Program-made: the position numbers and the translations under genes | Virus record (IMG/VR): IMGVR_UViG_3300013119_000806 | Span: 1-62,584 of that record | Origin: a virus | Reading direction: 5' to 3' (one strand) | Length of the DNA stretch: 62,584 nucleotides | The notes under the pieces: generated by a model | Seen by the model: only the letters and a program-made list of their open reading frames with translations | Told to the model about the DNA's origin: nothing | The model's database searches: none | In this document: positions 1 to 62,584 of the stretch, piece by piece | How the letters are laid out: each line of letters opens with the position of its first letter | How positions within the stretch are numbered: the stretch's first letter is position 1

Positions 1-63
1 AATGGATATGGCAACTCACTTCTAATGAGTAGAATCCTGGTTCGAGTCCAGGCGGAAGTGCCA
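1..63 (+). tRNA. tRNA-Arg(UCU), 5' truncated by the window edge
   Basis: The anticodon arm ACTCA-CTTCTAA-TGAGT gives anticodon TCT (reads AGA). A good T arm (CCTGG-TTCGAGT-CCAGG) follows, then the 3' acceptor strand CGGAAGT, a discriminator G and an encoded CCA at 61-63. The 5' acceptor strand and part of the D arm lie before the window. It is the first of six tRNAs in this cluster. AGA is often a rare codon in bacteria and is a common choice for phage tRNAs. Confidence 0.9.
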
Positions 64-65
64 AT

Positions 66-143
66 GCCGCTTTAGCTTAGTTGCTCCAAAGCACCCCACT
101 TGTAATGGGGAGATCCTGAGTTGGAATCTCAGAAGTGGCTCCA
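66..143 (+). tRNA. tRNA-Thr(UGU)
   Basis: Complete cloverleaf. The acceptor GCCGCTT (66-72) pairs with AAGTGGC, and the anticodon arm CCCCA-CTTGTAA-TGGGG has anticodon TGT. The T arm is CTGAG-TTGGAAT-CTCAG, and CCA is encoded at the 3' end. The T loop starts TTGGAAT instead of TTCGAAT, a small deviation. It lies two bases after the preceding tRNA, so the two are probably processed from one transcript. Confidence 0.9.
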
Positions 144-179
144 TCAGTCCTGGTCATGACTATATAAACTGACTATTGT

Positions 180-255
180 GCGTCCATAACTCAATTGGTA
201 GAGTGTCAGCCTTCCAAGCTGAATGTTGTCGGTTCGAGGCCGACTGGACGCTCCA
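180..255 (+). tRNA. tRNA-Gly(UCC)
   Basis: The acceptor GCGTCCA pairs perfectly with TGGACGC. The anticodon arm TCAGC-CTTCCAA-GCTGA gives anticodon TCC (reads GGA). The T arm is TCGGT-TCGAGGC-type and CCA is encoded (253-255). It is separated from tRNA-Thr by about 36 bases with no obvious signal. Confidence 0.92.
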
Positions 256-331
256 ATAATGCTCCTTGGTTCAAGCGACGGAAGGTGACTTTTCACCGCT
301 TTTTGTTGAATGCTAGAGCACAAACTACTCA

Positions 332-366
332 GCCATACTACATACTACATAATACATAATACATTG
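332..366 (+). repeat. AT-rich micro-repeat (ACTACATA / ATACATA)
   Basis: Short imperfect tandem copies of a 7-8 base unit (ctacata, ctacata, atacata, atacatt) lie directly upstream of the HNH endonuclease gene. They may be replication slippage at the edge of an inserted homing endonuclease gene. No regulatory role can be inferred. Confidence 0.6.
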
Positions 367-383
367 AGTTAGGGGTCGATATA

Positions 384-731
384 ATGAATTATTGCAGGGA
401 ATGTAGCAAGGTGTTCGATTATACACCAGAATTGCGGAAAAAGGGTTATAGGAAGTCTCTCTGCAATTCTTGTTCTGTGACTCTAGCCAGACGCAGGCGT
501 AAACAGAAAGCAATAGATTATAAAGGGGGATGCTGTCAGGTTTGTGGTTACAACAAATATAATGGTGCATTACATTTTCATCATATCAAGCCAGACCATA
601 AGGATTTTGCATTCTCAGCTAAAGGTATTCCTAGAACCTGGGAGGCTCAGAAAGTCGAACTCGACAAATGCACCCTGTTATGTTCTAATTGTCACAGCGA
701 AACACACGCCGGTTTGCTTGATATTCACTAA
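384..731 (+). CDS. HNH homing endonuclease, 115 aa
   Basis: A free-standing HNH nuclease that would cut DNA and promote spread of its own gene. Zinc-binding pairs are C4/C7 with C27/C30 at the N terminus and C51/C54 with C100/C103 around the HNH fold. The catalytic HH pair is at 66-67 (motif HFHHIKPDHK), and the last metal-binding segment is CSNCHSETH. A weak AGGGG ribosome site lies upstream of the ATG. The gene sits between tRNA-Gly and tRNA-Ala in the same orientation, and no intron is evident around it. Such genes commonly insert beside phage tRNAs. The family call is secure; the target site is unknown. Confidence 0.9.
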   Translation: MNYCRECSKVFDYTPELRKKGYRKSLCNSCSVTLARRRRKQKAIDYKGGCCQVCGYNKYNGALHFHHIKPDHKDFAFSAKGIPRTWEAQKVELDKCTLLCSNCHSETHAGLLDIH

Positions 732-741
732 CAGCCTTTTG

Positions 742-815
742 GGGGGATTAGCTCAGTTGGTAGTAGCGTTACCTTTGCAAGGTAAATGTCATCCGTTCGA
801 TCCGGATATCCTCCA
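742..815 (+). tRNA. tRNA-Ala(UGC)
   Basis: The acceptor GGGGGAT pairs with ATCCTCC (one G-U pair). The D arm is GCTCAGTTGGTAGTAGC, and the anticodon arm TTACC-TTTGCAA-GGTAA gives anticodon TGC. The T arm is ATCCG-TTCGATC-CGGAT. CCA is not encoded (ACAA follows), unlike the three preceding tRNAs, so the host CCA-adding enzyme would be needed. Confidence 0.93.
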
Positions 816-869
816 CAACAGAGTGCGATTCTGGCTCTTGACCTTGGTAGGTCATAAAACTGCCATTAC

Positions 870-957
870 GGAGAGTTGGCCGAGTGGTCGAAGGCGGTTG
901 ATTAGAAATCATCTGTAGCGCAAGTTACCGAGAGTTCGAACCTCTCACTCTCCTCCA
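870..957 (+). tRNA. tRNA-Ser(AGA) with long variable arm
   Basis: The acceptor GGAGAGT pairs with ACTCTCC, and the long variable arm (GTAGCGCAAGTTAC region) is typical of serine tRNAs. The T arm GAGAG-TTCGAAC-CTCTC is perfect and CCA is encoded at 955-957. The anticodon loop reads TTAGAAA, so the anticodon is AGA with A at position 34. That is uncommon in bacteria, where UGA and GGA usually read UCN codons. The anticodon stem has one T-T mismatch. Confidence 0.88.
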
Positions 958-997
958 AAGAAGTTAGCTGATCTTCTTGATCCAAAATCAGCCCTGT

Positions 998-1069
998 GCT
1001 CGCATCGTCTATCGGTTAGGACTCAAGGTTTTCATCCTTGCAAGTGGGGTTCGATTCCCCATGCGAGTA
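998..1069 (+). tRNA. tRNA-Glu(UUC)
   Basis: The acceptor GCTCGCA pairs with TGCGAGT, with a G-T pair at the end. The anticodon arm CAAGG-TTTTCAT-CCTTG gives anticodon TTC. The T arm is TGGGG-TTCGATT-CCCCA. No CCA is encoded. It is the last tRNA of the cluster and is followed closely by a terminator. Confidence 0.92.
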
Positions 1070-1080
1070 CAACAACACTA

Positions 1081-1127
1081 AACCCACCCTTCTCATTAAA
1101 TTGAGTTGGGTGGGTTTTTCTTTTTTT
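1081..1127 (+). terminator. Rho-independent terminator of the tRNA cluster
   Basis: A perfect nine-base stem, AACCCACCC (1081-1089) with GGGTGGGTT (1108-1116), encloses an inner partly paired loop. A T-rich run (1115-1127) follows. It ends the tRNA transcript just before the Smr gene. Confidence 0.93.
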
Positions 1128-1139
1128 GTGCCCGCTTTC

Positions 1140-1146
1140 CTATTTA
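1140..1146 (+). promoter_or_regulatory. CTATTTA motif (candidate late promoter)
   Basis: CTATTTA lies only four bases before the ATG at 1151. If used like the other copies, transcription would start at or after the start codon, so this copy may be fortuitous or give a leaderless transcript. Confidence 0.35.
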
Positions 1147-1150
1147 GAAC

Positions 1151-1375
1151 ATGAGTGTCCCCGAGATAGATTTACATGGACTACGACGCCGGCGAGCGGA
1201 ATCAGTCCTCAGGAGTTGGATCCCTCGCCAGAGGGTCCCTTTCCGTATTATCACGGGCAACGGAGGCACACTCGCCAAACTAGCGAAAGAGATTTTAGAC
1301 GCCAAAGGTTATAAATACCAAAACGCAAGTGATTGGAATTTAGGATGCCTTGTTATTTACGAAAGGAAGAGATAA
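1151..1375 (+). CDS. Smr-domain protein (small MutS-related), 74 aa
   Basis: A stand-alone Smr domain, a fold that binds and may nick branched DNA or act on RNA. The hallmark motif DLHG is at residues 7-10, and the conserved TGNGG follows at about 40-44 in the segment FRIITGNGGTLAKL. The C terminus ends in a short basic tail. The length (74 residues) is about that of the bare domain. The ATG has little ribosome-binding sequence. The stop codon overlaps the endolysin start (TAATG). A role in resolving phage DNA, or in cleaving mRNA on stalled ribosomes as known for some Smr proteins, is possible but not shown here. Confidence 0.85.
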   Translation: MSVPEIDLHGLRRRRAESVLRSWIPRQRVPFRIITGNGGTLAKLAKEILDAKGYKYQNASDWNLGCLVIYERKR

Positions 1376-1767
1376 TGGCAAACTTCGGAAAAGCATCAAA
1401 AAGCAGGCTTGCGACCTGCCACCCAGACCTACAAGCGATTTTCAACGAGGTCATCAAGATCGTTGATTGCTCAGTCCTTTGCGGGCACAGAAACAAAGAG
1501 GACCAAAATGAAGCAGTCCGCCAAGGACGATCAAAAGTCAGTTGGCCAAGAGGCAAACACAATACCACCCCATCCAACGCTGTCGATGTTGCCCCCTACC
1601 CAATTGATTGGCAAGACAAAGAGAGATTCTACTTCTTCGCAGGCGTAGTCCTTGCAGTCGCCAAACAACAAGGCGTTGATATCAGGTGGGGAGGAGATTG
1701 GAACAGCAACAACAACTTCAAAGACCAAACCTTCTTCGATCTCCCTCACTTTGAGTTGCGAAGTTGA
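1375..1767 (+). CDS. M15 peptidase endolysin (VanY/L-Ala-D-Glu endopeptidase type), 130 aa
   Basis: A small peptidoglycan peptidase of the LAS/M15 family, most likely a lysis endolysin cutting stem peptides. Zinc ligands fit H62 and D71 in the motif KHNTTPSNAVDVAPY and H125 in DLPHFELR; the substrate-binding segment GHRNKEDQNEAV precedes them at 37-47. Its size matches the single-domain T5-type endolysins. I chose the ATG at 1375 (MANFGKASK), preceded by GGAAGAG; an upstream in-frame start falls inside the Smr gene. No signal peptide is present, so a holin would be needed, and none is recognised nearby. Confidence 0.88.
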   Translation: MANFGKASKSRLATCHPDLQAIFNEVIKIVDCSVLCGHRNKEDQNEAVRQGRSKVSWPRGKHNTTPSNAVDVAPYPIDWQDKERFYFFAGVVLAVAKQQGVDIRWGGDWNSNNNFKDQTFFDLPHFELRS

Positions 1768-1778
1768 AGGGAACCGAA

Positions 1779-1973
1779 ATGTCCCCAATCACCAGATATA
1801 CCTACCCTTGCCCTCACGCAACCAGCATCACAGCCACCATCGCCCACCCCGCCCCACCAAGAGTGACTACGGCTCCTCTACGAGACACTTACACGCCTAT
1901 TATCTCACCTAAAAAGGTGATGGGGGTCCTCTATGGTCCCTCGGGCAACAAAAGAAAGATAAAGACAAAATGA
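1779..1973 (+). CDS. Small hypothetical protein, 64 aa
   Basis: I do not recognise this protein. The ATG at 1779 has a good ribosome site (GAAGGGAACCGAA). The reading frame also opens as a TTG at 1764 overlapping the endolysin stop. Its stop overlaps the next start as ATGA (1970-1973), which supports a real translated gene. The sequence is rich in Pro, Thr and Ala in the first half and basic at the end (SGNKRKIKTK). No transmembrane segment is evident. The 3' end contains one copy of the recurrent GGCAACAAAA motif. Confidence 0.5.
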   Translation: MSPITRYTYPCPHATSITATIAHPAPPRVTTAPLRDTYTPIISPKKVMGVLYGPSGNKRKIKTK

Positions 1974-2431
1974 AACACCTATCCGCAAACAAATGGCGAT
2001 CACTCACAGGAGCCCCAGTCCCCGATATCCTAGAAGAAGTCCGCAAGCGAAACCTCGAAAACAAATACACAATCCACATCGGCACAGACAGCAAGCAATA
2101 CTCCTTCAATACAGTCATCGTCACAACCATCTGCTTCCGTGAAAAGGGTTATGGCGTCATCGTGTTCTTCCAGAGAAACGAGATCCCCAACTTCACCAAC
2201 ATCCCCGAGCGCCTCATTCATGAAACCATCGTCTCGCTGGAGTGTGCAGAGCTATTGAGAACCGAGGCGCATGTCTCCCCATCGGTCCATCTAGACATCA
2301 ACACCAGGGAGTCAGCCAGGAGCACTCGCATCCTCTCAGCTGCCTCTGGTATGGTTGAGGGTATGGGTTTCCCTGTGTCTGTGAAACCTGATGCTTGGGC
2401 TGCGGATATTGCGGATATGTTTACTCGTTAG
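1970..2431 (+). CDS. RNase H-like protein of the DUF458/YkuK family, 153 aa
   Basis: The N-terminal half contains IHIGTDSKQ followed by a beta strand TVIVTTICF, the usual opening of the DUF458 (YkuK) RNase H-like fold. A central acidic helix (ERLIHETIVSLECAELL) and the strand SVHLDINTR supply further acidic residues, and the end is VKPDAWAADIADMFTR. Members are predicted nucleases, but the activity is not established. The gene is joined to the small upstream gene by an ATGA overlap. Confidence 0.75.
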   Translation: MKHLSANKWRSLTGAPVPDILEEVRKRNLENKYTIHIGTDSKQYSFNTVIVTTICFREKGYGVIVFFQRNEIPNFTNIPERLIHETIVSLECAELLRTEAHVSPSVHLDINTRESARSTRILSAASGMVEGMGFPVSVKPDAWAADIADMFTR

Positions 2432-2449
2432 TTTTCTTTTTGTTGCCGC

Positions 2450-2456
2450 CTATTTA
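2450..2456 (+). promoter_or_regulatory. CTATTTA motif (candidate late promoter)
   Basis: CTATTTAT lies 24 bases before the GTG start at 2481 and has no -35 element. The spacing leaves room for a short leader with the ribosome site ATAAGGG. A reverse-strand copy of the GGCAACAAAA motif abuts it upstream. Confidence 0.6.
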
Positions 2457-2480
2457 TGGTAAACAATAAGGGCTCTATCA

Positions 2481-3383
2481 GTGACAGCTATTTCAGACAT
2501 CAATGCATTTTTGCTAAATCTCCGTAATGCGGGGACTTTGCCTACGACCCTGCATGACCAATCCCCTTCTGGTGCCTCCAACAAAAGGCAGAAGGTTATC
2601 GAGGAGTATCGTCAAGATCTCTCTGATGTTTCCTCCTATTTGCCTCTTTCCGTCTCTGCGCGATCTTCGGCAGACATCAACCAGCGTCCCATCAACACAC
2701 CTCACCTTGTCTCTGCTGGCGGCGAGCCTTCGTTAGGACTGGATGAGACGAGGACCAACCTGCTTCATGTCTTCCTCGGGACTGGGTTGTCGACTGAGAA
2801 CCTTCTGCTCCATCTTGTCGCTGATGAGTGGAGTGGCTCTGGAGCATGGGTTGATTTGTCGTCGAACGCATTCTCGCTTGCTCCGGGTGGAACAAACGCT
2901 CCATCGAAGGTCGTTGCTGGACTCGGCGGCTCGGCTGGCGTAGAGTTCACAGGAAACAGCAGTTACTTCGAGATCGATGGCCCTGATGCTGCCCTAAGCG
3001 ACCTCTCGGGCAAAGTCACCTACATCGTATTCACCGCTACAGAGCAAGTTGGGGTCACTGATGACGTCCCAAGCATCAATACCGACTCAAACAGCATAAG
3101 CAACATCTCTGGCGCTGGCGACTTCGAAGTATTTGCGGCAAGAAACATAAACGGAAGTATCTCGATCAAGACCCTGAGCGCCTACAACACCCCTGTATCA
3201 CTCGAAACAGGAGCCACATCACAAGGCAACGACTTGATCTTTATCGCAGACGACCCAACCACAAATAACCTAACAAACAAGAAGATGGCTGAAGTTGCGA
3301 TTTATTCAGCAACGCACACAGATGACGAGATGCTTACTAACCTAAACTCACTTTACAGCAAGTATTCACTCCAAACATCGTAG
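2481..3383 (+). CDS. Virion appendage protein with LamG/concanavalin-like domain, 300 aa
   Basis: It starts with GTG behind ATAAGGG. Residues 1-80 form a Ser/Thr-rich attachment region. From about 85 the sequence (LLLHLVADEW, VEFTGNSSYFEIDGPD, KVTYIVFTATEQ, KKMAEVAIYSATHTDDEM) has the beta-strand pattern of a LamG/concanavalin A-like sandwich, with the typical closing helix that counts elements of an alignment. Such domains in phage fibres bind glycans. It is the first gene of the fibre cluster and follows a CTATTTA motif. The exact virion location is inferred. Confidence 0.6.
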   Translation: MTAISDINAFLLNLRNAGTLPTTLHDQSPSGASNKRQKVIEEYRQDLSDVSSYLPLSVSARSSADINQRPINTPHLVSAGGEPSLGLDETRTNLLHVFLGTGLSTENLLLHLVADEWSGSGAWVDLSSNAFSLAPGGTNAPSKVVAGLGGSAGVEFTGNSSYFEIDGPDAALSDLSGKVTYIVFTATEQVGVTDDVPSINTDSNSISNISGAGDFEVFAARNINGSISIKTLSAYNTPVSLETGATSQGNDLIFIADDPTTNNLTNKKMAEVAIYSATHTDDEMLTNLNSLYSKYSLQTS

Positions 3384-3389
3384 TGATGA

Positions 3390-3396
3390 CTATTTA
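3390..3396 (+). promoter_or_regulatory. CTATTTA motif (candidate late promoter)
   Basis: CTATTTAC begins six bases after the previous stop codon and 21 bases before the ATG at 3418. No -35 box is visible. Confidence 0.65.
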
Positions 3397-3417
3397 CCAG
3401 ACAAGAGGTACTAACAA

Positions 3418-4392
3418 ATGACAAAATTCATCATAGGCGACATCGGCGACATAGCGCCCTTCCCAGTAGCAGTCAACTCTGGAGAAGTTTCAGGGTCGCT
3501 CGTGATCGATAACACGGTTGGTCCTGCCCCTGCCGCCACCAATGCCCTCGAAGTGACGGGTAGCGTCTACATTGGCGGCGACTTGACTGTTGTCGGCTCA
3601 ACGACCACCATTGACGTGACAGAACTTCTCATTGACGACAAGCTACTCACACTCAATGATGGCGGGGTAGCAGGAAGCGGAACAGGCGCAGGCATCGAAA
3701 TAGAAGAAGATGGCGCTCCCACTGGCTTCATCAAGACAGACGGAACAGGAGACTGGACCTTCATGGGAGCAGGCACAGCCGCCGCAGCCACCCTAACCCT
3801 CGACATTGATTCCTCGGCAACAATAAACATAAATGGAAACCTAACCGTTGAGAGCGCATCAGCAATAAATCAAGACCTAACAACAGATGCCAGCCCAACC
3901 TTCAACGGTCTCACAGTCACCTCAATAACAGGTGACGGCTCAGGACTCACCAATGTCGGAGAAGTGAGCGCAATAGCCAACGGAGCAGACAACCGCCTCG
4001 TCACATTCAGCAGCACGAGCGCCCTAAATGGGGAAGCGAACCTTACATTCGATGGTTCAGTCTTCAATATCGCTGGTGGTATTCAGCACAAAAGGACCGC
4101 CTTTGTGGCGTCAGGACCGACAACAACCTACACACCTCTTACAACGGACTATGTCGTCGGGATAGACACGACCTCAGCAGCAGCGACGATCAACCTTCCA
4201 GCAGCAAGCTCATTCGAAGAAGGGCAACTGCTCGTCCTAAAAGACGAAGGTGGTAGTGCAGGCACAAATAACATAACGGTCAATAGGGCTGGTTCGGATG
4301 CTATTGATGCGTCCACTTCGATCACTCTGTCTTCCAACTATGCCGCTATTAGTATTTATTCTAACGGCACCGACAAGTGGCATATCTACTAA
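3418..4392 (+). CDS. Tail fibre-like structural protein, 324 aa
   Basis: A low-complexity beta protein rich in Gly, Thr, Ala and Asp. It contains the fibre module GDLTVVGSTTTIDVTELL followed by DDKLLTLNDGG at about 58-86, which recurs almost unchanged in the 4646 gene, and repeats such as LTVTSITGDGSGLTNVGEV. The last 80 residues (TINLPAASSFEEGQLLVLKDEGG, ITLSSNYAAISIYSNGTDKWHIY) resemble the terminal knob that closes many phage fibre shafts. It probably forms trimers. The receptor specificity is unknown. Confidence 0.7.
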   Translation: MTKFIIGDIGDIAPFPVAVNSGEVSGSLVIDNTVGPAPAATNALEVTGSVYIGGDLTVVGSTTTIDVTELLIDDKLLTLNDGGVAGSGTGAGIEIEEDGAPTGFIKTDGTGDWTFMGAGTAAAATLTLDIDSSATININGNLTVESASAINQDLTTDASPTFNGLTVTSITGDGSGLTNVGEVSAIANGADNRLVTFSSTSALNGEANLTFDGSVFNIAGGIQHKRTAFVASGPTTTYTPLTTDYVVGIDTTSAAATINLPAASSFEEGQLLVLKDEGGSAGTNNITVNRAGSDAIDASTSITLSSNYAAISIYSNGTDKWHIY

Positions 4393-4468
4393 TTCAATAA
4401 GTTGCGATAGTCACCAAAAAGAAATAAAGAAAATACACATTTTATCGGTCATTTGCCCCATGAATAGA

Positions 4469-4475
4469 CTATTTA
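4469..4475 (+). promoter_or_regulatory. CTATTTA motif with a long structured leader
   Basis: CTATTTAT sits 170 bases upstream of the ATG at 4646. The 4393-4645 gap has no gene. If this copy is a promoter, the leader would be about 160 bases. It contains a 6-bp hairpin (GTCCCA 4534-4539 with TGGGAC 4549-4554) and a small GTGG/CCAC hairpin (4572-4585). A strong ribosome site, TATAGGAG, precedes the start codon. Confidence 0.5.
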
Positions 4476-4645
4476 TCACGGTTGTAGAAACAGTTTCCAA
4501 CAAGTTCCAATAAAACAAATACTTATCCCTAAGGTCCCAGTTAAATGGTGGGACATGGTTACGATGATAGCGTGGGTTGCTCCACACAATAGGTTTCATC
4601 AATAGGTTACAACTTAACTAATAACCATATATAGGAGAAATTATT

Positions 4646-5794
4646 ATGGCTTATGGATTTTATAAAAGTCGTTCGATCGAGGCTGCTGCCATCGAGTCGA
4701 ACGCAATTACATCCAGCGAGATCGCATCAGGTGCAGTCGGCTCTGACGAGATTGAAGATGCAGCAATCGTTGATGGCGACGTTGCAGCTGGAACTCTAAC
4801 CTCTGCTAAGTTGGCTGAGTTTGTCGACGACGACGCAATGGAGACCGTCTCGACGACGTCAATCCACTCTGGCGCGTCTATCAAGGCTTATGTTGACGGT
4901 GAAATTACCGGCGTCAACTCTGGTGCAGGCAACATCCAGTCTGAACTAGATGCCACCCAAGCTGGTGCTGGACTAGGCGCCGATGGTGCATATAACGCCG
5001 ACGCTGCTCGTGCCTACATCGGCGCAGCGGTGTCCCTTGATGAGGCCGACGAGTTGCTGTCTGTCCAACTCGCGACCACCGCTGCCGGTCTTGCAGCGGA
5101 GATTACTGCCCGCGGTACCGCTGACAGCGACGAGGCGACCGCTCGCGGCGCCGCTGACACTGCGCTAAGTGGCCGCCTTGATGTTCTAGAGGGATCAGGT
5201 GCGATACAGGGTGTTGGAACAGGCAGCAGCCCATCCTTCACTGACCTCGTCGTCAGTGGCAATCTCACCGTGAGCGGCACAACCACTACCCTCGACGTCA
5301 GCGAGCTACTAGTAGAGGACGTACTCATCCGTATGGCTTCTGGCGCCGGCGCCCTCGCTGTGGGACAAGGTTTCGAGATCGGTGCGGACTTGGCATCGTT
5401 CAAGATCGACGCTAACGATTACTTCGCCTCATCTCAGGATATCGCGGCGAGCAACTTCCGCGGCAACCTAATAGGTGCTGTCACTGGCAACGTCACTGGC
5501 AACGTCTCTGGCAACCTCGCAGGTGAAGCTTCACTTACGAGCCTCAAGCTCGGAGCATTCGCTCAACCCGGAGCAAACACCAAATTCTCTGAGATGTCTG
5601 GGAACTGCATTGACCTCGATGGTGGATCGCTCGACCTTGATGTGGACCCTACCACCGCCGGTGGTAAAATGCTCTTCGTGCGTAACAGCGCGGCTGGTGA
5701 TGCCTCCATCACTGGTCGTCTCTCAGTCACTCTCCCAGAGGATGCTTCGGTTATGCTTATCGCTGATGCGACTGGCGAGTGGGTGATCTTCTAG
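4646..5794 (+). CDS. Tail fibre protein, 382 aa
   Basis: The N terminus (MAYGFYKSRSIEAAAIESNAITSSEIASGAVGSDEIEDAAI in meaning, residues 1-41) is a repeat of short stretches of the type often found in fibre proximal ends. An Ala-rich helical region (about 125-180) is followed by the shared module GSSPSFTDLVVSGNLTVSGT and the DVSELLVEDVLIRM segment, matching the 3418 protein. A GNVTGNVSGN repeat at about 277-290 is encoded by 12-base DNA repeats. The C terminus ends in a beta knob ending GEWVIF. It is probably highly expressed: it has a long leader, a strong ribosome site and a terminator right after it. Confidence 0.7.
   Translation: MAYGFYKSRSIEAAAIESNAITSSEIASGAVGSDEIEDAAIVDGDVAAGTLTSAKLAEFVDDDAMETVSTTSIHSGASIKAYVDGEITGVNSGAGNIQSELDATQAGAGLGADGAYNADAARAYIGAAVSLDEADELLSVQLATTAAGLAAEITARGTADSDEATARGAADTALSGRLDVLEGSGAIQGVGTGSSPSFTDLVVSGNLTVSGTTTTLDVSELLVEDVLIRMASGAGALAVGQGFEIGADLASFKIDANDYFASSQDIAASNFRGNLIGAVTGNVTGNVSGNLAGEASLTSLKLGAFAQPGANTKFSEMSGNCIDLDGGSLDLDVDPTTAGGKMLFVRNSAAGDASITGRLSVTLPEDASVMLIADATGEWVIF
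5481..5516 (+). repeat. Three 12-bp tandem units in a fibre gene
   Basis: Units TCACTGGCAACG, TCACTGGCAACG and TCTCTGGCAACC encode the TGN/SGN repeats of the fibre. Such short in-frame repeats can change in number by slippage. Confidence 0.8.
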
Positions 5795-5855
5795 GATAAA
5801 CCCCTAGACGAGAATGTCCAAGGGTTAAACCTCGGACGAGAAAAACGCTATCAGC

Positions 5856-5886
5856 AAAAGGGGTGGGCTTCGGCTCACCCCTTTTG
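5856..5886 (+). terminator. Rho-independent terminator after the fibre gene
   Basis: AAAAGGGGTGGGC pairs with GCTCACCCCTTTT around a TTCG tetraloop (one G-T pair) and is followed by T-rich sequence. It separates the 4646 gene from the next transcription unit. Confidence 0.95.
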
Positions 5887-5897
5887 TTTGTGTGGAC

Positions 5898-5904
5898 CTA
5901 TTTA
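5898..5904 (+). promoter_or_regulatory. CTATTTA motif (candidate late promoter)
   Basis: CTATTTAC lies 19 bases before the ATG at 5924 and just after a strong terminator. It is therefore the only visible source of transcription for the genes 5924-9154. Confidence 0.7.
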
Positions 5905-5923
5905 CATCAAAGAGGAGACACCC

Positions 5924-6529
5924 ATGACTTTTAACTACATTTCAGGCTCAATGCCAATCGACGAATTCACATCAGTCCATGATTCAGAGAAGAAGACGAA
6001 GGTTCGTTTTCTAGATAATCAATTGATTTTTGTTGCCGGAGGAAACTCGGTCCTTTCGGTCGCTTCGGCTGCCGCCATGATCCAAGGACACCTATCTGTC
6101 TCAAAGCAGTTCGCAGCAGGAGAGCAATCAATCGCCAGCACAGCAGGCGTCGGCGGCGCAAGTTCCAACACTATCCTCAACTTCAATGAGGGGAACACGA
6201 TCTATCTGTCCCTAGAACATAACAATGGTGTCATAACTGTGGATGAGAGTTCACTTGTGGTTGGCGCAGAGTACACTATTGTCCTACAACAAGACGCAAC
6301 AGGAGGCAACAGTGTCCTAATAGATACACTTGCGCACGCTGGCTCTTGGAACAAAGGGAGTTGGTCTGGCTGCCCCACACAACTCAACACCTTTATGTTT
6401 TCGGCAATGCCCACTATCTCCACAGCAGCAGGTGCGATCGATGTCCTCACCTGTAAGTGCGTCCAAGTAAACACGGGCTCTGGAAAGACTTCTAAACTCC
6501 TCTCTACCTTGACGAACAACTTCCAGTAA
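5924..6529 (+). CDS. Virion-associated beta protein, 201 aa
   Basis: The ATG at 5924 has a strong ribosome site (AAAGAGGAG), so I prefer it to the upstream in-frame start at 5888, which would place the promoter motif inside the gene. The N terminus (FLDNQLIFVAGGNSVLSV) and the segment LVVGAEYTIVLQQDATGGN resemble phage fibre tip or receptor-binding beta domains. There is no signal peptide. It lies in a cluster of fibre genes, so an appendage role is inferred. Not otherwise recognised. Confidence 0.5.
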   Translation: MTFNYISGSMPIDEFTSVHDSEKKTKVRFLDNQLIFVAGGNSVLSVASAAAMIQGHLSVSKQFAAGEQSIASTAGVGGASSNTILNFNEGNTIYLSLEHNNGVITVDESSLVVGAEYTIVLQQDATGGNSVLIDTLAHAGSWNKGSWSGCPTQLNTFMFSAMPTISTAAGAIDVLTCKCVQVNTGSGKTSKLLSTLTNNFQ

Positions 6530-6530
6530 A

Positions 6531-7103
6531 ATGCTAATGTCTTCCTCAAAATCAGCCCCCCTTGGGATGCTAACTTCCCTAATGAACGAAGGCGGCTCTC
6601 CTTGGGACGACCCATCTGTCGCTGTGACCACTGACTCGTCCCTTTTAGTCCCCGTAAACTACTTTTACGAGATAGGAAGCGAGGAGATTTCGCTGTTTGC
6701 AGACAAGACCCTAACCACTCCCGCACCTAACGGCTGGTATCTCGAAAACAGAGCAGGAAGTCGGTGGATCTTTATGGTAAAGGGTGGGATAGTCCTCTCA
6801 CACACAGAGAAGATAGTTCCCGAACTCACCAAGTTTATGATCTACTGCCCAATAACCCCTGCTTGCAAAGCAAGACAAGACGGCACCCCCGTTTTGGTCT
6901 GGGCTAAGCTCATGCCTCCCCAAATCAATGACTACATCTACATGGACGCAATAGGCAACGCCCGACTTGACTCTGGTACCTATTGGTGCGAATCACATAA
7001 ACATGAAGGACACGTCTTCACGACCTCCGAAGTCCACTCAAGAGACAAACAGATAGGTCAAGTCGTAACCGTAATAGACTGCTCCGGCGGCAACCTAAAA
7101 TAA
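6531..7103 (+). CDS. Hypothetical protein of the tail-fibre cluster, 190 aa
   Basis: I do not recognise a family. It begins one base after the previous stop. Two close methionines (6531 and 6537) are possible starts, and neither has a clear ribosome site, so it is probably translationally coupled. The protein is predicted mainly beta with several Cys (CPITPAC, WCESHKHEGH) and a His-rich stretch near 155-165 that could bind metal. The neighbours suggest a virion or fibre accessory role, such as an adhesin tip or a fibre chaperone. Confidence 0.5.
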   Translation: MLMSSSKSAPLGMLTSLMNEGGSPWDDPSVAVTTDSSLLVPVNYFYEIGSEEISLFADKTLTTPAPNGWYLENRAGSRWIFMVKGGIVLSHTEKIVPELTKFMIYCPITPACKARQDGTPVLVWAKLMPPQINDYIYMDAIGNARLDSGTYWCESHKHEGHVFTTSEVHSRDKQIGQVVTVIDCSGGNLK

Positions 7104-7117
7104 AGGGATAAAACCAA

Positions 7118-9154
7118 ATGGCTTACTTAACCTCCAAAGGCAACAGAAAGTTCGGAGACATCACATTCGAAGACGATGCCGACGGGAACACGAAAATAGA
7201 CTTTGACGAAGATCGCATTGACCTGGTGGCAGGTGGCGCAATCACATTCAGGATACAACCAAACACCGCACTGATGCCGTCAAGCGCCTATATAAACTTC
7301 AACACAACAACAGGCGCGACAGGGTACGGGATCAGAGAGAATGCTGGATCTGTTGAGTACAAACATAGTGGTGGGTCTTGGACCCCGATGAGTTCAGGAG
7401 GGGTCGGCTCATCTCCCGCCGGCAACAATAAAGAAATACAGTTCAACACAAGTGGATCATTCGCATCATCAGCAACACTGGTTTATGATGCCCCACAGGG
7501 AAGAGTAGGTATCGGAACAAGCGCTCCGTCAGCCCTTTTGCATGTGTCGTCATCATTAGACGGAGATGTGCTATTCCAAGCAACACCATACAACCAAACG
7601 AATGATGGCTTTATCATAACAGATAGGGCTGGGGCGACATACGTCACACTCAACAAAGCGGGGCAATCAACGTATCCGCTCGATGTCAACGGAAATATCA
7701 GAGGCATAGCGTTCATTTCCACAGTTGATAGTCCAAGTTACGGGTTTAGGGTTGGTCAATCTCAACACACCTTATATGGAGTAGCAGAAGGAAATACGGA
7801 CCAAGGAGCAGTCTTCTTGATGAAGGACAACGGAGGATTAGTTGTTAGTGGAAGCGCTACCTCAAGTCCGCTTCGAGTCCAGACGCCAAGCAACGCAAAC
7901 ATTCTCGTAGTGTCTGGCTCTGGAAATGTCGGCATAGGAACAAGCGCCCCCTTGTCAAAACTCGACGTGTCGGGGAAGATTGCCATCTCTGCTGAACAGG
8001 CTTCGACACCAACCGCTCCGGCGGCTGGGTCGGGCTGGCTCTATACAAAAACAGATGGGAAACTCTATTGGCAGTCGGGAGATGTGGCAGAGACAGATGT
8101 AACTTCGGCTGGCTCAAGCGTATTCGATGCAGCAGGAAACTTCTTGGTTGGAGGAGCAACTGTAAACGCCTCATCAGAAAACAATGTAATAATAAATGCG
8201 GGTGCTCTACCCACCTCGGCAGTATCTTCCCAATCTACGTTTACATCATATGAAGCCCCCACCGCCGTAGTGGCGAACACAGTATTTTTGGCTCACTGCG
8301 AAGATAGTACAGTAGCATATGGCTCAGGAACAATATCTCTTGGCGACGCGGCGTCATTCTCGACCGCCAAGAGCAAATTTGGGGGCTCGTCGTTGTACAT
8401 AGACGGAACTGACCTCGGTCCCATTATTATGCCAGCTGGGAGCGAATTTGATTTTAGTACGTCATCTGAATTTACAATTGAGTTCTGGTATTATCCTGTT
8501 TCGGCATCAACAGCAGCAGTATTTACGACAGGTGATTATGTATACAATTCCAACCAAGGAAGTGATTGGTTGCTTTATGGCAATGGTCGTCTTTACGATC
8601 ATTATACCTACACGGCAGGTTTCTACCCCAATATGCCTCCCGGCAACACTGGGTGGCATCATGTCGTGATCCAGAGATACAACTCGGGGATCGAATTCTA
8701 TTTGAATGGAACTTTAATGTCGAGGGATACATCTACATTTCACAATGACGACTTCGATTTCACCAATGGGATAAGATTTGGATCAGCGGCCAACGGGGCC
8801 TACCAGGGGGAAATGTACATAGACGAGATTCTTGTGATGTCTTCCGCCAAATATACGGGGAGCTTCGTCCCAGAGTCGACAGCATATTCGGTCTCCGCTG
8901 GGGACACCGACCCTGCTGAAATGTGGGTGGGCGACGGAAGCAATAATCTGACAAAGATATCTCCACACAACAGAGAGGATGAGTGGGAATTCTTCTCAAG
9001 GAATATAGAATCTGGAAAAGTAGTCAGGATCAACCTAGAGAAAACATTTAAGCGACTCGAAGAACTCCATCCGGGAGAGACATTCATCGAAGAGTTTAAT
9101 ATTGCCGAAGGTCCGGTTGTAGAGTCTGTCTCCGGAACTGATCCACCTGCATGA
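7118..9154 (+). CDS. Tail fibre protein with LamG domain, 678 aa
   Basis: Residues 1-120 form an attachment region. Two stretches of the type GRVGIGTSAPSALLHVSSS and GNVGIGTSAPLSKLDVSG (about 128-146 and 269-288) are the repeated shaft modules common in phage fibres. A LamG/concanavalin-like domain covers about 389-585; visible elements are FLAHCEDS, SEFTIEFWYYP, NTGWHHVVIQRYNSGIEFYLNG and MYIDEILVMSSAKYTGSF. A charged C-terminal tail of about 80 residues, with RINLEKTFKRLEELHPG, follows. It probably binds surface glycans of the host. It is the last and largest gene of this fibre cluster. Confidence 0.75.
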   Translation: MAYLTSKGNRKFGDITFEDDADGNTKIDFDEDRIDLVAGGAITFRIQPNTALMPSSAYINFNTTTGATGYGIRENAGSVEYKHSGGSWTPMSSGGVGSSPAGNNKEIQFNTSGSFASSATLVYDAPQGRVGIGTSAPSALLHVSSSLDGDVLFQATPYNQTNDGFIITDRAGATYVTLNKAGQSTYPLDVNGNIRGIAFISTVDSPSYGFRVGQSQHTLYGVAEGNTDQGAVFLMKDNGGLVVSGSATSSPLRVQTPSNANILVVSGSGNVGIGTSAPLSKLDVSGKIAISAEQASTPTAPAAGSGWLYTKTDGKLYWQSGDVAETDVTSAGSSVFDAAGNFLVGGATVNASSENNVIINAGALPTSAVSSQSTFTSYEAPTAVVANTVFLAHCEDSTVAYGSGTISLGDAASFSTAKSKFGGSSLYIDGTDLGPIIMPAGSEFDFSTSSEFTIEFWYYPVSASTAAVFTTGDYVYNSNQGSDWLLYGNGRLYDHYTYTAGFYPNMPPGNTGWHHVVIQRYNSGIEFYLNGTLMSRDTSTFHNDDFDFTNGIRFGSAANGAYQGEMYIDEILVMSSAKYTGSFVPESTAYSVSAGDTDPAEMWVGDGSNNLTKISPHNREDEWEFFSRNIESGKVVRINLEKTFKRLEELHPGETFIEEFNIAEGPVVESVSGTDPPA

Positions 9155-9174
9155 TGGTTATGCCATTTACCACA

Positions 9175-9181
9175 CTATTTA
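9175..9181 (+). promoter_or_regulatory. CTATTTA motif (candidate late promoter)
   Basis: CTATTTAT lies 22 bases before the ATG at 9204, with the ribosome site CACAAGGAG between them. Confidence 0.65.
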
Positions 9182-9203
9182 TTAGAAGCACAAGGAGAAT
9201 AAC

Positions 9204-9452
9204 ATGCCATCTTATATCAAATGGATAAATAGAGCCAAAGATGCGATCATCGAAGGCAAAACCGAGATAGCAGAAGACATCAAGTCTCGTCTATCCCACA
9301 CCTATGGACTATGGGAACAGGTCCTCGACCTCGTCGAGCACGAGAAAGCCCTCGCCAAAGAACGAGCAAAAGCCACAAAGGCAGCCAAAAAACCGGCACC
9401 AAAAAAGAAACAACAAAAGGTAAAACAAGATGTCAAAAACACTTCTAAATAA
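9204..9452 (+). CDS. Small basic protein, 82 aa
   Basis: Not recognised. Residues 1-50 are predicted helical with mixed charge; the C-terminal 32 residues are very rich in Lys and Ala (KATKAAKKPAPKKKQQK), a histone-like tail that could bind nucleic acid. It has a good ribosome site and its own upstream CTATTTA motif. It overlaps the next gene by 23 bases. Confidence 0.65.
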   Translation: MPSYIKWINRAKDAIIEGKTEIAEDIKSRLSHTYGLWEQVLDLVEHEKALAKERAKATKAAKKPAPKKKQQKVKQDVKNTSK

Positions 9453-9720
9453 AGCGATCAAGGCGATGATGCTCGGAGAAGCGTTCAAGCCAGATCACAA
9501 AGCATCACTACAGGCACTCGAAGAGATAATAGGGCAGATGAACCCAAGAAACTCAAAGGACAGAGCAAGACACCAACTCGCCCTGGAGCAAGTCGGCAAC
9601 CTAAAAAGACAATTCAGGAAACTTGAGGAAGAAAACTCCGATCTCAAAGAGCAACTCAACGTGATCGAAGAGGACGCCACAAACAAGCAGAACGACAGCC
9701 TCAACAAGGGACGCAAGTAA
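9430..9720 (+). CDS. Small coiled-coil protein, 96 aa
   Basis: Not recognised. It is highly charged and helical throughout. A heptad-like region (LEQVGNLKRQFRKLEEENSD, then LKEQLNVIEED) at about 53-83 predicts a coiled coil. It starts inside the preceding gene and stops directly before the next start (TAA-ATG), so the three are one operon. It could be a scaffold or an assembly chaperone. Confidence 0.65.
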   Translation: MSKTLLNKAIKAMMLGEAFKPDHKASLQALEEIIGQMNPRNSKDRARHQLALEQVGNLKRQFRKLEEENSDLKEQLNVIEEDATNKQNDSLNKGRK

Positions 9721-11775
9721 ATGGGTGGCTTAGCGGGACACATGAACCATCTCTATGATGATGCGGACCTAACATTCTCAAAGATGTATGAGATCATTTT
9801 GGCGGCATCAAATGGGAAGTTGACCGCGGAAGAGAAGGTTGACGGACAGAACCTCTTTGTCTCATACAATATCAAATCAGGGACGCCCGTGGCGGCACGC
9901 AACCTAACGAACATCAAAGAAGGCGGAATGGACGCTACGGCTTTGGCGACCAAGTTCGCTGGTCGTGGAGGTCTCACCGAAGCGTTTGTTGAAGCATTCG
10001 CCACCTTCGAGCGAGCCGTAGACGCTTTGTCCCCCGAGGTAAAGATCGGCATCTTCGGCAAGGACCTTGATTACTGGTACAATGCAGAAGTGATGAGCCC
10101 TTCCAACCCAAATGTGATCCACTATGACGAGAAGGTCTTGAAGATACATGACTCAGGGCACAAACGCAGAAACCCAGACACGATGCGCCCAGAGGACTTC
10201 GATTCCACAATTCCGCTCGGCATTCTAGATAGAAACCTTGAAGCCATGCAGGCTTCGGCGGCAAAGTCGGGCGATAGTTCATTTGTCCGTTCAGCAATAG
10301 TGAAGTTGAGGGCGATGTCTGACGATACAGCAGCCAAGCGAGCAATCAACCGAATCTCCTCTGCAATCAAGGTTGCCGGACTACAACCCGATGATACAGT
10401 AGCCTCCTACCTCGAAGCACGAGTACGACGCCACCCAGCCATAGCAGAACTCAATCTCCCCAAAGACAAAATCGAAGCCCTCACTCTCCGCACCCTCGGC
10501 TCCAAAGAAGCCCCCAATTTACGGCTCATAAAAAAAGGATTAGATGAGGAGCAATTAGAAGATGTAGTGGGAGTAGCATCCGCGTCAGCGAAGAGAGCCA
10601 TCTTGATAGATGCTATCAGACCTCTTGAAGAGGCGGTCCATGAGTTCGCAGTAGAGATGCTCGGAGCAGTCCAGAGCACCTTCGTCCTAAACCCCAAGAA
10701 GGAAGTTCAGCGCCTACGTGACACTTTGTCGGGAGCAGTCGCCGAAATAACCCAATTAGCGGATGACGGAGTGGTCAGCGGAAAAGAGATGGAAATGATG
10801 AGACATCAACTCCAAAAAATCAAAGACATAAAAGAGATCAATACCACCATGGAGGGGATCGTTTTTGACTATGAGGGGAAGGTTTATAAACTAACAGGTT
10901 CTTTTGCGCCCGTAAATCAGATCCTCGGCATCTTGACCTACTCTCGTGGAAAAAGAAACCAAGGGGTCCAAACGCAGACCGAGTCCCTCATCGACTCTAT
11001 GATCTCCTCCTTCCTTTTGAAAGAGAGCGCAGTTACAGGGGTAGTTACAGAGCAGGAAGGGCGACGAGTGGCTCTACTCCCTGGTGGCTTCAAGCCACCC
11101 CACGCAGGGCATTATTTGCTCGCTAAGTACCTCTCTAAGCAAAGCGACATCGACGAGGTCATCATCATCGTCGGCAAGAAAGACAGATGCGTAGAGGGAA
11201 CAGAGTTTTGCCTAACTGCCGAACACTCTAAATCTCTATGGGAACTCTACTTTGAGAGCGCAGGCGACAGCAACCTAAGTGTCCGCATCCAGGAGGGCAA
11301 AAGCCCAGTCGCAGATGTCTATGACTTCATCGCCGACCCGAGAATGTTCCATGATGGAGATACAGTTATTCTCGGCAAAGGAGAGAAGGACGCAGGGGAC
11401 ACTCGCTTCGACCGAGCGCAATCCTACGCAGAGCGCCATAACCCTGGTGTAAATGTCGAACAAGTCATCACACCAACCTTCGCTGGCGGAGTCTCGGGCA
11501 CCCAAATGCGCTCCTTCGTAGCCAACAACGACGAGACCTCATTCAAAGCCAACCTCCCAACTCACCTCACCGCTGAGGAACAACGCCAAGCGTGGAACAT
11601 CGTGTCCCCTTCGCCCCTCGAAGAGATCAGCGTAGCCAGCGGAGTTGAGGGCGCAGCAGGCGCTTGGGGACAACCCAACAACTACGACCCATATCACACA
11701 GCACGGAAATCCGGCAACAAAAAAAGAACATCTACAAGAAGACCTCAAAGCACCCGACCAAAAAGGGGGAGATAA
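9721..11775 (+). CDS. Two-domain nucleotidyltransferase: ligase-like (KxDG) plus HxGH adenylyltransferase, 684 aa
   Basis: The N-terminal part shows the landmarks of the covalent nucleotidyltransferase (DNA/RNA ligase) fold: motif I KVDG at K39-G42, RN shortly after, an EVM segment near 123, motif IV EGIVF near 377 and motif V YKLTG near 387. Between them is a long helical insert (about 145-360). The C-terminal part is a class I nucleotidylyltransferase: GGFKPPHAGH with HAGH at 461-464, the strand VIIIVGKKD, and SGTQMRSF near 592 in place of the usual ISGTxxR motif. Such domains make NAD, CoA or CDP-alcohols. Joining both chemistries suggests a reaction on NAD or on RNA ends, such as NAD salvage, capping or repair, but the substrate is unknown. 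The last 40 residues are basic. Confidence 0.72.
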   Translation: MGGLAGHMNHLYDDADLTFSKMYEIILAASNGKLTAEEKVDGQNLFVSYNIKSGTPVAARNLTNIKEGGMDATALATKFAGRGGLTEAFVEAFATFERAVDALSPEVKIGIFGKDLDYWYNAEVMSPSNPNVIHYDEKVLKIHDSGHKRRNPDTMRPEDFDSTIPLGILDRNLEAMQASAAKSGDSSFVRSAIVKLRAMSDDTAAKRAINRISSAIKVAGLQPDDTVASYLEARVRRHPAIAELNLPKDKIEALTLRTLGSKEAPNLRLIKKGLDEEQLEDVVGVASASAKRAILIDAIRPLEEAVHEFAVEMLGAVQSTFVLNPKKEVQRLRDTLSGAVAEITQLADDGVVSGKEMEMMRHQLQKIKDIKEINTTMEGIVFDYEGKVYKLTGSFAPVNQILGILTYSRGKRNQGVQTQTESLIDSMISSFLLKESAVTGVVTEQEGRRVALLPGGFKPPHAGHYLLAKYLSKQSDIDEVIIIVGKKDRCVEGTEFCLTAEHSKSLWELYFESAGDSNLSVRIQEGKSPVADVYDFIADPRMFHDGDTVILGKGEKDAGDTRFDRAQSYAERHNPGVNVEQVITPTFAGGVSGTQMRSFVANNDETSFKANLPTHLTAEEQRQAWNIVSPSPLEEISVASGVEGAAGAWGQPNNYDPYHTARKSGNKKRTSTRRPQSTRPKRGR

Positions 11776-11776
11776 C

Positions 11777-12544
11777 ATGACCATCAATAGAGACGAATTT
11801 TACAAAGAACTTATCCTGAGAGAACACATCAGGAAACGCATACTGAAAAAACACAATGAGCAAATGCTGGAAGAGCAGAAGTTCCGCAAAGTAGTGCGGA
11901 TGATGCTGAAAGAAGCGGGGAACGAAGAGACTCCTCACGCAAGCACAGGGATCAACGTCCTCGCTGATCTGTTGAAGAAGATCATCCCCGTTATTGAGAC
12001 TGATTACAAGATGTTGACGACGAGCCCAGAGCAACGGGAGTCATATAGAGCACACATCATTCAGGCGGCGAAGAACGCTATGGCTCCTGTTGATGTGGTT
12101 AGTGACATTCAGAGTGAGAGTTTTGAGTATACGATTGATGCTGATGTTTTACTTGAGAAGGTTACAATAGAAGTTGGAGATGAAGATGAGAACGAAGAAC
12201 TCGAAGGTGAGTTTATTGACATTGATGATGAGCCTGTTGACGAGGAAGGCGAATTGGGAATTGATGGTCAGAACGAAACAGGTAGAAACTTTGCTCTCGA
12301 AACTTTTAAGAAGATAGAGAGTCAGATTGTTGACGCTTATGCTAAATTGAGTGATGATGAAGATAATAAATTGTTTCATGATTATCTCTTGACTAACTTG
12401 TTGTTATACTTTGATAAGTTTGAAGATCAGTTAGCGGAGGAGTTGCCAGAGCAGAGTACTCCGGAGTATGAAGAAGAGATATCAGGAGAGGACGAGGGCG
12501 GCTTGGGCGATGACGGAGGAGACCTCGAAGACATGGAGCTATAA
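11777..12544 (+). CDS. Acidic hypothetical protein, 255 aa
   Basis: I use the ATG at 11777, behind AGGGGGAGATAAC. The first 45 residues are basic and helical (RKRILKKHNEQMLEEQKF). The middle and end are strongly acidic, with runs such as GDEDENEELEGEF and a C-terminal tail of Glu, Asp and Gly ending in EDMEL. This polarity resembles phage scaffold or prohead-core proteins, but no family is recognised. Base composition shifts to more AT after about 12050. It is the last gene before the tmRNA locus, and no terminator follows it. Confidence 0.55.
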   Translation: MTINRDEFYKELILREHIRKRILKKHNEQMLEEQKFRKVVRMMLKEAGNEETPHASTGINVLADLLKKIIPVIETDYKMLTTSPEQRESYRAHIIQAAKNAMAPVDVVSDIQSESFEYTIDADVLLEKVTIEVGDEDENEELEGEFIDIDDEPVDEEGELGIDGQNETGRNFALETFKKIESQIVDAYAKLSDDEDNKLFHDYLLTNLLLYFDKFEDQLAEELPEQSTPEYEEEISGEDEGGLGDDGGDLEDMEL

Positions 12545-12562
12545 TTTATTTTCGAGTTACTC

Positions 12563-12590
12563 TTTACATCTCCTTGAAGTGATGTATAAT
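12563..12590 (+). promoter_or_regulatory. Sigma70-type promoter for the tmRNA locus
   Basis: TTTACA (12563-12568), a 16-base spacer and a perfect TATAAT (12585-12590) predict a start near 12597. No gene lies between this and the tmRNA, so it would give a precursor with about 150 bases of leader carrying the tandem repeats. Confidence 0.8.
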
Positions 12591-12615
12591 GGCTGTAAGC
12601 CAAAGCCACCCAAAG

Positions 12616-12746
12616 AAACTATAGAGACTATAAATAACTAATAAGAGACTATAAATAACTAATAAGAGACTATAGATACTGATAAGAGACTATAAATAAC
12701 TAATAAGAGACTATAGATACTGATAAGAGACTATAGATACTGATAT
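12616..12746 (+). repeat. Six 20/21-bp tandem repeats immediately upstream of the tmRNA
   Basis: Units start AGACTATA at 12625, 12646, 12667, 12687, 12708 and 12728. Two versions alternate: AGACTATAAATAACTAATAA (units 1, 2 and 4) and AGACTATAGATACTGATAAG (units 3, 5 and 6). The first version holds TATAAATA, the T4 late promoter consensus. The array ends directly at the tmRNA 5' end (12747). The 600-base region 12545-13170 holds no protein gene. Confidence 0.9.
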
Positions 12747-13089
12747 GGGGATGAAATGGATTCGATTGGGAGGAAGAGATAGAGTAGTGCAGGGGTGAGG
12801 GAAGCGTGGCTCACTAAAAACGCTTAAAAAGATAATTGCAAATGACAATTTCAACATGGAGATGGCGGCGTAAAAACCTAACCACTCTTGAGGCGACAAC
12901 TGCCGATAAACAGAAAGTTGCTTGAGTAAGAGAACCCTCGGATGTCAATAAAAACTTCAGTGCTCAGAGGCAAAACAAAGCAAAGAAGTATAGTCAATGT
13001 TGTAATGACGATAAAATACAACTAACCCTGTGAACGATTGTTTTATTGATACTTTCAACACGACGGTTCGATGCCGTCCATCTCCACCA
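12747..13089 (+). ncRNA. ssrA: Phage-encoded tmRNA (ssrA), 343 nt
   Basis: tmRNA frees stalled ribosomes and tags the incomplete peptide for proteolysis. The 5' GGGGATG pairs with the 3' CATCTCC, followed by A and encoded CCA. The 5' end has the near-universal GGATTCGA (12758-12765), and the 3' T arm is GACGG-TTCGATG-CCGTC. The tag reading frame resumes at GCA (12838-12840) and runs to TAA (12871-12873), encoding ANDNFNMEMAA; the AND start and final AA match typical bacterial tags. The length and order (tRNA half, tag, pseudoknot region, tRNA half) fit a one-piece tmRNA. No smpB gene is seen in the window, so host SmpB is presumably used. A promoter and repeats precede it and a terminator follows. 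Confidence 0.95.
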
Positions 13090-13090
13090 A

Positions 13091-13119
13091 GGAGCCTCTT
13101 CGGGGGCTCCTTTTTCTTT
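13091..13119 (+). terminator. Rho-independent terminator after the tmRNA
   Basis: GGAGCC (13091-13096) pairs with GGCTCC (13105-13110) around a short TCTTCGGG-type loop and is followed by TTTTTCTTT. It begins one base after the tmRNA CCA. Confidence 0.95.
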
Positions 13120-13129
13120 GATGTCCAAC

Positions 13130-13136
13130 CTATTTA
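13130..13136 (+). promoter_or_regulatory. CTATTTA motif (candidate late promoter)
   Basis: CTATTTAT lies 34 bases before the PhoH ATG at 13171, right after the tmRNA terminator. It is followed by the ribosome site GCGAGGAAT. Confidence 0.65.
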
Positions 13137-13170
13137 TAGATATAGAGAACCCCTAACAGCGAGGAATAAA

Positions 13171-15726
13171 ATGAAGAAGACCTACCTCTTGGACACTAAT
13201 GTCTACATGACCGATGCTAATGCCCTCTTCAAATTCGAAGACAACGACATTATCATCCCCACGATCATCCTCGATGAGATCGACCGACACAAGAGCCGCC
13301 AAGATTCAGCAGGAGCCCACGCCCGCCAGTTCAATCGCATCCTCGACGGACTCCGCTCAGAAGGCTCCCTCTATACAGGGATCAGTCTCGGCGAGAACAA
13401 AGGCACAATCAAGGTAGTCGCCTGCGACAACGAGAACCACCTCCCAGCAGGTTTCGACAAAGGACACTCAGACAACAAGATGCTCGCCGCCGCCCTAAGC
13501 CTCACCACCGAGGTCATCATCGTCAGTCGAGACATCAACTTCCGTGTCAAGTGCGACGCAGTCGGCATTCCCTGCGAAGGCTACGAGAACGAGAAGGTCG
13601 TAGACAACGCAGACGACCTCTACTCAGGCGTAGCCGATGTCCTCGTCCCAAGAGAGCAGATAGACCTCATCTACTCAGGAGGCGAAGTCATCCTTTCGGT
13701 AACAAAAGAAAAAGACCTCTACATCAATCAATACCTCGTCCTAGGAGCCGAAGAAGCCCCAAGGCAGACTATCCTCGTCAGATACCAAGGTAAAGGACTC
13801 CCACTAAGACGCCTACATACCTCACGAGAAGAAGTATGGGGACTGAGAGCGAGAAACAAAGAGCAAGAGTTCGCAATAGACGCCTTGATGGACCCTAACA
13901 TTAAACTGGTGACCCTCGTAGGACGAGCAGGCTCAGGGAAGACCTTGATAGCCATTGCAAGCGGTATGGAACAAGTGATACAAGCAAGAAAGCACAAGAC
14001 ACCCTTCACTAAGTTGATGGTGTCGAAGCCAGTAGAAGCGGTCGGCAAGGATATTGGGTTTTTGCCCGGTCCGCAGCCACTTGACGCTAAGATACTCACC
14101 CCATTTGGATGGTCTACAATGGGCGAGATGAAAATTGGTTCTGAGGTGATAACAGAGGAAGGGATTTCCGCAGAAGTTTTAGGTGTATATGACCAAGGTG
14201 TGAAGGATATCTACCAAGTCAAGACCACCGATGGAAGGGTGACCGAATGTTGTGCGGACCATTTGTGGTTTACAACTACGAATGCCGAGAGAAGACGCCC
14301 AGGTAATAACGGAAAAGTAAGAACTCTATTAGAAATAAAAGACACCCTACATTCCACCGATAAGAAGTTTTATGGGAAATTAGAACATATTTTACCCAAG
14401 GTGTTACCTGTGGTTTATAAGACAGAGGGTATAACAACGAAGGACATCCCTCCCTATGTGATGGGTGCTTTATTGGGTGATGGCTCTTTTGGCAAGAGCG
14501 GTAAAGTGTGTATAGCCAGCATCGATGAGGAAATAGTGAATCGCATTAGACGAGAACTTGAACCCATGGGGTGTGAACTCTCAAGCCCAAAGTCAGGGAT
14601 AGTGTATTCTATAAATGGGAGACTCTATAATAATAAAACCGCCAAAAGAGTACAAGTCACAGGTGAGAGTGGAAGCGATATTTATCATTCGGTCGGTTTG
14701 GCATCTGCAAAACTAGGTGTTAGCAGCGGCACAATTGGTTATCGATGCAAGAATAATAGCACTATTGATGGTAAGCGGTATAATTTCTTAGAACCTTCAA
14801 CACGCTGGACGAACCCCGTCAGGGAACAACTCCATTTGCTTGGTTTGTTAGGGAAGACAGGACAAGACAAATTTGTACCAAGAAAATATATGACTGCCAG
14901 TATAGAGGATCGTCTGAATCTGTTACGGGGATTGATGGATACCGACGGAGGGGTCAATAAGAAGAAAGGTAGCGCCTGTTTTTGGAACACATCTTATCAT
15001 CTGGCGAGTTCTGTGTGTGAGTTGGTGAGATCACTTGGGGGGACAGCAAAGATATCAGAGCGCCACCCACGAAAATCCACCTTTTTGGATGGAAGAGAGA
15101 TAAAATCAAATAAAACTTGTTATGAGGTCAACCTCTCAATACAAGGGGGATATAACCCGTTCTACCTTGCCAGGAAAGCAAAATATTATAAATCTAAATA
15201 TTCACGGATGATTAAGATTGAAAGCATTGAGAAAATAGGGCTTAAGGAAGCGAGGTGTATTAGAATTGGTAGCACTCGACATCTTTATGTAACTGATGAT
15301 TTTATTGTCACGCATAATACCTTAGAAGAGAAACTAGGACCTTGGCTCGCTCCGATCAAGGATAACTTGGAAGCATTGATGGGCGACAAGGTGGCTATGG
15401 AGACCTATATGGAGCAAGGCGTCATCGAGATCGAGGCAATCACTTTTATCCGTGGTCGTTCTATCGCCAATGCCTATATGATCATCGATGAAGCTCAGAA
15501 CCTCAATGTCCACGAGATCAAGACAATCCTCACCCGAGTAGCTGACGGAACAAAGATCATCTTGACAGGAGACATCCAACAGATCGACAACTCGTATGTA
15601 GACGCAGAATCTAACGGGTTGACTTATGCTGTTGAGAAGTTCAAGTCATACGAAATCAGCGCCCACATCACCCTATCGAAGGGTGAGCGAAGCGAACTAG
15701 CAACGTTAGCGGCAGAGATCCTATGA
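13171..15726 (+). CDS. phoH: PIN-PhoH ATPase interrupted by an intein, 851 aa precursor
   Basis: The ATG at 13171 is used (MKKTYLLDTNVYM); the frame is open upstream into the tmRNA but has no ribosome site there. Residues 1-150 are a PIN nuclease domain: DTNVYM near the start, then DEIDRHK, DNKMLAAAL and VSRDINFRVKCD. The PhoH domain follows, with Walker A VGRAGSGKT near 251-259 and, after the intein, Walker B YMIIDEAQN and sensor LTGDIQQID. Without the intein (residues 301-716) the protein is 435 residues, normal for PhoH2-type PIN-PhoH proteins, which couple RNA unwinding to RNA cleavage. The splice joins GFLPG to TLEEKLGPW, a highly conserved PhoH segment. The exact role in phages is unknown. 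Confidence 0.92.
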   Translation: MKKTYLLDTNVYMTDANALFKFEDNDIIIPTIILDEIDRHKSRQDSAGAHARQFNRILDGLRSEGSLYTGISLGENKGTIKVVACDNENHLPAGFDKGHSDNKMLAAALSLTTEVIIVSRDINFRVKCDAVGIPCEGYENEKVVDNADDLYSGVADVLVPREQIDLIYSGGEVILSVTKEKDLYINQYLVLGAEEAPRQTILVRYQGKGLPLRRLHTSREEVWGLRARNKEQEFAIDALMDPNIKLVTLVGRAGSGKTLIAIASGMEQVIQARKHKTPFTKLMVSKPVEAVGKDIGFLPGPQPLDAKILTPFGWSTMGEMKIGSEVITEEGISAEVLGVYDQGVKDIYQVKTTDGRVTECCADHLWFTTTNAERRRPGNNGKVRTLLEIKDTLHSTDKKFYGKLEHILPKVLPVVYKTEGITTKDIPPYVMGALLGDGSFGKSGKVCIASIDEEIVNRIRRELEPMGCELSSPKSGIVYSINGRLYNNKTAKRVQVTGESGSDIYHSVGLASAKLGVSSGTIGYRCKNNSTIDGKRYNFLEPSTRWTNPVREQLHLLGLLGKTGQDKFVPRKYMTASIEDRLNLLRGLMDTDGGVNKKKGSACFWNTSYHLASSVCELVRSLGGTAKISERHPRKSTFLDGREIKSNKTCYEVNLSIQGGYNPFYLARKAKYYKSKYSRMIKIESIEKIGLKEARCIRIGSTRHLYVTDDFIVTHNTLEEKLGPWLAPIKDNLEALMGDKVAMETYMEQGVIEIEAITFIRGRSIANAYMIIDEAQNLNVHEIKTILTRVADGTKIILTGDIQQIDNSYVDAESNGLTYAVEKFKSYEISAHITLSKGERSELATLAAEIL
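14071..15318 (+). mobile_element. Intein with LAGLIDADG homing endonuclease in PhoH, 416 aa, class-3-like
   Basis: The intein runs from Pro (PQPLDAKILTPFGW) to Asn in FIVTHN, with Thr as the first residue of the C-extein. Residue 1 is not Cys or Ser. The three marks of class 3 inteins are present: Trp in DHLWFTT of block B, Cys in ARCIRIG of block F and Thr in VTHN of block G. A LAGLIDADG endonuclease is inserted, with MGALLGDGSFG and LLRGLMDTDGG as its two catalytic motifs, so the element can probably home. Base composition is more AT-rich than the flanking PhoH sequence. Splicing is inferred from motif integrity and the intact extein junction. Confidence 0.9.
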
Positions 15727-15732
15727 TAATAC

Positions 15733-15761
15733 TTTACAAAAAACTATTCATACGGTAGAAT
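15733..15761 (+). promoter_or_regulatory. Sigma70-type promoter
   Basis: TTTACA (15733-15738), a 17-base spacer and TAGAAT (15756-15761) lie in the 60-base gap after phoH and upstream of the metallopeptidase gene (ATG 15787, ribosome site AATAAGGAG). Confidence 0.6.
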
Positions 15762-15786
15762 AAAGAATAATAAGGAGCGTCCAACG

Positions 15787-16473
15787 ATGAGTATAGAGAT
15801 AGAGCAGTACATAAAGGAGACCTCATTGTCAAAAGGGGGACAGATAGCCAAGATGGGCGAGGTAGACATCGTTGTCTCCTCACCACTACCAGACGAGATC
15901 AACCTATCTCGCGTAATTCACACCTTCCACAAGTCGCTCCCATCAGCCTACTTCCGTGGCTTGGACGCAATTTACGTAATGGAGTCTCCGATATTCAAGA
16001 AGAGGGAAATCAACGCCTTCTATCGAGACGCTGCACTTTTCATTTCTCCGGAACAAGAAAACGAACAGGATCTCGTCGACGACCTCGTTCATGAAATGGC
16101 GCATCACCTAGAGACAACTCACCCTGAGGAGATCTATGGTGATACGGCATTGACGCAGGAGTTCAGGACTAAACGGAAGCAGGTCCAATTCGAATTGGCG
16201 TCAGAGGGCTACAATACACAGGGTTTAGATTTCAGCGAAGTTGCCTATGACAAAGAATTCGATGTTTACATGTATAAGCGAGTTGGTTACCCGAAACTGC
16301 GTAACCTATCATCAGGCATCTTCCTGCGCCCCTACGCCATCACATCTGTCCGAGAGTACTTCGCAAGTGGCTTCGAAGCCTACTATCTCAAGGGCGGCAA
16401 AAAAGAAGACCTTTACAGAGTGAGTCCTGTGTTGTATAATGTGATAGAGAAACTTCACAACGACGCTTTGTAA
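15787..16473 (+). CDS. Zinc metallopeptidase of the gluzincin type, 228 aa
   Basis: The catalytic motif HEMAHH (H102, E103, H106) lies in DDLVHEMAHHLE. A downstream acidic helix, VREYFASGFEAYYL (E190 or E197), would supply the third ligand, as in gluzincins. The YFASGFEAYY arrangement resembles the anthrax lethal factor-like (ATLF) peptidase domain, though that match is by eye. There is no signal peptide or membrane segment, so it acts in the cytoplasm or is packaged. Targets could be host proteins or virion precursors. It has its own host-type promoter, suggesting early expression. Confidence in peptidase is good; in subfamily, modest. Confidence 0.78.
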   Translation: MSIEIEQYIKETSLSKGGQIAKMGEVDIVVSSPLPDEINLSRVIHTFHKSLPSAYFRGLDAIYVMESPIFKKREINAFYRDAALFISPEQENEQDLVDDLVHEMAHHLETTHPEEIYGDTALTQEFRTKRKQVQFELASEGYNTQGLDFSEVAYDKEFDVYMYKRVGYPKLRNLSSGIFLRPYAITSVREYFASGFEAYYLKGGKKEDLYRVSPVLYNVIEKLHNDAL

Positions 16474-16488
16474 GCAGAAAGAGGCGAC

Positions 16489-17340
16489 TTGGCTGGAAAG
16501 CATATCTCCTATTCCGAGTGGAAAAACTGGTATGTATGCCCGTTCTACCACAAACTAACATACATCGATAAACTCTCGGGTTTCGAGGGTAATATCTATA
16601 CGGCATTCGGCAAAGCCCTTCATGAGGTTTGCGAGGTGTCTCTCGTCAAAGACGCTCTTCCAGAGCAGTCAGTCCTCGACAACCATTTCAAGATGGCTTT
16701 TGTCCGAGAGTTAAAGGATCTGCCAAAGAAAGAGCAACTACGAGCGGTCAACGAGTTCAAGCTCCCCAAATGGAAAGAGCAGGGACTTGAGATCGCCAAC
16801 GAAATCTTTGGTGCGATGAAGGAGAAGTTCGGCACTTTTGGCGAGGACTGGACTGTTCTGGCTGCCGAAGAGAACCTAATGGAACCCATCCGTGAGTTCG
16901 AAGCAGAAGAGAAGGACTTCAAGGGTTTCATCGATCTTGTTGTGGTGGAGAAGAACGGCAAGGTCCACCTCATTGATTGGAAGACATCTTCATGGGGTTG
17001 GGACGCTCGCAAGAAAAGCAACAAAGTCCTCGCCTACCAATTGGTGTTCTATAAGAAATTCTGGGCTCAGAAGCACGAAGGCGAAGAATGTTGCCCGACA
17101 AACCTCGACAACATCGAAGCCCATTTTGTCCTATTCAAGCGAACGGCCAAAGTAGGAAAGAAGATCGAGTTTGTCCGTGTCGCCATCGGCAAGAAGCGCA
17201 TCCAGAACGCCACCAACGAACTCACAAAAGCCTTGACTCACATCGTCAAGAAGAACTACACCAAAAAACGAACTGTATGTGTAAGTTGCCCTGATCGCTT
17301 CGGTCAGTGTGATTTCTACCGAACCGAACACTGTAAATAG
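16489..17340 (+). CDS. RecB/Cas4-like PD-(D/E)XK nuclease with Fe-S cluster, 283 aa
   Basis: It starts at TTG (16489) behind AGAGG. The nuclease core shows D149 in GFIDLVV and D163-W-K165 in HLIDWKTSS, the PD-(D/E)XK signature, with the RecB motif segment KVLAYQLVFY after it. One Cys near the N terminus (C17 in WYVCPFYHK) and three near the end (C264, C267 and C274 or C282 in the segment after KRTV) match the split 4Fe-4S site of Cas4/AddB-like nucleases. It likely acts as an exonuclease in recombination or replication. It has the same length class as phage Cas4-like proteins. No CRISPR is nearby. Confidence 0.85.
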   Translation: MAGKHISYSEWKNWYVCPFYHKLTYIDKLSGFEGNIYTAFGKALHEVCEVSLVKDALPEQSVLDNHFKMAFVRELKDLPKKEQLRAVNEFKLPKWKEQGLEIANEIFGAMKEKFGTFGEDWTVLAAEENLMEPIREFEAEEKDFKGFIDLVVVEKNGKVHLIDWKTSSWGWDARKKSNKVLAYQLVFYKKFWAQKHEGEECCPTNLDNIEAHFVLFKRTAKVGKKIEFVRVAIGKKRIQNATNELTKALTHIVKKNYTKKRTVCVSCPDRFGQCDFYRTEHCK

Positions 17341-17348
17341 GAGCCAAA

Positions 17349-18611
17349 ATGACGGCAAAAAAGATAAAAGTCCTAACAATAGGCGACAACCCTCTATTTC
17401 CATCAGGAGTAGGAACTCAATCAAAATATATGATTGAGGCACTTCTTGACAGCGGGAAGTTTGAAGTCATTTCATTCGCAGGGGCGATGAAGCACAATGA
17501 CTACAAACCCATCCGCACTGACAAATACAAGGAGGAGTGGACTATCTTCCCAGTGGATGGCTATGGCGACCCAGATCGCCTTCGATCCATTCTACGCTTC
17601 GAGAAGCCAGACATCCTGTGGTTTATGACCGACCCTCGTTTTTATGAGTGGCTTTGGGCGATGGAAGACGAGATCCGCCCGCTTGTCCCAATGGTTTATT
17701 ATCATGTGTGGGACAACTACCCGATGCCGACATTCAACAAAGATTATTACGATTCAAATGATTTGGTCGCATCAATCTCGAAGGTCACAAGTGACATCGT
17801 TCAGAATGTGTCGCCAGAGGTTACCGAAAAATACATCCCTCATTCTGTTGACACAAGCGTGTTCTGTAAGTTATCAGATAGTAGTGATGAGATAAAGCAA
17901 ATTGTTTCAAACAATCCTGATATCAAAGACAAGTTTGTGTGCTTCTGGAACAACCGCAACGCTCGCCGCAAGCAATCGGGGACTCTGGTATATTGGTTCA
18001 AGGAATTTCTTGATAAGGTCGGGCACGAGAACGCCACGATGATCATGCACACGGATGTGAACGATCAACAGGGGCAACCCCTTGATCAACTCATACACGA
18101 GTTGGGTATTGTGGATGGGCAGATTCAATTCTCAACAGAGAAGTTGAGCCCAGAGGACCTAAACATCATGTATAACCTCGCTGATGTGACGATCAATATC
18201 GCCGACGCCGAGGGTTTCGGTTTGGCAACTATGGAGAGTTTGGCTGCCGAAACTCCGATCCTTGTCACTATGACAGGAGGTTTACAAGAACAGGTTACAG
18301 ATGGTGAATCATTCTTCGGCGTCGGTATTGAGCCAGCATCGAAGACAGTCATTGGGTCGCCTCGTGTACCGTTCATCCACGAGGATCGTATCAACAAGGA
18401 CGACTTTCTCAACGGATTGACTAAACTATATGAAATGAAAGCCGAAGAACGCCAATCGCTCGGCAAGGCAGGTCGAAAGCACGTAGTCACCAACTACAAC
18501 TTTGAGAACTTCAAGAACACCTGGGTCAAAACATTAGAAGAGGTCCATGAGAAGCACGGATCTTGGGAAACAAGAAAAGGATATAACAATTGGGAGTTAA
18601 TCAAACTATGA
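17349..18611 (+). CDS. Glycosyltransferase family 4-type (GT-B), 420 aa
   Basis: A GT-B enzyme. The N-terminal Rossmann domain starts KIKVLTIGDNPLFPSGVGTQ, with a glycine-rich loop. The C-terminal half has the nucleotide-sugar pocket signature ADAEGFGLATMESLAAETP, the EGFGLxxxE motif, near 280-298. It would transfer a sugar from an NDP-sugar to an unknown acceptor: modified phage DNA, a virion protein or a host surface glycan. It is followed by a second glycosyltransferase with an ATGA overlap, so the two probably act together. No sugar-nucleotide synthesis genes are in the window. Confidence 0.85.
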   Translation: MTAKKIKVLTIGDNPLFPSGVGTQSKYMIEALLDSGKFEVISFAGAMKHNDYKPIRTDKYKEEWTIFPVDGYGDPDRLRSILRFEKPDILWFMTDPRFYEWLWAMEDEIRPLVPMVYYHVWDNYPMPTFNKDYYDSNDLVASISKVTSDIVQNVSPEVTEKYIPHSVDTSVFCKLSDSSDEIKQIVSNNPDIKDKFVCFWNNRNARRKQSGTLVYWFKEFLDKVGHENATMIMHTDVNDQQGQPLDQLIHELGIVDGQIQFSTEKLSPEDLNIMYNLADVTINIADAEGFGLATMESLAAETPILVTMTGGLQEQVTDGESFFGVGIEPASKTVIGSPRVPFIHEDRINKDDFLNGLTKLYEMKAEERQSLGKAGRKHVVTNYNFENFKNTWVKTLEEVHEKHGSWETRKGYNNWELIKL

Positions 18612-19822
18612 AAAAGGTTTTACTACGAGGACCTGTATTGACTCGTTCTGGTTACGGCGAGCACGCCCGCTTTGTTCTCAAAGCACTACAACAGAACGAG
18701 GACTACGACATTTATGTTGAGCCTCTCAACTGGGGCAAGTCCAATTGGCTCCATGAAGACACCGAATCACGCAGGGAGATAGACTCATTCATCTATAAGA
18801 TGGCGCAGAACCCATCAAACGACTATGACATCTCATTTCAGGTCACTATTCCGAATGAGTGGGTCAATGCTGCCCCTGTCAATGTGGGTATCTGTGCTGG
18901 CGTGGAGACCGATAAAATATCTCTGGCATGGCTCCAAAAGGCCAACGAGATGGATAGGATTATCGTAACATCTCAGCACGCCAAAGACGGATTTGTCAAA
19001 ACGACCTACGACCTCAAGCCCCAGGGCGTCGACGGCGACCCAATGCCCTACACCTGCCAGACACCCGTCGAGGTGGCTCACTATGGAGTCGGCGAGGTCA
19101 AGCCCAAGCCTCTCGCTTTGGAACTCGACGACGAGTTCAATTTCCTGACGGTAGCCCAGATGGGTCCAAGAAAGAATTTGGAGAACACCATCCGCTGGTT
19201 CTATGAGGAATTTGAGAACGACCAAGTAGGTTTAGTTATCAAAGCACATTGGCTCAACAACTCCCTCCTTGACCGCCGCAACCTAACCCGCACCTTATCG
19301 TCAATCAAGAGCCAGTACCCCTCCGCTAAATGTAACACATATCTTCTTCACGGCAACCTCACTGACGCCGAAATGCAAGGTCTCTACAACAACAGCAAGA
19401 TCAAGGCATACGTTACAGCCACTCATGGTGAGGGTTTCGGTCTTCCCATCTTCGAAGCAGCCAGCAACGGACTCCCAGTCGTCGCCCCTGTGTGGTCGGG
19501 TCAAGCCGATTTCCTCTACGCACCAGTAACCAACGAGAAGTCTGGCAAAACGAAGAGCACTCTCTTGTGTGAGAAAGTCGCCTATGACCTAGCACCCGTC
19601 CAGTCTGAATCGGTATGGCAAGGTGTCATCGAACCAGGGACGAACTGGTGTTACCCAAAGCAGGACAAGTTCAAAGCATCAATGAGGAGTGTGTTTAAAG
19701 CATATGCATCTAAAAAGAAGAATGCAAACACATTGATGGATTATCTCAAAGATGAGTTCTCTATGGAAAACAAACTAAACAACCTAACAAATCTAACAAC
19801 CTTCGAAGGAGAAGAAAAATGA
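18608..19822 (+). CDS. Glycosyltransferase (GT-B), 404 aa
   Basis: The ATG at 18608 overlaps the previous stop as ATGA, so I prefer it to the upstream in-frame start at 18590. The N-terminal segment KKVLLRGPVLTRSGYGEHARF carries the loop typical of GT4 enzymes. The C-terminal pocket motif HGEGFGLPIFEAASNGLPVV lies near 275-295. The linker NFLTVAQMGPRKNLENTIRW contains the usual RKN segment that contacts phosphate. The N-terminal domain probably holds the acceptor site. Together with the upstream enzyme it may build a two-sugar modification. Confidence 0.85.
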   Translation: MKKVLLRGPVLTRSGYGEHARFVLKALQQNEDYDIYVEPLNWGKSNWLHEDTESRREIDSFIYKMAQNPSNDYDISFQVTIPNEWVNAAPVNVGICAGVETDKISLAWLQKANEMDRIIVTSQHAKDGFVKTTYDLKPQGVDGDPMPYTCQTPVEVAHYGVGEVKPKPLALELDDEFNFLTVAQMGPRKNLENTIRWFYEEFENDQVGLVIKAHWLNNSLLDRRNLTRTLSSIKSQYPSAKCNTYLLHGNLTDAEMQGLYNNSKIKAYVTATHGEGFGLPIFEAASNGLPVVAPVWSGQADFLYAPVTNEKSGKTKSTLLCEKVAYDLAPVQSESVWQGVIEPGTNWCYPKQDKFKASMRSVFKAYASKKKNANTLMDYLKDEFSMENKLNNLTNLTTFEGEEK

Positions 19823-20031
19823 AACTATCCAACCAAGCCCTCGGCGCAATCATGATGGCGCTACAAAACAGCCTAATGGAGCAGACGGACATCGTCCCGA
19901 TCCTCCAAGCATTTGAGATGGAGAAGAGTGAAGACACCAAGCGCTGGGGCACCAAGAACGGCGAACTTATTGTCAAGAACCCACCCACCGTCCGAGCGAC
20001 CAAGGTCATCGAACTGGAAGACGGCGAGTAA
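19819..20031 (+). CDS. Small hypothetical protein, 70 aa
   Basis: Not recognised. It is a soluble, helix-then-strand sequence with no cysteines; the middle is LQAFEMEKSEDTKRWGTKNG and the end VIELEDGE. It overlaps the glycosyltransferase stop (ATGA) and the next start (TAATG), so it belongs to the same translational unit. Its conserved position between those genes suggests a real protein of unknown role. Confidence 0.65.
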   Translation: MKLSNQALGAIMMALQNSLMEQTDIVPILQAFEMEKSEDTKRWGTKNGELIVKNPPTVRATKVIELEDGE

Positions 20032-20306
20032 TGCCGACCTATGCCTATCTTTGTAGCGAGTGCGGACATCAGTTTGATGTCTTCCATTCCTACAAAGATA
20101 GGCTTACCGATTGCGAAAAGTGTGATACAATAGGGACATTAGCAAAAATGCTAAACAAACCCATCCAACTCGTTTCTTCGGCAACAAGAAATAAAGATAG
20201 CAAAGAGAAGGTCGGGACCAAGGTGAACGAAGCCATAGAGGACAACAAGCAAAACCTCGAAGAACTCAAAAAAGACATGTATAAGAGGACAAACCCCAAT
20301 GGATAA
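20031..20306 (+). CDS. FmdB-type zinc ribbon protein, 91 aa
   Basis: The N terminus MPTYAYLCSECGHQFDVFHS with C8, C11, C28 and C31 is the FmdB/CxxC putative regulatory zinc ribbon. The remaining 50 residues are a charged helical tail. Proteins of this family are widespread in bacteria and phages, and their targets are not established. It overlaps both neighbours. Confidence 0.85.
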   Translation: MPTYAYLCSECGHQFDVFHSYKDRLTDCEKCDTIGTLAKMLNKPIQLVSSATRNKDSKEKVGTKVNEAIEDNKQNLEELKKDMYKRTNPNG

Positions 20307-20694
20307 AGCAGTAGCCGCAGTATTGGCGACTAGCGTCATCATCAACTCAGTAGCACTATGGCACATTTATGGATTGGTCGCCCTGCTATACTGGGGGGTA
20401 ATGCTAGTCAGCGTGGGGGCTAACTTCTTCGCCGCTTGGTATGTCACAAGAACGATAAAACGGATGTCATCACACGAAGAACTGCTTGATAGTTTCGTTG
20501 AGCACCTAAATACCTACGAAGAGCACCTAGGCGGTATAAATCAGTTGGAGCTATATGTTGGAGACCCTTCTATCGCGGGGTTGATCAAGCATACCAGGGA
20601 TTTCCGCACAACTTTACTTGATTATGCCCGAATATTTTACTTGGAGGAGGAGATAGATGTCCGAGACGAAGAAGCCAGCACCGAAGAGACGTAG
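20299..20694 (+). CDS. Membrane protein with two N-terminal helices, 131 aa
   Basis: Residues 4-23 and about 24-49 are hydrophobic (AVAAVLATSVIINSVALWHI and LVALLYWGVMLVSVGANFFA), forming a hairpin in the membrane, followed by TRTIKRM on the inner side by the positive-inside rule. The C-terminal 75 residues are acidic and helical. No family is recognised. A holin or a membrane anchor for another complex is possible, but the long cytoplasmic tail is not typical of holins. It overlaps the next gene by 38 bases. Confidence 0.65.
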   Translation: MDKAVAAVLATSVIINSVALWHIYGLVALLYWGVMLVSVGANFFAAWYVTRTIKRMSSHEELLDSFVEHLNTYEEHLGGINQLELYVGDPSIAGLIKHTRDFRTTLLDYARIFYLEEEIDVRDEEASTEET

Positions 20695-21442
20695 GAGAAG
20701 GCGCAAGGGGACACCTGGACGACAATATTTCACACAGGCTACGGAAGATGCTATTGTCGCATATTGCAAGACAGAGGATCTCAAAGAGCGGACTGAACTG
20801 TATGTAAAGGAGATCCGCCCAGCCTTTGACGAATTGGTCGACAAGATTGTATACACCTATAAATTTACCAATCTGAATAACGTGAACGTCCTAAAAGACG
20901 ACTGTAAGGTCTGGCTGACTACAATACTAGAGAAATATGACCAATCAAAAGGGACGAAAGCATTTTCTTATTTCACGGTAGTCACAAAGAACTGGTTTAC
21001 TCATCGTGCGAAACAGCAAACAAAGAAGAACAAACGAGAAGTAGAGTATGACTCTATGGTTCGTGAGGTTGATGCCATCACAGCCACGCAGGAGTTTGAT
21101 TTCCTCAAGGAGCAGGAAGAGCAGCAGTTTTGGCTCAATCTGTTACAGGAAATAGATACTTGGAAAGATTTAGACCTGAGAGACAACGAGCGCAAAGTGC
21201 TCGGCGCTATTGAAACTCTCTTTAAGAATATTGAAGATATAGAGATTTTCAATAAAAAGGCTATTTATTTATACATGAGGGAGATCACGGGACTTAACAC
21301 CAAACAGGTCGTGAGTAATCTTAATCGTCTGCGAGAGAAATATAGGGAATTTCGGGAAAACTGGAACAATGGCGAGGAAATTAAAGATGACGACGACACA
21401 GAGCATGAGCGACATACTGGCGAAAGCTCTGGCGAACATTGA
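20657..21442 (+). CDS. 55: Late-transcription sigma factor, T4 gp55-like, 261 aa
   Basis: Similar by eye to the T4 late sigma gp55, which directs host RNA polymerase to late promoters without a -35 box. The recognisable core is YDQSKGTKAFSYFTVVTKNW at about 94-113, followed by the region-2-like basic helix HRAKQQTKKNKR. The N terminus has an unusual Arg tract (PKRRRRRRKG, residues 9-18), and the C terminus is acidic (DDDDTEHERHTGESSGEH). At 261 residues it is longer than T4 gp55 (185). The CTATTTA motif before the structural genes is its likely target. A strong ribosome site (GGAGGAGGAG) precedes the ATG. Confidence 0.82.
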   Translation: MSETKKPAPKRRRRRRKGTPGRQYFTQATEDAIVAYCKTEDLKERTELYVKEIRPAFDELVDKIVYTYKFTNLNNVNVLKDDCKVWLTTILEKYDQSKGTKAFSYFTVVTKNWFTHRAKQQTKKNKREVEYDSMVREVDAITATQEFDFLKEQEEQQFWLNLLQEIDTWKDLDLRDNERKVLGAIETLFKNIEDIEIFNKKAIYLYMREITGLNTKQVVSNLNRLREKYREFRENWNNGEEIKDDDDTEHERHTGESSGEH

Positions 21443-21686
21443 TGAGGATCGCCGAGAAACTGCGGAACTCCTGCTTGATATCAAGAGTTATTTAGCTGGG
21501 TCCCAAGATAGGTACTCTGAGGTTGGCTCTACCGCTGCTAAATTCGTAGAGACCATGCAGAGATCTAATGAGCAGTTGGTCAAGATTGCTAGTTTGATGC
21601 AGAAGAAAGAGGCCGCCAACCTCCCTGAATCATTGACGGACGGAGACAAGGACGATCTATTCGACCTAATTCAGAAGGTGGAATAG
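21387..21686 (+). CDS. Small hypothetical protein after the late sigma, 99 aa
   Basis: Not recognised. I chose the ATG at 21387 because GCGAGGAAATTAAAG places AGGA nine bases upstream; 21369 and 21402 are other starts. The protein is helical, with the segment KALANIDEDRRETAELLLDI and a long acidic end. It overlaps the sigma factor gene by 56 bases and ends directly before the next ATG. The position next to gp55 might point to a transcription partner, such as a gp33-like co-activator, but this is only a guess. Confidence 0.6.
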   Translation: MTTTQSMSDILAKALANIDEDRRETAELLLDIKSYLAGSQDRYSEVGSTAAKFVETMQRSNEQLVKIASLMQKKEAANLPESLTDGDKDDLFDLIQKVE

Positions 21687-23915
21687 ATGTCTAAGGAAAC
21701 AGAGCTACTACAGACGCAGGGGTTGTTGAATAACATAGAATCTGCACCGCAACCTGCTGTTGTGCCTGGTCGTTCGTCTGTTGTCAACGACCTACAAGGG
21801 CAGGTAGTCAAATCCCGCCAGACCGATGCAGTCTCGGGCAAACGAGAGTTCCTAGCAGTTGTTTTGCGTGATGAGAATCGATTCCAAAAGACCGCTCCAC
21901 CGATTGGTTCTCCGCAACACATCGCTCCTGACTTCTTCGGGGCGGAGACAACGAAAGTCATAAAGGTGAAGGCGTCGATTCCAGAGATCCACATTGCCCT
22001 TCCATCCCCGGAAGATCAGAATGACCACATGGTTATTGGGTTGTATCCCACATTCGTCTGTGCCCCCGAAACCCTGTCGGGGAAAACACCAGCAGTAGGC
22101 GAAGTAATCCGTGTGTCCTTTGGCGACGTCGCCACCCAATCCAGTCCAACAATCGTCGGGCTGGCTACCAGCGGGAACAAGCAATCTGGTGCTGATGGGC
22201 AAGCACCCTGTAAAGACACTGCCAAAACAGCGATGCAAACAGTCCCACCCATAGGATCACCTCTCAATGTCTCCTCGTCTAGCGATGCCAAAACACCACA
22301 GGGTCCTTTGTCGGCAGATAAAGAAAAGAATATAAAAAGGGCGATTGAGGTGGCTCGTCAGGTCAAAGCAAAGAGCAGAGTAGACATACCTGTAGAGATA
22401 TTGTTGGCATTTATGTCAATCGAGAGCAAAGGAGACGCCTCGGCTATAAGATTCGAGCCTCACATCTTTGTGGGAAAAAGCCCACAATGGATGTCAGTCA
22501 CTGGGATGATCGACAAGACTACCACCCCAAAGAAGTTCGTACCGAGAAGAGGTGCTGGTATGAGGAAGATACATGGAAGGCGAGACGCTTGGGGTGAGAA
22601 GACGGCGGGAGTCCCCTACACTCGTCCGAAGAGGTCTCCCTATTATAGTAAAAAGACATCAGAGTCCAACAAGAGTGCGTTTGAGCATGCCTTGACTGTT
22701 GACCCATATTGGGCTGTATATGCGACTTCGTTCGGAACATATCAGGTTATGGGCTTCAATGTCTTGACTGATACGAACACGAAATATACAGGAAAGACCC
22801 CCAAGAAGTTCTATGAGGACTTTTTGTCCAATCCAGAACAGGTATCGGATGAGATGATGGTGAGTTGGATATCTAAGAAGCGTAGTTGGAGGAATACGGC
22901 AAAGCACCAGCGACGCCTGAGTCCGACAGAACTCAAAAAGTTGATTAAGTTATATAACGGCTCTGGGCAGGTTGACGCTTATTACTATCGAATAGGTGGG
23001 GGACTAAAAAAGGCATATGACCAGGCATTTTTGGATGTAGAGGCATACAGGCGGAAAGATGCTGTCGATAATCCACCACCCCCACCACCACTTAATCCCT
23101 CTCGTACAATAAGAGAGCACAAAAAGGCAGTGCGAGCATCAGAGCGATCTGAGAGAGATGCTCGCAGGTCTGAACAAGACGCCGACCAACTCGCTGCCGC
23201 CACATGTGCTGCTGGTGGGGTTTTACCTACCTCTTTGTCCTCTTCTTCTGCTCCGGACCTTAAGAATGTCCGAGGTGGCGAGCGACCAAACAATCACTCA
23301 AATACAGACAATGTTGCATGCGGTCAATCCGCTCGACTTGGGGATAGTTCTTCGACAACAAATAAGAAAGATCCAAAAACTGGCAAACTACATGAAACTG
23401 ACGAGGCGTTCAGGAAGGGTAAATCGCTAGGAGAGGTTCAGATAAGAAAGATCAAGACGAAGGGGAGAAAGGCCCATAACTTCGTGTTAGAGGTCGATGG
23501 AATATTCCCATCAGACTTGGTAGAAAAGATGATTTCTTCTGCTAAATCTGATGGTATTAATTTGCAAATCAATAGTGGCTTTCGCACAAATAGAAAACAG
23601 AAACAACTTTACGACAAATTCAAGCGCACAGGTTCCCCACCAACAGCGAGACCTGGTAGAAGTAAGCACCAGTCTGGAACTGCCGTAGATTTCCAAACTG
23701 GCGGCGGAACAAGCCCGGCGTATTTCTGGCTAGTAAGGAATGCGATAAACTTCGGTTTTGTTAGGACAGTGAAGAAAGAGACTTGGCATTGGGTGTACTT
23801 GCCTAATATCAATGACACGTTCAAATATGTCCCACGGAGTCACACAGAGGGCAAGGGCGCTTGGCCATCATTTGTAAAAGACACTAATAAAGTAACTGGG
23901 AAAAAGAATGGCTAA
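21687..23915 (+). CDS. Baseplate hub-type lysin: N-acetylmuramidase plus VanY peptidase domains, 742 aa
   Basis: Residues 60-165 look like an OB-type hub domain (HMVIGLYPTFVCAPETLSGK, VIRVSFGDVATQSSPTIVGL). About 221-455 resemble the N-acetylmuramidase (DUF3380) fold: VEILLAFMSIESKG with the likely catalytic E near 246, FEPHIFVGKSP, and TSFGTYQVMGFNV, then KLIKLYNGSGQVDAYYYRI. A proline-rich and charged linker (455-560) follows. About 600-705 form a VanY/M15 D,D-carboxypeptidase domain: INSGFRTNRKQKQLYDKF, SKHQSGTAVDFQ and TWHWVYLP hold the zinc ligands. It is the first gene of the baseplate block, so it probably opens the peptidoglycan during DNA entry, acting as T4 gp5 does. The fusion of two cutting domains is notable. 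Confidence 0.82.
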   Translation: MSKETELLQTQGLLNNIESAPQPAVVPGRSSVVNDLQGQVVKSRQTDAVSGKREFLAVVLRDENRFQKTAPPIGSPQHIAPDFFGAETTKVIKVKASIPEIHIALPSPEDQNDHMVIGLYPTFVCAPETLSGKTPAVGEVIRVSFGDVATQSSPTIVGLATSGNKQSGADGQAPCKDTAKTAMQTVPPIGSPLNVSSSSDAKTPQGPLSADKEKNIKRAIEVARQVKAKSRVDIPVEILLAFMSIESKGDASAIRFEPHIFVGKSPQWMSVTGMIDKTTTPKKFVPRRGAGMRKIHGRRDAWGEKTAGVPYTRPKRSPYYSKKTSESNKSAFEHALTVDPYWAVYATSFGTYQVMGFNVLTDTNTKYTGKTPKKFYEDFLSNPEQVSDEMMVSWISKKRSWRNTAKHQRRLSPTELKKLIKLYNGSGQVDAYYYRIGGGLKKAYDQAFLDVEAYRRKDAVDNPPPPPPLNPSRTIREHKKAVRASERSERDARRSEQDADQLAAATCAAGGVLPTSLSSSSAPDLKNVRGGERPNNHSNTDNVACGQSARLGDSSSTTNKKDPKTGKLHETDEAFRKGKSLGEVQIRKIKTKGRKAHNFVLEVDGIFPSDLVEKMISSAKSDGINLQINSGFRTNRKQKQLYDKFKRTGSPPTARPGRSKHQSGTAVDFQTGGGTSPAYFWLVRNAINFGFVRTVKKETWHWVYLPNINDTFKYVPRSHTEGKGAWPSFVKDTNKVTGKKNG

Positions 23916-24828
23916 AATAAAAGCAGTTATACGCACGGGAATACCTGAGAAGAAGCGAAAGCACAGAGATAGGCTTGGGTCTCCTGATGCTGTCGGCGGC
24001 GGTATGTTCCAGGACAAGATACTGGAATCTCATCCAAACTACAACACCGCCGCATCGGAGCAGGTAATTGAGGGCGAGAATAATACCTATATCGTACTGG
24101 GTCGAGATCGCCCGGCGGGCTTCTCTTCTGGTTACGGAGGCAAGGGAGACACGCACGCAGGACGAATAGATATAATAGCGGGAATGCAAGGTATGAACGC
24201 CGCAGAAGAGAACGCAAATGGCGAGACCCTTTTCACAGATCCTTGCATGTTCAGGGACGCAGCCAGGATATACATAAGCCAAAAGACGGATGTAGATGAG
24301 AGCTTCAAAATACATACGGGCAGGATAGGCGAAGCAAAAACGAAGTCAGCGATTGCCCTAAAAGCTGATGGTGTTCGAATTATCGGGCGAGAAGGAATAA
24401 AGTTGGTCACAGGAACAGATAAGTTTAATTCCCAAGGGGTTAAAATACAGGGCATATCAGGAATAGACCTGATCGCAGGAAACCTAGGTGATGAATTGGA
24501 ACCTATTCCTCGTGGCAAGAAATTGACATCAGCACTAGAAGACATGGTAAAGCTTGTATCCTCGTTGAGTGACATCGTCACTAATCTAACAACCAACCAA
24601 GCAAAATTGATCACAGCATTGTCAACACATACCCACATGATGACTCCTGTCGGAATAGCCTCCCCGTCTCCTGACTTCGCACCGTCTGCCACCCTGCGCC
24701 TCGTGGAGACAGCCACGATCATAGGTAAGTTGGCGGCATATAAGGCTAATTGTGCCACCCACAAGATGAATCACTACAACCCGATTGGCAAGAGATACAT
24801 AAACTCTCGCTACAATAGCACGAATTGA
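23908..24828 (+). CDS. Virion structural protein, probably baseplate hub or spike, 306 aa
   Basis: The ATG overlaps the preceding stop. The N-terminal 90 residues are Gly-rich (RDRPAGFSSGYGGKGDTHAG); the middle has beta repeats of the type IKLVTGTDKFNSQGVKIQG and GIDLIAGNLGDELEPI. The C-terminal helix (LSDIVTNLTTNQAKLITALSTHTHMM) carries an HTHMM segment. Beta repeats like these occur in the spike of contractile tails. I have not seen a decisive motif. The position after the lysin supports a hub or spike role. Confidence 0.5.
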   Translation: MAKIKAVIRTGIPEKKRKHRDRLGSPDAVGGGMFQDKILESHPNYNTAASEQVIEGENNTYIVLGRDRPAGFSSGYGGKGDTHAGRIDIIAGMQGMNAAEENANGETLFTDPCMFRDAARIYISQKTDVDESFKIHTGRIGEAKTKSAIALKADGVRIIGREGIKLVTGTDKFNSQGVKIQGISGIDLIAGNLGDELEPIPRGKKLTSALEDMVKLVSSLSDIVTNLTTNQAKLITALSTHTHMMTPVGIASPSPDFAPSATLRLVETATIIGKLAAYKANCATHKMNHYNPIGKRYINSRYNSTN

Positions 24829-24834
24829 CATAAA

Positions 24835-27800
24835 ATGACATATAATTTATCAAACTGGATAGAAAATGTGGATATACCACAAGGGGATACTCGCCCTGCC
24901 TGGTCTGTGTACTACAACAGTCAAGACAAGCATCATTATGCTGTGAGGTTGTCCCCATATCCAATAAGAGAAGATCTTCACGAGTCGGACCTGCACACCG
25001 TCTATGCAGATCGGTTTGGCCATCTTGCGCTGTGGGAGATAATGGATAAGTTTTTCCCCGACAAGAATTACGATGATGATGAGATGTTCGCACAAGGGAA
25101 CCTGGTGCAGTGGGGCGATGTAGATGTAGCTGAGAAGATGTCATATGAGTGGTTCCGTCCGCTTGTGCCGAATAGTAAATATTTGTTCTGCCTGAGAGTT
25201 AGTCCGCACTTTATGAGGAATGTGATGTTCGCTCCTGAGTCAAACACAGGTGAGGCTCCACCCAGGGAAGACCCAGTCCAAGACGCAGCAAATCGCAGGC
25301 AGACAAGGAGACAAGAGCTTGACAACCAAACTGAACAAGCGGTCAATCAGGTCAAAAAGACACAAAGGGGAGAGAGCGAAGCGCTGTCGCGTGTCAAGGT
25401 GGTCATCAAGCTTGATGAACTATCCTCTAAAATAAAGGACATGACACCAGTACTCAGGAGCTATAGCAAGGCGATACGAAAAAGCCAACTAAAACCAGAA
25501 GATATTGGAGGATTAGACCTGGCGAAGGAGGTGTTGAGACTCAAGACCACCGAGAAGCAAATACAGAAACTTCTTGTATCTAATAATATATTGTTTGATA
25601 AGAATGCCTGGAAACCAAGCGACATAATCGAAATGACTTTCGATACAAATTATGAACTAATCCACTTTACCTTCAATGACGGATCAGGACAAACGGGCGT
25701 AGAGCCACCGACTGATCTTCCTGCGGGCAGTGCCGAGCCTGGAGATGAATCGCTCCCAGTCTCGCAAAACCCGTCAGCACCAGGGCGCACCGAGCGTGTT
25801 GATGCGATCTACTATAATGGCTTCGGACGGAGAGATATTCCAGGCGCGACCGCGCCAGTCTTTATTCCAAAAGACTTTTCAGAGGAAGAAGAAAAGGCAT
25901 ATTTGAGGCCACCCGGCGATGACAACCGTCTTCTTCGTAGAGTTAGAAAGGCGACAGTTCTCCGTCGAAAAAGAGATGTGTTTAAGAGGTGGAACTCTAG
26001 AACATTTAGTTTGTTGGCAAACATAAATAAGATAACGAAACAGAAAAGTAGTCTGCCTGATTCACTAGAGCCTTGGACAGAGTTCTTGCCTAAGTGTGTT
26101 TATCCAAACCCATGTGCTTTCCCAGAGAAAATAGAGGCTAAAAAACACACAGCAACCCAAGCAACCCCGACGACTGGCAATCCCAACGAACTGGTTGCCT
26201 ACAATATTGACGGCTCAATAAGGTCCCTGGACGCCAAGGCAGTCAAAACAACTAACGAGACAAACAAACAGAGGAAAGCGACTCCTGACCCGATGAGGGA
26301 GAAGTTAGCTGCTGCAAGGGCGAAAGCGACAAATGTAGTTGCCGATCCAATTTTGGGGTGTGATAATGACATTTCGGAACTGATAAGAGATCTGTCAGAT
26401 CTATACTCCATGGTACTAGATCGTGTCCCATTCTCAGAGTTGATGGCTCAGGCTGCTAACGATATAAAGAAGGACATGAAGTCTCAAGTTGCCTCAGCCG
26501 GGGAGAACTTGACGAACGGAGTAACGGCGGAACTAGATCGAATACTTAAAGAGGTTGAGTGTGCCACAGATATAATATCTGGCGAGTTAGAATCCAAGGT
26601 GTTGAGCGCTATCCCTGGCTACATCAAAGATGTCCCAGGTGTAGATGAGTTATTATCACAATTTGATCTAAATCCCATGCAGTTTGATTTCTCATCTATC
26701 GACATAACGAGTATGCTATCCTTTATCCAAGATGCTATCGAGAAGATAATCATCGAGACCATAGAGGAGATATTAACGACCCTAGTAACAGATGCGATTA
26801 AGTCGCTTTGTGACGCAGCCCAATCGGTAGACCTTGACGGACTCAAAGACAATTTCCCACTAGATAGTCCCCTTCTGAAGGTTGCCTTTGGCGCTGTGCC
26901 GCTGTCTTCGTTGGTCGACGAAGAGGCAATCAAAGACTTGGCCGAGCAAGCAGGGATTGACCCGGATAAAATCCAAGATATAAACGACCGAATATCTTCA
27001 CTTACAAACCCCGAAGAACTGAAATCCCTCTTGTATGGAGAGGCGTCCCTTGCTCTCACTGACCGCTTGTTTGACTTGGTTGATGGCGTCACCTCTACTG
27101 ATTTGGCATCCTATTTGGATGCGGTTGGCAGGAGAATACCAAAGTCAACCATGGACAACGCCTTCATACCACCTGCCCCGTTCATGTGTTTGGATGATGA
27201 ATACCTCGAAGCCGCCGGCATAATGAAGGACCTGCTCGGAGCCGGCTCCGTCGCACAGGCAAAGTCTGGGCTAGAAAGAAATAAAGATAGACTAAAATCA
27301 ATATGCGCTGCGATGAGCGGCCAGGCGATAAAAGATGCACAAGACAAAATAAACAATCTCCCAGCACCAAAGAGCGTAATGGATGAAATAGCAGCCATCA
27401 AGAGATCGGCAGATGCAAGCATGATAGGTTTGTTGGATGGTCCATTGGGGGCATTTACGAACCCATTTGAACAGTCTTGGGGGTCGGCTCCCGACTGGAA
27501 TGGAAACTTGCGCCTTTATACGAACGAATCAGAGTATCCGTCCATCAAGGGTGACACTGAGAACCTATCTCGCTATAGGTTGGGAAAGATGGCGTTGTCA
27601 GTCTACGTGGGAGAGGAGGATGTTACATATAGGATCAGCTTGCGAGCAGGACCAACCAGACCTGCTCGCATAGAGTTCCACAGGTCGATGAGTTGGTCGC
27701 AAAAGATACACCAAGAGCCATCCAGGACAGCAACGCCGGCTGATATCATTCAGATAAACAGAGATTTTAAAGCTCATCTTGATTCTTATGATGCTGTCAC

Positions 27801-28719
27801 AGCAAGTACGATAAAGTGGCTTATGTGGACGGCATACAGCAAAGAGGAATACAGGGGGGACCGAGAAACACATTCGTCATCTATACGAGAAACCCTAGGA
27901 GACATATTGGGTGCAATTGGCAAGGAGGGACAAACACCTCTAAGGGATATGGGAAAAGATACTGACGCAATGTTCCATAAAGCCTTGTTTATGTCTTTAT
28001 ATGGGCATATTCTTCCATTCTTGACATCACTCTTTTATTCCACGATGTGGAGGAGGACTGCGCTGTTGAATATTCCTAGTTGGGGCAAAAACGATGAAGT
28101 GGTGAACCGATTAGTCACAAACTATCTCTACACTCTTTTGATGGGTCTGCCGGGTCAACCAGCCGTGTGGCAAAATGTCATAGACTTCGCTGAACAATAT
28201 GGTGGGACACTCAAACAAAACTACACCAGGACTGCAACCTTTGGGGAGAGTCTAGCAGACCCAACACTCAGGAACGACCTGTTGAACAATGCAGAATTTA
28301 TCTACTTCAAGATGAAGCAAGACAAAGAAATAATAAAGAGTTTTGCTAACAAAGATGAGAGCACTGACGAGTGGTCTAAAAAGGACTTCTTGAAGGGAAT
28401 CTTGTCTACGACATTAAATATGGTTGTGGGGGCAAAAAACAGAAGCACCACCCTGGAGACTATGATGAGCGAGAAAGTAGACGGATCTCTAGGTGTGCTT
28501 GATTTCCAAACCCAAATACCAGCGGAGGCACTTGTTGCTCTTTATATAATCCAAACATTCCATGATAGTAATGGGTGGAGACAGGTGACTTACATACCGT
28601 CTGCTGCTGGTGAAGTGGCGGGTAGGAACCCTGTCGTCGACATCAATTATCGAAATTTTAGAAGAAGTACGGAGAAACTACTTATAGAGAGCCGAGCAGA
28701 CCAGGAGGAAGACGAATGA
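24835..28719 (+). CDS. Large virion protein, 1294 aa
   Basis: Not recognised. The N-terminal 240 residues mix strands and charged helices. There is a low-complexity region at about 140-180, a proline-rich stretch (285-310), and a highly charged region (350-480) with Lys/Arg. A helical region (570-820) with hydrophobic stretches follows: FDFSSIDITSMLSFIQDAIEKIIIETIEEILTTL in outline, but no clear membrane segment. The last 500 residues are more globular. It precedes the gp25 gene with an ATGA overlap, so it is probably a baseplate component; tail tube, tape measure and hub remain open. No tape-measure-like heptad dominance was seen. Confidence 0.5.
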   Translation: MTYNLSNWIENVDIPQGDTRPAWSVYYNSQDKHHYAVRLSPYPIREDLHESDLHTVYADRFGHLALWEIMDKFFPDKNYDDDEMFAQGNLVQWGDVDVAEKMSYEWFRPLVPNSKYLFCLRVSPHFMRNVMFAPESNTGEAPPREDPVQDAANRRQTRRQELDNQTEQAVNQVKKTQRGESEALSRVKVVIKLDELSSKIKDMTPVLRSYSKAIRKSQLKPEDIGGLDLAKEVLRLKTTEKQIQKLLVSNNILFDKNAWKPSDIIEMTFDTNYELIHFTFNDGSGQTGVEPPTDLPAGSAEPGDESLPVSQNPSAPGRTERVDAIYYNGFGRRDIPGATAPVFIPKDFSEEEEKAYLRPPGDDNRLLRRVRKATVLRRKRDVFKRWNSRTFSLLANINKITKQKSSLPDSLEPWTEFLPKCVYPNPCAFPEKIEAKKHTATQATPTTGNPNELVAYNIDGSIRSLDAKAVKTTNETNKQRKATPDPMREKLAAARAKATNVVADPILGCDNDISELIRDLSDLYSMVLDRVPFSELMAQAANDIKKDMKSQVASAGENLTNGVTAELDRILKEVECATDIISGELESKVLSAIPGYIKDVPGVDELLSQFDLNPMQFDFSSIDITSMLSFIQDAIEKIIIETIEEILTTLVTDAIKSLCDAAQSVDLDGLKDNFPLDSPLLKVAFGAVPLSSLVDEEAIKDLAEQAGIDPDKIQDINDRISSLTNPEELKSLLYGEASLALTDRLFDLVDGVTSTDLASYLDAVGRRIPKSTMDNAFIPPAPFMCLDDEYLEAAGIMKDLLGAGSVAQAKSGLERNKDRLKSICAAMSGQAIKDAQDKINNLPAPKSVMDEIAAIKRSADASMIGLLDGPLGAFTNPFEQSWGSAPDWNGNLRLYTNESEYPSIKGDTENLSRYRLGKMALSVYVGEEDVTYRISLRAGPTRPARIEFHRSMSWSQKIHQEPSRTATPADIIQINRDFKAHLDSYDAVTASTIKWLMWTAYSKEEYRGDRETHSSSIRETLGDILGAIGKEGQTPLRDMGKDTDAMFHKALFMSLYGHILPFLTSLFYSTMWRRTALLNIPSWGKNDEVVNRLVTNYLYTLLMGLPGQPAVWQNVIDFAEQYGGTLKQNYTRTATFGESLADPTLRNDLLNNAEFIYFKMKQDKEIIKSFANKDESTDEWSKKDFLKGILSTTLNMVVGAKNRSTTLETMMSEKVDGSLGVLDFQTQIPAEALVALYIIQTFHDSNGWRQVTYIPSAAGEVAGRNPVVDINYRNFRRSTEKLLIESRADQEEDE

Positions 28720-29117
28720 CTAGCAAGTCGGGAATTTCAGTGAAACTACCACTAATCTATGACGGGATAGATGGACCATACCAACTAAACAAAACAGCGA
28801 AGTCGGCGATACAGCAGAATCTCAAAAACCTCATACTGACGAACCCGGGAGAGAGAATGATGGACCCGTCGTTCGGCGTTGGTTTGAGAGCTTTCTTGTT
28901 CGAGCAGATAGGAAACGAGACTTATGCAAAAATAGCAGACCGAGTGCGAAAGCAGATACAGGCGTACATGCCGTTCATAAATGTGCGGGGGTTATATTTT
29001 GACGATAATAATACAGATAGGGAAATCTCCACTAATGAGGTGAGGGTTGCGTTGGCATATAACATCGCACCCCTAGATATAAATGATACTTTATCAATAA
29101 CCACGCTTCTAAACTAA
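28716..29117 (+). CDS. 25: Baseplate wedge protein, GPW/gp25 family, 133 aa
   Basis: A small protein at the baseplate rim of contractile tails, shared with T4 gp25 and type VI secretion TssE. The hallmark segment NLILTNPGERMMDPSFGVGLRAFLFEQ in outline, with NPGER near 47-51 and P-x-F-G-V-G-L, is clearly present. The C terminus is strands ending in DTLSITTLLN. The length is right for the family. The start overlaps the preceding stop as ATGA. The next gene is the gp6-type wedge, matching the usual 25-6 gene partnership. Confidence 0.92.
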   Translation: MTSKSGISVKLPLIYDGIDGPYQLNKTAKSAIQQNLKNLILTNPGERMMDPSFGVGLRAFLFEQIGNETYAKIADRVRKQIQAYMPFINVRGLYFDDNNTDREISTNEVRVALAYNIAPLDINDTLSITTLLN

Positions 29118-29147
29118 CTATTGTAACCAAGAGGGAAATCTTACAAG

Positions 29148-30935
29148 ATGGCAAAGAGACCAATCAGTTATACAAGTCGTGACTTTGAGACAATCAAAGC
29201 ATCCTTAGTTGACTATGCAAAGCGATATTACAGCGAGAGTTACAAGGACTTCAATGAGGCTTCTTTCGGCTCACTCATGTTGGATACTACAGCCTATGTT
29301 GGCGATATCTTGTCGTTCTATTTGGATTACCAGACTAATGAAAGTTTCCTCGACTCAGCAATAGAGAAGGCGAACATAGAGCGAGTAGGGAAGCAGATGG
29401 GATATAAAACGACGGGGTCCCCTTCCTCAACTGGCGTGATCGCATTTTATGCTGTAATCCCCTCGACTGCCTCTGGGACTCCGGACATGAATTACCTCCC
29501 TGTGTTGTCAAAGGACTCAGCCATAGCTTCTGACACTGGTGCAAACTATCTCCTCCTAGAAAATCTTGACTTTTCGAACCAAGACAATGAGGTTGTTGTT
29601 GCAAAGGTAAATGACAATACAGGTCAACCGACACACTTTGCGGTCAAGGCATACGGGAAAGTGATCTCTGGTGAATTGAGAGCAGAGACATTCACTGTTG
29701 GAGAATTTGAGAGGTTCAAGAAATTAGAATTAGAGACCCCCAACATTTCAGAGATAGTGAAGGTGGTCGACACCGATGGTCGTGAATATATAGAGGTGCC
29801 TTATTTGTCTCAAGATGTAGTATACTCGCAGGTGATAAACTCTGATACAACTACTCGAAATGAATCACCCTATTTGCTCAAGGCTCGTCCTGCTCCTCGC
29901 CGCTTTACCCTTGATTATGTTGACGATATAGCAACTTTGCAATTTGGCTTCGGATCACCAGAGAATGAAACAGTAGATTTAGTTGCAGATCCTTCTGATG
30001 TGGTTTTGCAGTTACATGGAAGAGATTTTGTCGCTGATGAGTCATTTGATCCTTCGAAGATGCTTGAGACTGACAAATTCGGAATAGCACCATCCAACAC
30101 TACTATCACTGTTGTTACAAGATCAAACACAGTAGACAATGTAAATGCCTCTGTCGGAGCAATAAGAACCCCAGTGTCCATAGACGTTACATTTGCAGAT
30201 GCGAGCCTCCTAAACGCTTCTATACAGCAAGAGGTAATCAGTTCAATTGAGTGTTTTAATGAGGAGCCTATTCTCGGTGATGTTTCGACCATCACACCTT
30301 CAGAGATGAGGATACGTGCTTATGACTCTTATGCAACGCAGAACAGAGCAGTTACGAAGCAAGATTATGCCTCAATCGCTTATCGTATGCCATCTAAATT
30401 CGGGGCAATAAAAAGAATAAACATAGCACAAGACAGGGATGCGTTCAAACGGAATTTGAACCTCTTTGTTTTGTCGGAAGATTCAGCGGGCAACCTAACA
30501 ACAGCGAACAACACAATAAAGAACAATTTAAAAACTTGGCTTATAAACTACAAGATGATCAACGACACTATCGATATTCTAGATGGCAAGATAATAAATC
30601 TCCAAATAGATTATGAGGTTGAGTCTGATTTCGATGTCAATAAGCATGACCTGTTGGCAAGATGTAACGAGGCGATAGAGAAGAAGTTCAACTCCAAGAT
30701 GAACCTGGGAGAGAGGTTTTATATATCGGATATTTACCTAGTATTGAATTCTGTCCCGGGCGTGATTGACACCACTGAGGTTGCTGTTCTTCCCAAGCGT
30801 TCTGCTGGATATAGTCAATATCCATTTTTGATTTCCGAGCACCTATCTAACGACGGGCGATCAATTAAAGCCCCGGAGAATGCTGTATTTGAGATCAAGA
30901 ATTTTGAAGCGGACATATCAGGAGTAATCAACTAA
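29148..30935 (+). CDS. 6: Baseplate wedge protein, T4 gp6/baseplate J-like, 595 aa
   Basis: The N terminus SYTSRDFETIKASLVDYAKR and then DFNEASFGSLMLDTTAYVGDILSFYLDYQTNESFL are typical of gp6 of T4-like phages. Later segments such as YDSYATQNRAVTKQDYASIAYRMPSKFGAI, and the C-terminal ISDIYLVLNSVPGVIDTTEV, fit the baseplate J-like core. gp6 dimers make the ring that holds the six wedges together. It follows gp25 directly, with the ribosome site AAGAGGG and ATG. Confidence 0.9.
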   Translation: MAKRPISYTSRDFETIKASLVDYAKRYYSESYKDFNEASFGSLMLDTTAYVGDILSFYLDYQTNESFLDSAIEKANIERVGKQMGYKTTGSPSSTGVIAFYAVIPSTASGTPDMNYLPVLSKDSAIASDTGANYLLLENLDFSNQDNEVVVAKVNDNTGQPTHFAVKAYGKVISGELRAETFTVGEFERFKKLELETPNISEIVKVVDTDGREYIEVPYLSQDVVYSQVINSDTTTRNESPYLLKARPAPRRFTLDYVDDIATLQFGFGSPENETVDLVADPSDVVLQLHGRDFVADESFDPSKMLETDKFGIAPSNTTITVVTRSNTVDNVNASVGAIRTPVSIDVTFADASLLNASIQQEVISSIECFNEEPILGDVSTITPSEMRIRAYDSYATQNRAVTKQDYASIAYRMPSKFGAIKRINIAQDRDAFKRNLNLFVLSEDSAGNLTTANNTIKNNLKTWLINYKMINDTIDILDGKIINLQIDYEVESDFDVNKHDLLARCNEAIEKKFNSKMNLGERFYISDIYLVLNSVPGVIDTTEVAVLPKRSAGYSQYPFLISEHLSNDGRSIKAPENAVFEIKNFEADISGVIN

Positions 30936-32407
30936 TGGCAATTAAACGATTTACGGCGTCAGCCGACACGACGATCACCAATGCTTATGAAGCAAACCTC
31001 TCGACGAGGGGCACGGGAGCCAACATGGGCGCTTCCGACATATTGGAAGCGTTCGTCATCCATGGACAAGCAAAATCAGAGGTCAGTTCAGCAAATGCGG
31101 AACAAGCTCGTGTACTAATCAAGTTCCCAACGACAACTATAAGCACTGCAAGAACGAATAATGAAATACCCACCTCTGGGAATGTCAAGTTTTTTCTTCG
31201 CCTCTTCAATGCGCCTCATGGCAATACTCTCCCAGAAGATTTCACCTTGGAGGTTAACAGGATCACTTCCGACTGGGATGAGGGTCGAGGGCTAGATATG
31301 GACGAATATACAGACCTCGGGCAGGCTAATTGGACCGAGCGCAAACCATCAACAGATTGGACCTCTGACGGAGGAGACTTTTCGACACCTACCTTCACAG
31401 TGAGTTTCCCCAAGGGAACAGAGGATGTTGAGATCGAGATAACCTCACTTGTCGAGGACTGGTTGGACGCCACCTATGACAATTACGGGCTAATAATAAA
31501 AAACATAACAGCAGACATCGACGGGGATAGTGGTTCTCTTTATACTAAGAAGTTTTTTGGCAAAGGGACAGAGTTCTTTTTCAAAAAACCTACGATAGAA
31601 GCTAGGTGGAATTCTGCCAGAAAGGATAACCGATCGAATTTCGCTCTGAGTAGTTCTTTGGCACCAGCGGCAGACAACCTCAACACTATTTATCTCTATA
31701 ATCGTGTCCGAGGGGAACTAACAGATATTCCGGGACTAACAAACAACACACTTGATGTGACAGTGTTCTCATCTTCTGTTGACGGTGTTCCTGTTGGGGA
31801 CCCTGTGTCATTAGTTCGACAGGATGGAGTTGTAGTTACGAAGGTCGTAGCCAGTCGGGTGACAGAACTAGGTTCAAACCTTACTGGGGTATATTCTGCC
31901 ACCTTCGCCACGACGAACACAACGACCCCTCTGGCTGATGTGTGGAGCACGGGCAGCGCAGGGACGCTGGTGAATTTCCACACAGGCTCAGTAGATACCA
32001 GCGCACAGTCGGCAACCACAGTCGATTCTGTTGTCTCGTATGTTTCAGAGATATCAAACCTGAAATCATCCTATACGACGAGCGAGAATCCTCGCTTTCG
32101 TTTGTTCATTCGTAGTGCTGATTGGTCACCGACGATCTATACGGTCGCCAACGCCACCAGCGAAACCTCTATACTAGAGGCTGCCTATTATGAAGTATTC
32201 CGAATAACCGATGATACGCTCGTTGTTCCGTTCGGGACAGGATCCAGCGATGAGACAAAGATGTCTTACGACACGGACGGGAATTACTTTGACTTCGACA
32301 TGTCTATTTTAGAGAGCGGCTATGCCTATGGAATCCGTCTTGCCTACTACTTACAAGGACAATACAAGAAACAGTCAGAAGTATTCAAGTTTAGGGTCCA
32401 GGACTAA
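30935..32407 (+). CDS. Virion protein with DNRLRE-like domain, 490 aa
   Basis: The N-terminal 230 residues resemble DNRLRE/CBM-like domains: SADTTITNAYEANLSTRGTG, ARVLIKFPTT, FTLEVNRITSDWDEGRGLDM and VEIEITSLVEDWLD, which form a beta sandwich binding carbohydrates or matrix. The second half is beta-rich without a recognised motif. TAATG coupling links it to gp6. A baseplate-attached adhesin or decoration role is inferred. Three methionine-free stretches suggest strong beta content. Confidence 0.6.
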   Translation: MAIKRFTASADTTITNAYEANLSTRGTGANMGASDILEAFVIHGQAKSEVSSANAEQARVLIKFPTTTISTARTNNEIPTSGNVKFFLRLFNAPHGNTLPEDFTLEVNRITSDWDEGRGLDMDEYTDLGQANWTERKPSTDWTSDGGDFSTPTFTVSFPKGTEDVEIEITSLVEDWLDATYDNYGLIIKNITADIDGDSGSLYTKKFFGKGTEFFFKKPTIEARWNSARKDNRSNFALSSSLAPAADNLNTIYLYNRVRGELTDIPGLTNNTLDVTVFSSSVDGVPVGDPVSLVRQDGVVVTKVVASRVTELGSNLTGVYSATFATTNTTTPLADVWSTGSAGTLVNFHTGSVDTSAQSATTVDSVVSYVSEISNLKSSYTTSENPRFRLFIRSADWSPTIYTVANATSETSILEAAYYEVFRITDDTLVVPFGTGSSDETKMSYDTDGNYFDFDMSILESGYAYGIRLAYYLQGQYKKQSEVFKFRVQD

Positions 32408-35400
32408 ATGAGTATAAAAAAGCTATTCGATGCCAGGCAAAATAAGAAGACAGGCAAACTCCTCACGAAAACAACAGCGAAAGCCGTTGGTGATGAGATA
32501 GAATCCTTTGAACAGGTTAAGTCGGCACTAAAAGAAAGAAACGAGTTTGTCCCTGGGCTGGATTATTCAGATCCAGCTAATTTTGTCAAGTTCGGTTCAG
32601 CAGAGCGATACTATGTGGATGCCATGAAATATGTCATCGATTTCTACCCCTATGACGGCACATCGAAAGAGAAGATAGACTTTCGCCTCTCGTTGAATCC
32701 ACTCGAAAAGTACATATTTGATAAAAAACACCCATCATCCACAGGGTATGTGACGCTTGGATCACAAAATGGGACACCAGTACAATATCTTACAACAGAG
32801 TACTACAAGCAAGAAGATTCAGTAGATAGTTTTATTCACATACAGGGCGGACCTAACGCCAGCATCACAACACGCCCAGACGGCGACCCAGACTATCGAG
32901 ACGCAACAGCAAACGTCTTTTATGACGGAAGTGACTATTCTCGCAGAGCAAACAATCTTGAATTCGGCGGTCCCAACGGAGCGACCATCGAGTTTTTCCT
33001 CAAGAAAGATGGAATCGCCGCAACAACCAGGGAAGTAATATACGATGCTTATAATGGACTAGCCAGTAATGTTGCTGGCTATGGGCGATTCACCATTGAG
33101 ATGGACGCTGACGATTTCTACATAACATATCGCCACACCACTGACGGGGTTGTGTTTACGGGTTTCGAAAGGCAAGAATTACCTGCTGCTGCCGCCGTCC
33201 TTTCGCCTTTGGTCACAGATAATAACTGGCATCATTATGCGTTTGTAATAAGCGAAAGCGGCGCAGACACGCTCATTACCCTGTATCGCAACGGGGTCCT
33301 CACCTTAACCGAAACTATCGCCACCCAGCAGATTCCACTGGTCACGGGAGCCCTCGAAGCCCGCATAGGTGCATTTGTAACTACGACCCAAGTTGGCGGA
33401 GACACCGTTCCTGCTGGCTATGGCGTCCTTGTAGCTTCAATTGATGAGTTTCGGGTCTGGAAAGACGCCCGCACATCAGAAGAGATCGGTCGAAATTGGT
33501 TCACCAACCTAAACGGCGGCACAAATACAAAAACTTCAAATGTTGGCGAAGCCATCGCTGATGTAAATCTCGGGGTTTATTATAAATTCAATGAAGGTAT
33601 TACGGGCGACGACTCATTAGATGCATTGGTGATGGACTACTCGGGAAGAATATCGAACGGAGTGTGGTCTGGGTATGTCTCTGGTGATCGATCCACAGGT
33701 TCAGCTATTGTTGATTCGGGCGCATCAACAAGGGAGGCGGGGGATCCGATAGTTCGCTCGTCTCACCCTTCGTACATATCAGCAAAAGATGAGCTTGAGT
33801 CGCAAGGTCGTCACTATGACTATTCGAACAATTCCAGCCTATATCATTCCATGCCATCTTGGATCATAGAGGAAGACGAGACTAACGACGGGGATCTACA
33901 AAAACTAACACAGATTATGTCGAGTTATTTTGACACTTTATACGCACAGATTACAACTCTGTCTCGGGTCAAGGATACGACATATACGACTGGCGACAAT
34001 AAGCCCTTCCCTCACACCGAACGACTTTTGCAGTCGATGGGCTTTGAGACTCCCGAGATATTTTCAAATGCAAATCTGATTTCACAATTCTTGCAGAAGG
34101 ACGACAAGCGATTAATAGAAGAGAAGTTACACAACATAAAAAACGAGATATACAAGAATATCTACAACAACCTCAATTATGTGTATAAGTCGAAGGGCAC
34201 TTCCAAGGCATTCAGGAACCTCATTCGATGCTATGGCGTCGGCGACGAGATATTCAAGATAAATGCCTATGTCGACAACCAGTCCTACAAACTGGAGGAC
34301 ACCTACGCCCCGACGACCTCAAAGAGTAAATACATTGACATGTCGGGTATGTCGAGAAGCGACGATCGAAATGCTTTCGTGACCCAGTATTTCCAAGGAG
34401 TTGCGGGAGATACTCATGGACTGATAATTGGAGACAGCACGCTCGACAGTTTTGAATTCACTTTGGTCGGAGACTTGTTTTTCCCGGAGTTTCCAAGTCC
34501 TGGCGATGTAAACTATGTATCATACTCGAACGAGACCTCCTCTATGTTCGGCTTTCACACTCCCTTAGACACGGCGACGAACTCAACAACATTGACTTGG
34601 GCTGCCGCCGAAAGCGATTTTGGTCTACAAGTTGTCACAGAGAGAAAACTATCGGAGCACCCAGAGATATCAGAGCCTCTTGCATCATCAAGGGATGCCA
34701 GGTTTGTTGTAAAGAACAGGGCGGGCGAGGTGTTGTTGACTACGGATATTCTCAAGAATATCTACAAGAACAAACGATGGGTAGTTTCACTATCATTGAG
34801 ACCTGCTCGCTATCCGTTTGCCGAATCACTTACAGGAACAGCAGGTCAGGAATATACCCTTACCTTAGTCGGGGTGAACTCTTTGTTGGGTGAGGAACAA
34901 GACTCATTTGAGGTGACACTGACTAGCGCTGCTGGAACATCATTTACAATCGCTGATGCCGAGAATATCCTGAGATCCTACAAGCGAATCTACGCTGGGG
35001 CGGATGTGACTGATTACTCCACTCTCGGCGGCGTCATCAACCCTACCGACATTCGCCTCGGCGGATTGCGCTATTGGAACTCCTACCTCCCTAAGAGCAC
35101 TATCACTCTCCATTCTCGGGGAACAGAAATATATGGTAGTGAGCACCCAGCCGAGAACGCCTACCTGTATCAGACAAACTCCCCGGCGGCATATGTACCA
35201 AACGTAAAAACGCTGGCTCTAAACTGGGATTTCACGCAAAACAATAACGCCGCCGCTGATGGTACCTTCTCGGTGAGTGATTTCTCCTCCGGATCGATGC
35301 CGACAGGATACGAGGGAAGCAACCAGGGCACTATATTCAGCAACCTAAATCTTCGACACCACACAGGTAAGGGTTTCGGATTCGCTTCGGGTGCCTCGGT

Positions 35401-38400
35401 GGCAAAGAAGGAGTATGTATACTCTGGGCAACAGAGGCTACCAGAGCAAGTATATCCAGAGGACATGATTAAGGTCCTTGATGCCGACGACGAGATATTC
35501 ACCCCTCACACACGACCCACCAAGTTCTTCTTTGCTGTTGAGAAGAGTATGTATGACTCTATATCGCAGAAGATGTTGGAGTTGTTTGCCTCCATAAAGG
35601 AGTTCAACAACCTCATTGGCGACCCAATACACAAGTATCGCCAAGACTACAAGTCTATGGAGAAGATGCGGGACATTTTCTACGCCAACGTTGGCAACGA
35701 TCCTGATCTCGATAAATACCTTGACTACTACAAGTGGCTAGATTCTTCTATGGGCGGAATGATCGAGCAACTCTTCCCCGCCTCAGCGCGGGTTGCCGAT
35801 GATATTCGTGTTGTCGTTGAGTCACACATTTTAGAAAGAAGTAAATATCACCACAAGTTCCCAACCTTGGAACCTCGCCCTCATGATCCTGAGACTAGCT
35901 TCCGAGGGGTCGGTTGCGGAAACAAGTATTCTTGGAAATTCAACCATGCCCCACTAGACACGAGTGTTGTCCCTGTCACAGAGGGGACAGACCAGTCTGT
36001 CAATTGTGGCTGGTGGAACTCTCGTTGGGAGCGAACTCACGCCAACCCTGCGGTACAGACTGCCATCCGCACCCTTGACGACAGAATCAGCAACCTTCCA
36101 TATCCCTACCGCAACAAAGGCGAGACAATTCCATTTGAGGCAACAGCCCCTGTGTGTTTGACGGCGGGCATAGAGAATAGTTATGCTGGCGGAGTCAATC
36201 AGGAGAGAAACAAGGTTCGAAATGTGACCGACATAGTCATCGACAACATAGAGCAACCAGTTCCTTTGTGTGGGGACGAGCCCACCCCAAACAAGCAACG
36301 AGTCGTGACTTTTCGCTCTACGAAAGACGGCAAGTCCTATGCTGGCGACCTCCTTTCCCCGTTCAGTCTATATTCATCAAGTGTGGATACGGGCTACCGA
36401 GCATATCTCGAAACCCAAGGTTTCTCCGACATCGATTTCACCAACATCCACGAGGATTCCTATCACAATACTCGCTATGAGGTCCCGATGCAGGGACCAT
36501 TCACAAGTCAACATGTTGGCGGACTACTCTATCGCAACACGGTGGCACTAGACCCAACCACAACGGGACGCCGAGAGGCACATGTCGGGACATTTGCCGC
36601 TGGCACAGCATCCTTTGTCTCAATCACCACACAAGAGGGGGCATCCTCACCTGCCAAGGGGCAATATTATCGCGACAATGTATCCAAATCCCCGGCAAAC
36701 ATAAAAAACATTAGAACAACAAGTACCAACAGGATACTTGGCAACTTCACCAAGAACTACGAAGTGGTACAAACGCAGGACAGGAGCATCAACAACCTTG
36801 ACCTCCGCCTAAACACATCAAACTACGATGTCACGGGGTCTCTCTCGACAGTCATCGGCGGACTAGTAGATTACGAGATCCCTCAGCGCAAGGCGAACTT
36901 CGTAGCCAACGACACGGTGATCGTGGAGCGATTCGCAGCCCCTGGCGGACCATCGGTCAACACACCACACCACCTCGACCTGACATCACTCCAATTCTCG
37001 CCAAACAACGCACTCCCATTCAGGAACTTGATTGTCCGCACTCCATTGCGCGATGCTCTAACCAAGGCTCATTCGTGGGGCGGCTTCATCGACGGTGTGT
37101 ATCCAGAAGTAATTGATGACCCAGGAACGGCAGTCACTTTGCCAGACCTCAACGAGGCAGGTTATAGCACAAATATCACCTCAATTCACAAGACCCCACA
37201 GAACGGGCTACAAAGGATCAAGAAAAGCGGAGCATCGTTCGTTACTGCCTCTGTAAATGACAATGCTTTCATAAATCACGCAGTCCCGCAGGGTGATCGC
37301 TATCACTGGTTTATGTCATTGAGCGGTAGTGATGTCGCTCACGTCGAATACGACCTTCTCACCCCAGGCACTTATGTCGCGGGTTATGGAGCGAATAGAA
37401 CACTTCATGATGAGTTCATCAACAATAACTCAACATACCCCAGCCGTGAGAATCGCCATGGCATAGCGCTTCCCGTTTCTGAGCCTGTTGGGGCTGGACT
37501 CGTCGGAGCCCTCTCTGTTATCGGCACAGATTACCGCTCTGCCGACGCTCAGGACGGGGCTTATACAAAAACCTCAATAGGTAACCCCACAGAGTTCAAA
37601 TACAAGTGGGCTGCCGACTACCACGACCGAGTCGGCGTTTGGTCCCCGGTGTCCCAACTCCGTGTTAGTGAGACGCCCCTTGGTCGCATCCCTCGTCAAA
37701 CCAACGAGATCACGGCATATAAAGCATCACTCAACGCCGATGGAACCGAAACTATAACCACCGAGGTATATCGTGAGCCAGTAGTCATTTCCAGGCACAG
37801 ACCAATGAAGCACCTTGTGGTTGCTTATCTCGGCACCGCTGGTCGTGATGCCGCCAACAGGTTCGGCGATGTCGCTTTGGAATATTCCTATGGAAACATC
37901 AAGCAGGGTTTCGCTTATGATGAGGCAAACAACGACTTCAATTTCAACCCAAACTCCGACCCTCGCCCATTCGATGTAATCTCACGAGTATCAAGAGAGT
38001 TCAACGAAGGCAACGAGTCTGCTTATCGAGTAGCCGGCATAAAAGAAATAAAAGAGTTTACATATGAAGAGGTGATATATCCGAAGAGCGAATACGCATA
38101 CCTACCAGAGACCCGAACTCGAATAAGTGGGTCCTCGGCTGTAGCCTATTGGAGAGACAATGGGTTTGAGATGACCGAGGCGGTTTATGAGACGAAACGG
38201 ACAGAGTTGAGTGCGAGGTTTATTGATGAAGCATCGTGGTCAGTATCTGGAAACCTCGCTCATTTTGTCAATGAGGTATCACAATCCGTCACTAATCCAG
38301 AATATACTCGTTTGGTTGAGGGAAAGGCGACAAGCCAAGGAACTGTTATTCCCAAGAAGAACCAGGTGGCGAGGTGGGCCCTCGCAGCCGAGGTAACAGG

Positions 38401-41400
38401 TGACGGCTCATTGTCCAGGTGGCCACTAGACTCTTATCAGTATTCGAGGTACGCTCGAAGATCACCGTGGGACGGAACAAGTACAGGATCATCATCATCG
38501 GACTTCAGTCCCTCTAATGTGTTGCTGCAAGTCGCTGCCGGATATATGCCAGCCGGCGAACTTATGTCCCTGCCTCCCGGATATTATACACCCACCCACA
38601 CTGAGAATCCGATTTCTAACGCTGACTTATATGAAGGCTCCGAGAAGCCATCGAATAATTACGCCATGGCAAAGTATCTCCACTCCACTGTCGTTGTTCC
38701 TGCTCCGTCATCACCCACGAATTATTACACTGTGGGTTCGCTCAATCTGTTAAATCATGTGGGCGATTCTCAAACACGTCCGACTTGGACAGCAGGCGAA
38801 CGCCGCCGCAAGATAGCGGGGTCGTCGAGGGGGGAGTTGATTGCGCAGAGAATGCCATTTTATGACACATATGAGGATTTCGTCAACGAGGTTAGGGTTG
38901 GTGGGCAATCTTATTCTGTCATCCCTGAATATAGGGCTAGCGAGAGCGTGCCCCACATGATAGCGAGCGACTCTGACTCGCTCATTACTAACACGTTGGC
39001 GCTCCACGGAGCGAAGACCGGCAAGGCTGATTCGAGTGAACTTGGGACCGCTGGTGATCGCACGGATCCGTCCTTTTTGGAGAGGTACGCTACGACCAAT
39101 CATTTTGAATCGTTAGAGTTGGTATTGGGTGATGCTACCTCTGGGTCCCCTACTGATTTCATGCTTTCAGTGGATACGACCCAGAAGCTACTACCTTATG
39201 ACGATTTCTATCCGGTAATGCGCACTTTGACCTTGGCTTCTCTCTTTTCGGGTTCATTCGGACCAACGGCGAGGTATTCTGGAGCACAAACAAATAACTA
39301 TTGGTTTGAGATGCCAGATCCCACCTATGAACGAACAGAGGTCGCAGAAGGAGACAAGTTGGCGTGGCAAATGACTCTGGCTCCTTATTTCGCTCCGGGA
39401 ATTCTTTTTAACTCGATCAAGGCAGGGATCGCAGTCGATTATCCCGTGAGAACGAACTTGATGCACGTCGACCATGATAACCAGTTTGACACATACCAGA
39501 AACACAACTACACTAAAGAGGGAGCAAGCGACTTTAATGATTATTATGTTAAAAGCGCACCTCTTCATGGGGTCCTTTCGGGGAGTATTTCGACAACGGG
39601 ACCCCTGCCTTTATATGATACCTCAACGGCAGATGCTGCTAGACTTTACTGGTCTGAGCGGCTTGCATTCGAGAAGATATTGGAACCACTAGAAGAAGAT
39701 GGCTATTCGCCATCTATTAAGTGCTCCAGCATTCACAGGATGACGAAGTATGATATGACTAGTTCTTTGGGTGAGGGCGTGCAAGATGCATATACAGAAT
39801 ACAAGATGGCGATAGGGAACTTTCTCGGAGGCACACCTGAGTTCTTTCTAGAGTCTTCAAGACTCTCGTCAATCAGGAGTAGCGTTGTGGATCCCGACAA
39901 GATAGCAGTGAGAAAGGGTGTTACCTATGCTATGGAGATAGTGTTGCGTCGCACGGATGAGTTTAATCAATATAGTAATCCTTATGCTTTTGGGCAACCG
40001 ACTTCGACAGGTTCTGCGGCATGGGAGGATTTAACTACTGACGGTGCTTTGCCACCCCAGATGAATTGGCCACTTCATCGTGCAGAGATTGCCCCCTTTA
40101 CTCCTCCATACTATTATGGTGATTCGATAGCGAGAATCACGTATACGCCAAAAGACAGCCTGTTTACGAGAGACCAAAACCCTGGTTTGACATCATTAAG
40201 TGAGATATTATCAGACATACAAGCAGTGGATATCACGGGTAGTGGCGTAACCTATCATAATTCTGGCGATGCCTATTATGACGTTGATCCAGAGGAGGCC
40301 GTCGCCCCGGCATATGGTTGGAATCGAGCCTGGATAAACAAGATGAACATCACTGCGAGCCTGATAATAGACAATGACTATTCATCAGTGATGGGGACCT
40401 CGACACCGGAGTTGAACCAATGGGTAATAATGCCAAAATGGGAGTGTCCCATCCTCGATTTCCCAAGAGAGTTTAAAGATGGCGTAGCGTCCCACCCTGG
40501 CAAATACGATTTCTCATCATCTATCGACGATGGTTACTATGGCACTGGCGACGCCCCCGAAAAGACATATGGAATGTGGCATCAATATGGTGTCGAACCA
40601 GCTTCGAACCAGGGAGTTCAGATGGTTGTTCGTCCTGTGCCATCAGATCCTGCTGAGCGAACAGAAACATATTTATCTACCTCGCAGGGCGGCAAGCATA
40701 TCAAGTATGAGATGGAGTTCTCCAATACATCGGAGGCATCGGCGTTAGTCGCATCTGACTGGGTCTCTGACAGGTTCAGTCGGCGATATGTCACTTTTGC
40801 CGAGACAGATGGCACTGATACATCTAGTCCAAACTCCAATATAACGAACAGTTACTATGTTTGGTACCAAGATACATCAGCGGGCTTAGGAGAGGATCCG
40901 TTGAGTTGGGATGTCGTCGGCACATCCACATCCGGATTTGACGTGTTCACAACATCAGATACTACTGGCATAGCACAATATGACTATGTATATCTAACTA
41001 ATGCGTTTGGGGCTGGGTCCCACATAGCTAGAGTCACAGCTGTTGTTACGAATACAAGTGTCACGGTTGATCTCAATTTCCAGATTAGTTTTACCGACGA
41101 CACGCTACGCATCATTAAGAGCGATGCATACCAGCCTGACGGCGCATCAAATCCTGTGCCATATTCATCCATTGGGATCGGAGTTGATCTTAGTGACCAC
41201 GAAACCAATGGCGAGGCTATCGTTGCTACTCATAAAGCGATAGGGGCAAAATTTGATGTTTTGGGTACTACTGATTTATCCTTGGTATCTGATTTGGGAT
41301 CTATTCCAAAGAAGATAGTAATTAATGGCTCTGCGCCTACACCAACTGACATTCTGGCACACGGCAGTACTGCTTCAATGCGCATCGGCGCTGGGGTCGG

Positions 41401-42628
41401 TAGTCTAGCAAACTATAATGCCTGGCCGGACTCCGCTGGCATACAGGACACTCAAACGTTTGCTGGGGTGTTCCCTGCTGGGCACTATTATGTAACCAAC
41501 GTAGGTCACACTTCCACAGCCATCCTCGAATCCACTCGAACAATCCTCTCCGCTCATGATAGCCTTGGTGACCTATCTGCTCTCCTTGGTTTCACTGGTT
41601 CCGAGGACGAGGGTGGAATAGCAAAAACCACCCTTGGTCGCCTAGCTTCCGAGAAGAAGGTTCATGAAGCCGTCATTGCCATTCCGTTCTATGCCGACAA
41701 GAGCGGCACAAATTACATCAGAATACCAGAGCCCACCAACGGCGAGGACGGACCAAGAACTAAAGAGTTGGCAGACAAGTTCCAAAAATACAGCCTCCCT
41801 CCGGCACTAAGAAAAGATTTAGAAGAACTCTTGAAGCCCGCCGAGCAAAGAGAAAAACAACCAGTATCTTGCTATCTCTTTGAATTCTCAACCACATTCT
41901 CTAAGCAGGACCTCGCAGACATCTGGCAAGGTATAATGCCAGAACAGTCCGTGCGGATGCAAGGTAAAGCCGGCGAAGTGACCGTTACAAGTGTAGACCA
42001 CGCTATGCCAGCACAAGACTTCAAGGATTTCGCAGACGCAAGAAGCCGAGTCGACGAAAGACTCAGGGATCTGCTCGATGTTACAAACCCCCAACTCTCT
42101 GGCTTCCAAGCAGACATCCAGTGGATGGTTTTCAAAGTCAAGCAAAAAGGTATCAGCACTCATAGTGACATGATCAAGAAGACCCTCGGTGATGCTGTTG
42201 TGGGTCCTCGCCTCGCGCTGACAACTATGACATCACAAACCCAACAGGTGGTGGGAGACTCGATTACAAGTACAGAACCAGAGCTATACTATAACTGGCC
42301 CTATGATTACTTCTCGCTCATTGAATCGGCAAAGATAGTAGGCAAGGTGAAGTTCCGCCCGAACGCCAAAGAGATACACCCCAATGTGATCAATTACGAC
42401 GACTTGGGCGGGCTCGCAGAGTTAGGAAACTTGGATGCAGTAACCACGGCGGACCTCTCTGCGCTCGCCTCAACCTTACAGGGTGGAATCTTACAGAGGG
42501 TCGCCGAAGCCCAGGCGGAAAATGTGGTAGTGTCTGTCCCGAGATTGTCCCCACAGGCATCCACTATCACTAGTCGCCTTGACCTAGGAAGCCTCTTCCC
42601 GGGCATCAGTCGCCTACCAGGCTTCTAA
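32408..42628 (+). CDS. Giant virion/baseplate protein with LamG domain, 3406 aa
   Basis: It starts directly after the previous stop. A LamG/concanavalin-like domain occupies about 180-365 (EFGGPNGATIEFFLKKDG, NNWHHYAFVISESG, SIDEFRVWKDARTSEEIGR). The segment 480-600, with NYVYKSKGTSKAFRNLIRCYG, resembles wedge-linked regions of large phage proteins. The remaining 2800 residues are mixed beta with many Tyr and Ser, of unknown fold. Its place after gp25-gp6 matches T4 gene 7 in order, so it may be the wedge core plus fused fibre modules. There are no internal stop codons or frame breaks. It is by far the largest gene in the window. Confidence 0.65.
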   Translation: MSIKKLFDARQNKKTGKLLTKTTAKAVGDEIESFEQVKSALKERNEFVPGLDYSDPANFVKFGSAERYYVDAMKYVIDFYPYDGTSKEKIDFRLSLNPLEKYIFDKKHPSSTGYVTLGSQNGTPVQYLTTEYYKQEDSVDSFIHIQGGPNASITTRPDGDPDYRDATANVFYDGSDYSRRANNLEFGGPNGATIEFFLKKDGIAATTREVIYDAYNGLASNVAGYGRFTIEMDADDFYITYRHTTDGVVFTGFERQELPAAAAVLSPLVTDNNWHHYAFVISESGADTLITLYRNGVLTLTETIATQQIPLVTGALEARIGAFVTTTQVGGDTVPAGYGVLVASIDEFRVWKDARTSEEIGRNWFTNLNGGTNTKTSNVGEAIADVNLGVYYKFNEGITGDDSLDALVMDYSGRISNGVWSGYVSGDRSTGSAIVDSGASTREAGDPIVRSSHPSYISAKDELESQGRHYDYSNNSSLYHSMPSWIIEEDETNDGDLQKLTQIMSSYFDTLYAQITTLSRVKDTTYTTGDNKPFPHTERLLQSMGFETPEIFSNANLISQFLQKDDKRLIEEKLHNIKNEIYKNIYNNLNYVYKSKGTSKAFRNLIRCYGVGDEIFKINAYVDNQSYKLEDTYAPTTSKSKYIDMSGMSRSDDRNAFVTQYFQGVAGDTHGLIIGDSTLDSFEFTLVGDLFFPEFPSPGDVNYVSYSNETSSMFGFHTPLDTATNSTTLTWAAAESDFGLQVVTERKLSEHPEISEPLASSRDARFVVKNRAGEVLLTTDILKNIYKNKRWVVSLSLRPARYPFAESLTGTAGQEYTLTLVGVNSLLGEEQDSFEVTLTSAAGTSFTIADAENILRSYKRIYAGADVTDYSTLGGVINPTDIRLGGLRYWNSYLPKSTITLHSRGTEIYGSEHPAENAYLYQTNSPAAYVPNVKTLALNWDFTQNNNAAADGTFSVSDFSSGSMPTGYEGSNQGTIFSNLNLRHHTGKGFGFASGASVAKKEYVYSGQQRLPEQVYPEDMIKVLDADDEIFTPHTRPTKFFFAVEKSMYDSISQKMLELFASIKEFNNLIGDPIHKYRQDYKSMEKMRDIFYANVGNDPDLDKYLDYYKWLDSSMGGMIEQLFPASARVADDIRVVVESHILERSKYHHKFPTLEPRPHDPETSFRGVGCGNKYSWKFNHAPLDTSVVPVTEGTDQSVNCGWWNSRWERTHANPAVQTAIRTLDDRISNLPYPYRNKGETIPFEATAPVCLTAGIENSYAGGVNQERNKVRNVTDIVIDNIEQPVPLCGDEPTPNKQRVVTFRSTKDGKSYAGDLLSPFSLYSSSVDTGYRAYLETQGFSDIDFTNIHEDSYHNTRYEVPMQGPFTSQHVGGLLYRNTVALDPTTTGRREAHVGTFAAGTASFVSITTQEGASSPAKGQYYRDNVSKSPANIKNIRTTSTNRILGNFTKNYEVVQTQDRSINNLDLRLNTSNYDVTGSLSTVIGGLVDYEIPQRKANFVANDTVIVERFAAPGGPSVNTPHHLDLTSLQFSPNNALPFRNLIVRTPLRDALTKAHSWGGFIDGVYPEVIDDPGTAVTLPDLNEAGYSTNITSIHKTPQNGLQRIKKSGASFVTASVNDNAFINHAVPQGDRYHWFMSLSGSDVAHVEYDLLTPGTYVAGYGANRTLHDEFINNNSTYPSRENRHGIALPVSEPVGAGLVGALSVIGTDYRSADAQDGAYTKTSIGNPTEFKYKWAADYHDRVGVWSPVSQLRVSETPLGRIPRQTNEITAYKASLNADGTETITTEVYREPVVISRHRPMKHLVVAYLGTAGRDAANRFGDVALEYSYGNIKQGFAYDEANNDFNFNPNSDPRPFDVISRVSREFNEGNESAYRVAGIKEIKEFTYEEVIYPKSEYAYLPETRTRISGSSAVAYWRDNGFEMTEAVYETKRTELSARFIDEASWSVSGNLAHFVNEVSQSVTNPEYTRLVEGKATSQGTVIPKKNQVARWALAAEVTGDGSLSRWPLDSYQYSRYARRSPWDGTSTGSSSSDFSPSNVLLQVAAGYMPAGELMSLPPGYYTPTHTENPISNADLYEGSEKPSNNYAMAKYLHSTVVVPAPSSPTNYYTVGSLNLLNHVGDSQTRPTWTAGERRRKIAGSSRGELIAQRMPFYDTYEDFVNEVRVGGQSYSVIPEYRASESVPHMIASDSDSLITNTLALHGAKTGKADSSELGTAGDRTDPSFLERYATTNHFESLELVLGDATSGSPTDFMLSVDTTQKLLPYDDFYPVMRTLTLASLFSGSFGPTARYSGAQTNNYWFEMPDPTYERTEVAEGDKLAWQMTLAPYFAPGILFNSIKAGIAVDYPVRTNLMHVDHDNQFDTYQKHNYTKEGASDFNDYYVKSAPLHGVLSGSISTTGPLPLYDTSTADAARLYWSERLAFEKILEPLEEDGYSPSIKCSSIHRMTKYDMTSSLGEGVQDAYTEYKMAIGNFLGGTPEFFLESSRLSSIRSSVVDPDKIAVRKGVTYAMEIVLRRTDEFNQYSNPYAFGQPTSTGSAAWEDLTTDGALPPQMNWPLHRAEIAPFTPPYYYGDSIARITYTPKDSLFTRDQNPGLTSLSEILSDIQAVDITGSGVTYHNSGDAYYDVDPEEAVAPAYGWNRAWINKMNITASLIIDNDYSSVMGTSTPELNQWVIMPKWECPILDFPREFKDGVASHPGKYDFSSSIDDGYYGTGDAPEKTYGMWHQYGVEPASNQGVQMVVRPVPSDPAERTETYLSTSQGGKHIKYEMEFSNTSEASALVASDWVSDRFSRRYVTFAETDGTDTSSPNSNITNSYYVWYQDTSAGLGEDPLSWDVVGTSTSGFDVFTTSDTTGIAQYDYVYLTNAFGAGSHIARVTAVVTNTSVTVDLNFQISFTDDTLRIIKSDAYQPDGASNPVPYSSIGIGVDLSDHETNGEAIVATHKAIGAKFDVLGTTDLSLVSDLGSIPKKIVINGSAPTPTDILAHGSTASMRIGAGVGSLANYNAWPDSAGIQDTQTFAGVFPAGHYYVTNVGHTSTAILESTRTILSAHDSLGDLSALLGFTGSEDEGGIAKTTLGRLASEKKVHEAVIAIPFYADKSGTNYIRIPEPTNGEDGPRTKELADKFQKYSLPPALRKDLEELLKPAEQREKQPVSCYLFEFSTTFSKQDLADIWQGIMPEQSVRMQGKAGEVTVTSVDHAMPAQDFKDFADARSRVDERLRDLLDVTNPQLSGFQADIQWMVFKVKQKGISTHSDMIKKTLGDAVVGPRLALTTMTSQTQQVVGDSITSTEPELYYNWPYDYFSLIESAKIVGKVKFRPNAKEIHPNVINYDDLGGLAELGNLDAVTTADLSALASTLQGGILQRVAEAQAENVVVSVPRLSPQASTITSRLDLGSLFPGISRLPGF

Positions 42629-42642
42629 ATACCACCAAGAGG

Positions 42643-42649
42643 CTATTTA
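42643..42649 (+). promoter_or_regulatory. CTATTTA motif near 42654
   Basis: CTATTTAC lies only four bases before the ATG, between it and the AAGAGG ribosome site. It may be chance or a leaderless start, as with the copy at 1140. Confidence 0.35.
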
Positions 42650-42653
42650 CAAT

Positions 42654-43715
42654 ATGGCAAACTTTTTCGATAAAAAACAAGATGTAATAGAACTCAAGAT
42701 GACCTCTTATGGTCAGTATCTCTACTCTCGTGGTGAGTTCTCTCCCGACTCCTACTCTTTTTATGACTCAGACATCACTTACGATGCCACATACATCAGC
42801 GAAAACACCGATGCCGAACAGAACGCCGCCCTAGATAGGATAAAGGGCTCTATCCGCACAAAGGTCTCTAATCGAGTCTCGGAAATTTCCACTTCAAAGA
42901 ACGCTTTTTGCGAAGGTTCTCGTTCTGTCTATGAGCGCAATTTCCTCACTAGTCCTCTCGGAACAAGCGACTTGAGGAGAGAGAAAGCACCATCTTGGAA
43001 CATAGAGGGGCTTCTCGGCACAGCGCACCTATCTTCCGACGCATCCTATAAAGCCTATGGGAACAAGAGCACACAGCGAACCCCAGTCATAGCATTTGAG
43101 CCACTAACGAGGTATTTGACGACAACGATACCCATCGACGATGAAGGTGGCACCACGACCGAGAAGGAAGTGGAAGAAGAGGGATACGTCGCCTTATCTG
43201 TCATAGAAAACAACACAAAACAGAAAATCAAGGGGAACTTCGAGATCGAGGTTTATAAGTCCTCATATGTTTTCCCCACCAATACTATCTCCACCACAGA
43301 GGGTAGCAGCCAATTCACGAGAGATGCCCTCGTAGCGGCGAAGTGGTTCGTGGGTGATAAGATACAATGCGCTGATTTCCCCCAAGACACCTTCATCGTC
43401 TCTATCGGGGCAGACACTCCATCCACCATAACTCTATCCCAGGTCGCCACCGCCACGAGCGCTTCAACGAACATAAAGGTGAGGTTCCAAACCGAACGCC
43501 TCCATTTCATGTCTCACGATTTGCCAACCTCATTGAGGTCGGGCATCACAGAGGCAGACATCGAAGCCGAAAACCCGGAACCAAAAGAAGATAATGTAGA
43601 GTACTGGCTAGATATTAGGGTTGATGATGAGATAGTAGAGCGAGACCTCGACGGAGGCATCTTGACACCCATCGGACCAAGGTCAGAAGACACTAATATA
43701 GGGGAATGCGACTAA
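42654..43715 (+). CDS. Virion structural protein, 353 aa
   Basis: Not recognised. The N-terminal sequence FFDKKQDVIELKMTSYGQYLYSRGEF in outline is of a kind seen at the start of many virion proteins in large myophages. The middle contains acidic and Thr-rich stretches, and the end is ILTPIGPRSEDTNIGECD. It lies in an unbroken series of structural genes, 42654-50103. The stop overlaps the next gene start. Confidence 0.55.
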   Translation: MANFFDKKQDVIELKMTSYGQYLYSRGEFSPDSYSFYDSDITYDATYISENTDAEQNAALDRIKGSIRTKVSNRVSEISTSKNAFCEGSRSVYERNFLTSPLGTSDLRREKAPSWNIEGLLGTAHLSSDASYKAYGNKSTQRTPVIAFEPLTRYLTTTIPIDDEGGTTTEKEVEEEGYVALSVIENNTKQKIKGNFEIEVYKSSYVFPTNTISTTEGSSQFTRDALVAAKWFVGDKIQCADFPQDTFIVSIGADTPSTITLSQVATATSASTNIKVRFQTERLHFMSHDLPTSLRSGITEADIEAENPEPKEDNVEYWLDIRVDDEIVERDLDGGILTPIGPRSEDTNIGECD

Positions 43716-46700
43716 TGGCTTGTGAGAACTTCTCAGACCTTTTACCTGATGTATATTTCAGTCGCGTCGAGTTAGACAAGAGTAACACATCTGACGATCA
43801 TTTCGCCCAAGTGACCATAGGTTTCCAGGAGGTCGTGGATACGGAAGTTGAGCGAGCGTGGTTTGACAATCTGGACGGACAATTGGGCGAGTTCGAAGGT
43901 TTGAGCATCAGGGTGGTCCAATCGACGAGCAGAGAGGTGACCGAGGGGATACTTGCCTTTCTGGACGATCTTCGCCTCAATGACCTGGGACCAGAGGCAC
44001 CATCTTATGTATCTTTGACCCAGAGGACCATAAACTCTGCCGGGGTTTACGCCAGCATGATGACCCCTGCGGCTCCACAAGACGATCCTGATTCGTTTTT
44101 CCTTGATAAGGGACTACCACAGTTCTTGGTCGACGGTGCAGTGTCTAGTCGTATGACTGGCGCACAAATCACCAAGGGTTTCGAAACAAGGGTCGCTGGT
44201 TCGACCGACAAAACTGATCACCTCACATATTTCGCATTCACCTATATTGACTATGACTCTCTGCCCCTCGATCTCCGACCAACAGATTTCTCTTCGCTGA
44301 CATTGCGAGAATCATTCCCGATTGGCAATGTTTCTATGGTGAATCTGAAAGGGGAATACAACACAGTGCAGGGAGGATTAACCACTGGACCCGGAAGGGA
44401 TCTATTCACCGATCTGACTCCCATTCGCAATTTCAAGCAGTCCGCGCCAAGCATCGTAAGCACTCCTGAAATAGACATCTACGACGAAATAGGCACAAAC
44501 TTAGGATACGAGCGAGAGGCGATCAAGGGGCTCAAAGACCCAGTGTTCTCTGTGTTGTGGAATTCAAGGGATTTAAATGAGGACACTCGCCTCACTTTCG
44601 CCATAAACCAAGCAGTCCTCGCCAAACAAAACATCAAGATAGCGTTGTTTTCCAAGTCAGCCATTGCTGAGAAAGTTGCCTCTATGGGGTTGGGACGGAT
44701 AATAAAGACAGAGAGAATAGAACTACAAAGGAAAGAGATCACTGGTAAATCCCCAACTCTCTTGGTTGCTGGCGAAGCACCAGAGTATGAAACCATAGCA
44801 TCCCACCCATCAGCAGGTCTCCACTCAGACGCTCGCCTGGATGCCGCATACGAGCATGACTTTCGCTTCTACACAGCAACAGACCGTATGGCGAAAACAT
44901 CAAGAGCAGCAGCCCACAAATATCGAGTAGTTGTAACTCTAAAAGACAACTCCTTCGAGGTACTATCTCGCATGTATGAACTCACTGCCACTGCTCGAAG
45001 TGAATTCACGGCAACAAAAAGAAAATTAGAACTCTACGGAAACAAACCTTTGAGTACCCGAGCGACAAACACCCCCGACTACCGAGATGAGCTAACAACA
45101 GTCCTCGCCCCAGTAGTGGATATAATAGATATTATATCAGCGTGCAACGATGAAGAGTCACTTGAAGGACCAGTTGGAGCGTATATCAACAAGCTCCAAG
45201 TAACGCAAGGACCTTCTCTAAACCTCTCCATCCTAGAAGAGTTAGAAACCGTCATCATAGACACACAAGACATCCTCTTGAAGGCGTTAAAATCCATCAG
45301 TCCTAACTTCGCCCCACAGGGCAATATAAGTGTAACGGGTGCCCAACCAGGACAGAGACCCCGAAACCCAATCACCCAAGTCATCCATGACTTCGAAGTC
45401 CCCATCAAGAACAACGCAGGAAACAAAACGGGTCTAGAATACCTAAGCCTAACTGGTGTCCAAAATGGCGGCGCAGGCTTCCCTGGATACACAAAGGACA
45501 AATTCCAAACTCGGGCAACAAAAGAAATAGAGAAGTTTTATAAGGATATAACCCTACCCAACCAAGAGTCCAAATACACCTTCTTCACGCCAAGTATCAT
45601 CAGAGCCGAAGATGGCAACGGGGAGATGGAGATAATTCAGACGTCAACAAGAGGATCCACTGGGACATATGATTACAACAGGTACGCCGAGTTGTCTATG
45701 AAGTTATACACCAAAGCGTTGGGTTCGGCCTCCCCAGAGTCCTTCTATTCGAACCACGACCCGTCGAAACAAGAGCCGAGAGAACAGACACCGGCAACCT
45801 CGTTCCGACGTAGGCTGGAAGAGACTAGTTGCGTGGCGAGGACCTCGGTAGATGGAGCAACAAGATCGACTCCATCTCTTTCGTTTGATTTCTTTGGTAC
45901 TCCTGGCGAAGGCGAGAGCGATACTTCGGATAGTATCATTGGTGGTATGAGTTCTCCTAGGGTTACAAACTGGACACCAACGACAGCTCAAGACGATCCC
46001 GAGCCGACTCGTTTGTTGATGACGCTCTCGGGAGAAATGACGCAGGGCATCGAAGATGACGACCCGAGTAAGACCTCATACAACTCCTTCGCCATGGTTG
46101 ATGACAAGATGTATATGGGAAGCGACAGAGCGGGAGTTGAGCAGGAGAATCTTGAACGTGCCTATCGCGAACGGCGAGCCTTGGTGCTTGAGCGGTTTTA
46201 TGGAAATCCAGAGGCAGTTGAGTGGTCGCGGCGGGTGAGAGAATACCTCAGGGATATTTATGCCGCATTTGGAGAACCGAGTAACGAGCAGACCCGGGTC
46301 TGGTATGTTGAATTAAATCGCTTATCTAACGAGGTGGAAAATAATGGACAACTAAGTAGCTACATCGCCGCTCTACACTCCTACTGGGTAGAGTCTCTCT
46401 CATTTGAATATTGGGTCGGCGATGGAACACCTCCCACACAACACACTCCTGGGGTCTTACACTATAGAGGTATTGCTATGGCGGAAGAGGAAAGAGGACG
46501 CAACCGAGGTGAGGGTTTATATGTTGAGTCGGGGAGGTGGGAGTCCATCCTTCGTTTGGCTGCTGGTTATCCGTCACTGGTCCTGCCAGACGCAGAGGAC
46601 GCCGAAGTCGTCGACACTGCAAGTAGGTTATTCCGTCCCATCTCGCTCCAAGCCCTCACTGACATGTCTTTCTATGTTGGAGATGGAAGCACAGACCCCT

Positions 46701-47347
46701 CCAAAATAAAGCAACCCACATACCAAGACAAGCCGTTCGAAGTTTCTGACCTAACTCGTGAAATGCAAGCAATTGACCTCAATGGCGGACACAAAAAAGT
46801 ATATGACCTGATGAAAGACTACTCAAAGTTCGCCGCCTTCTGGTTCAATTTCAAATCAATAATGAAAGTGGAACAACTGACAAGTTTCAGGGAAGGGAAC
46901 ATCAAAGACCCAATATGGGAGAGGTATGTCGGAAGGGAAGATAGCCACAAACCAGACGGCTTATGTCGCCTAGCCTCTTATGACAATAGTCAATATGGAG
47001 TTATGACGAGAAGCGTGGTGTCTATACCAACTTATAACGAATATTTCCTCATTATAGAGAACTTAACAGGTCTGGCTGAGTCTGACCTCACTTTGGGGCA
47101 AGGCGGACTCCAATCTTCGGTCCCCCGAGGCGCAGATTTAGCTGCGGCGGGCGGTTTACTGCCTGAGGTCGCTAGCGTTGAGATGAATGTGTCCGAACCA
47201 CAAATGACCCCGACAGGGTTTGCGCCTCCTTTTATGCAAGTATCTCCCACCAACCTATTTAATGTCGGGCAACAAGAAGTAAATATGATAAACAGACCAC
47301 CACCAGCGGCAGTAGGTCCCATCGGCGGAAGGTTTGGGAGTAGTTAA
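43715..47347 (+). CDS. Large virion structural protein, 1210 aa
   Basis: I chose the ATG at 43715 (MACENFSDLL) because the ribosome site TAGGGGA is nine or so bases upstream; the ATG at 43706 is too close to it. No family is recognised. It has mixed alpha/beta content, a segment of RATKEIEKFYKDITLPNQ carrying one GGCAACAAAA copy at DNA level, and an acidic, Ser/Thr-rich region near 690-760. The C-terminal 60 residues are low in charge and rich in Gly, Pro and Ala. Part of the virion block, possibly tail or neck. Confidence 0.5.
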   Translation: MACENFSDLLPDVYFSRVELDKSNTSDDHFAQVTIGFQEVVDTEVERAWFDNLDGQLGEFEGLSIRVVQSTSREVTEGILAFLDDLRLNDLGPEAPSYVSLTQRTINSAGVYASMMTPAAPQDDPDSFFLDKGLPQFLVDGAVSSRMTGAQITKGFETRVAGSTDKTDHLTYFAFTYIDYDSLPLDLRPTDFSSLTLRESFPIGNVSMVNLKGEYNTVQGGLTTGPGRDLFTDLTPIRNFKQSAPSIVSTPEIDIYDEIGTNLGYEREAIKGLKDPVFSVLWNSRDLNEDTRLTFAINQAVLAKQNIKIALFSKSAIAEKVASMGLGRIIKTERIELQRKEITGKSPTLLVAGEAPEYETIASHPSAGLHSDARLDAAYEHDFRFYTATDRMAKTSRAAAHKYRVVVTLKDNSFEVLSRMYELTATARSEFTATKRKLELYGNKPLSTRATNTPDYRDELTTVLAPVVDIIDIISACNDEESLEGPVGAYINKLQVTQGPSLNLSILEELETVIIDTQDILLKALKSISPNFAPQGNISVTGAQPGQRPRNPITQVIHDFEVPIKNNAGNKTGLEYLSLTGVQNGGAGFPGYTKDKFQTRATKEIEKFYKDITLPNQESKYTFFTPSIIRAEDGNGEMEIIQTSTRGSTGTYDYNRYAELSMKLYTKALGSASPESFYSNHDPSKQEPREQTPATSFRRRLEETSCVARTSVDGATRSTPSLSFDFFGTPGEGESDTSDSIIGGMSSPRVTNWTPTTAQDDPEPTRLLMTLSGEMTQGIEDDDPSKTSYNSFAMVDDKMYMGSDRAGVEQENLERAYRERRALVLERFYGNPEAVEWSRRVREYLRDIYAAFGEPSNEQTRVWYVELNRLSNEVENNGQLSSYIAALHSYWVESLSFEYWVGDGTPPTQHTPGVLHYRGIAMAEEERGRNRGEGLYVESGRWESILRLAAGYPSLVLPDAEDAEVVDTASRLFRPISLQALTDMSFYVGDGSTDPSKIKQPTYQDKPFEVSDLTREMQAIDLNGGHKKVYDLMKDYSKFAAFWFNFKSIMKVEQLTSFREGNIKDPIWERYVGREDSHKPDGLCRLASYDNSQYGVMTRSVVSIPTYNEYFLIIENLTGLAESDLTLGQGGLQSSVPRGADLAAAGGLLPEVASVEMNVSEPQMTPTGFAPPFMQVSPTNLFNVGQQEVNMINRPPPAAVGPIGGRFGSS

Positions 47348-49159
47348 ATGACAGCCGAACCAAAGAGATATAGAAAGCTCGCATTTGACGATGGCACATC
47401 ATCGGAGTTGTTTAGTCAATATCATGGAGTCGCCGAGTTTGTGAAGACAGATAACAGGGTAACTATGTCCGTCGACGGAGAGGTCGAGGGTGAGTACACA
47501 GTAGAGAGGGCGTTGGCCGGAGGCGCAGGTGAGTTCTTGGAGTATTTCGCCCATCGACGAGATTTCACACATCGAGCCGGATTGAGCTGGGCAAATAAAG
47601 TTCAAAGATATGTTAGGACAATTCTTTCCGACACCCCCAGCCTGATTACGACACCGGGGGAGACAAGTCAGGCCGGATGGGATACGGGTACTTGGGTAGT
47701 AAAGGTCGACCAATTGGCCAAACAAGCAATTGACAGTGAGGACTATTCTGATGTTTGGAAACTGTTTCTGTATATGACGGAGAACAAATCTACCCACTCT
47801 GCTTTACAATTCGCTGTTCGTCTGGAAAAACAGCATATTTCTGAGGCAAACGAGAGACAAAGAGAGTCAGACGGTCCTCAGCTATACAACAGACCATACG
47901 AAGAGGCGATAGAGTATCTTATAGAGAACAACCCAGGGGATTACCCCGCGGATAGTGAGGAAGTTTCAAACGCCCTGATGCTCCTGCTGCGAGATTCCGA
48001 TCGCATCCTGTTGGTGACCAGAGACGGCAGCTCTGCCGATGAGCCCTCCGCAGGCGACGGCACAACATATCAACAATCCCGCACCTGGATAAAGACCCCG
48101 GTAGTCGACAACAACTGTGAGACTTTTGCCTCTCAGAGGGAGTCTGGTCCCCCGATGGCAACCTTAAACTACGATTATCTATCTACGCCACCAGGTCGCC
48201 CTAGCGATGTAAGCCCAGAAATCTGGCGTGATGATCACCGACGCTTCGGTGTTGAATATTCCCACGTTGAGTTGAGTGTGCCGATTTTCGATGCCGGACC
48301 AACAACCGCCCATTTGGAGGGGCTAGTTAATTCAATAAGGACATCTTATCCGTCGATGCTGGAGGGTACTGTTGAGTCTTTGTCTGGGTCATTGGTGACC
48401 GAGGTGTATAATCAAGTTAATTCCGACTGGATCGAGTTGGGTATAACGCCGAACGGCAGCGACTATATATTAGCCAAACGAGCCCTGGACTTCGCTAATA
48501 CCAGCGCACCAACAAATTCGAGCTATTTTGATCTGGGTTCACCTGGTCTAGACTCGGAAGAGGTCAGGCGAATTCTCGCAGACCAACCTGCGATTCTCGC
48601 AGACCAACCTGCGATGGAATGCCACAACTTCGCTAGTACCTTGAGACAGAACATCCAAGTCCGCGAGCTTGAACGAAGCATAAGATCAGCAACACGAGCT
48701 AGAAAAACAGACATAGAGATGGCACTAGACGAGATAATGGGAAACCCCGCCCCCGCCGAGCCTTTATTTTATGAAGTCGAACGCCATGGTGGACCAGAGA
48801 AACCAAGAGTGGGAATACCCTCAGATGATTTTCCTCATCTATTGTTACCTCGTCCTGGGGGTAACCCTCTCTACTACAAAAATTCTACCACAGAAAGTAA
48901 TTTTACCTTTGTTGATAGTTTTATAGAATACGGAGAAGAATACAATTATAATGTGTATGCCTATGCTTCTCGGCGGATATCACACTATAAATTGGTCGAA
49001 ATCCCCTCAAAGTATGTTGGATATTTCACATCAGAGCCTCAACAGGTATCTACTAGGCGATATTATTTGATGGCTTACGAAACAACAGATACGATGGATC
49101 TATTGCGCCTACCCTACATACATGGTGACTTACGACCGACCAGAAGGGAGATGATCTAG
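47348..49159 (+). CDS. Virion structural protein, 603 aa
   Basis: Not recognised. It starts directly after the preceding stop (TAA-ATG) and ends overlapping the next GTG start. It contains a small tandem amino acid duplication (ILADQPAILADQPA near 412-425) caused by an exact 21-base DNA duplication. The last 150 residues are beta-rich (VDSFIEYGEEYNYNVYAYAS) and resemble fibronectin-like folds. It belongs with the flanking virion genes. Confidence 0.5.
   Translation: MTAEPKRYRKLAFDDGTSSELFSQYHGVAEFVKTDNRVTMSVDGEVEGEYTVERALAGGAGEFLEYFAHRRDFTHRAGLSWANKVQRYVRTILSDTPSLITTPGETSQAGWDTGTWVVKVDQLAKQAIDSEDYSDVWKLFLYMTENKSTHSALQFAVRLEKQHISEANERQRESDGPQLYNRPYEEAIEYLIENNPGDYPADSEEVSNALMLLLRDSDRILLVTRDGSSADEPSAGDGTTYQQSRTWIKTPVVDNNCETFASQRESGPPMATLNYDYLSTPPGRPSDVSPEIWRDDHRRFGVEYSHVELSVPIFDAGPTTAHLEGLVNSIRTSYPSMLEGTVESLSGSLVTEVYNQVNSDWIELGITPNGSDYILAKRALDFANTSAPTNSSYFDLGSPGLDSEEVRRILADQPAILADQPAMECHNFASTLRQNIQVRELERSIRSATRARKTDIEMALDEIMGNPAPAEPLFYEVERHGGPEKPRVGIPSDDFPHLLLPRPGGNPLYYKNSTTESNFTFVDSFIEYGEEYNYNVYAYASRRISHYKLVEIPSKYVGYFTSEPQQVSTRRYYLMAYETTDTMDLLRLPYIHGDLRPTRREMI
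48572..48613 (+). repeat. Exact 21-bp tandem duplication inside a structural gene
   Basis: The unit ATTCTCGCAGACCAACCTGC-G occurs twice in a row (48572-48592 and 48593-48613) without mismatch and keeps the frame. The perfect identity suggests a recent slippage event. Confidence 0.95.
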
Positions 49160-50103
49160 TGGCAAGCAGAGGCACAAACGAACAAGGTTCGAACCGGGAG
49201 ATGATGAGCCAGCAACTCACCGAGGCTCGTCGTCTCTTGGTAGCATCTCATATCAATCCGCTAGGAGCATCATTCCCTCCTGTCCGAGTATTCGACAGCC
49301 CTCCTATTCCGCCGGAGGTCACCATCGTCCCGCTACGAGATGACCCCACAAAGTTGATGATAATGCTTCAACAGGCGACAGATAAAATTGTCCTCCCATA
49401 TGTCGCCCTGACAACGGGTGAACAAAGAGACTTCGAAAGGATAAGAGACCAGCAGCGTCATAAATGCGACCTCCTTTGTGCTCCAAACACCATAGAGTTC
49501 AAATCAGAGGGCAACGATGTCTTAGAATGGGAAGTATTCCGAACCACCTCCATGCCAGCCCGAGCGTTCGAAAAGCAACCCCAAATCTGCGGCAACGAAA
49601 AAGAAGATTGTATAATAAGAGAGAACTTCGCAGATGATTATAGACGAACATTTGGAAGCCAGCCATACAGAATAGTGGAAACATCAATGGCCTCAGCACT
49701 CACTGACACCATAGAGCCAAACAAGAAGTACTATTACATGTTCAGGACGAGAGACAGACACGGACATATCTCAAACCCTTCTGTGGTATTTCAGGTCGAA
49801 ATGGTGAAGGATGGCGAAATGTTCTTTCCTATCATAAAAACCTATGAATCAGATCCGGACAAACCTAGACGCTCCAGGGAGTTTGCGAAGACGATAGATA
49901 TACGTCTGCCTCGTTTGTCGTCACAGCCTCAATGGGCTGATGGAGTGTGGAAGACAGGAGCAAGGACCGAGAATGCCTACGGAAAGAGTTTCCTTGTGAG
50001 GGTGATATCAAAAGATACGGGACGCTCATTTGATATTGAGGTAGAGCCAAAATACCTATCAAGAGAGGTTGAATACGGCGTAGATAGTTTAGAAGAAGAG
50101 TGA
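49159..50103 (+). CDS. Virion structural protein, 314 aa
   Basis: Starts with GTG overlapping the previous TAG. Not recognised as a whole. The segment KKYYYMFRTRDRHGHISNPS near 190-210 looks like a fibronectin type III strand pair, as in many phage virion proteins. It has several Cys (CDLLCAPN, CGNEKEDC) that might bind metal. The C terminus is a beta region with a charged tail (GVDSLEEE). A CTATTTA motif follows the gene, so it ends this unit. Confidence 0.5.
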   Translation: MASRGTNEQGSNREMMSQQLTEARRLLVASHINPLGASFPPVRVFDSPPIPPEVTIVPLRDDPTKLMIMLQQATDKIVLPYVALTTGEQRDFERIRDQQRHKCDLLCAPNTIEFKSEGNDVLEWEVFRTTSMPARAFEKQPQICGNEKEDCIIRENFADDYRRTFGSQPYRIVETSMASALTDTIEPNKKYYYMFRTRDRHGHISNPSVVFQVEMVKDGEMFFPIIKTYESDPDKPRRSREFAKTIDIRLPRLSSQPQWADGVWKTGARTENAYGKSFLVRVISKDTGRSFDIEVEPKYLSREVEYGVDSLEEE

Positions 50104-50127
50104 ATATAGACATTTTGAAACGAGGCA

Positions 50128-50134
50128 CTATTTA
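50128..50134 (+). promoter_or_regulatory. CTATTTA motif (candidate late promoter)
   Basis: CTATTTAG lies 28 bases before the ATG at 50163. The 16 bases around it (GGCACTATTTAGTA) recur almost identically at 53973-53986 before another gene. Confidence 0.7.
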
Positions 50135-50162
50135 GTAAGAGCTTCAATGGAGAGAATAAACG

Positions 50163-51155
50163 ATGGCTTTTTTAGATAACAGCGGAGATATAATCCTCGA
50201 CGCAGTATTGACCGATACTGGCAGGATGTTGCTTGCGCGGGGCGACGGCTCCTTTCGCATTACGAAATATGCGTTCGGCGACGACGAGATCAACTATGAG
50301 TTGTTTTCTGGCAGTCATGCCAGCGGCTCTGCATACTATGACCTTGACATCTTACAGACTCCAATCTTGGAGGCGTTTACTAGCAACACTTCTTCTATGA
50401 AGTCTAAACTCATAACTCTCTCCAATAACCGCTTGAGTTTGTTGCCTGTGATAAAACTGAATACTAATAACGGCAGAATGCCACTACAAGCATTCAGCAC
50501 GATCACACCCACCACCGCCTCCGACGGGTCTTATTGGATACTTGCGGATGCTAATACAGCCGGGACCGACTTTGATCCTATTGCTGGCAAGGTCAATCAC
50601 GGATATTCCGGTACTGGTACAAACATCCCTGCCAACAGGTACAAGAACGCCGGTTTCAACCCTTTCTTCCGCCTTGATCAGGGGCTAAATTCCGCCCAAG
50701 AGGGAACAACCCCCTTGGTTCAGGGGAATGACCTGTTTGAGACTCAATACTTAGTCGAGATGGATAATCGATTCCTAGAGTTGGTCGGACCCACCGACAC
50801 AGCCACCCTCGCTCCCAAGTCATTTGTTGACGACGACAATATCGCCAGTTATTTCCTAGCGATGCAAGGGGGCACCTCACCCTTCATCAACTCCATCGGC
50901 GAAGACGCCGACGACGTCCTCACTGGACGCCCAGGGAGCAAGTTCGAATTTCGCCTCAAAGTCACGCAGGACATCGAAAACAGCACTGGTGCCGCAAACT
51001 ACCTATTTCAAACCTTTGGTAATGCCATCGCCCACGCCACCGTGAGCGGCTCCGGCGACGACCACCACACTATTGACACAATGGTCCGAGTCACTGGTTT
51101 CACTACTGGGTATCGTGTCGATATTCCAATCAAAATAATCAAGAAGGACGCATAA
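50163..51155 (+). CDS. Virion structural protein, 330 aa
   Basis: The N terminus (FLDNSGDIILDAVLTDTGRM, then LARGDGSFRITKYAFGDDEI) is of a type repeatedly found in structural proteins of large T4-related phages. The first 60 residues carry most of the recognisable conservation. The C terminus is beta-rich, ending in DIPIKIIKKDA. The function is unknown, but the new transcription unit suggests high late expression. It precedes two paralogous genes. Confidence 0.6.
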   Translation: MAFLDNSGDIILDAVLTDTGRMLLARGDGSFRITKYAFGDDEINYELFSGSHASGSAYYDLDILQTPILEAFTSNTSSMKSKLITLSNNRLSLLPVIKLNTNNGRMPLQAFSTITPTTASDGSYWILADANTAGTDFDPIAGKVNHGYSGTGTNIPANRYKNAGFNPFFRLDQGLNSAQEGTTPLVQGNDLFETQYLVEMDNRFLELVGPTDTATLAPKSFVDDDNIASYFLAMQGGTSPFINSIGEDADDVLTGRPGSKFEFRLKVTQDIENSTGAANYLFQTFGNAIAHATVSGSGDDHHTIDTMVRVTGFTTGYRVDIPIKIIKKDA

Positions 51156-51158
51156 CCA

Positions 51159-52241
51159 ATGGCTACCACATTTAAACGCCTTTTGCCCGAAGACATCATC
51201 CAAGCGAGAAATGTTCTCCATGAGTCAATCCCGATCACAGGCTCCATTGTTTCAGGAACATATGTAAGTGCTGGTGTTGAAACGAATATCAAGGACTACG
51301 CCCATGGTATGTTCCAATCGGTGTATGATTACCCGTACTTATCTTCCTCAGCTAATCACATCTTCGATATTACGCTCGGCATCTCCAAGTTAGCCGGTCA
51401 TGTCTCGTCTTACGGGACTAGTGTAGAGGGTACACAAAAGAACAACATTTATGCTCAAATGGCACAGACGCTCTGCGGCCACAAGTCCGACGGCTCGATC
51501 CGCCCCTTTGACCAGGACGGCGATCTTTCTGGCGGCGACAAGTTCATAGAGACGTACTTTATCAACCTGTCGCGCCTATTAGTGAAGGATGAGATTAAGA
51601 AGGGAACCTTTTCGTTGGAACTTGGTGCCACACAGGACGATACAACCCCAAACACCACTTCAGTATTTATCAAGGACACTGGAGCATCAAGTGCTTACAA
51701 GGTCAACTCTCCAGCCGGCGAGTATGGGATTTTAAAGCTAACAACAGGGAACGGGTCACCTACACTAGGTTCTGTTGGAGCTGACGGACCAATAGGTATC
51801 ATCTATTATCAAGCCGGTGTTGTAGTTTTGGATGCTAACGTCTTTGGGTCCGCAGGATTAGATACAGTGGCGCATATGGATAACGATGCTTCACCAGGAG
51901 TTGCTGATCGTTTCGACACAGCCACTATAGCTACCAACGCAGATAACCTTCGCAACCGCATCATAAACATCTCGTTCAACAACACAACAGAATTAAACTC
52001 AACCGTATATTTCTGCCGAGCCAACGCCAACGAGTTCAATTACAGTAGCAACCCAACCTATCTTGATGGAAGTCAAATACGCACCCGCCCCGCAGGTTCA
52101 GACACAGAGCCATCGGCATACATCACGACCGTAGGTCTCTATGGTGCAAACAACGAATTGTTGGCTGTTGCGAAGTTGTCAGAGCCTCTCAAGAAATCAC
52201 CATCCAACGAGTTGACTCTTCGTACACGACTAGATTTCTAG
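51159..52241 (+). CDS. Virion structural protein, 360 aa (paralogue of the 52260 product)
   Basis: Not matched to a known family. The C terminus (TTVGLYGANNELLAVAKLSE, then PLKK...LRTRLDF) is similar to the end of the following protein (EVGIYDDERNLIAVAKVANP ... FKIRMDL), and a middle segment with KGTFSLELG resembles KRGSLALRM there. The two are probably diverged copies. They could form alternating subunits of one structure. It has a long beta region with Asp and Gly. It starts four bases after the previous stop. Confidence 0.55.
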   Translation: MATTFKRLLPEDIIQARNVLHESIPITGSIVSGTYVSAGVETNIKDYAHGMFQSVYDYPYLSSSANHIFDITLGISKLAGHVSSYGTSVEGTQKNNIYAQMAQTLCGHKSDGSIRPFDQDGDLSGGDKFIETYFINLSRLLVKDEIKKGTFSLELGATQDDTTPNTTSVFIKDTGASSAYKVNSPAGEYGILKLTTGNGSPTLGSVGADGPIGIIYYQAGVVVLDANVFGSAGLDTVAHMDNDASPGVADRFDTATIATNADNLRNRIINISFNNTTELNSTVYFCRANANEFNYSSNPTYLDGSQIRTRPAGSDTEPSAYITTVGLYGANNELLAVAKLSEPLKKSPSNELTLRTRLDF

Positions 52242-52259
52242 TTCCACAGGAGGAAACAG

Positions 52260-53396
52260 GTGTCTTACCTCCATAGGTTCCGATCAGACGATATATTCGT
52301 AAATGAGATAGAGACTCATCCTCACTTTTCGGTGACGATGAGTAATGGCTCGATGTATCTAAACAACCGCACCAATGACGGTGAAAACATAGTGGATGGC
52401 ACAGTCAATCTCTATGAGTTGAATGTCAATCGTGGCGCTGGCGTTGAAAAGATATTTCCATTTGTGTATAAAGATGCTACACTTACAGGGATGAACACCA
52501 CATCACCAGAAGACTTCGAAGCCGCCTCTTATGGTGATGTAATAACGGGCTCGTATCCGTTGTCGGCATCAGTGAGTCGAGAGAGCTTTGTCACAACGGT
52601 CGCAGGGCTCGAAACAGCCCAGAGGCGACATCTCATCTCACTCAAAAACACCTTGAATTACTACAAGTTTATGTCCCCCAGTTACGAGTATGACAACTAT
52701 GCCGCCGAGGCGGTCTCACTAGTCAGCATACCCAGCATAATGTTCGGTTCGGGGATAAAGCGAGGCAGCCTCGCCCTTCGCATGTACCATACGGGCACTC
52801 TTGTGGCAGAAGCCACCGATTATCGAAGAAACGGAGAACTGGTATCCACGATGGGCGACACCAGTGGTTCAATAATCGGCGTCGCTCTCTACAACGAGGG
52901 CTTCCTTGTCTTGAATTCGACAGACACGCTCACAGCAACAACCGATGCCTTCGCTGGTGGAGGTCAAGACTTCTACCGCTGGATACATTATGGGGCATAT
53001 AATGTCGGCGGACCAGGCGCAATGGCATCAGCCTCCGTGTTTACATTAGACTTCGAAGGCACCCATCGCATACCGACTTTGACTATGTTTGCGAAGGCGA
53101 GAGAGGGCGAGCTAAACAACTCACAAAACCCAACATTCCTAACTCACGGGCAGTCCCCATACGCATCGGCCCCTTCTGGCTCAACGGGGTTCAGCGAGTC
53201 AGATAAGTTGGCAATCAAAAACACGATCAAGTCCCCATTCGACGGACATGAGGCAGACTTCAAGAAGCAGACCTTCATCTCCGAGGTCGGCATTTATGAC
53301 GACGAGCGCAACCTCATCGCCGTAGCTAAAGTGGCAAACCCTGTCCGCAAGGTCGAAGACAACTCCTTCACGTTCAAGATCAGGATGGATTTATGA
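52260..53396 (+). CDS. Virion structural protein, 378 aa
   Basis: Starts with GTG at 52260 behind a strong ribosome site (CAGGAGGAAACAG). Paralogous to the preceding gene in its C-terminal 40 residues and around MFGSGIKRGSLALRMYHTGT near 160-180. No enzyme motif is evident. The stop overlaps the RuvC-like gene start as ATGA, an odd link between a structural and a DNA enzyme gene, though the enzyme may work late in DNA packaging. Confidence 0.55.
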   Translation: MSYLHRFRSDDIFVNEIETHPHFSVTMSNGSMYLNNRTNDGENIVDGTVNLYELNVNRGAGVEKIFPFVYKDATLTGMNTTSPEDFEAASYGDVITGSYPLSASVSRESFVTTVAGLETAQRRHLISLKNTLNYYKFMSPSYEYDNYAAEAVSLVSIPSIMFGSGIKRGSLALRMYHTGTLVAEATDYRRNGELVSTMGDTSGSIIGVALYNEGFLVLNSTDTLTATTDAFAGGGQDFYRWIHYGAYNVGGPGAMASASVFTLDFEGTHRIPTLTMFAKAREGELNNSQNPTFLTHGQSPYASAPSGSTGFSESDKLAIKNTIKSPFDGHEADFKKQTFISEVGIYDDERNLIAVAKVANPVRKVEDNSFTFKIRMDL

Positions 53397-53971
53397 TAAT
53401 CGGTTTAGATATTTCAACCTCATGTGTCGGCATCGCCCTTGTAGATCCCGAAACAAAGAACCTAGTAAGTACCGAAGCAATAGACCTCACCAAAATAGAC
53501 AGCGTATTTGAGAAAGCCGAGCGAGTAGGGTCAGCCCTTTGGGAGATCAGCCAAAGCAACGACATTACGGACATCTTCATCGAGACGGCTCTCAAGCGCT
53601 TTATTCCGGGTCGTTCCCGAGCAGACACCATCGTCAAACTAGCCAAGTTCAATGGCGTCATCTCGTTCCTCGCCTTCGATTCGTTTGGCGTAGAGCCCAC
53701 CTACCTCAACGTCAATGCTGCTCGCTCCTACTATGGTCTGTCCTTCCCCCGAGGCACCAAAGGTCCGGCAAGAAAGAAAATGGTTATAGAAGCGGTAATA
53801 GAGAGAGAAAAGACAGCATTCAAGTGGGAAATGGCTCGTGGCGGAAAGAACTACAAGAGAACGACAGATGACAGGGCAGACGCAGTCGTAATAGCGAGAG
53901 CAGGCGAGTACATCCTCAGGAATGCAGACAACGAAGGCTTTTTGACCGAAAAGATAATCTTGACCGAGTAG
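53393..53971 (+). CDS. RuvC-like Holliday junction resolvase, 192 aa
   Basis: An RNase H-fold junction nuclease. Acidic residues fit the RuvC set: D6 in IIGLDISTSCVGIAL, E64 in FIETALKRF and D160/D163 in DDRADAVVIA. It is of normal length (RuvC is about 170-190). It would resolve branched phage DNA before packaging, the job of gp49 in T4. It overlaps the virion gene upstream and is followed by a CTATTTA motif. The family call is good; whether it cleaves four-way junctions is inferred. Confidence 0.85.
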   Translation: MIIGLDISTSCVGIALVDPETKNLVSTEAIDLTKIDSVFEKAERVGSALWEISQSNDITDIFIETALKRFIPGRSRADTIVKLAKFNGVISFLAFDSFGVEPTYLNVNAARSYYGLSFPRGTKGPARKKMVIEAVIEREKTAFKWEMARGGKNYKRTTDDRADAVVIARAGEYILRNADNEGFLTEKIILTE

Positions 53972-53975
53972 GGCA

Positions 53976-53982
53976 CTATTTA
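53976..53982 (+). promoter_or_regulatory. CTATTTA motif (candidate late promoter)
   Basis: CTATTTAG lies 25 bases before the ATG at 54008 with CACAGGAG between. Its context matches the copy at 50128. Confidence 0.7.
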
Positions 53983-54007
53983 GTAGAGCACCACAGGAGC
54001 ATCACAA

Positions 54008-54988
54008 ATGAAAATCACAAAAACCAGAATGAGACAGATAATCAAGGAAGAGGTGGAGCGTCGCCGCAACTGCCTCACGACGCTCAGCGAAGTAGCTATA
54101 AGTGAGTTGCCAGATGAACTACAAGACGTCGAGAAAGAGGTGATCACACTTTACAAGAAGTTGGTGGGTTGGTCGAAAAAGACAGCCCAAGGTGTTGAGG
54201 ATAAAGAAGCCAAAATGACCTTGATGAAGGTCCCAATTGCTATCAAGATCGCCGCCCAGAACATCGCCAAAATAGCAAAGACAGATAACGAGGCACTTTT
54301 AGCAGCGCTGGGTTCCGATGAGGGGGTAGATACGAACTCTGTCTCTGAGGACGATCTGGAACCAACAGAGAATCCAGAGGAGGCACCCAAGCCAAACTCT
54401 GGTGATGAAAACATCAAAGCAAGAGAGTTAGAGGCAGGAGACACCTACCAATATACATCCAAGAAGGGGAACAATTCTGTTGTCAAGGTCGAAGATCCGA
54501 ATAATGATGTCGGCGCAGTGGTGTTACAGAAGGTCAACCCAGAAAAGGGATGCAAGCCCGCAGGTCAGAAGTTCGCAACCAACCCAGAGACCTTTGCATC
54601 AGCCATCGACGACGAAGTCGAAAATTGCGAAATACCAAAACCAGAAGCAAAGCAAGCCCAACGCCATGGCGGTGGGAAGTCCCGAGGGAAACAAGTCTCG
54701 CCCAACGCCGCCAAGAAGCGCAAAGCAAAACAGAAGCAACAGAAGGTTAGTCGCAAGAAGAACCGCCCAGGCAACCGACAAGATGACTTAGGTATTTCGG
54801 AGACACTCGAAGCCCTAATCCGCCAAGCCATAGACGAAGAGGTCGCTAGTGACCTAGAAGAGTGTGGCATGTGCTCTACCTGTGGCGACCCAAGTCACGA
54901 TCACACCCATGACGCCCAGGGCATCCGCATCACTATAGGCACCGAGGACGACGAAGAATACGAAATCGACCCAGGTTCCCTCATTTAA
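54008..54988 (+). CDS. Hypothetical virion-type protein, 326 aa
   Basis: The N terminus (KITKTRMRQIIKEEVERR) is of a kind common at the start of T4-related virion proteins. The middle is acidic and Pro-rich (ENPEEAPKPNSGDEN), and the region 220-260 is very basic (KKRKAKQKQQKVSRKKNR), a likely nucleic acid-binding stretch. The end has a Cys/His group (CGMCSTCGDPSHDHTHD) that could bind zinc, and an acidic tail. No family is recognised. It is the last gene before the early-type promoters. Confidence 0.55.
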   Translation: MKITKTRMRQIIKEEVERRRNCLTTLSEVAISELPDELQDVEKEVITLYKKLVGWSKKTAQGVEDKEAKMTLMKVPIAIKIAAQNIAKIAKTDNEALLAALGSDEGVDTNSVSEDDLEPTENPEEAPKPNSGDENIKARELEAGDTYQYTSKKGNNSVVKVEDPNNDVGAVVLQKVNPEKGCKPAGQKFATNPETFASAIDDEVENCEIPKPEAKQAQRHGGGKSRGKQVSPNAAKKRKAKQKQQKVSRKKNRPGNRQDDLGISETLEALIRQAIDEEVASDLEECGMCSTCGDPSHDHTHDAQGIRITIGTEDDEEYEIDPGSLI

Positions 54989-54991
54989 AGC

Positions 54992-55020
54992 TTGACAGAT
55001 AGACAAAACCCCTGTATTAT
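54992..55020 (+). promoter_or_regulatory. Sigma70-type early promoter before the primase
   Basis: TTGACA (54992-54997), a 17-base spacer and TATTAT (55015-55020) lie here. The predicted start at about 55027 coincides with the ATG, and no ribosome site is seen, so the mRNA may be leaderless. Confidence 0.85.
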
Positions 55021-55026
55021 GGGGCT

Positions 55027-55956
55027 ATGCTAGAACACAAAAAGCGACAAGTCATCAATAGCGTCCTAGGTTCTGCTCATCGAGTAGGGCAGGAACATCT
55101 CTACGCTTCCAGGTGTTGCGGTCACCACAAGCCCAAGCTCTCCATCAACTTTGAGAAGGGTCTCGCCAAGTGTTGGGCGTGCGACTGGGCGACAAAAGAC
55201 CTCGGTCGCATCGTATCCCGTTGGGGACGCCCATCTCACAAAGACACATGGGCTCAATTCACAGGCTTATCCGACGGAGGCTCCCTAGACGACCTTTTTC
55301 GGGAAGAAGAAAAAGAACTACAAAGGGTAGAGCTACCGGAGGAGTTCAAGACCCTCACGGGACGCCCAAGCATCTACGACAGAGCCCCAAGAGACTACCT
55401 AGCCAAAAGAGGTCTAACAGAAGAGGACATCCTCAAATTCCGCATAGGTTATTGTAGTTCGGGGGAGTACGAAGGACGCATCATCCTACCCTCGTTCAGT
55501 ATAGACGGCTATTGTAACTTCTTCACTTCACGCACCTACGGACGGGACTGGCCTCCCTACAAGAACGGACCCGGAGGCAAGGACATCATCTACAACGATC
55601 TAACGATTGACTGGGCGAAACCAATCACACTTACAGAGGGGGTATTTGACGCTGTTGTCGCAGGGGAGAACGCAGTCCCCATCCTGGGCTCAACTCTCCG
55701 TAAAGACGGCATTTTATTCTCTAAACTCGTCTCTAAGGGTTCTATCGTTTATCTCGCTCTTGATCCCGATGCTGACAAGAAGGCTTTACAGATAGCCAAA
55801 GATCTGTTAGAATACGGAGTAGAGATTTACAAGATCGACGTAAACCCTTACAAGGACATCGGCGAAATGACAAAAGAAGAGTTCGCCACCAGAAAAAACG
55901 AAGCCCAGCCAATCACGGCAGACGGCTTCTTACTAACTGCCGCTTTACGGGCATAA
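55027..55956 (+). CDS. DNA primase, DnaG/gp61-like, 309 aa
   Basis: Makes RNA primers for lagging-strand synthesis. The zinc finger is CCGHH (C30/C31, H33) with CWAC (C49, C52). The TOPRIM core follows: TEGVFDAV with E204, and DPDAD at 246-250. The segment FRIGYCSSGEYEGRIILPSF is typical of DnaG catalytic domains. It has no C-terminal helicase-binding domain of DnaB type, and is of about T4 gp61 size. A helicase gene is not seen in the window. The start codon has an unusual leader. Confidence 0.9.
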   Translation: MLEHKKRQVINSVLGSAHRVGQEHLYASRCCGHHKPKLSINFEKGLAKCWACDWATKDLGRIVSRWGRPSHKDTWAQFTGLSDGGSLDDLFREEEKELQRVELPEEFKTLTGRPSIYDRAPRDYLAKRGLTEEDILKFRIGYCSSGEYEGRIILPSFSIDGYCNFFTSRTYGRDWPPYKNGPGGKDIIYNDLTIDWAKPITLTEGVFDAVVAGENAVPILGSTLRKDGILFSKLVSKGSIVYLALDPDADKKALQIAKDLLEYGVEIYKIDVNPYKDIGEMTKEEFATRKNEAQPITADGFLLTAALRA

Positions 55957-55964
55957 GGAAATAA

Positions 55965-58900
55965 ATGAAGAAGACCCTCACAATCGCCCATATTAGCGAC
56001 ATCCACATCTACAACCGACGCTACCACAAGGAGTTCCTCCAAGTAGCCAACAAACTCTACACGAAGATAGTCAAACAACGCCCAGATCACATCCTCATCT
56101 CAGGGGACATTTTTCATGTCAAAGGTACGATGAGTCCCGAAGCCGTCCAGATCGCTGGCGACTTCTTCCGCTCCCTCGCCGATCTCGCTCCGACCATCGT
56201 GACGGTCGGGAATCATGATTGTCTCCAAAGCAACCTTGGTCGCCTAGACAGCATTAGTCCGATCATCTCCGCCCTCGACCACCCCGATCTCACCTATGCC
56301 AAATACACTCAAATCATTGAACTCAGCGAGGACTACGACCTCACCATCCTCGGCATCCTTGACGAAAACGAGTGGGAGAATGTAAAGCCACGAGACAACG
56401 GAAAGACGCACCTCGTCACCTTCCATGGCTCAGTCACCGGAGTAACCAGCGACACAGGCTGGGTTCTGGACCATGGCGACATCGACTTCGAGGTCCTAAC
56501 CCAATACGACTATGGTCTCCTCGGCGACATCCACGAGAGTCAAAGCGTCAACGAGGACGAACGCTTCCGTTATGCTGGCTCTTTGTGCCAAAACAACCAT
56601 GGCGAGAAAAACAACAAGGGCTACCTTTTGTGGCGGTTCGGCATTGGCGACGAGTGGCAATGCTCCCATCATCACATCCCGAACCCCAAGCCCTTTATGA
56701 CGATTGAGTTGACGGAGAAAGGAAACCTACCCCGTTCAGCAAACCCACCAGAGGGAGCCCGCCTTCGCATCGTAGCGAACCACTTGATCTCACTTGACAA
56801 GATCCGCAAATCTATGGATGTAGCCCGCTCCAAGTTTAACCCAGAGAGCCTCGCCTTCGTAAATAAAGCGGGCACAAAGAAATCGGATGTAAATTTAGAT
56901 GGGATTACAAACACAGAGAACCTCCGTGATCCCAAGGTCCAACAACAATTCATCGGGGATTACCTAAAAGACTACGACCCAGACCCAGACACCTTGAAGC
57001 GAGTGTTTGAGTTGAACGGACGCCTAAACACCCTCACCAACATTGATGCAGACATTATGCGAAATGTGAGATGGAACCTTCAATCAGTTGAGTGGGATAA
57101 CACCTTCAACTACGGCAAGAGAAACAAGGTCAATTATGAGAAATTAGATGGTGTTGTGGGATTATTCGGTCCCAATAGGAGTGGGAAGTGTGTCGACAAA
57201 AACACATTAATTGAGGTAGAATATGATGCGGAGCAAATTCGCCGCCTTCTGGGGTATTTGCCTGACAAAATGAAAAAGATGATGACAATTGGCGAGGTTT
57301 ATGAGATTTTCCTGAAACACGGATCCAGATTGGGGATGAAAGTGTCAACTCCATATGGTTATCGTAAGATTGAAGCCTGTGCTATCACAGCTAAACAGAG
57401 CAAGATAATGAGAGTGACGACACAAGGGGGTAAGACGCTAGATACTTCACCAGACCACTTGATTAAAACAAAGAACGGACAATTTCAGAGCGTCGTGAGG
57501 TTGCTGCCGGGCGACATCATCCAGACCATCACCGGCAATGATGCTGTTTTGTCGACGGAGATGCTCCCGCATACTGATGACCTATATGATATACAGGTTG
57601 CCGGCGAGGAGCAATATTACTCCAACGGCATCGTCTCGCACAACTCATCAGTCCTAGACACTTTGCTCTATTGTCTCTACAACACAACGAGCAAGAACAA
57701 CCGCAAGAACTTCAACATCATCAACCAGACCCAGCCCTATTGTTCGGCAAGAGCCAAGATCGAAGCCAACGGCAAGATTTATACGATCGAGCGGAAGAGC
57801 GAGAAGTACGAGAAGAAGCTCAAGGGGCATATCACCCTCGAAGCCAAGACCTATGTAGAGTTCAGCGTAGAAGACCCATCCACGGGAGAGACAACCAACC
57901 TCAACGGAGCCGACCGCAACGCCACCGACAAAGAGATCCGCAAGATCTTCGGCACGATTGACGACTTCCTCCTAACCTCTATGAGTTCCCAGATGGACGG
58001 ACTACGCTTCATCAACGAGGGTTCCACCGAGCGCAAGAAGATCCTCGCTCGCTTTTTAGATTTGGAGATCTTCGAAAACAAGTTCAAGGTCGCCAAGGAC
58101 GAGAGCGTCGACATCCGAGCCCTCCTCAAGAAGTACGAAGAAAACACCTTTGACGAGGACACCCTAACCCTCACCCAACAACTCGCCACAAACGAACAGG
58201 AGCGCGAGAACCAGCGCTCTAAATGCGATACAATCAAGGGAAACATCGCCACCCTAACCACCACCCGTCAAGACATCCAGTCCAAACTAGACGCAGTCCC
58301 AATCCGCCACATCAACATCGCCCAAGAGCGCCAATCCTACACCACCACCCACAAGCAGATCACCACCCTCGCCGGACAACTCGGCTCTACGATGAAGCAG
58401 AAGCTCGACCTCCTCACCTCAATTTCTCGGCAACAAAAAGAAAGAGATGAAATCAATGAGGAGGAACTAACCACAAAGTTCGAAGAGTTAGAGAAATACG
58501 AGAAGCAGAAGCAAGCACTAACCGCGGGCATCAGCAAAGCAGAGCACGAACTCAAAATCCTCTCCAAGAGCACAAAGGTGTTAGGGGATGTCCCATGCAA
58601 TGACGGCTACCCGACCTGCCCCTTGTTGAAGAACGCTCACACAGCGAAGCAGAAGACCGAGAAGATCAACAAGGGTTTGATGATGCACAAGGACAGCCTT
58701 GAAAACCTGGTTAAGAACATTGACTTGATGAACCCAGAGCGACTACGGAGAGAAAGGGTGGCGTTAGTGACCTTATCCGACAGCATCGCCGCCGACCAGC
58801 GCTCATTGTCCGAAAGGGAACTCCGAATTGAGAAGATGAAGGTCGAGAACCTCTCTTTGGACTCTAAATTGAAGGAAATCCAGGGTCGCATAGCCACTTA

Positions 58901-59585
58901 TGAGGAGAACAAGGAGGCAATTGAGGGCAAAGAGGAGCTTTTGCAACAAATTGTAGCCCTCGACATCGACATTCAGGCTGGGGAGACGGAATTAGGCCGT
59001 TGCGACACTAAAATCCTTGATTTGGTGAAGTCTCACGGCTCTTTGGAGCAGCAAATCGTCCAAATCGCCGAAAAGAAAGCAGAATTGCTTGATTTACGTG
59101 AGAAATACACTGCATACGACCTTATGATGCGGGTTTTACACCCAAACGGCGTCTCCTACCAGGTTATCAAGTCTTTGTTGCCCCTTATCAACGACGAGAT
59201 CAACAAAGTGCTCGCAAATGTCGCAGAGTTCCAAATTTTGATGTCTGCGGACGGCAAGAAGCTCGATGTCCAGATCAAACACCCCAAATATGAGCCCCGA
59301 GCGATTGAGATGGCTTCGGGAGCCGAAAAGTCGCTTGCTGGTTTAGCATTACGCATCGCCCTAACAAATGTGAGCACTCTCCCTCGTCCGTCCATTATGA
59401 TCTTGGACGAGCCAGCCACAGCCCTCGACGACGAAGGCATGGTCGGCTTCGCTCGTGTCTTGGATCTTTGCAAGTCCTATTACGACAAGGTGATCCTCAT
59501 CACCCATCTCCAAGCCTTAAAAGACTCAGCAGACTGCTCCATCGACATCGAACGCCGAGGAAGCTTTGCCTACATCAGTCAATAA
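55965..59585 (+). CDS. Fused Mre11-Rad50 (gp47-gp46) recombination nuclease with intein, 1206 aa precursor
   Basis: The N-terminal 350 residues are an Mre11/SbcD/gp47 metallophosphoesterase: AHISDIHIY (D12, H14), SGDIFHVKG, VGNHDCL and GDIHES. Residues 385-408 begin the Rad50/gp46 ATPase with Walker A GPNRSGK, interrupted by an intein (409-560), then SSVLDTLLY. Long coiled coils follow (about 640-1000) with a hook-like CNDGYPTC, then the signature ASGAEKSLAGLALRIAL and Walker B SIMILDEPATALDD. Minus the intein it has 1054 residues. In T4 and in bacteria these are two genes; here they are one frame. It would process DNA ends for recombination-dependent replication. Confidence 0.9.
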   Translation: MKKTLTIAHISDIHIYNRRYHKEFLQVANKLYTKIVKQRPDHILISGDIFHVKGTMSPEAVQIAGDFFRSLADLAPTIVTVGNHDCLQSNLGRLDSISPIISALDHPDLTYAKYTQIIELSEDYDLTILGILDENEWENVKPRDNGKTHLVTFHGSVTGVTSDTGWVLDHGDIDFEVLTQYDYGLLGDIHESQSVNEDERFRYAGSLCQNNHGEKNNKGYLLWRFGIGDEWQCSHHHIPNPKPFMTIELTEKGNLPRSANPPEGARLRIVANHLISLDKIRKSMDVARSKFNPESLAFVNKAGTKKSDVNLDGITNTENLRDPKVQQQFIGDYLKDYDPDPDTLKRVFELNGRLNTLTNIDADIMRNVRWNLQSVEWDNTFNYGKRNKVNYEKLDGVVGLFGPNRSGKCVDKNTLIEVEYDAEQIRRLLGYLPDKMKKMMTIGEVYEIFLKHGSRLGMKVSTPYGYRKIEACAITAKQSKIMRVTTQGGKTLDTSPDHLIKTKNGQFQSVVRLLPGDIIQTITGNDAVLSTEMLPHTDDLYDIQVAGEEQYYSNGIVSHNSSVLDTLLYCLYNTTSKNNRKNFNIINQTQPYCSARAKIEANGKIYTIERKSEKYEKKLKGHITLEAKTYVEFSVEDPSTGETTNLNGADRNATDKEIRKIFGTIDDFLLTSMSSQMDGLRFINEGSTERKKILARFLDLEIFENKFKVAKDESVDIRALLKKYEENTFDEDTLTLTQQLATNEQERENQRSKCDTIKGNIATLTTTRQDIQSKLDAVPIRHINIAQERQSYTTTHKQITTLAGQLGSTMKQKLDLLTSISRQQKERDEINEEELTTKFEELEKYEKQKQALTAGISKAEHELKILSKSTKVLGDVPCNDGYPTCPLLKNAHTAKQKTEKINKGLMMHKDSLENLVKNIDLMNPERLRRERVALVTLSDSIAADQRSLSERELRIEKMKVENLSLDSKLKEIQGRIATYEENKEAIEGKEELLQQIVALDIDIQAGETELGRCDTKILDLVKSHGSLEQQIVQIAEKKAELLDLREKYTAYDLMMRVLHPNGVSYQVIKSLLPLINDEINKVLANVAEFQILMSADGKKLDVQIKHPKYEPRAIEMASGAEKSLAGLALRIALTNVSTLPRPSIMILDEPATALDDEGMVGFARVLDLCKSYYDKVILITHLQALKDSADCSIDIERRGSFAYISQ
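57189..57644 (+). mobile_element. Mini-intein in the Rad50 P-loop, 152 aa
   Basis: It runs from Cys409 (CVDKNTLIEVEYD) to Asn560 in GIVSHN, with Ser as the first C-extein residue. Block B is LDTSPDHLIKT and block F is DLYDIQVAGEEQYYSNG. There is no LAGLIDADG or HNH insertion, so it is a splicing-only mini-intein that has lost its endonuclease. Removal restores GPNRSGKSS, the intact Walker A. The host protein cannot bind ATP until it splices, so splicing could act as a control. Confidence 0.93.
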
Positions 59586-59605
59586 CCGGCAACAAAAGGA
59601 AACCT

Positions 59606-59633
59606 TGACAAAGCCATAGAAGGTGCTATTCTG
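59606..59633 (+). promoter_or_regulatory. Sigma70-type early promoter
   Basis: TTGACA (59606-59611), a 16-base spacer and TATTCT (59628-59633) precede the ATG at 59652 with the ribosome site AGAAGGAG. A GGCAACAAAA copy lies just upstream (59589-59598). Confidence 0.85.
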
Positions 59634-59651
59634 AGGTAGAAGGAGAACAAC

Positions 59652-59951
59652 ATGAGCGGAGGACACTGGGATTACGTACAATACCGACTTACTGACGTCA
59701 TCGATGAACTGAAAGGAATCGTCAGCGGGGAGATCAAGACAACCGATTGGAGCACGGGCGAGGAGGTCCTTGAACGAGACAACTATACACAGGTGACCCT
59801 CGAAGCGTTCAAGCGAGCGACCAAAGCCATCGAGATCGCCCAGACACACATCCAACGCATCGATTGGCTCTTGTCGGGCGATGACTCTGAGGAGAGTTAC
59901 TATAGGCGTCTTCATACGGAGTTAGAGAAGTTCGAAAATGACAAAGTATAA
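59652..59951 (+). CDS. Small conserved hypothetical protein (MSGGHWDY type), 99 aa
   Basis: The opening MSGGHWDYVQYRLTDVIDEL is a small-protein type found in several phages and bacteria; no function is known to me. Two helical stretches follow (VTLEAFKRATKAIEIAQTHI near 47-66 and SYYRRLHTELEKFEN near 82-96), giving a compact helical protein. It has a strong promoter and ribosome site, so it is probably an early protein. The next gene starts inside its last codons. Confidence 0.75.
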   Translation: MSGGHWDYVQYRLTDVIDELKGIVSGEIKTTDWSTGEEVLERDNYTQVTLEAFKRATKAIEIAQTHIQRIDWLLSGDDSEESYYRRLHTELEKFENDKV

Positions 59952-60132
59952 AGCGGGCGACCTAGTGGTGTGGGAGACCCTGAACGACCTCCAAGACGAG
60001 GAGACGACCCTCTTGACTGGTTTGGTCGTAGAAACAAACCTAGACAACCCCGACCTCACCAAGGTGTTGTTCCCTGGTGAAGAGTCATTTTGGCTCCCGA
60101 CTATGGATTTGATATTAGTTAGTAAAACTTGA
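59938..60132 (+). CDS. Small hypothetical protein with GDLV opening, 64 aa
   Basis: Not recognised. It begins MTKYKAGDLVVW, the opening shared by the 62315 protein (MPFQPGDLVKM) and by a 13-codon remnant at 61318 (MRAGDLVIVH). This pattern suggests a small beta-barrel (SH3-like) protein family. The end is strands with WLPTMDLILVSKT. It overlaps the preceding gene by 14 bases. Confidence 0.65.
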   Translation: MTKYKAGDLVVWETLNDLQDEETTLLTGLVVETNLDNPDLTKVLFPGEESFWLPTMDLILVSKT

Positions 60133-60167
60133 AGACCCTCGACTAATTAGTGAGTGGAGGGCAACAA

Positions 60168-60782
60168 ATGAAAAAGATGCTAAATGAGTGGAAGAGTTAT
60201 ATGGAAGAGAAGGTAGAACTCCCACAAGGGGAGTGGACCGAAGTCACTCCTGCCGAAATTAGATCTACAAAGGGCGACGAAGAAGTTGACCTCACCCAAG
60301 AACTATTCAAGTTGATCCAGAATGCCTACTCTTCCATCGGTGGGAACTTCAAGTACTCCTCCCCGGGCGACGTACCAGGCAAAGAAGATGTCTGGGGACT
60401 TCTCGATATAGATGGCGACGACACCCCGGATGCCCTCCGTGGCGGAAAGTCCGGACCTCACGGGACAAAGCTGACCCTAGCGGGACACAACGGAGCAAAG
60501 GAAGCCGTGGCTGCTTATCTTCAGAGAACTGCCGACCTCCTAAAACAACCAGGCAACTATGCCGAAATGAGCAAAGCAATCGCCCACATTATGATGACGA
60601 GACATGGTGTCCCCTTCGTCGGGTCTCCCGAGCAGGTCCAGCGTGTCCTTGGTCCCACCCGCCCCATCGAGTGGGTGGGGCTCAACCCAAACGGAAAGTA
60701 CCCAGAGTATCCGGGTTGGTACAAGAGAGAGATCGCAGGACGCAAGGGTGAGATGAAGATAATGCTCGGAATGCTCAAATAA
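60168..60782 (+). CDS. Hypothetical protein, 204 aa
   Basis: I use the ATG at 60168 because GGAGGG lies six bases upstream; an in-frame GTG at 60150 is another option. No family is recognised. The N terminus is helical and charged (KKMLNEWKSYMEEK). A Gly/Asp-rich part (DIDGDDTPDALRGGKSGPHG) follows, then a helical region with YAEMSKAIAHIMMTRHGVPF and PIEWVGLNPNG. The Asp-rich segment may bind a divalent metal. It lies among early-type genes. Confidence 0.6.
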   Translation: MKKMLNEWKSYMEEKVELPQGEWTEVTPAEIRSTKGDEEVDLTQELFKLIQNAYSSIGGNFKYSSPGDVPGKEDVWGLLDIDGDDTPDALRGGKSGPHGTKLTLAGHNGAKEAVAAYLQRTADLLKQPGNYAEMSKAIAHIMMTRHGVPFVGSPEQVQRVLGPTRPIEWVGLNPNGKYPEYPGWYKREIAGRKGEMKIMLGMLK

Positions 60783-60785
60783 GTC

Positions 60786-60813
60786 TTGACTCTCAGCCAC
60801 CTTGTGGTATTGT
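60786..60813 (+). promoter_or_regulatory. Sigma70-type promoter with hairpin leader
   Basis: TTGACT (60786-60791), a 16-base spacer and TATTGT (60808-60813) are seen. The leader has a small hairpin (GGGAGA with TCTCCC around 60823-60838) and the ribosome site AAAGGA before the ATG at 60854. Confidence 0.7.
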
Positions 60814-60853
60814 AGTCAAGCGGGGAGATGGTCTCCCACCGAAAAGGATCCAG

Positions 60854-61321
60854 ATGAAAATTGTCTATCTTCACGGCATGCTAAGCAGTCCCGATAGTTC
60901 CAAGGCATCAGCATTGCGAGAGGCGGGACACGAAGTGTTTGCCCCTGCGCTCCCTAAGGATAGTTGGGATGTGAGTATGATGCTCGCCCAGCGAGCCATT
61001 GACGAAGAGGATCCCGATGTCGTTGTTGCCTCTTCCCGAGGTGGTGCTTTGGCCCTCAACATCAACACGGGTCGCCTCCCTCTTATTTTGATTGCTCCGG
61101 CGTGGAACAAGTTTGGACACCAGAGTCCCGAGGTGTTGGAGCGGATCAACTCTTGTCACATCACGCTCCTCCATTCCCCTTGCGACAATGTCGTATCCTA
61201 CGAGGACAGCCTTGTCGCCAGCGCCCACCTTCTCAATTCTGTGTTGATTCCAGTCGGTTCCGAACACAGAATGAACGACCAGTTAGCCATCCGTGCGATG
61301 CTGGATGCGGTGTTCCTATGA
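60854..61321 (+). CDS. Alpha/beta hydrolase (YqiA-like small esterase), 155 aa
   Basis: Starts MKIVYLHGMLSSPDS, the usual strand and oxyanion loop of small alpha/beta hydrolases. The nucleophile elbow is ASSRGG with S61. The segment LILIAPAWNKFG follows, then the acid and catalytic His (GSEHRMND near 135-141). It resembles YqiA/YcfP-type bacterial esterases. A substrate is unknown; a metabolic or host-takeover role is possible. It has its own host-type promoter. Confidence 0.8.
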   Translation: MKIVYLHGMLSSPDSSKASALREAGHEVFAPALPKDSWDVSMMLAQRAIDEEDPDVVVASSRGGALALNINTGRLPLILIAPAWNKFGHQSPEVLERINSCHITLLHSPCDNVVSYEDSLVASAHLLNSVLIPVGSEHRMNDQLAIRAMLDAVFL

Positions 61322-61359
61322 GGGCAGGAGATCTCGTAATAGTTCATTCGCCCATTTGA
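61318..61359 (+). pseudogene. 13-codon remnant of a GDLV-type small gene
   Basis: The ATG overlaps the hydrolase stop (ATGA). It reads MRAGDLVIVHSPI and then stops. The opening matches the 59938 and 62315 genes. It is probably the start of a gene whose remainder was lost, perhaps when the adjacent RNA element arose. It may instead be a true short peptide. Confidence 0.45.
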
Positions 61360-61390
61360 AGTTGAGTTAGTTTCCGGCACATAGAAAAAA

Positions 61391-61520
61391 GATAGATTGC
61401 GCTAGGTGAGAGACACACAGGGTTCTACTGATCTGAAAAGTATATACGACCCGACGATGCATAATGAGAGATTAGGAAGGCACGTCATTCACTGGTTCAA
61501 ATCCAGTAGCGCAATCTATC
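61391..61520 (+). ncRNA. Possible structured tRNA-like RNA with a 14-bp terminal helix
   Basis: GATAGATTGCGCTA (61391-61404) is perfectly complementary to TAGCGCAATCTATC (61507-61520), enclosing 102 bases. Just inside the 3' arm is a canonical tRNA T arm, ACTGG-TTCAAAT-CCAGT (61491-61507). A normal D arm or 7-base anticodon loop was not found, and there is no encoded CCA. It could be a degenerate tRNA, a tRNA-like RNA of the bacterial Y RNA kind, or another stable phage RNA. The gap 61360-61522 has no protein gene. Confidence 0.6.
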
Positions 61521-61522
61521 AC

Positions 61523-61529
61523 CTATTTA
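61523..61529 (+). promoter_or_regulatory. CTATTTA motif beside an early promoter
   Basis: CTATTTAT starts two bases after the RNA element and two bases before a TTGACA -35 box. It could give late transcription of the 61576 gene on top of early transcription. Confidence 0.5.
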
Positions 61530-61530
61530 T

Positions 61531-61558
61531 TTGACAAAGGCACAAACCGTGCTATTAT
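61531..61558 (+). promoter_or_regulatory. Sigma70-type early promoter
   Basis: TTGACA (61531-61536), a 16-base spacer and TATTAT (61553-61558) precede the ATG at 61576 with the ribosome site AGAGGAAAG. Confidence 0.85.
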
Positions 61559-61575
61559 GACGCAGAGGAAAGAGT

Positions 61576-62313
61576 ATGAGAATTCTATTAGCAAGCGACA
61601 TACACAACGAGCATCACAATGACCTTCCCCAATTCATCAGCCAACTAGACAAGACGGTTGATGTGTTGGTGTTAGCGGGTGACATTGATAGTCATGAGAT
61701 GATCGGCGAGACGCTGGGTGCTTTTAGCGAAGCATTCAAGAGTGTAGTTTATGTACCAGGCAACCATGAAGCATTTGGGACAACCCCGACGAAACTTCAC
61801 GAGGTCCTGTTGGACGCCGAAGAATTCAACATCAATCTTCACTATCTCCATCCGGAGGATCCAGAGGTCACTATCGACGGACAGCATTTCCTCGGTTCAA
61901 CTCTGTGGTATCCAGACCTTCCCGACAACTTCGCCCACAAGTCCCGAATGGCGGATTTTCGCTATATCGAGGAGTTTGAGCCGTGGGTCTATCAGCAGAA
62001 CGCCAAGTTTATGGAGAACTTGCGAGAGTTGGCTACCAGCGACAGCATCATCGTGTCGCACCACCTTCCCTCATATGACTGCGTAACGCCATTTTGGAGG
62101 AACAGCGGACTCAACAGGTTCTTTGTCTCAGAGTGCAAGAAGGAGATCGAAGAAATCCAGCCCAAATATTGGCTCCATGGGCATTCTCATACGAAGAGCG
62201 AGGTTCTCTTGGGAGAGACAAGGGTGGCTCTGGCACCGAGAGGCTACCCAAATGAGAGGTCATATAACGACCTATCTCTCTCCTATGACCCTAACTTCAT
62301 TATAGAGGTATGA
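61576..62313 (+). CDS. Calcineurin-like metallophosphoesterase, 245 aa
   Basis: The five motifs of the family are visible: LLASDIHNEHH (D8, H10), VLAGDIDSH, YVPGNHEAF, VSHHLPS and LHGHSHT. This is a two-metal phosphoesterase; candidates are nucleotide, protein phosphate or RNA end targets. It is not part of the Mre11 fusion and lacks a DNA-binding extension. It follows a strong early promoter, so it may act early against host metabolism. Substrate unknown. Confidence 0.88.
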   Translation: MRILLASDIHNEHHNDLPQFISQLDKTVDVLVLAGDIDSHEMIGETLGAFSEAFKSVVYVPGNHEAFGTTPTKLHEVLLDAEEFNINLHYLHPEDPEVTIDGQHFLGSTLWYPDLPDNFAHKSRMADFRYIEEFEPWVYQQNAKFMENLRELATSDSIIVSHHLPSYDCVTPFWRNSGLNRFFVSECKKEIEEIQPKYWLHGHSHTKSEVLLGETRVALAPRGYPNERSYNDLSLSYDPNFIIEV

Positions 62314-62314
62314 G

Positions 62315-62458
62315 ATGCCCTTCCAACCAGGCGACCTCGTGAAAATGAAGCGAGATAAATACCACCGGCTAGGAACCTACGGAGGGCTGACCCCGAAGGG
62401 TGAAGTTGGGCTTGTTTTGAAGATTGGCACAGCGCTTGATATTGAACCCTTATGTTAA
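62315..62458 (+). CDS. Small GDLV-type protein, 47 aa, possibly frame-shifted
   Basis: Begins one base after the previous stop with MPFQPGDLVKMKRDKYH and ends after LKIGTALDIEPLC. The sequence continues sensibly in the -1 frame (see the next entry), as if one gene of about 67 codons were split. The opening is like that of the 59938 protein. No function is known. Confidence 0.6.
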   Translation: MPFQPGDLVKMKRDKYHRLGTYGGLTPKGEVGLVLKIGTALDIEPLC

Positions 62459-62514
62459 TCAATAATATTGTTTATTCCCCGGAAGAGTGGGAATTCGTGG
62501 AGGAAGAGAAGTGA
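62452..62514 (+). CDS. Short overlapping frame, possible C-terminal half of the 62315 gene
   Basis: An ATG at 62452 opens MLINNIVYSPEEWEFVEEEK (20 codons), overlapping the 62315 stop. The acidic EEWEFVEEEK ending is typical of the ends of small phage proteins of this type. Either a frameshift joins the two frames or a deletion has split the gene. Confidence 0.4.
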   Translation: MLINNIVYSPEEWEFVEEEK

Positions 62515-62584
62515 AAATCACAGAAAAAGAGTTCGAAGCAATTGAATTAGCACTCTATGCTGCTGCCGAGGAAGGGGTGCTTCT
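62511..62584 (+). CDS. Start of a hypothetical gene, cut by the window end
   Basis: A GTG start overlaps the preceding stop (GTGA) behind GGAGGAAGAGAA. The visible 24 residues (KITEKEFEAIELALYAAAEE) are helical and acidic. The 3' part lies beyond the window. Not recognised. Confidence 0.65.
   Translation, partial: MKITEKEFEAIELALYAAAEEGVL

Follow-up and report, generated by a model that had tools for sequence, protein, structure and literature searches.

The 62,584-nt window analysed here, a fragment of 62.6 kb from a virus record (IMGVR_UViG_3300013119_000806), carries a genuine and complete one-piece tmRNA at positions 12747–13089 on the plus strand, and this phage RNA is probably functional, its likeliest role being ribosome rescue together with host factors. 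A tmRNA releases stalled ribosomes and adds to their incomplete products a tag that leads to their degradation. ARAGORN and the Rfam tmRNA model RF00023 give the same ends and the same tag, ANDNFNMEMAA*, which bears out the preliminary description of a complete phage tmRNA with its own tag. The covariance match to RF00023 extends from end to end across model positions 1–374, the full length of the model, with a score of 96.9 bits (E 1.4e-36) against a gathering score of 47 bits. The tRNA-like ends that had been described (GGGGATG and CATCTCC, plus CCA) are present, as is TGGATTCGA. Both halves of the acceptor stem lie at the ends of the gene, which is not circularly permuted, and an Rfam scan of the window gave no match to RF04321, the model of the two-piece tmRNA. 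The parts of the gene are as follows.

12747–13089, plus strand: one-piece tmRNA (ssrA) gene, 343 nt, with CCA encoded (ARAGORN, RF00023 and an 83% identical homologue, L097).
12747–12753, plus strand: 5' half of the acceptor stem, GGGGAUG (direct reading; 7 of 7 pairs kept in L097).
12779–12794, plus strand: 5' strand of helix P2, outer and inner parts (14 pairs with 13026–13046, all kept in L097).
12796–12825, plus strand: pseudoknot PK1 (UGAG/CUCA and AAGCGU/ACGCUU; identical in L097).
12838–12873, plus strand: tag frame GCA...TAA, reading ANDNFNMEMAA*, with resume codon GCA (ARAGORN coding part 92–127).
13062–13078, plus strand: T arm GACGG-UUCGAUG-CCGUC, with a perfect 5-bp stem (RF00023 and pair check).
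13079–13089, plus strand: 3' half of the acceptor stem, CAUCUCC, followed by the discriminator A and CCA (direct reading).

The third acceptor pair is a G-U wobble formed by G12749 and U13083, and a G3-U acceptor pair is the main identity element by which alanyl-tRNA synthetase directs alanine charging. The PK2–PK4 region is weakly aligned to RF00023, with posteriors of about 0.3–0.4 and several non-pairs; the number of pseudoknots differs among known tmRNAs.

A scan of viral contigs with a DNA pattern drawn from the 5' end of the tmRNA identified the homologue L097 (IMGVR_UViG_3300022902_001182, part of a 56-kb contig), whose tmRNA is 83% identical to that of the window at the DNA level and encodes the tag ANDNFNLEMAA, one residue away from the tag of the window. 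The two contigs share a gene order consisting of a 299-residue protein, the tmRNA, PhoH, a 221-residue protein, an exonuclease, and two glycosyltransferases, and the neighbouring proteins are 42–75% identical in amino acid sequence, against the 83% DNA identity of the tmRNA. All 36 scored tmRNA pairs are kept in both sequences, two of them by two-sided changes (the fifth acceptor pair, A-U to G-C, and one P2 pair, G-U versus C-G) and three by a one-sided change, and every pair of the tRNA-like domain and PK1 is kept in L097. When the partners were slid by 1–3 columns, 35–51% were paired. A shuffle control for covariation reached as high a value in 119 of 500 cases, which is not significant for two sequences, one close homologue having been found; the conclusion therefore leans on the RF00023 score, on an anatomy that is intact, and on synteny. 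Protein searches of viral contigs with PhoH, the 228-residue neighbour, and the exonuclease returned no relatives, and a nucleotide search of isolated phages returned no match. A chance match is excluded by the RF00023 score together with a syntenic homologue in which pairing is intact. Because L097 has the tmRNA in the same place among the same neighbours, with 83% identity and all 36 pairs kept, the window tmRNA is most likely a phage gene that has been inherited and is under selection.

The pattern of conservation also bears on a different reading, according to which the RNA would serve as a decoy or competitor that binds host SmpB or stalled ribosomes and dampens or redirects host trans-translation, with the tag mattering little. 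Expression in E. coli of a phage RNA consisting of the tRNA-like domain only, from DS6A, inhibits the endogenous tmRNA (PMC4131195, PMC11915505), and a 112-nt tmRNA-like piece with little beyond the tRNA-like domain occurs in the distantly related 484-kb phage LR756508. However, the tag frame, the resume region, and PK1 of the window tmRNA are intact and among its most conserved parts, and a decoy would not need them; this reading is unlikely.

The tag itself ends in a hydrophobic residue and Ala-Ala, as ordinary tags do. No ANDNFxxEMAA tag turned up when 84,980 bacterial and archaeal genomes were scanned with two patterns, the looser of which recovered ANDNYDYAMAA and its relatives, mainly in Desulfovibrionales, as well as an MAA tag in a Brevinematales genome. 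Among 49 distinct viral tags, a set skewed by the pattern used to search and with frames predicted by ARAGORN, LAA is the ending of 27 and MAA, the second commonest, of 8. MAA is an ordinary bacterial tag ending, contrary to the preliminary description, which had regarded it as departing from the usual; the altered recognition by ClpXP or SspB that had been proposed to follow from it would appear unsupported, because the ending is not unusual. The tag was also considered as a guide to the host, an assignment that was rejected: it matches none of the bacterial genomes scanned, and the tmRNA of Desulfovibrionales resembles that of the window in DNA sequence within conserved blocks alone. The tag could still be imagined to reprogram degradation, so that stalled proteins are sent to another protease, or spared, relative to those bearing the host tag. 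The exact tag was not found in any of the bacterial and archaeal genomes scanned and is nearly identical in two phages, which would suit this idea, but its hydrophobic and Ala-Ala end resembles that of ordinary tags, bacteria themselves have tags ending in MAA, and the idea is improbable.

The window encodes baseplate wedge proteins, PhoH, an exonuclease, a DNA primase, a Holliday junction resolvase, and an SbcC-like protein, along with five complete tRNAs and one cut by the contig end, and the virus is myovirus-like and of a little-known lineage. Within the tRNA cluster, the ORF at 384–731 has a Cys/His pattern that appears to resemble an HNH endonuclease. By baseplate protein, the nearest isolated phages are Microcystis phage Mel-JY01 and Flavobacterium immuto phages, at 32–34% identity, and none of these has a tmRNA over the cut-off. 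The distantly related 484-kb uncultured phage (LR756508) does carry a tmRNA: LR756508.1 has a longer one at 92434–92880, and its short tmRNA-like RNA (L145, 414804–414915), which is without a tag frame, resembles the inhibitory DS6A form. That the window gene is a passenger without present function, ssrA having been acquired when an ancestor lodged in this common integration site (PMC9004378, PMC11915505) excised imprecisely, is very improbable, as the gene is complete and not a 3' fragment, has its own terminator, lies in a record (a fragment) in which no tyrosine integrase (PF00589) was found, keeps its position and pairing in the diverged relative L097, and specifies a tag found in none of the 84,980 bacterial and archaeal genomes.

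The surroundings of the gene comprise the following features.

11645–12544, plus strand: upstream neighbour of 299 residues, conserved beside the tmRNA (54% amino acid identity to the L097 neighbour).
12563–12590, plus strand: sigma-70-like promoter TTTACA-16-TATAAT, 11 of 12 consensus positions (a promoter of similar quality lies in the same place in L097).
12623–12739, plus strand: between promoter and tmRNA, a tandem array built of 20/21-bp units and holding six TATA[AG]ATA motifs.
13089–13112, plus strand: intrinsic terminator with a 10-bp stem, a 4-nt loop, and a T run, the stem starting at the final A of CCA.
13171–15726, plus strand: downstream neighbour, a PIN-PhoH ATPase of 851 residues with an intein-like insertion (domain scan and L097 alignment).

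An ORF at 13030–15726 that overlaps the tmRNA is merely an open frame, since the alignment with L097 puts the start of PhoH at 13171. The intein-like insertion in PhoH is about 415 residues long, includes a LAGLIDADG endonuclease domain, and lies between FLPG and TLEEK; it starts with PQPLDAKILTP, not with the usual Cys or Ser, and ends with HN, and the PhoH of L097 is without it.

With its own promoter, about 150 bases upstream, and a terminator abutting the CCA, the tmRNA gene looks like a one-gene transcription unit. The array in between contains six copies of TATA[AG]ATA, against about 1.4 expected on the plus strand of the whole window. At the corresponding position (11302–11399) L097 carries an array whose sequence is unrelated, and it has an extra consensus promoter near the tmRNA 5' end; the array of the window had no match in other viral contigs. 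The possibility that the array acts as a structured RNA was rejected, as the leader of about 150 nt that contains it is scarcely more stably folded than shuffled sequences (z about −1). A series of T4-type late promoters (TATAAATA) was rejected as well: the rest of the window has hardly any copies of the motif, which so does not stand upstream of structural genes, and the absence of a recognisable late sigma factor among the window ORFs scanned counts against it. A unit of 20/21 bp corresponds to roughly two turns of the DNA helix and, as speculation, would suit a row of protein-binding sites. The far-reaching proposal that a phage tmRNA whose tag is missing from the bacterial genomes searched, driven through an unusual promoter- or operator-like array, replaces host trans-translation during infection and alters the fate of tagged proteins is unlikely.

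Ribosome rescue would be the likeliest role of the phage tmRNA, with host SmpB as its likely partner, since neither the window nor any of 28 other viral records with a tmRNA yielded an SmpB. The earlier observation that the window contains no smpB stands (PF01668 had no match in the record, and was detected in 10 of 14 control genomes), yet this is usual for such records (0 of 28, most of them possibly fragments), and the contig is itself a fragment. Some huge phages have been reported to encode SmpB (PMC7162821). In the proposed mechanism, the tmRNA would be transcribed alone, from the sigma-70-like promoter to the terminator abutting the CCA, and host RNase P would presumably remove the 5' leader of about 150 nt. 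Host alanyl-tRNA synthetase, recognising the G3-U pair, would then charge the RNA. In infected cells, host SmpB and EF-Tu would carry it to ribosomes that have stalled on broken or non-stop mRNA. Translation of ANDNFNMEMAA and the stop codon would free the ribosome, and the tagged fragment would pass to host tail-specific proteases such as ClpXP. The phage may thereby gain additional rescue capacity during mRNA cleavage. The structure and conservation of the gene are read directly from the sequence, from which transcription, charging, tagging, and benefit are predicted.

With this gene, a well-supported one-piece tmRNA is documented for a myovirus-like lineage that is little known. Along with the many other viral tmRNAs encountered, it supports the view that phages commonly bring their own rescue RNA and rely on host SmpB, and tags such as ANDNFNMEMAA allow a test of what benefit a private degradation tag brings to a phage.

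By 2014, phage tmRNAs had been listed in mycobacteriophages and Bacillus phage G (PMC4131195), and the statement that few phages are known to have a tmRNA has been overtaken: tmRNA has been found in 402 of 18,146 surveyed phage genomes (PMC9004378) and in huge phages (PMC7162821), and it was encountered here on more than 50 IMG/VR loci. In the literature covered by the searches, no experiments on phage-encoded tmRNA were found. Bacillus phage G and the mycobacteriophages (Bxz1 and relatives) likewise encode a tmRNA (PMC4131195); as far as known, their lineages are unrelated to that of the window. In Melnitz and other marine phages, a phage-encoded tmRNA lies close behind a promoter, as here; in contrast to the one-piece tmRNA of the window, the Melnitz type is a permuted two-piece RNA, and Melnitz has a glutamine riboswitch (PMC9004378), of which an Rfam scan found none in the window. 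Permuted two-piece tmRNAs (RF04321) were also seen in further viral contigs (L002, L005, and L007–L011), two of which measure 344 and 364 kb. Very short viral tmRNAs of 243–253 nt with the tag ANDNVALSLAA or ANDNVALTLAA occur in L026, L047, L105, and L119 and are probably without most pseudoknots, and unusually long predicted tags of 23–32 residues, some without an Ala-Ala end, occur in L003, L006, L020, L031, L060, L077, and L078 (ARAGORN frames).

L097 shares the locus, the neighbours, and the tmRNA with the window and differs in the upstream array, the extra promoter, and a PhoH without the insertion. Desulfovibrionales tmRNA (ANDNYDYAMAA) is likewise a one-piece RNA whose tag has the ANDN start and MAA end, with little DNA similarity outside conserved blocks, and is not evidence of the host. 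Bacterial one-piece tmRNAs (RF00023) have the same full model match, tag frame, PK1, and encoded CCA, and compared with them the window gene sits in a phage and is distinctive solely in its tag. The window tmRNA is ordinary in kind and belongs to an already documented kind, the phage tmRNA.
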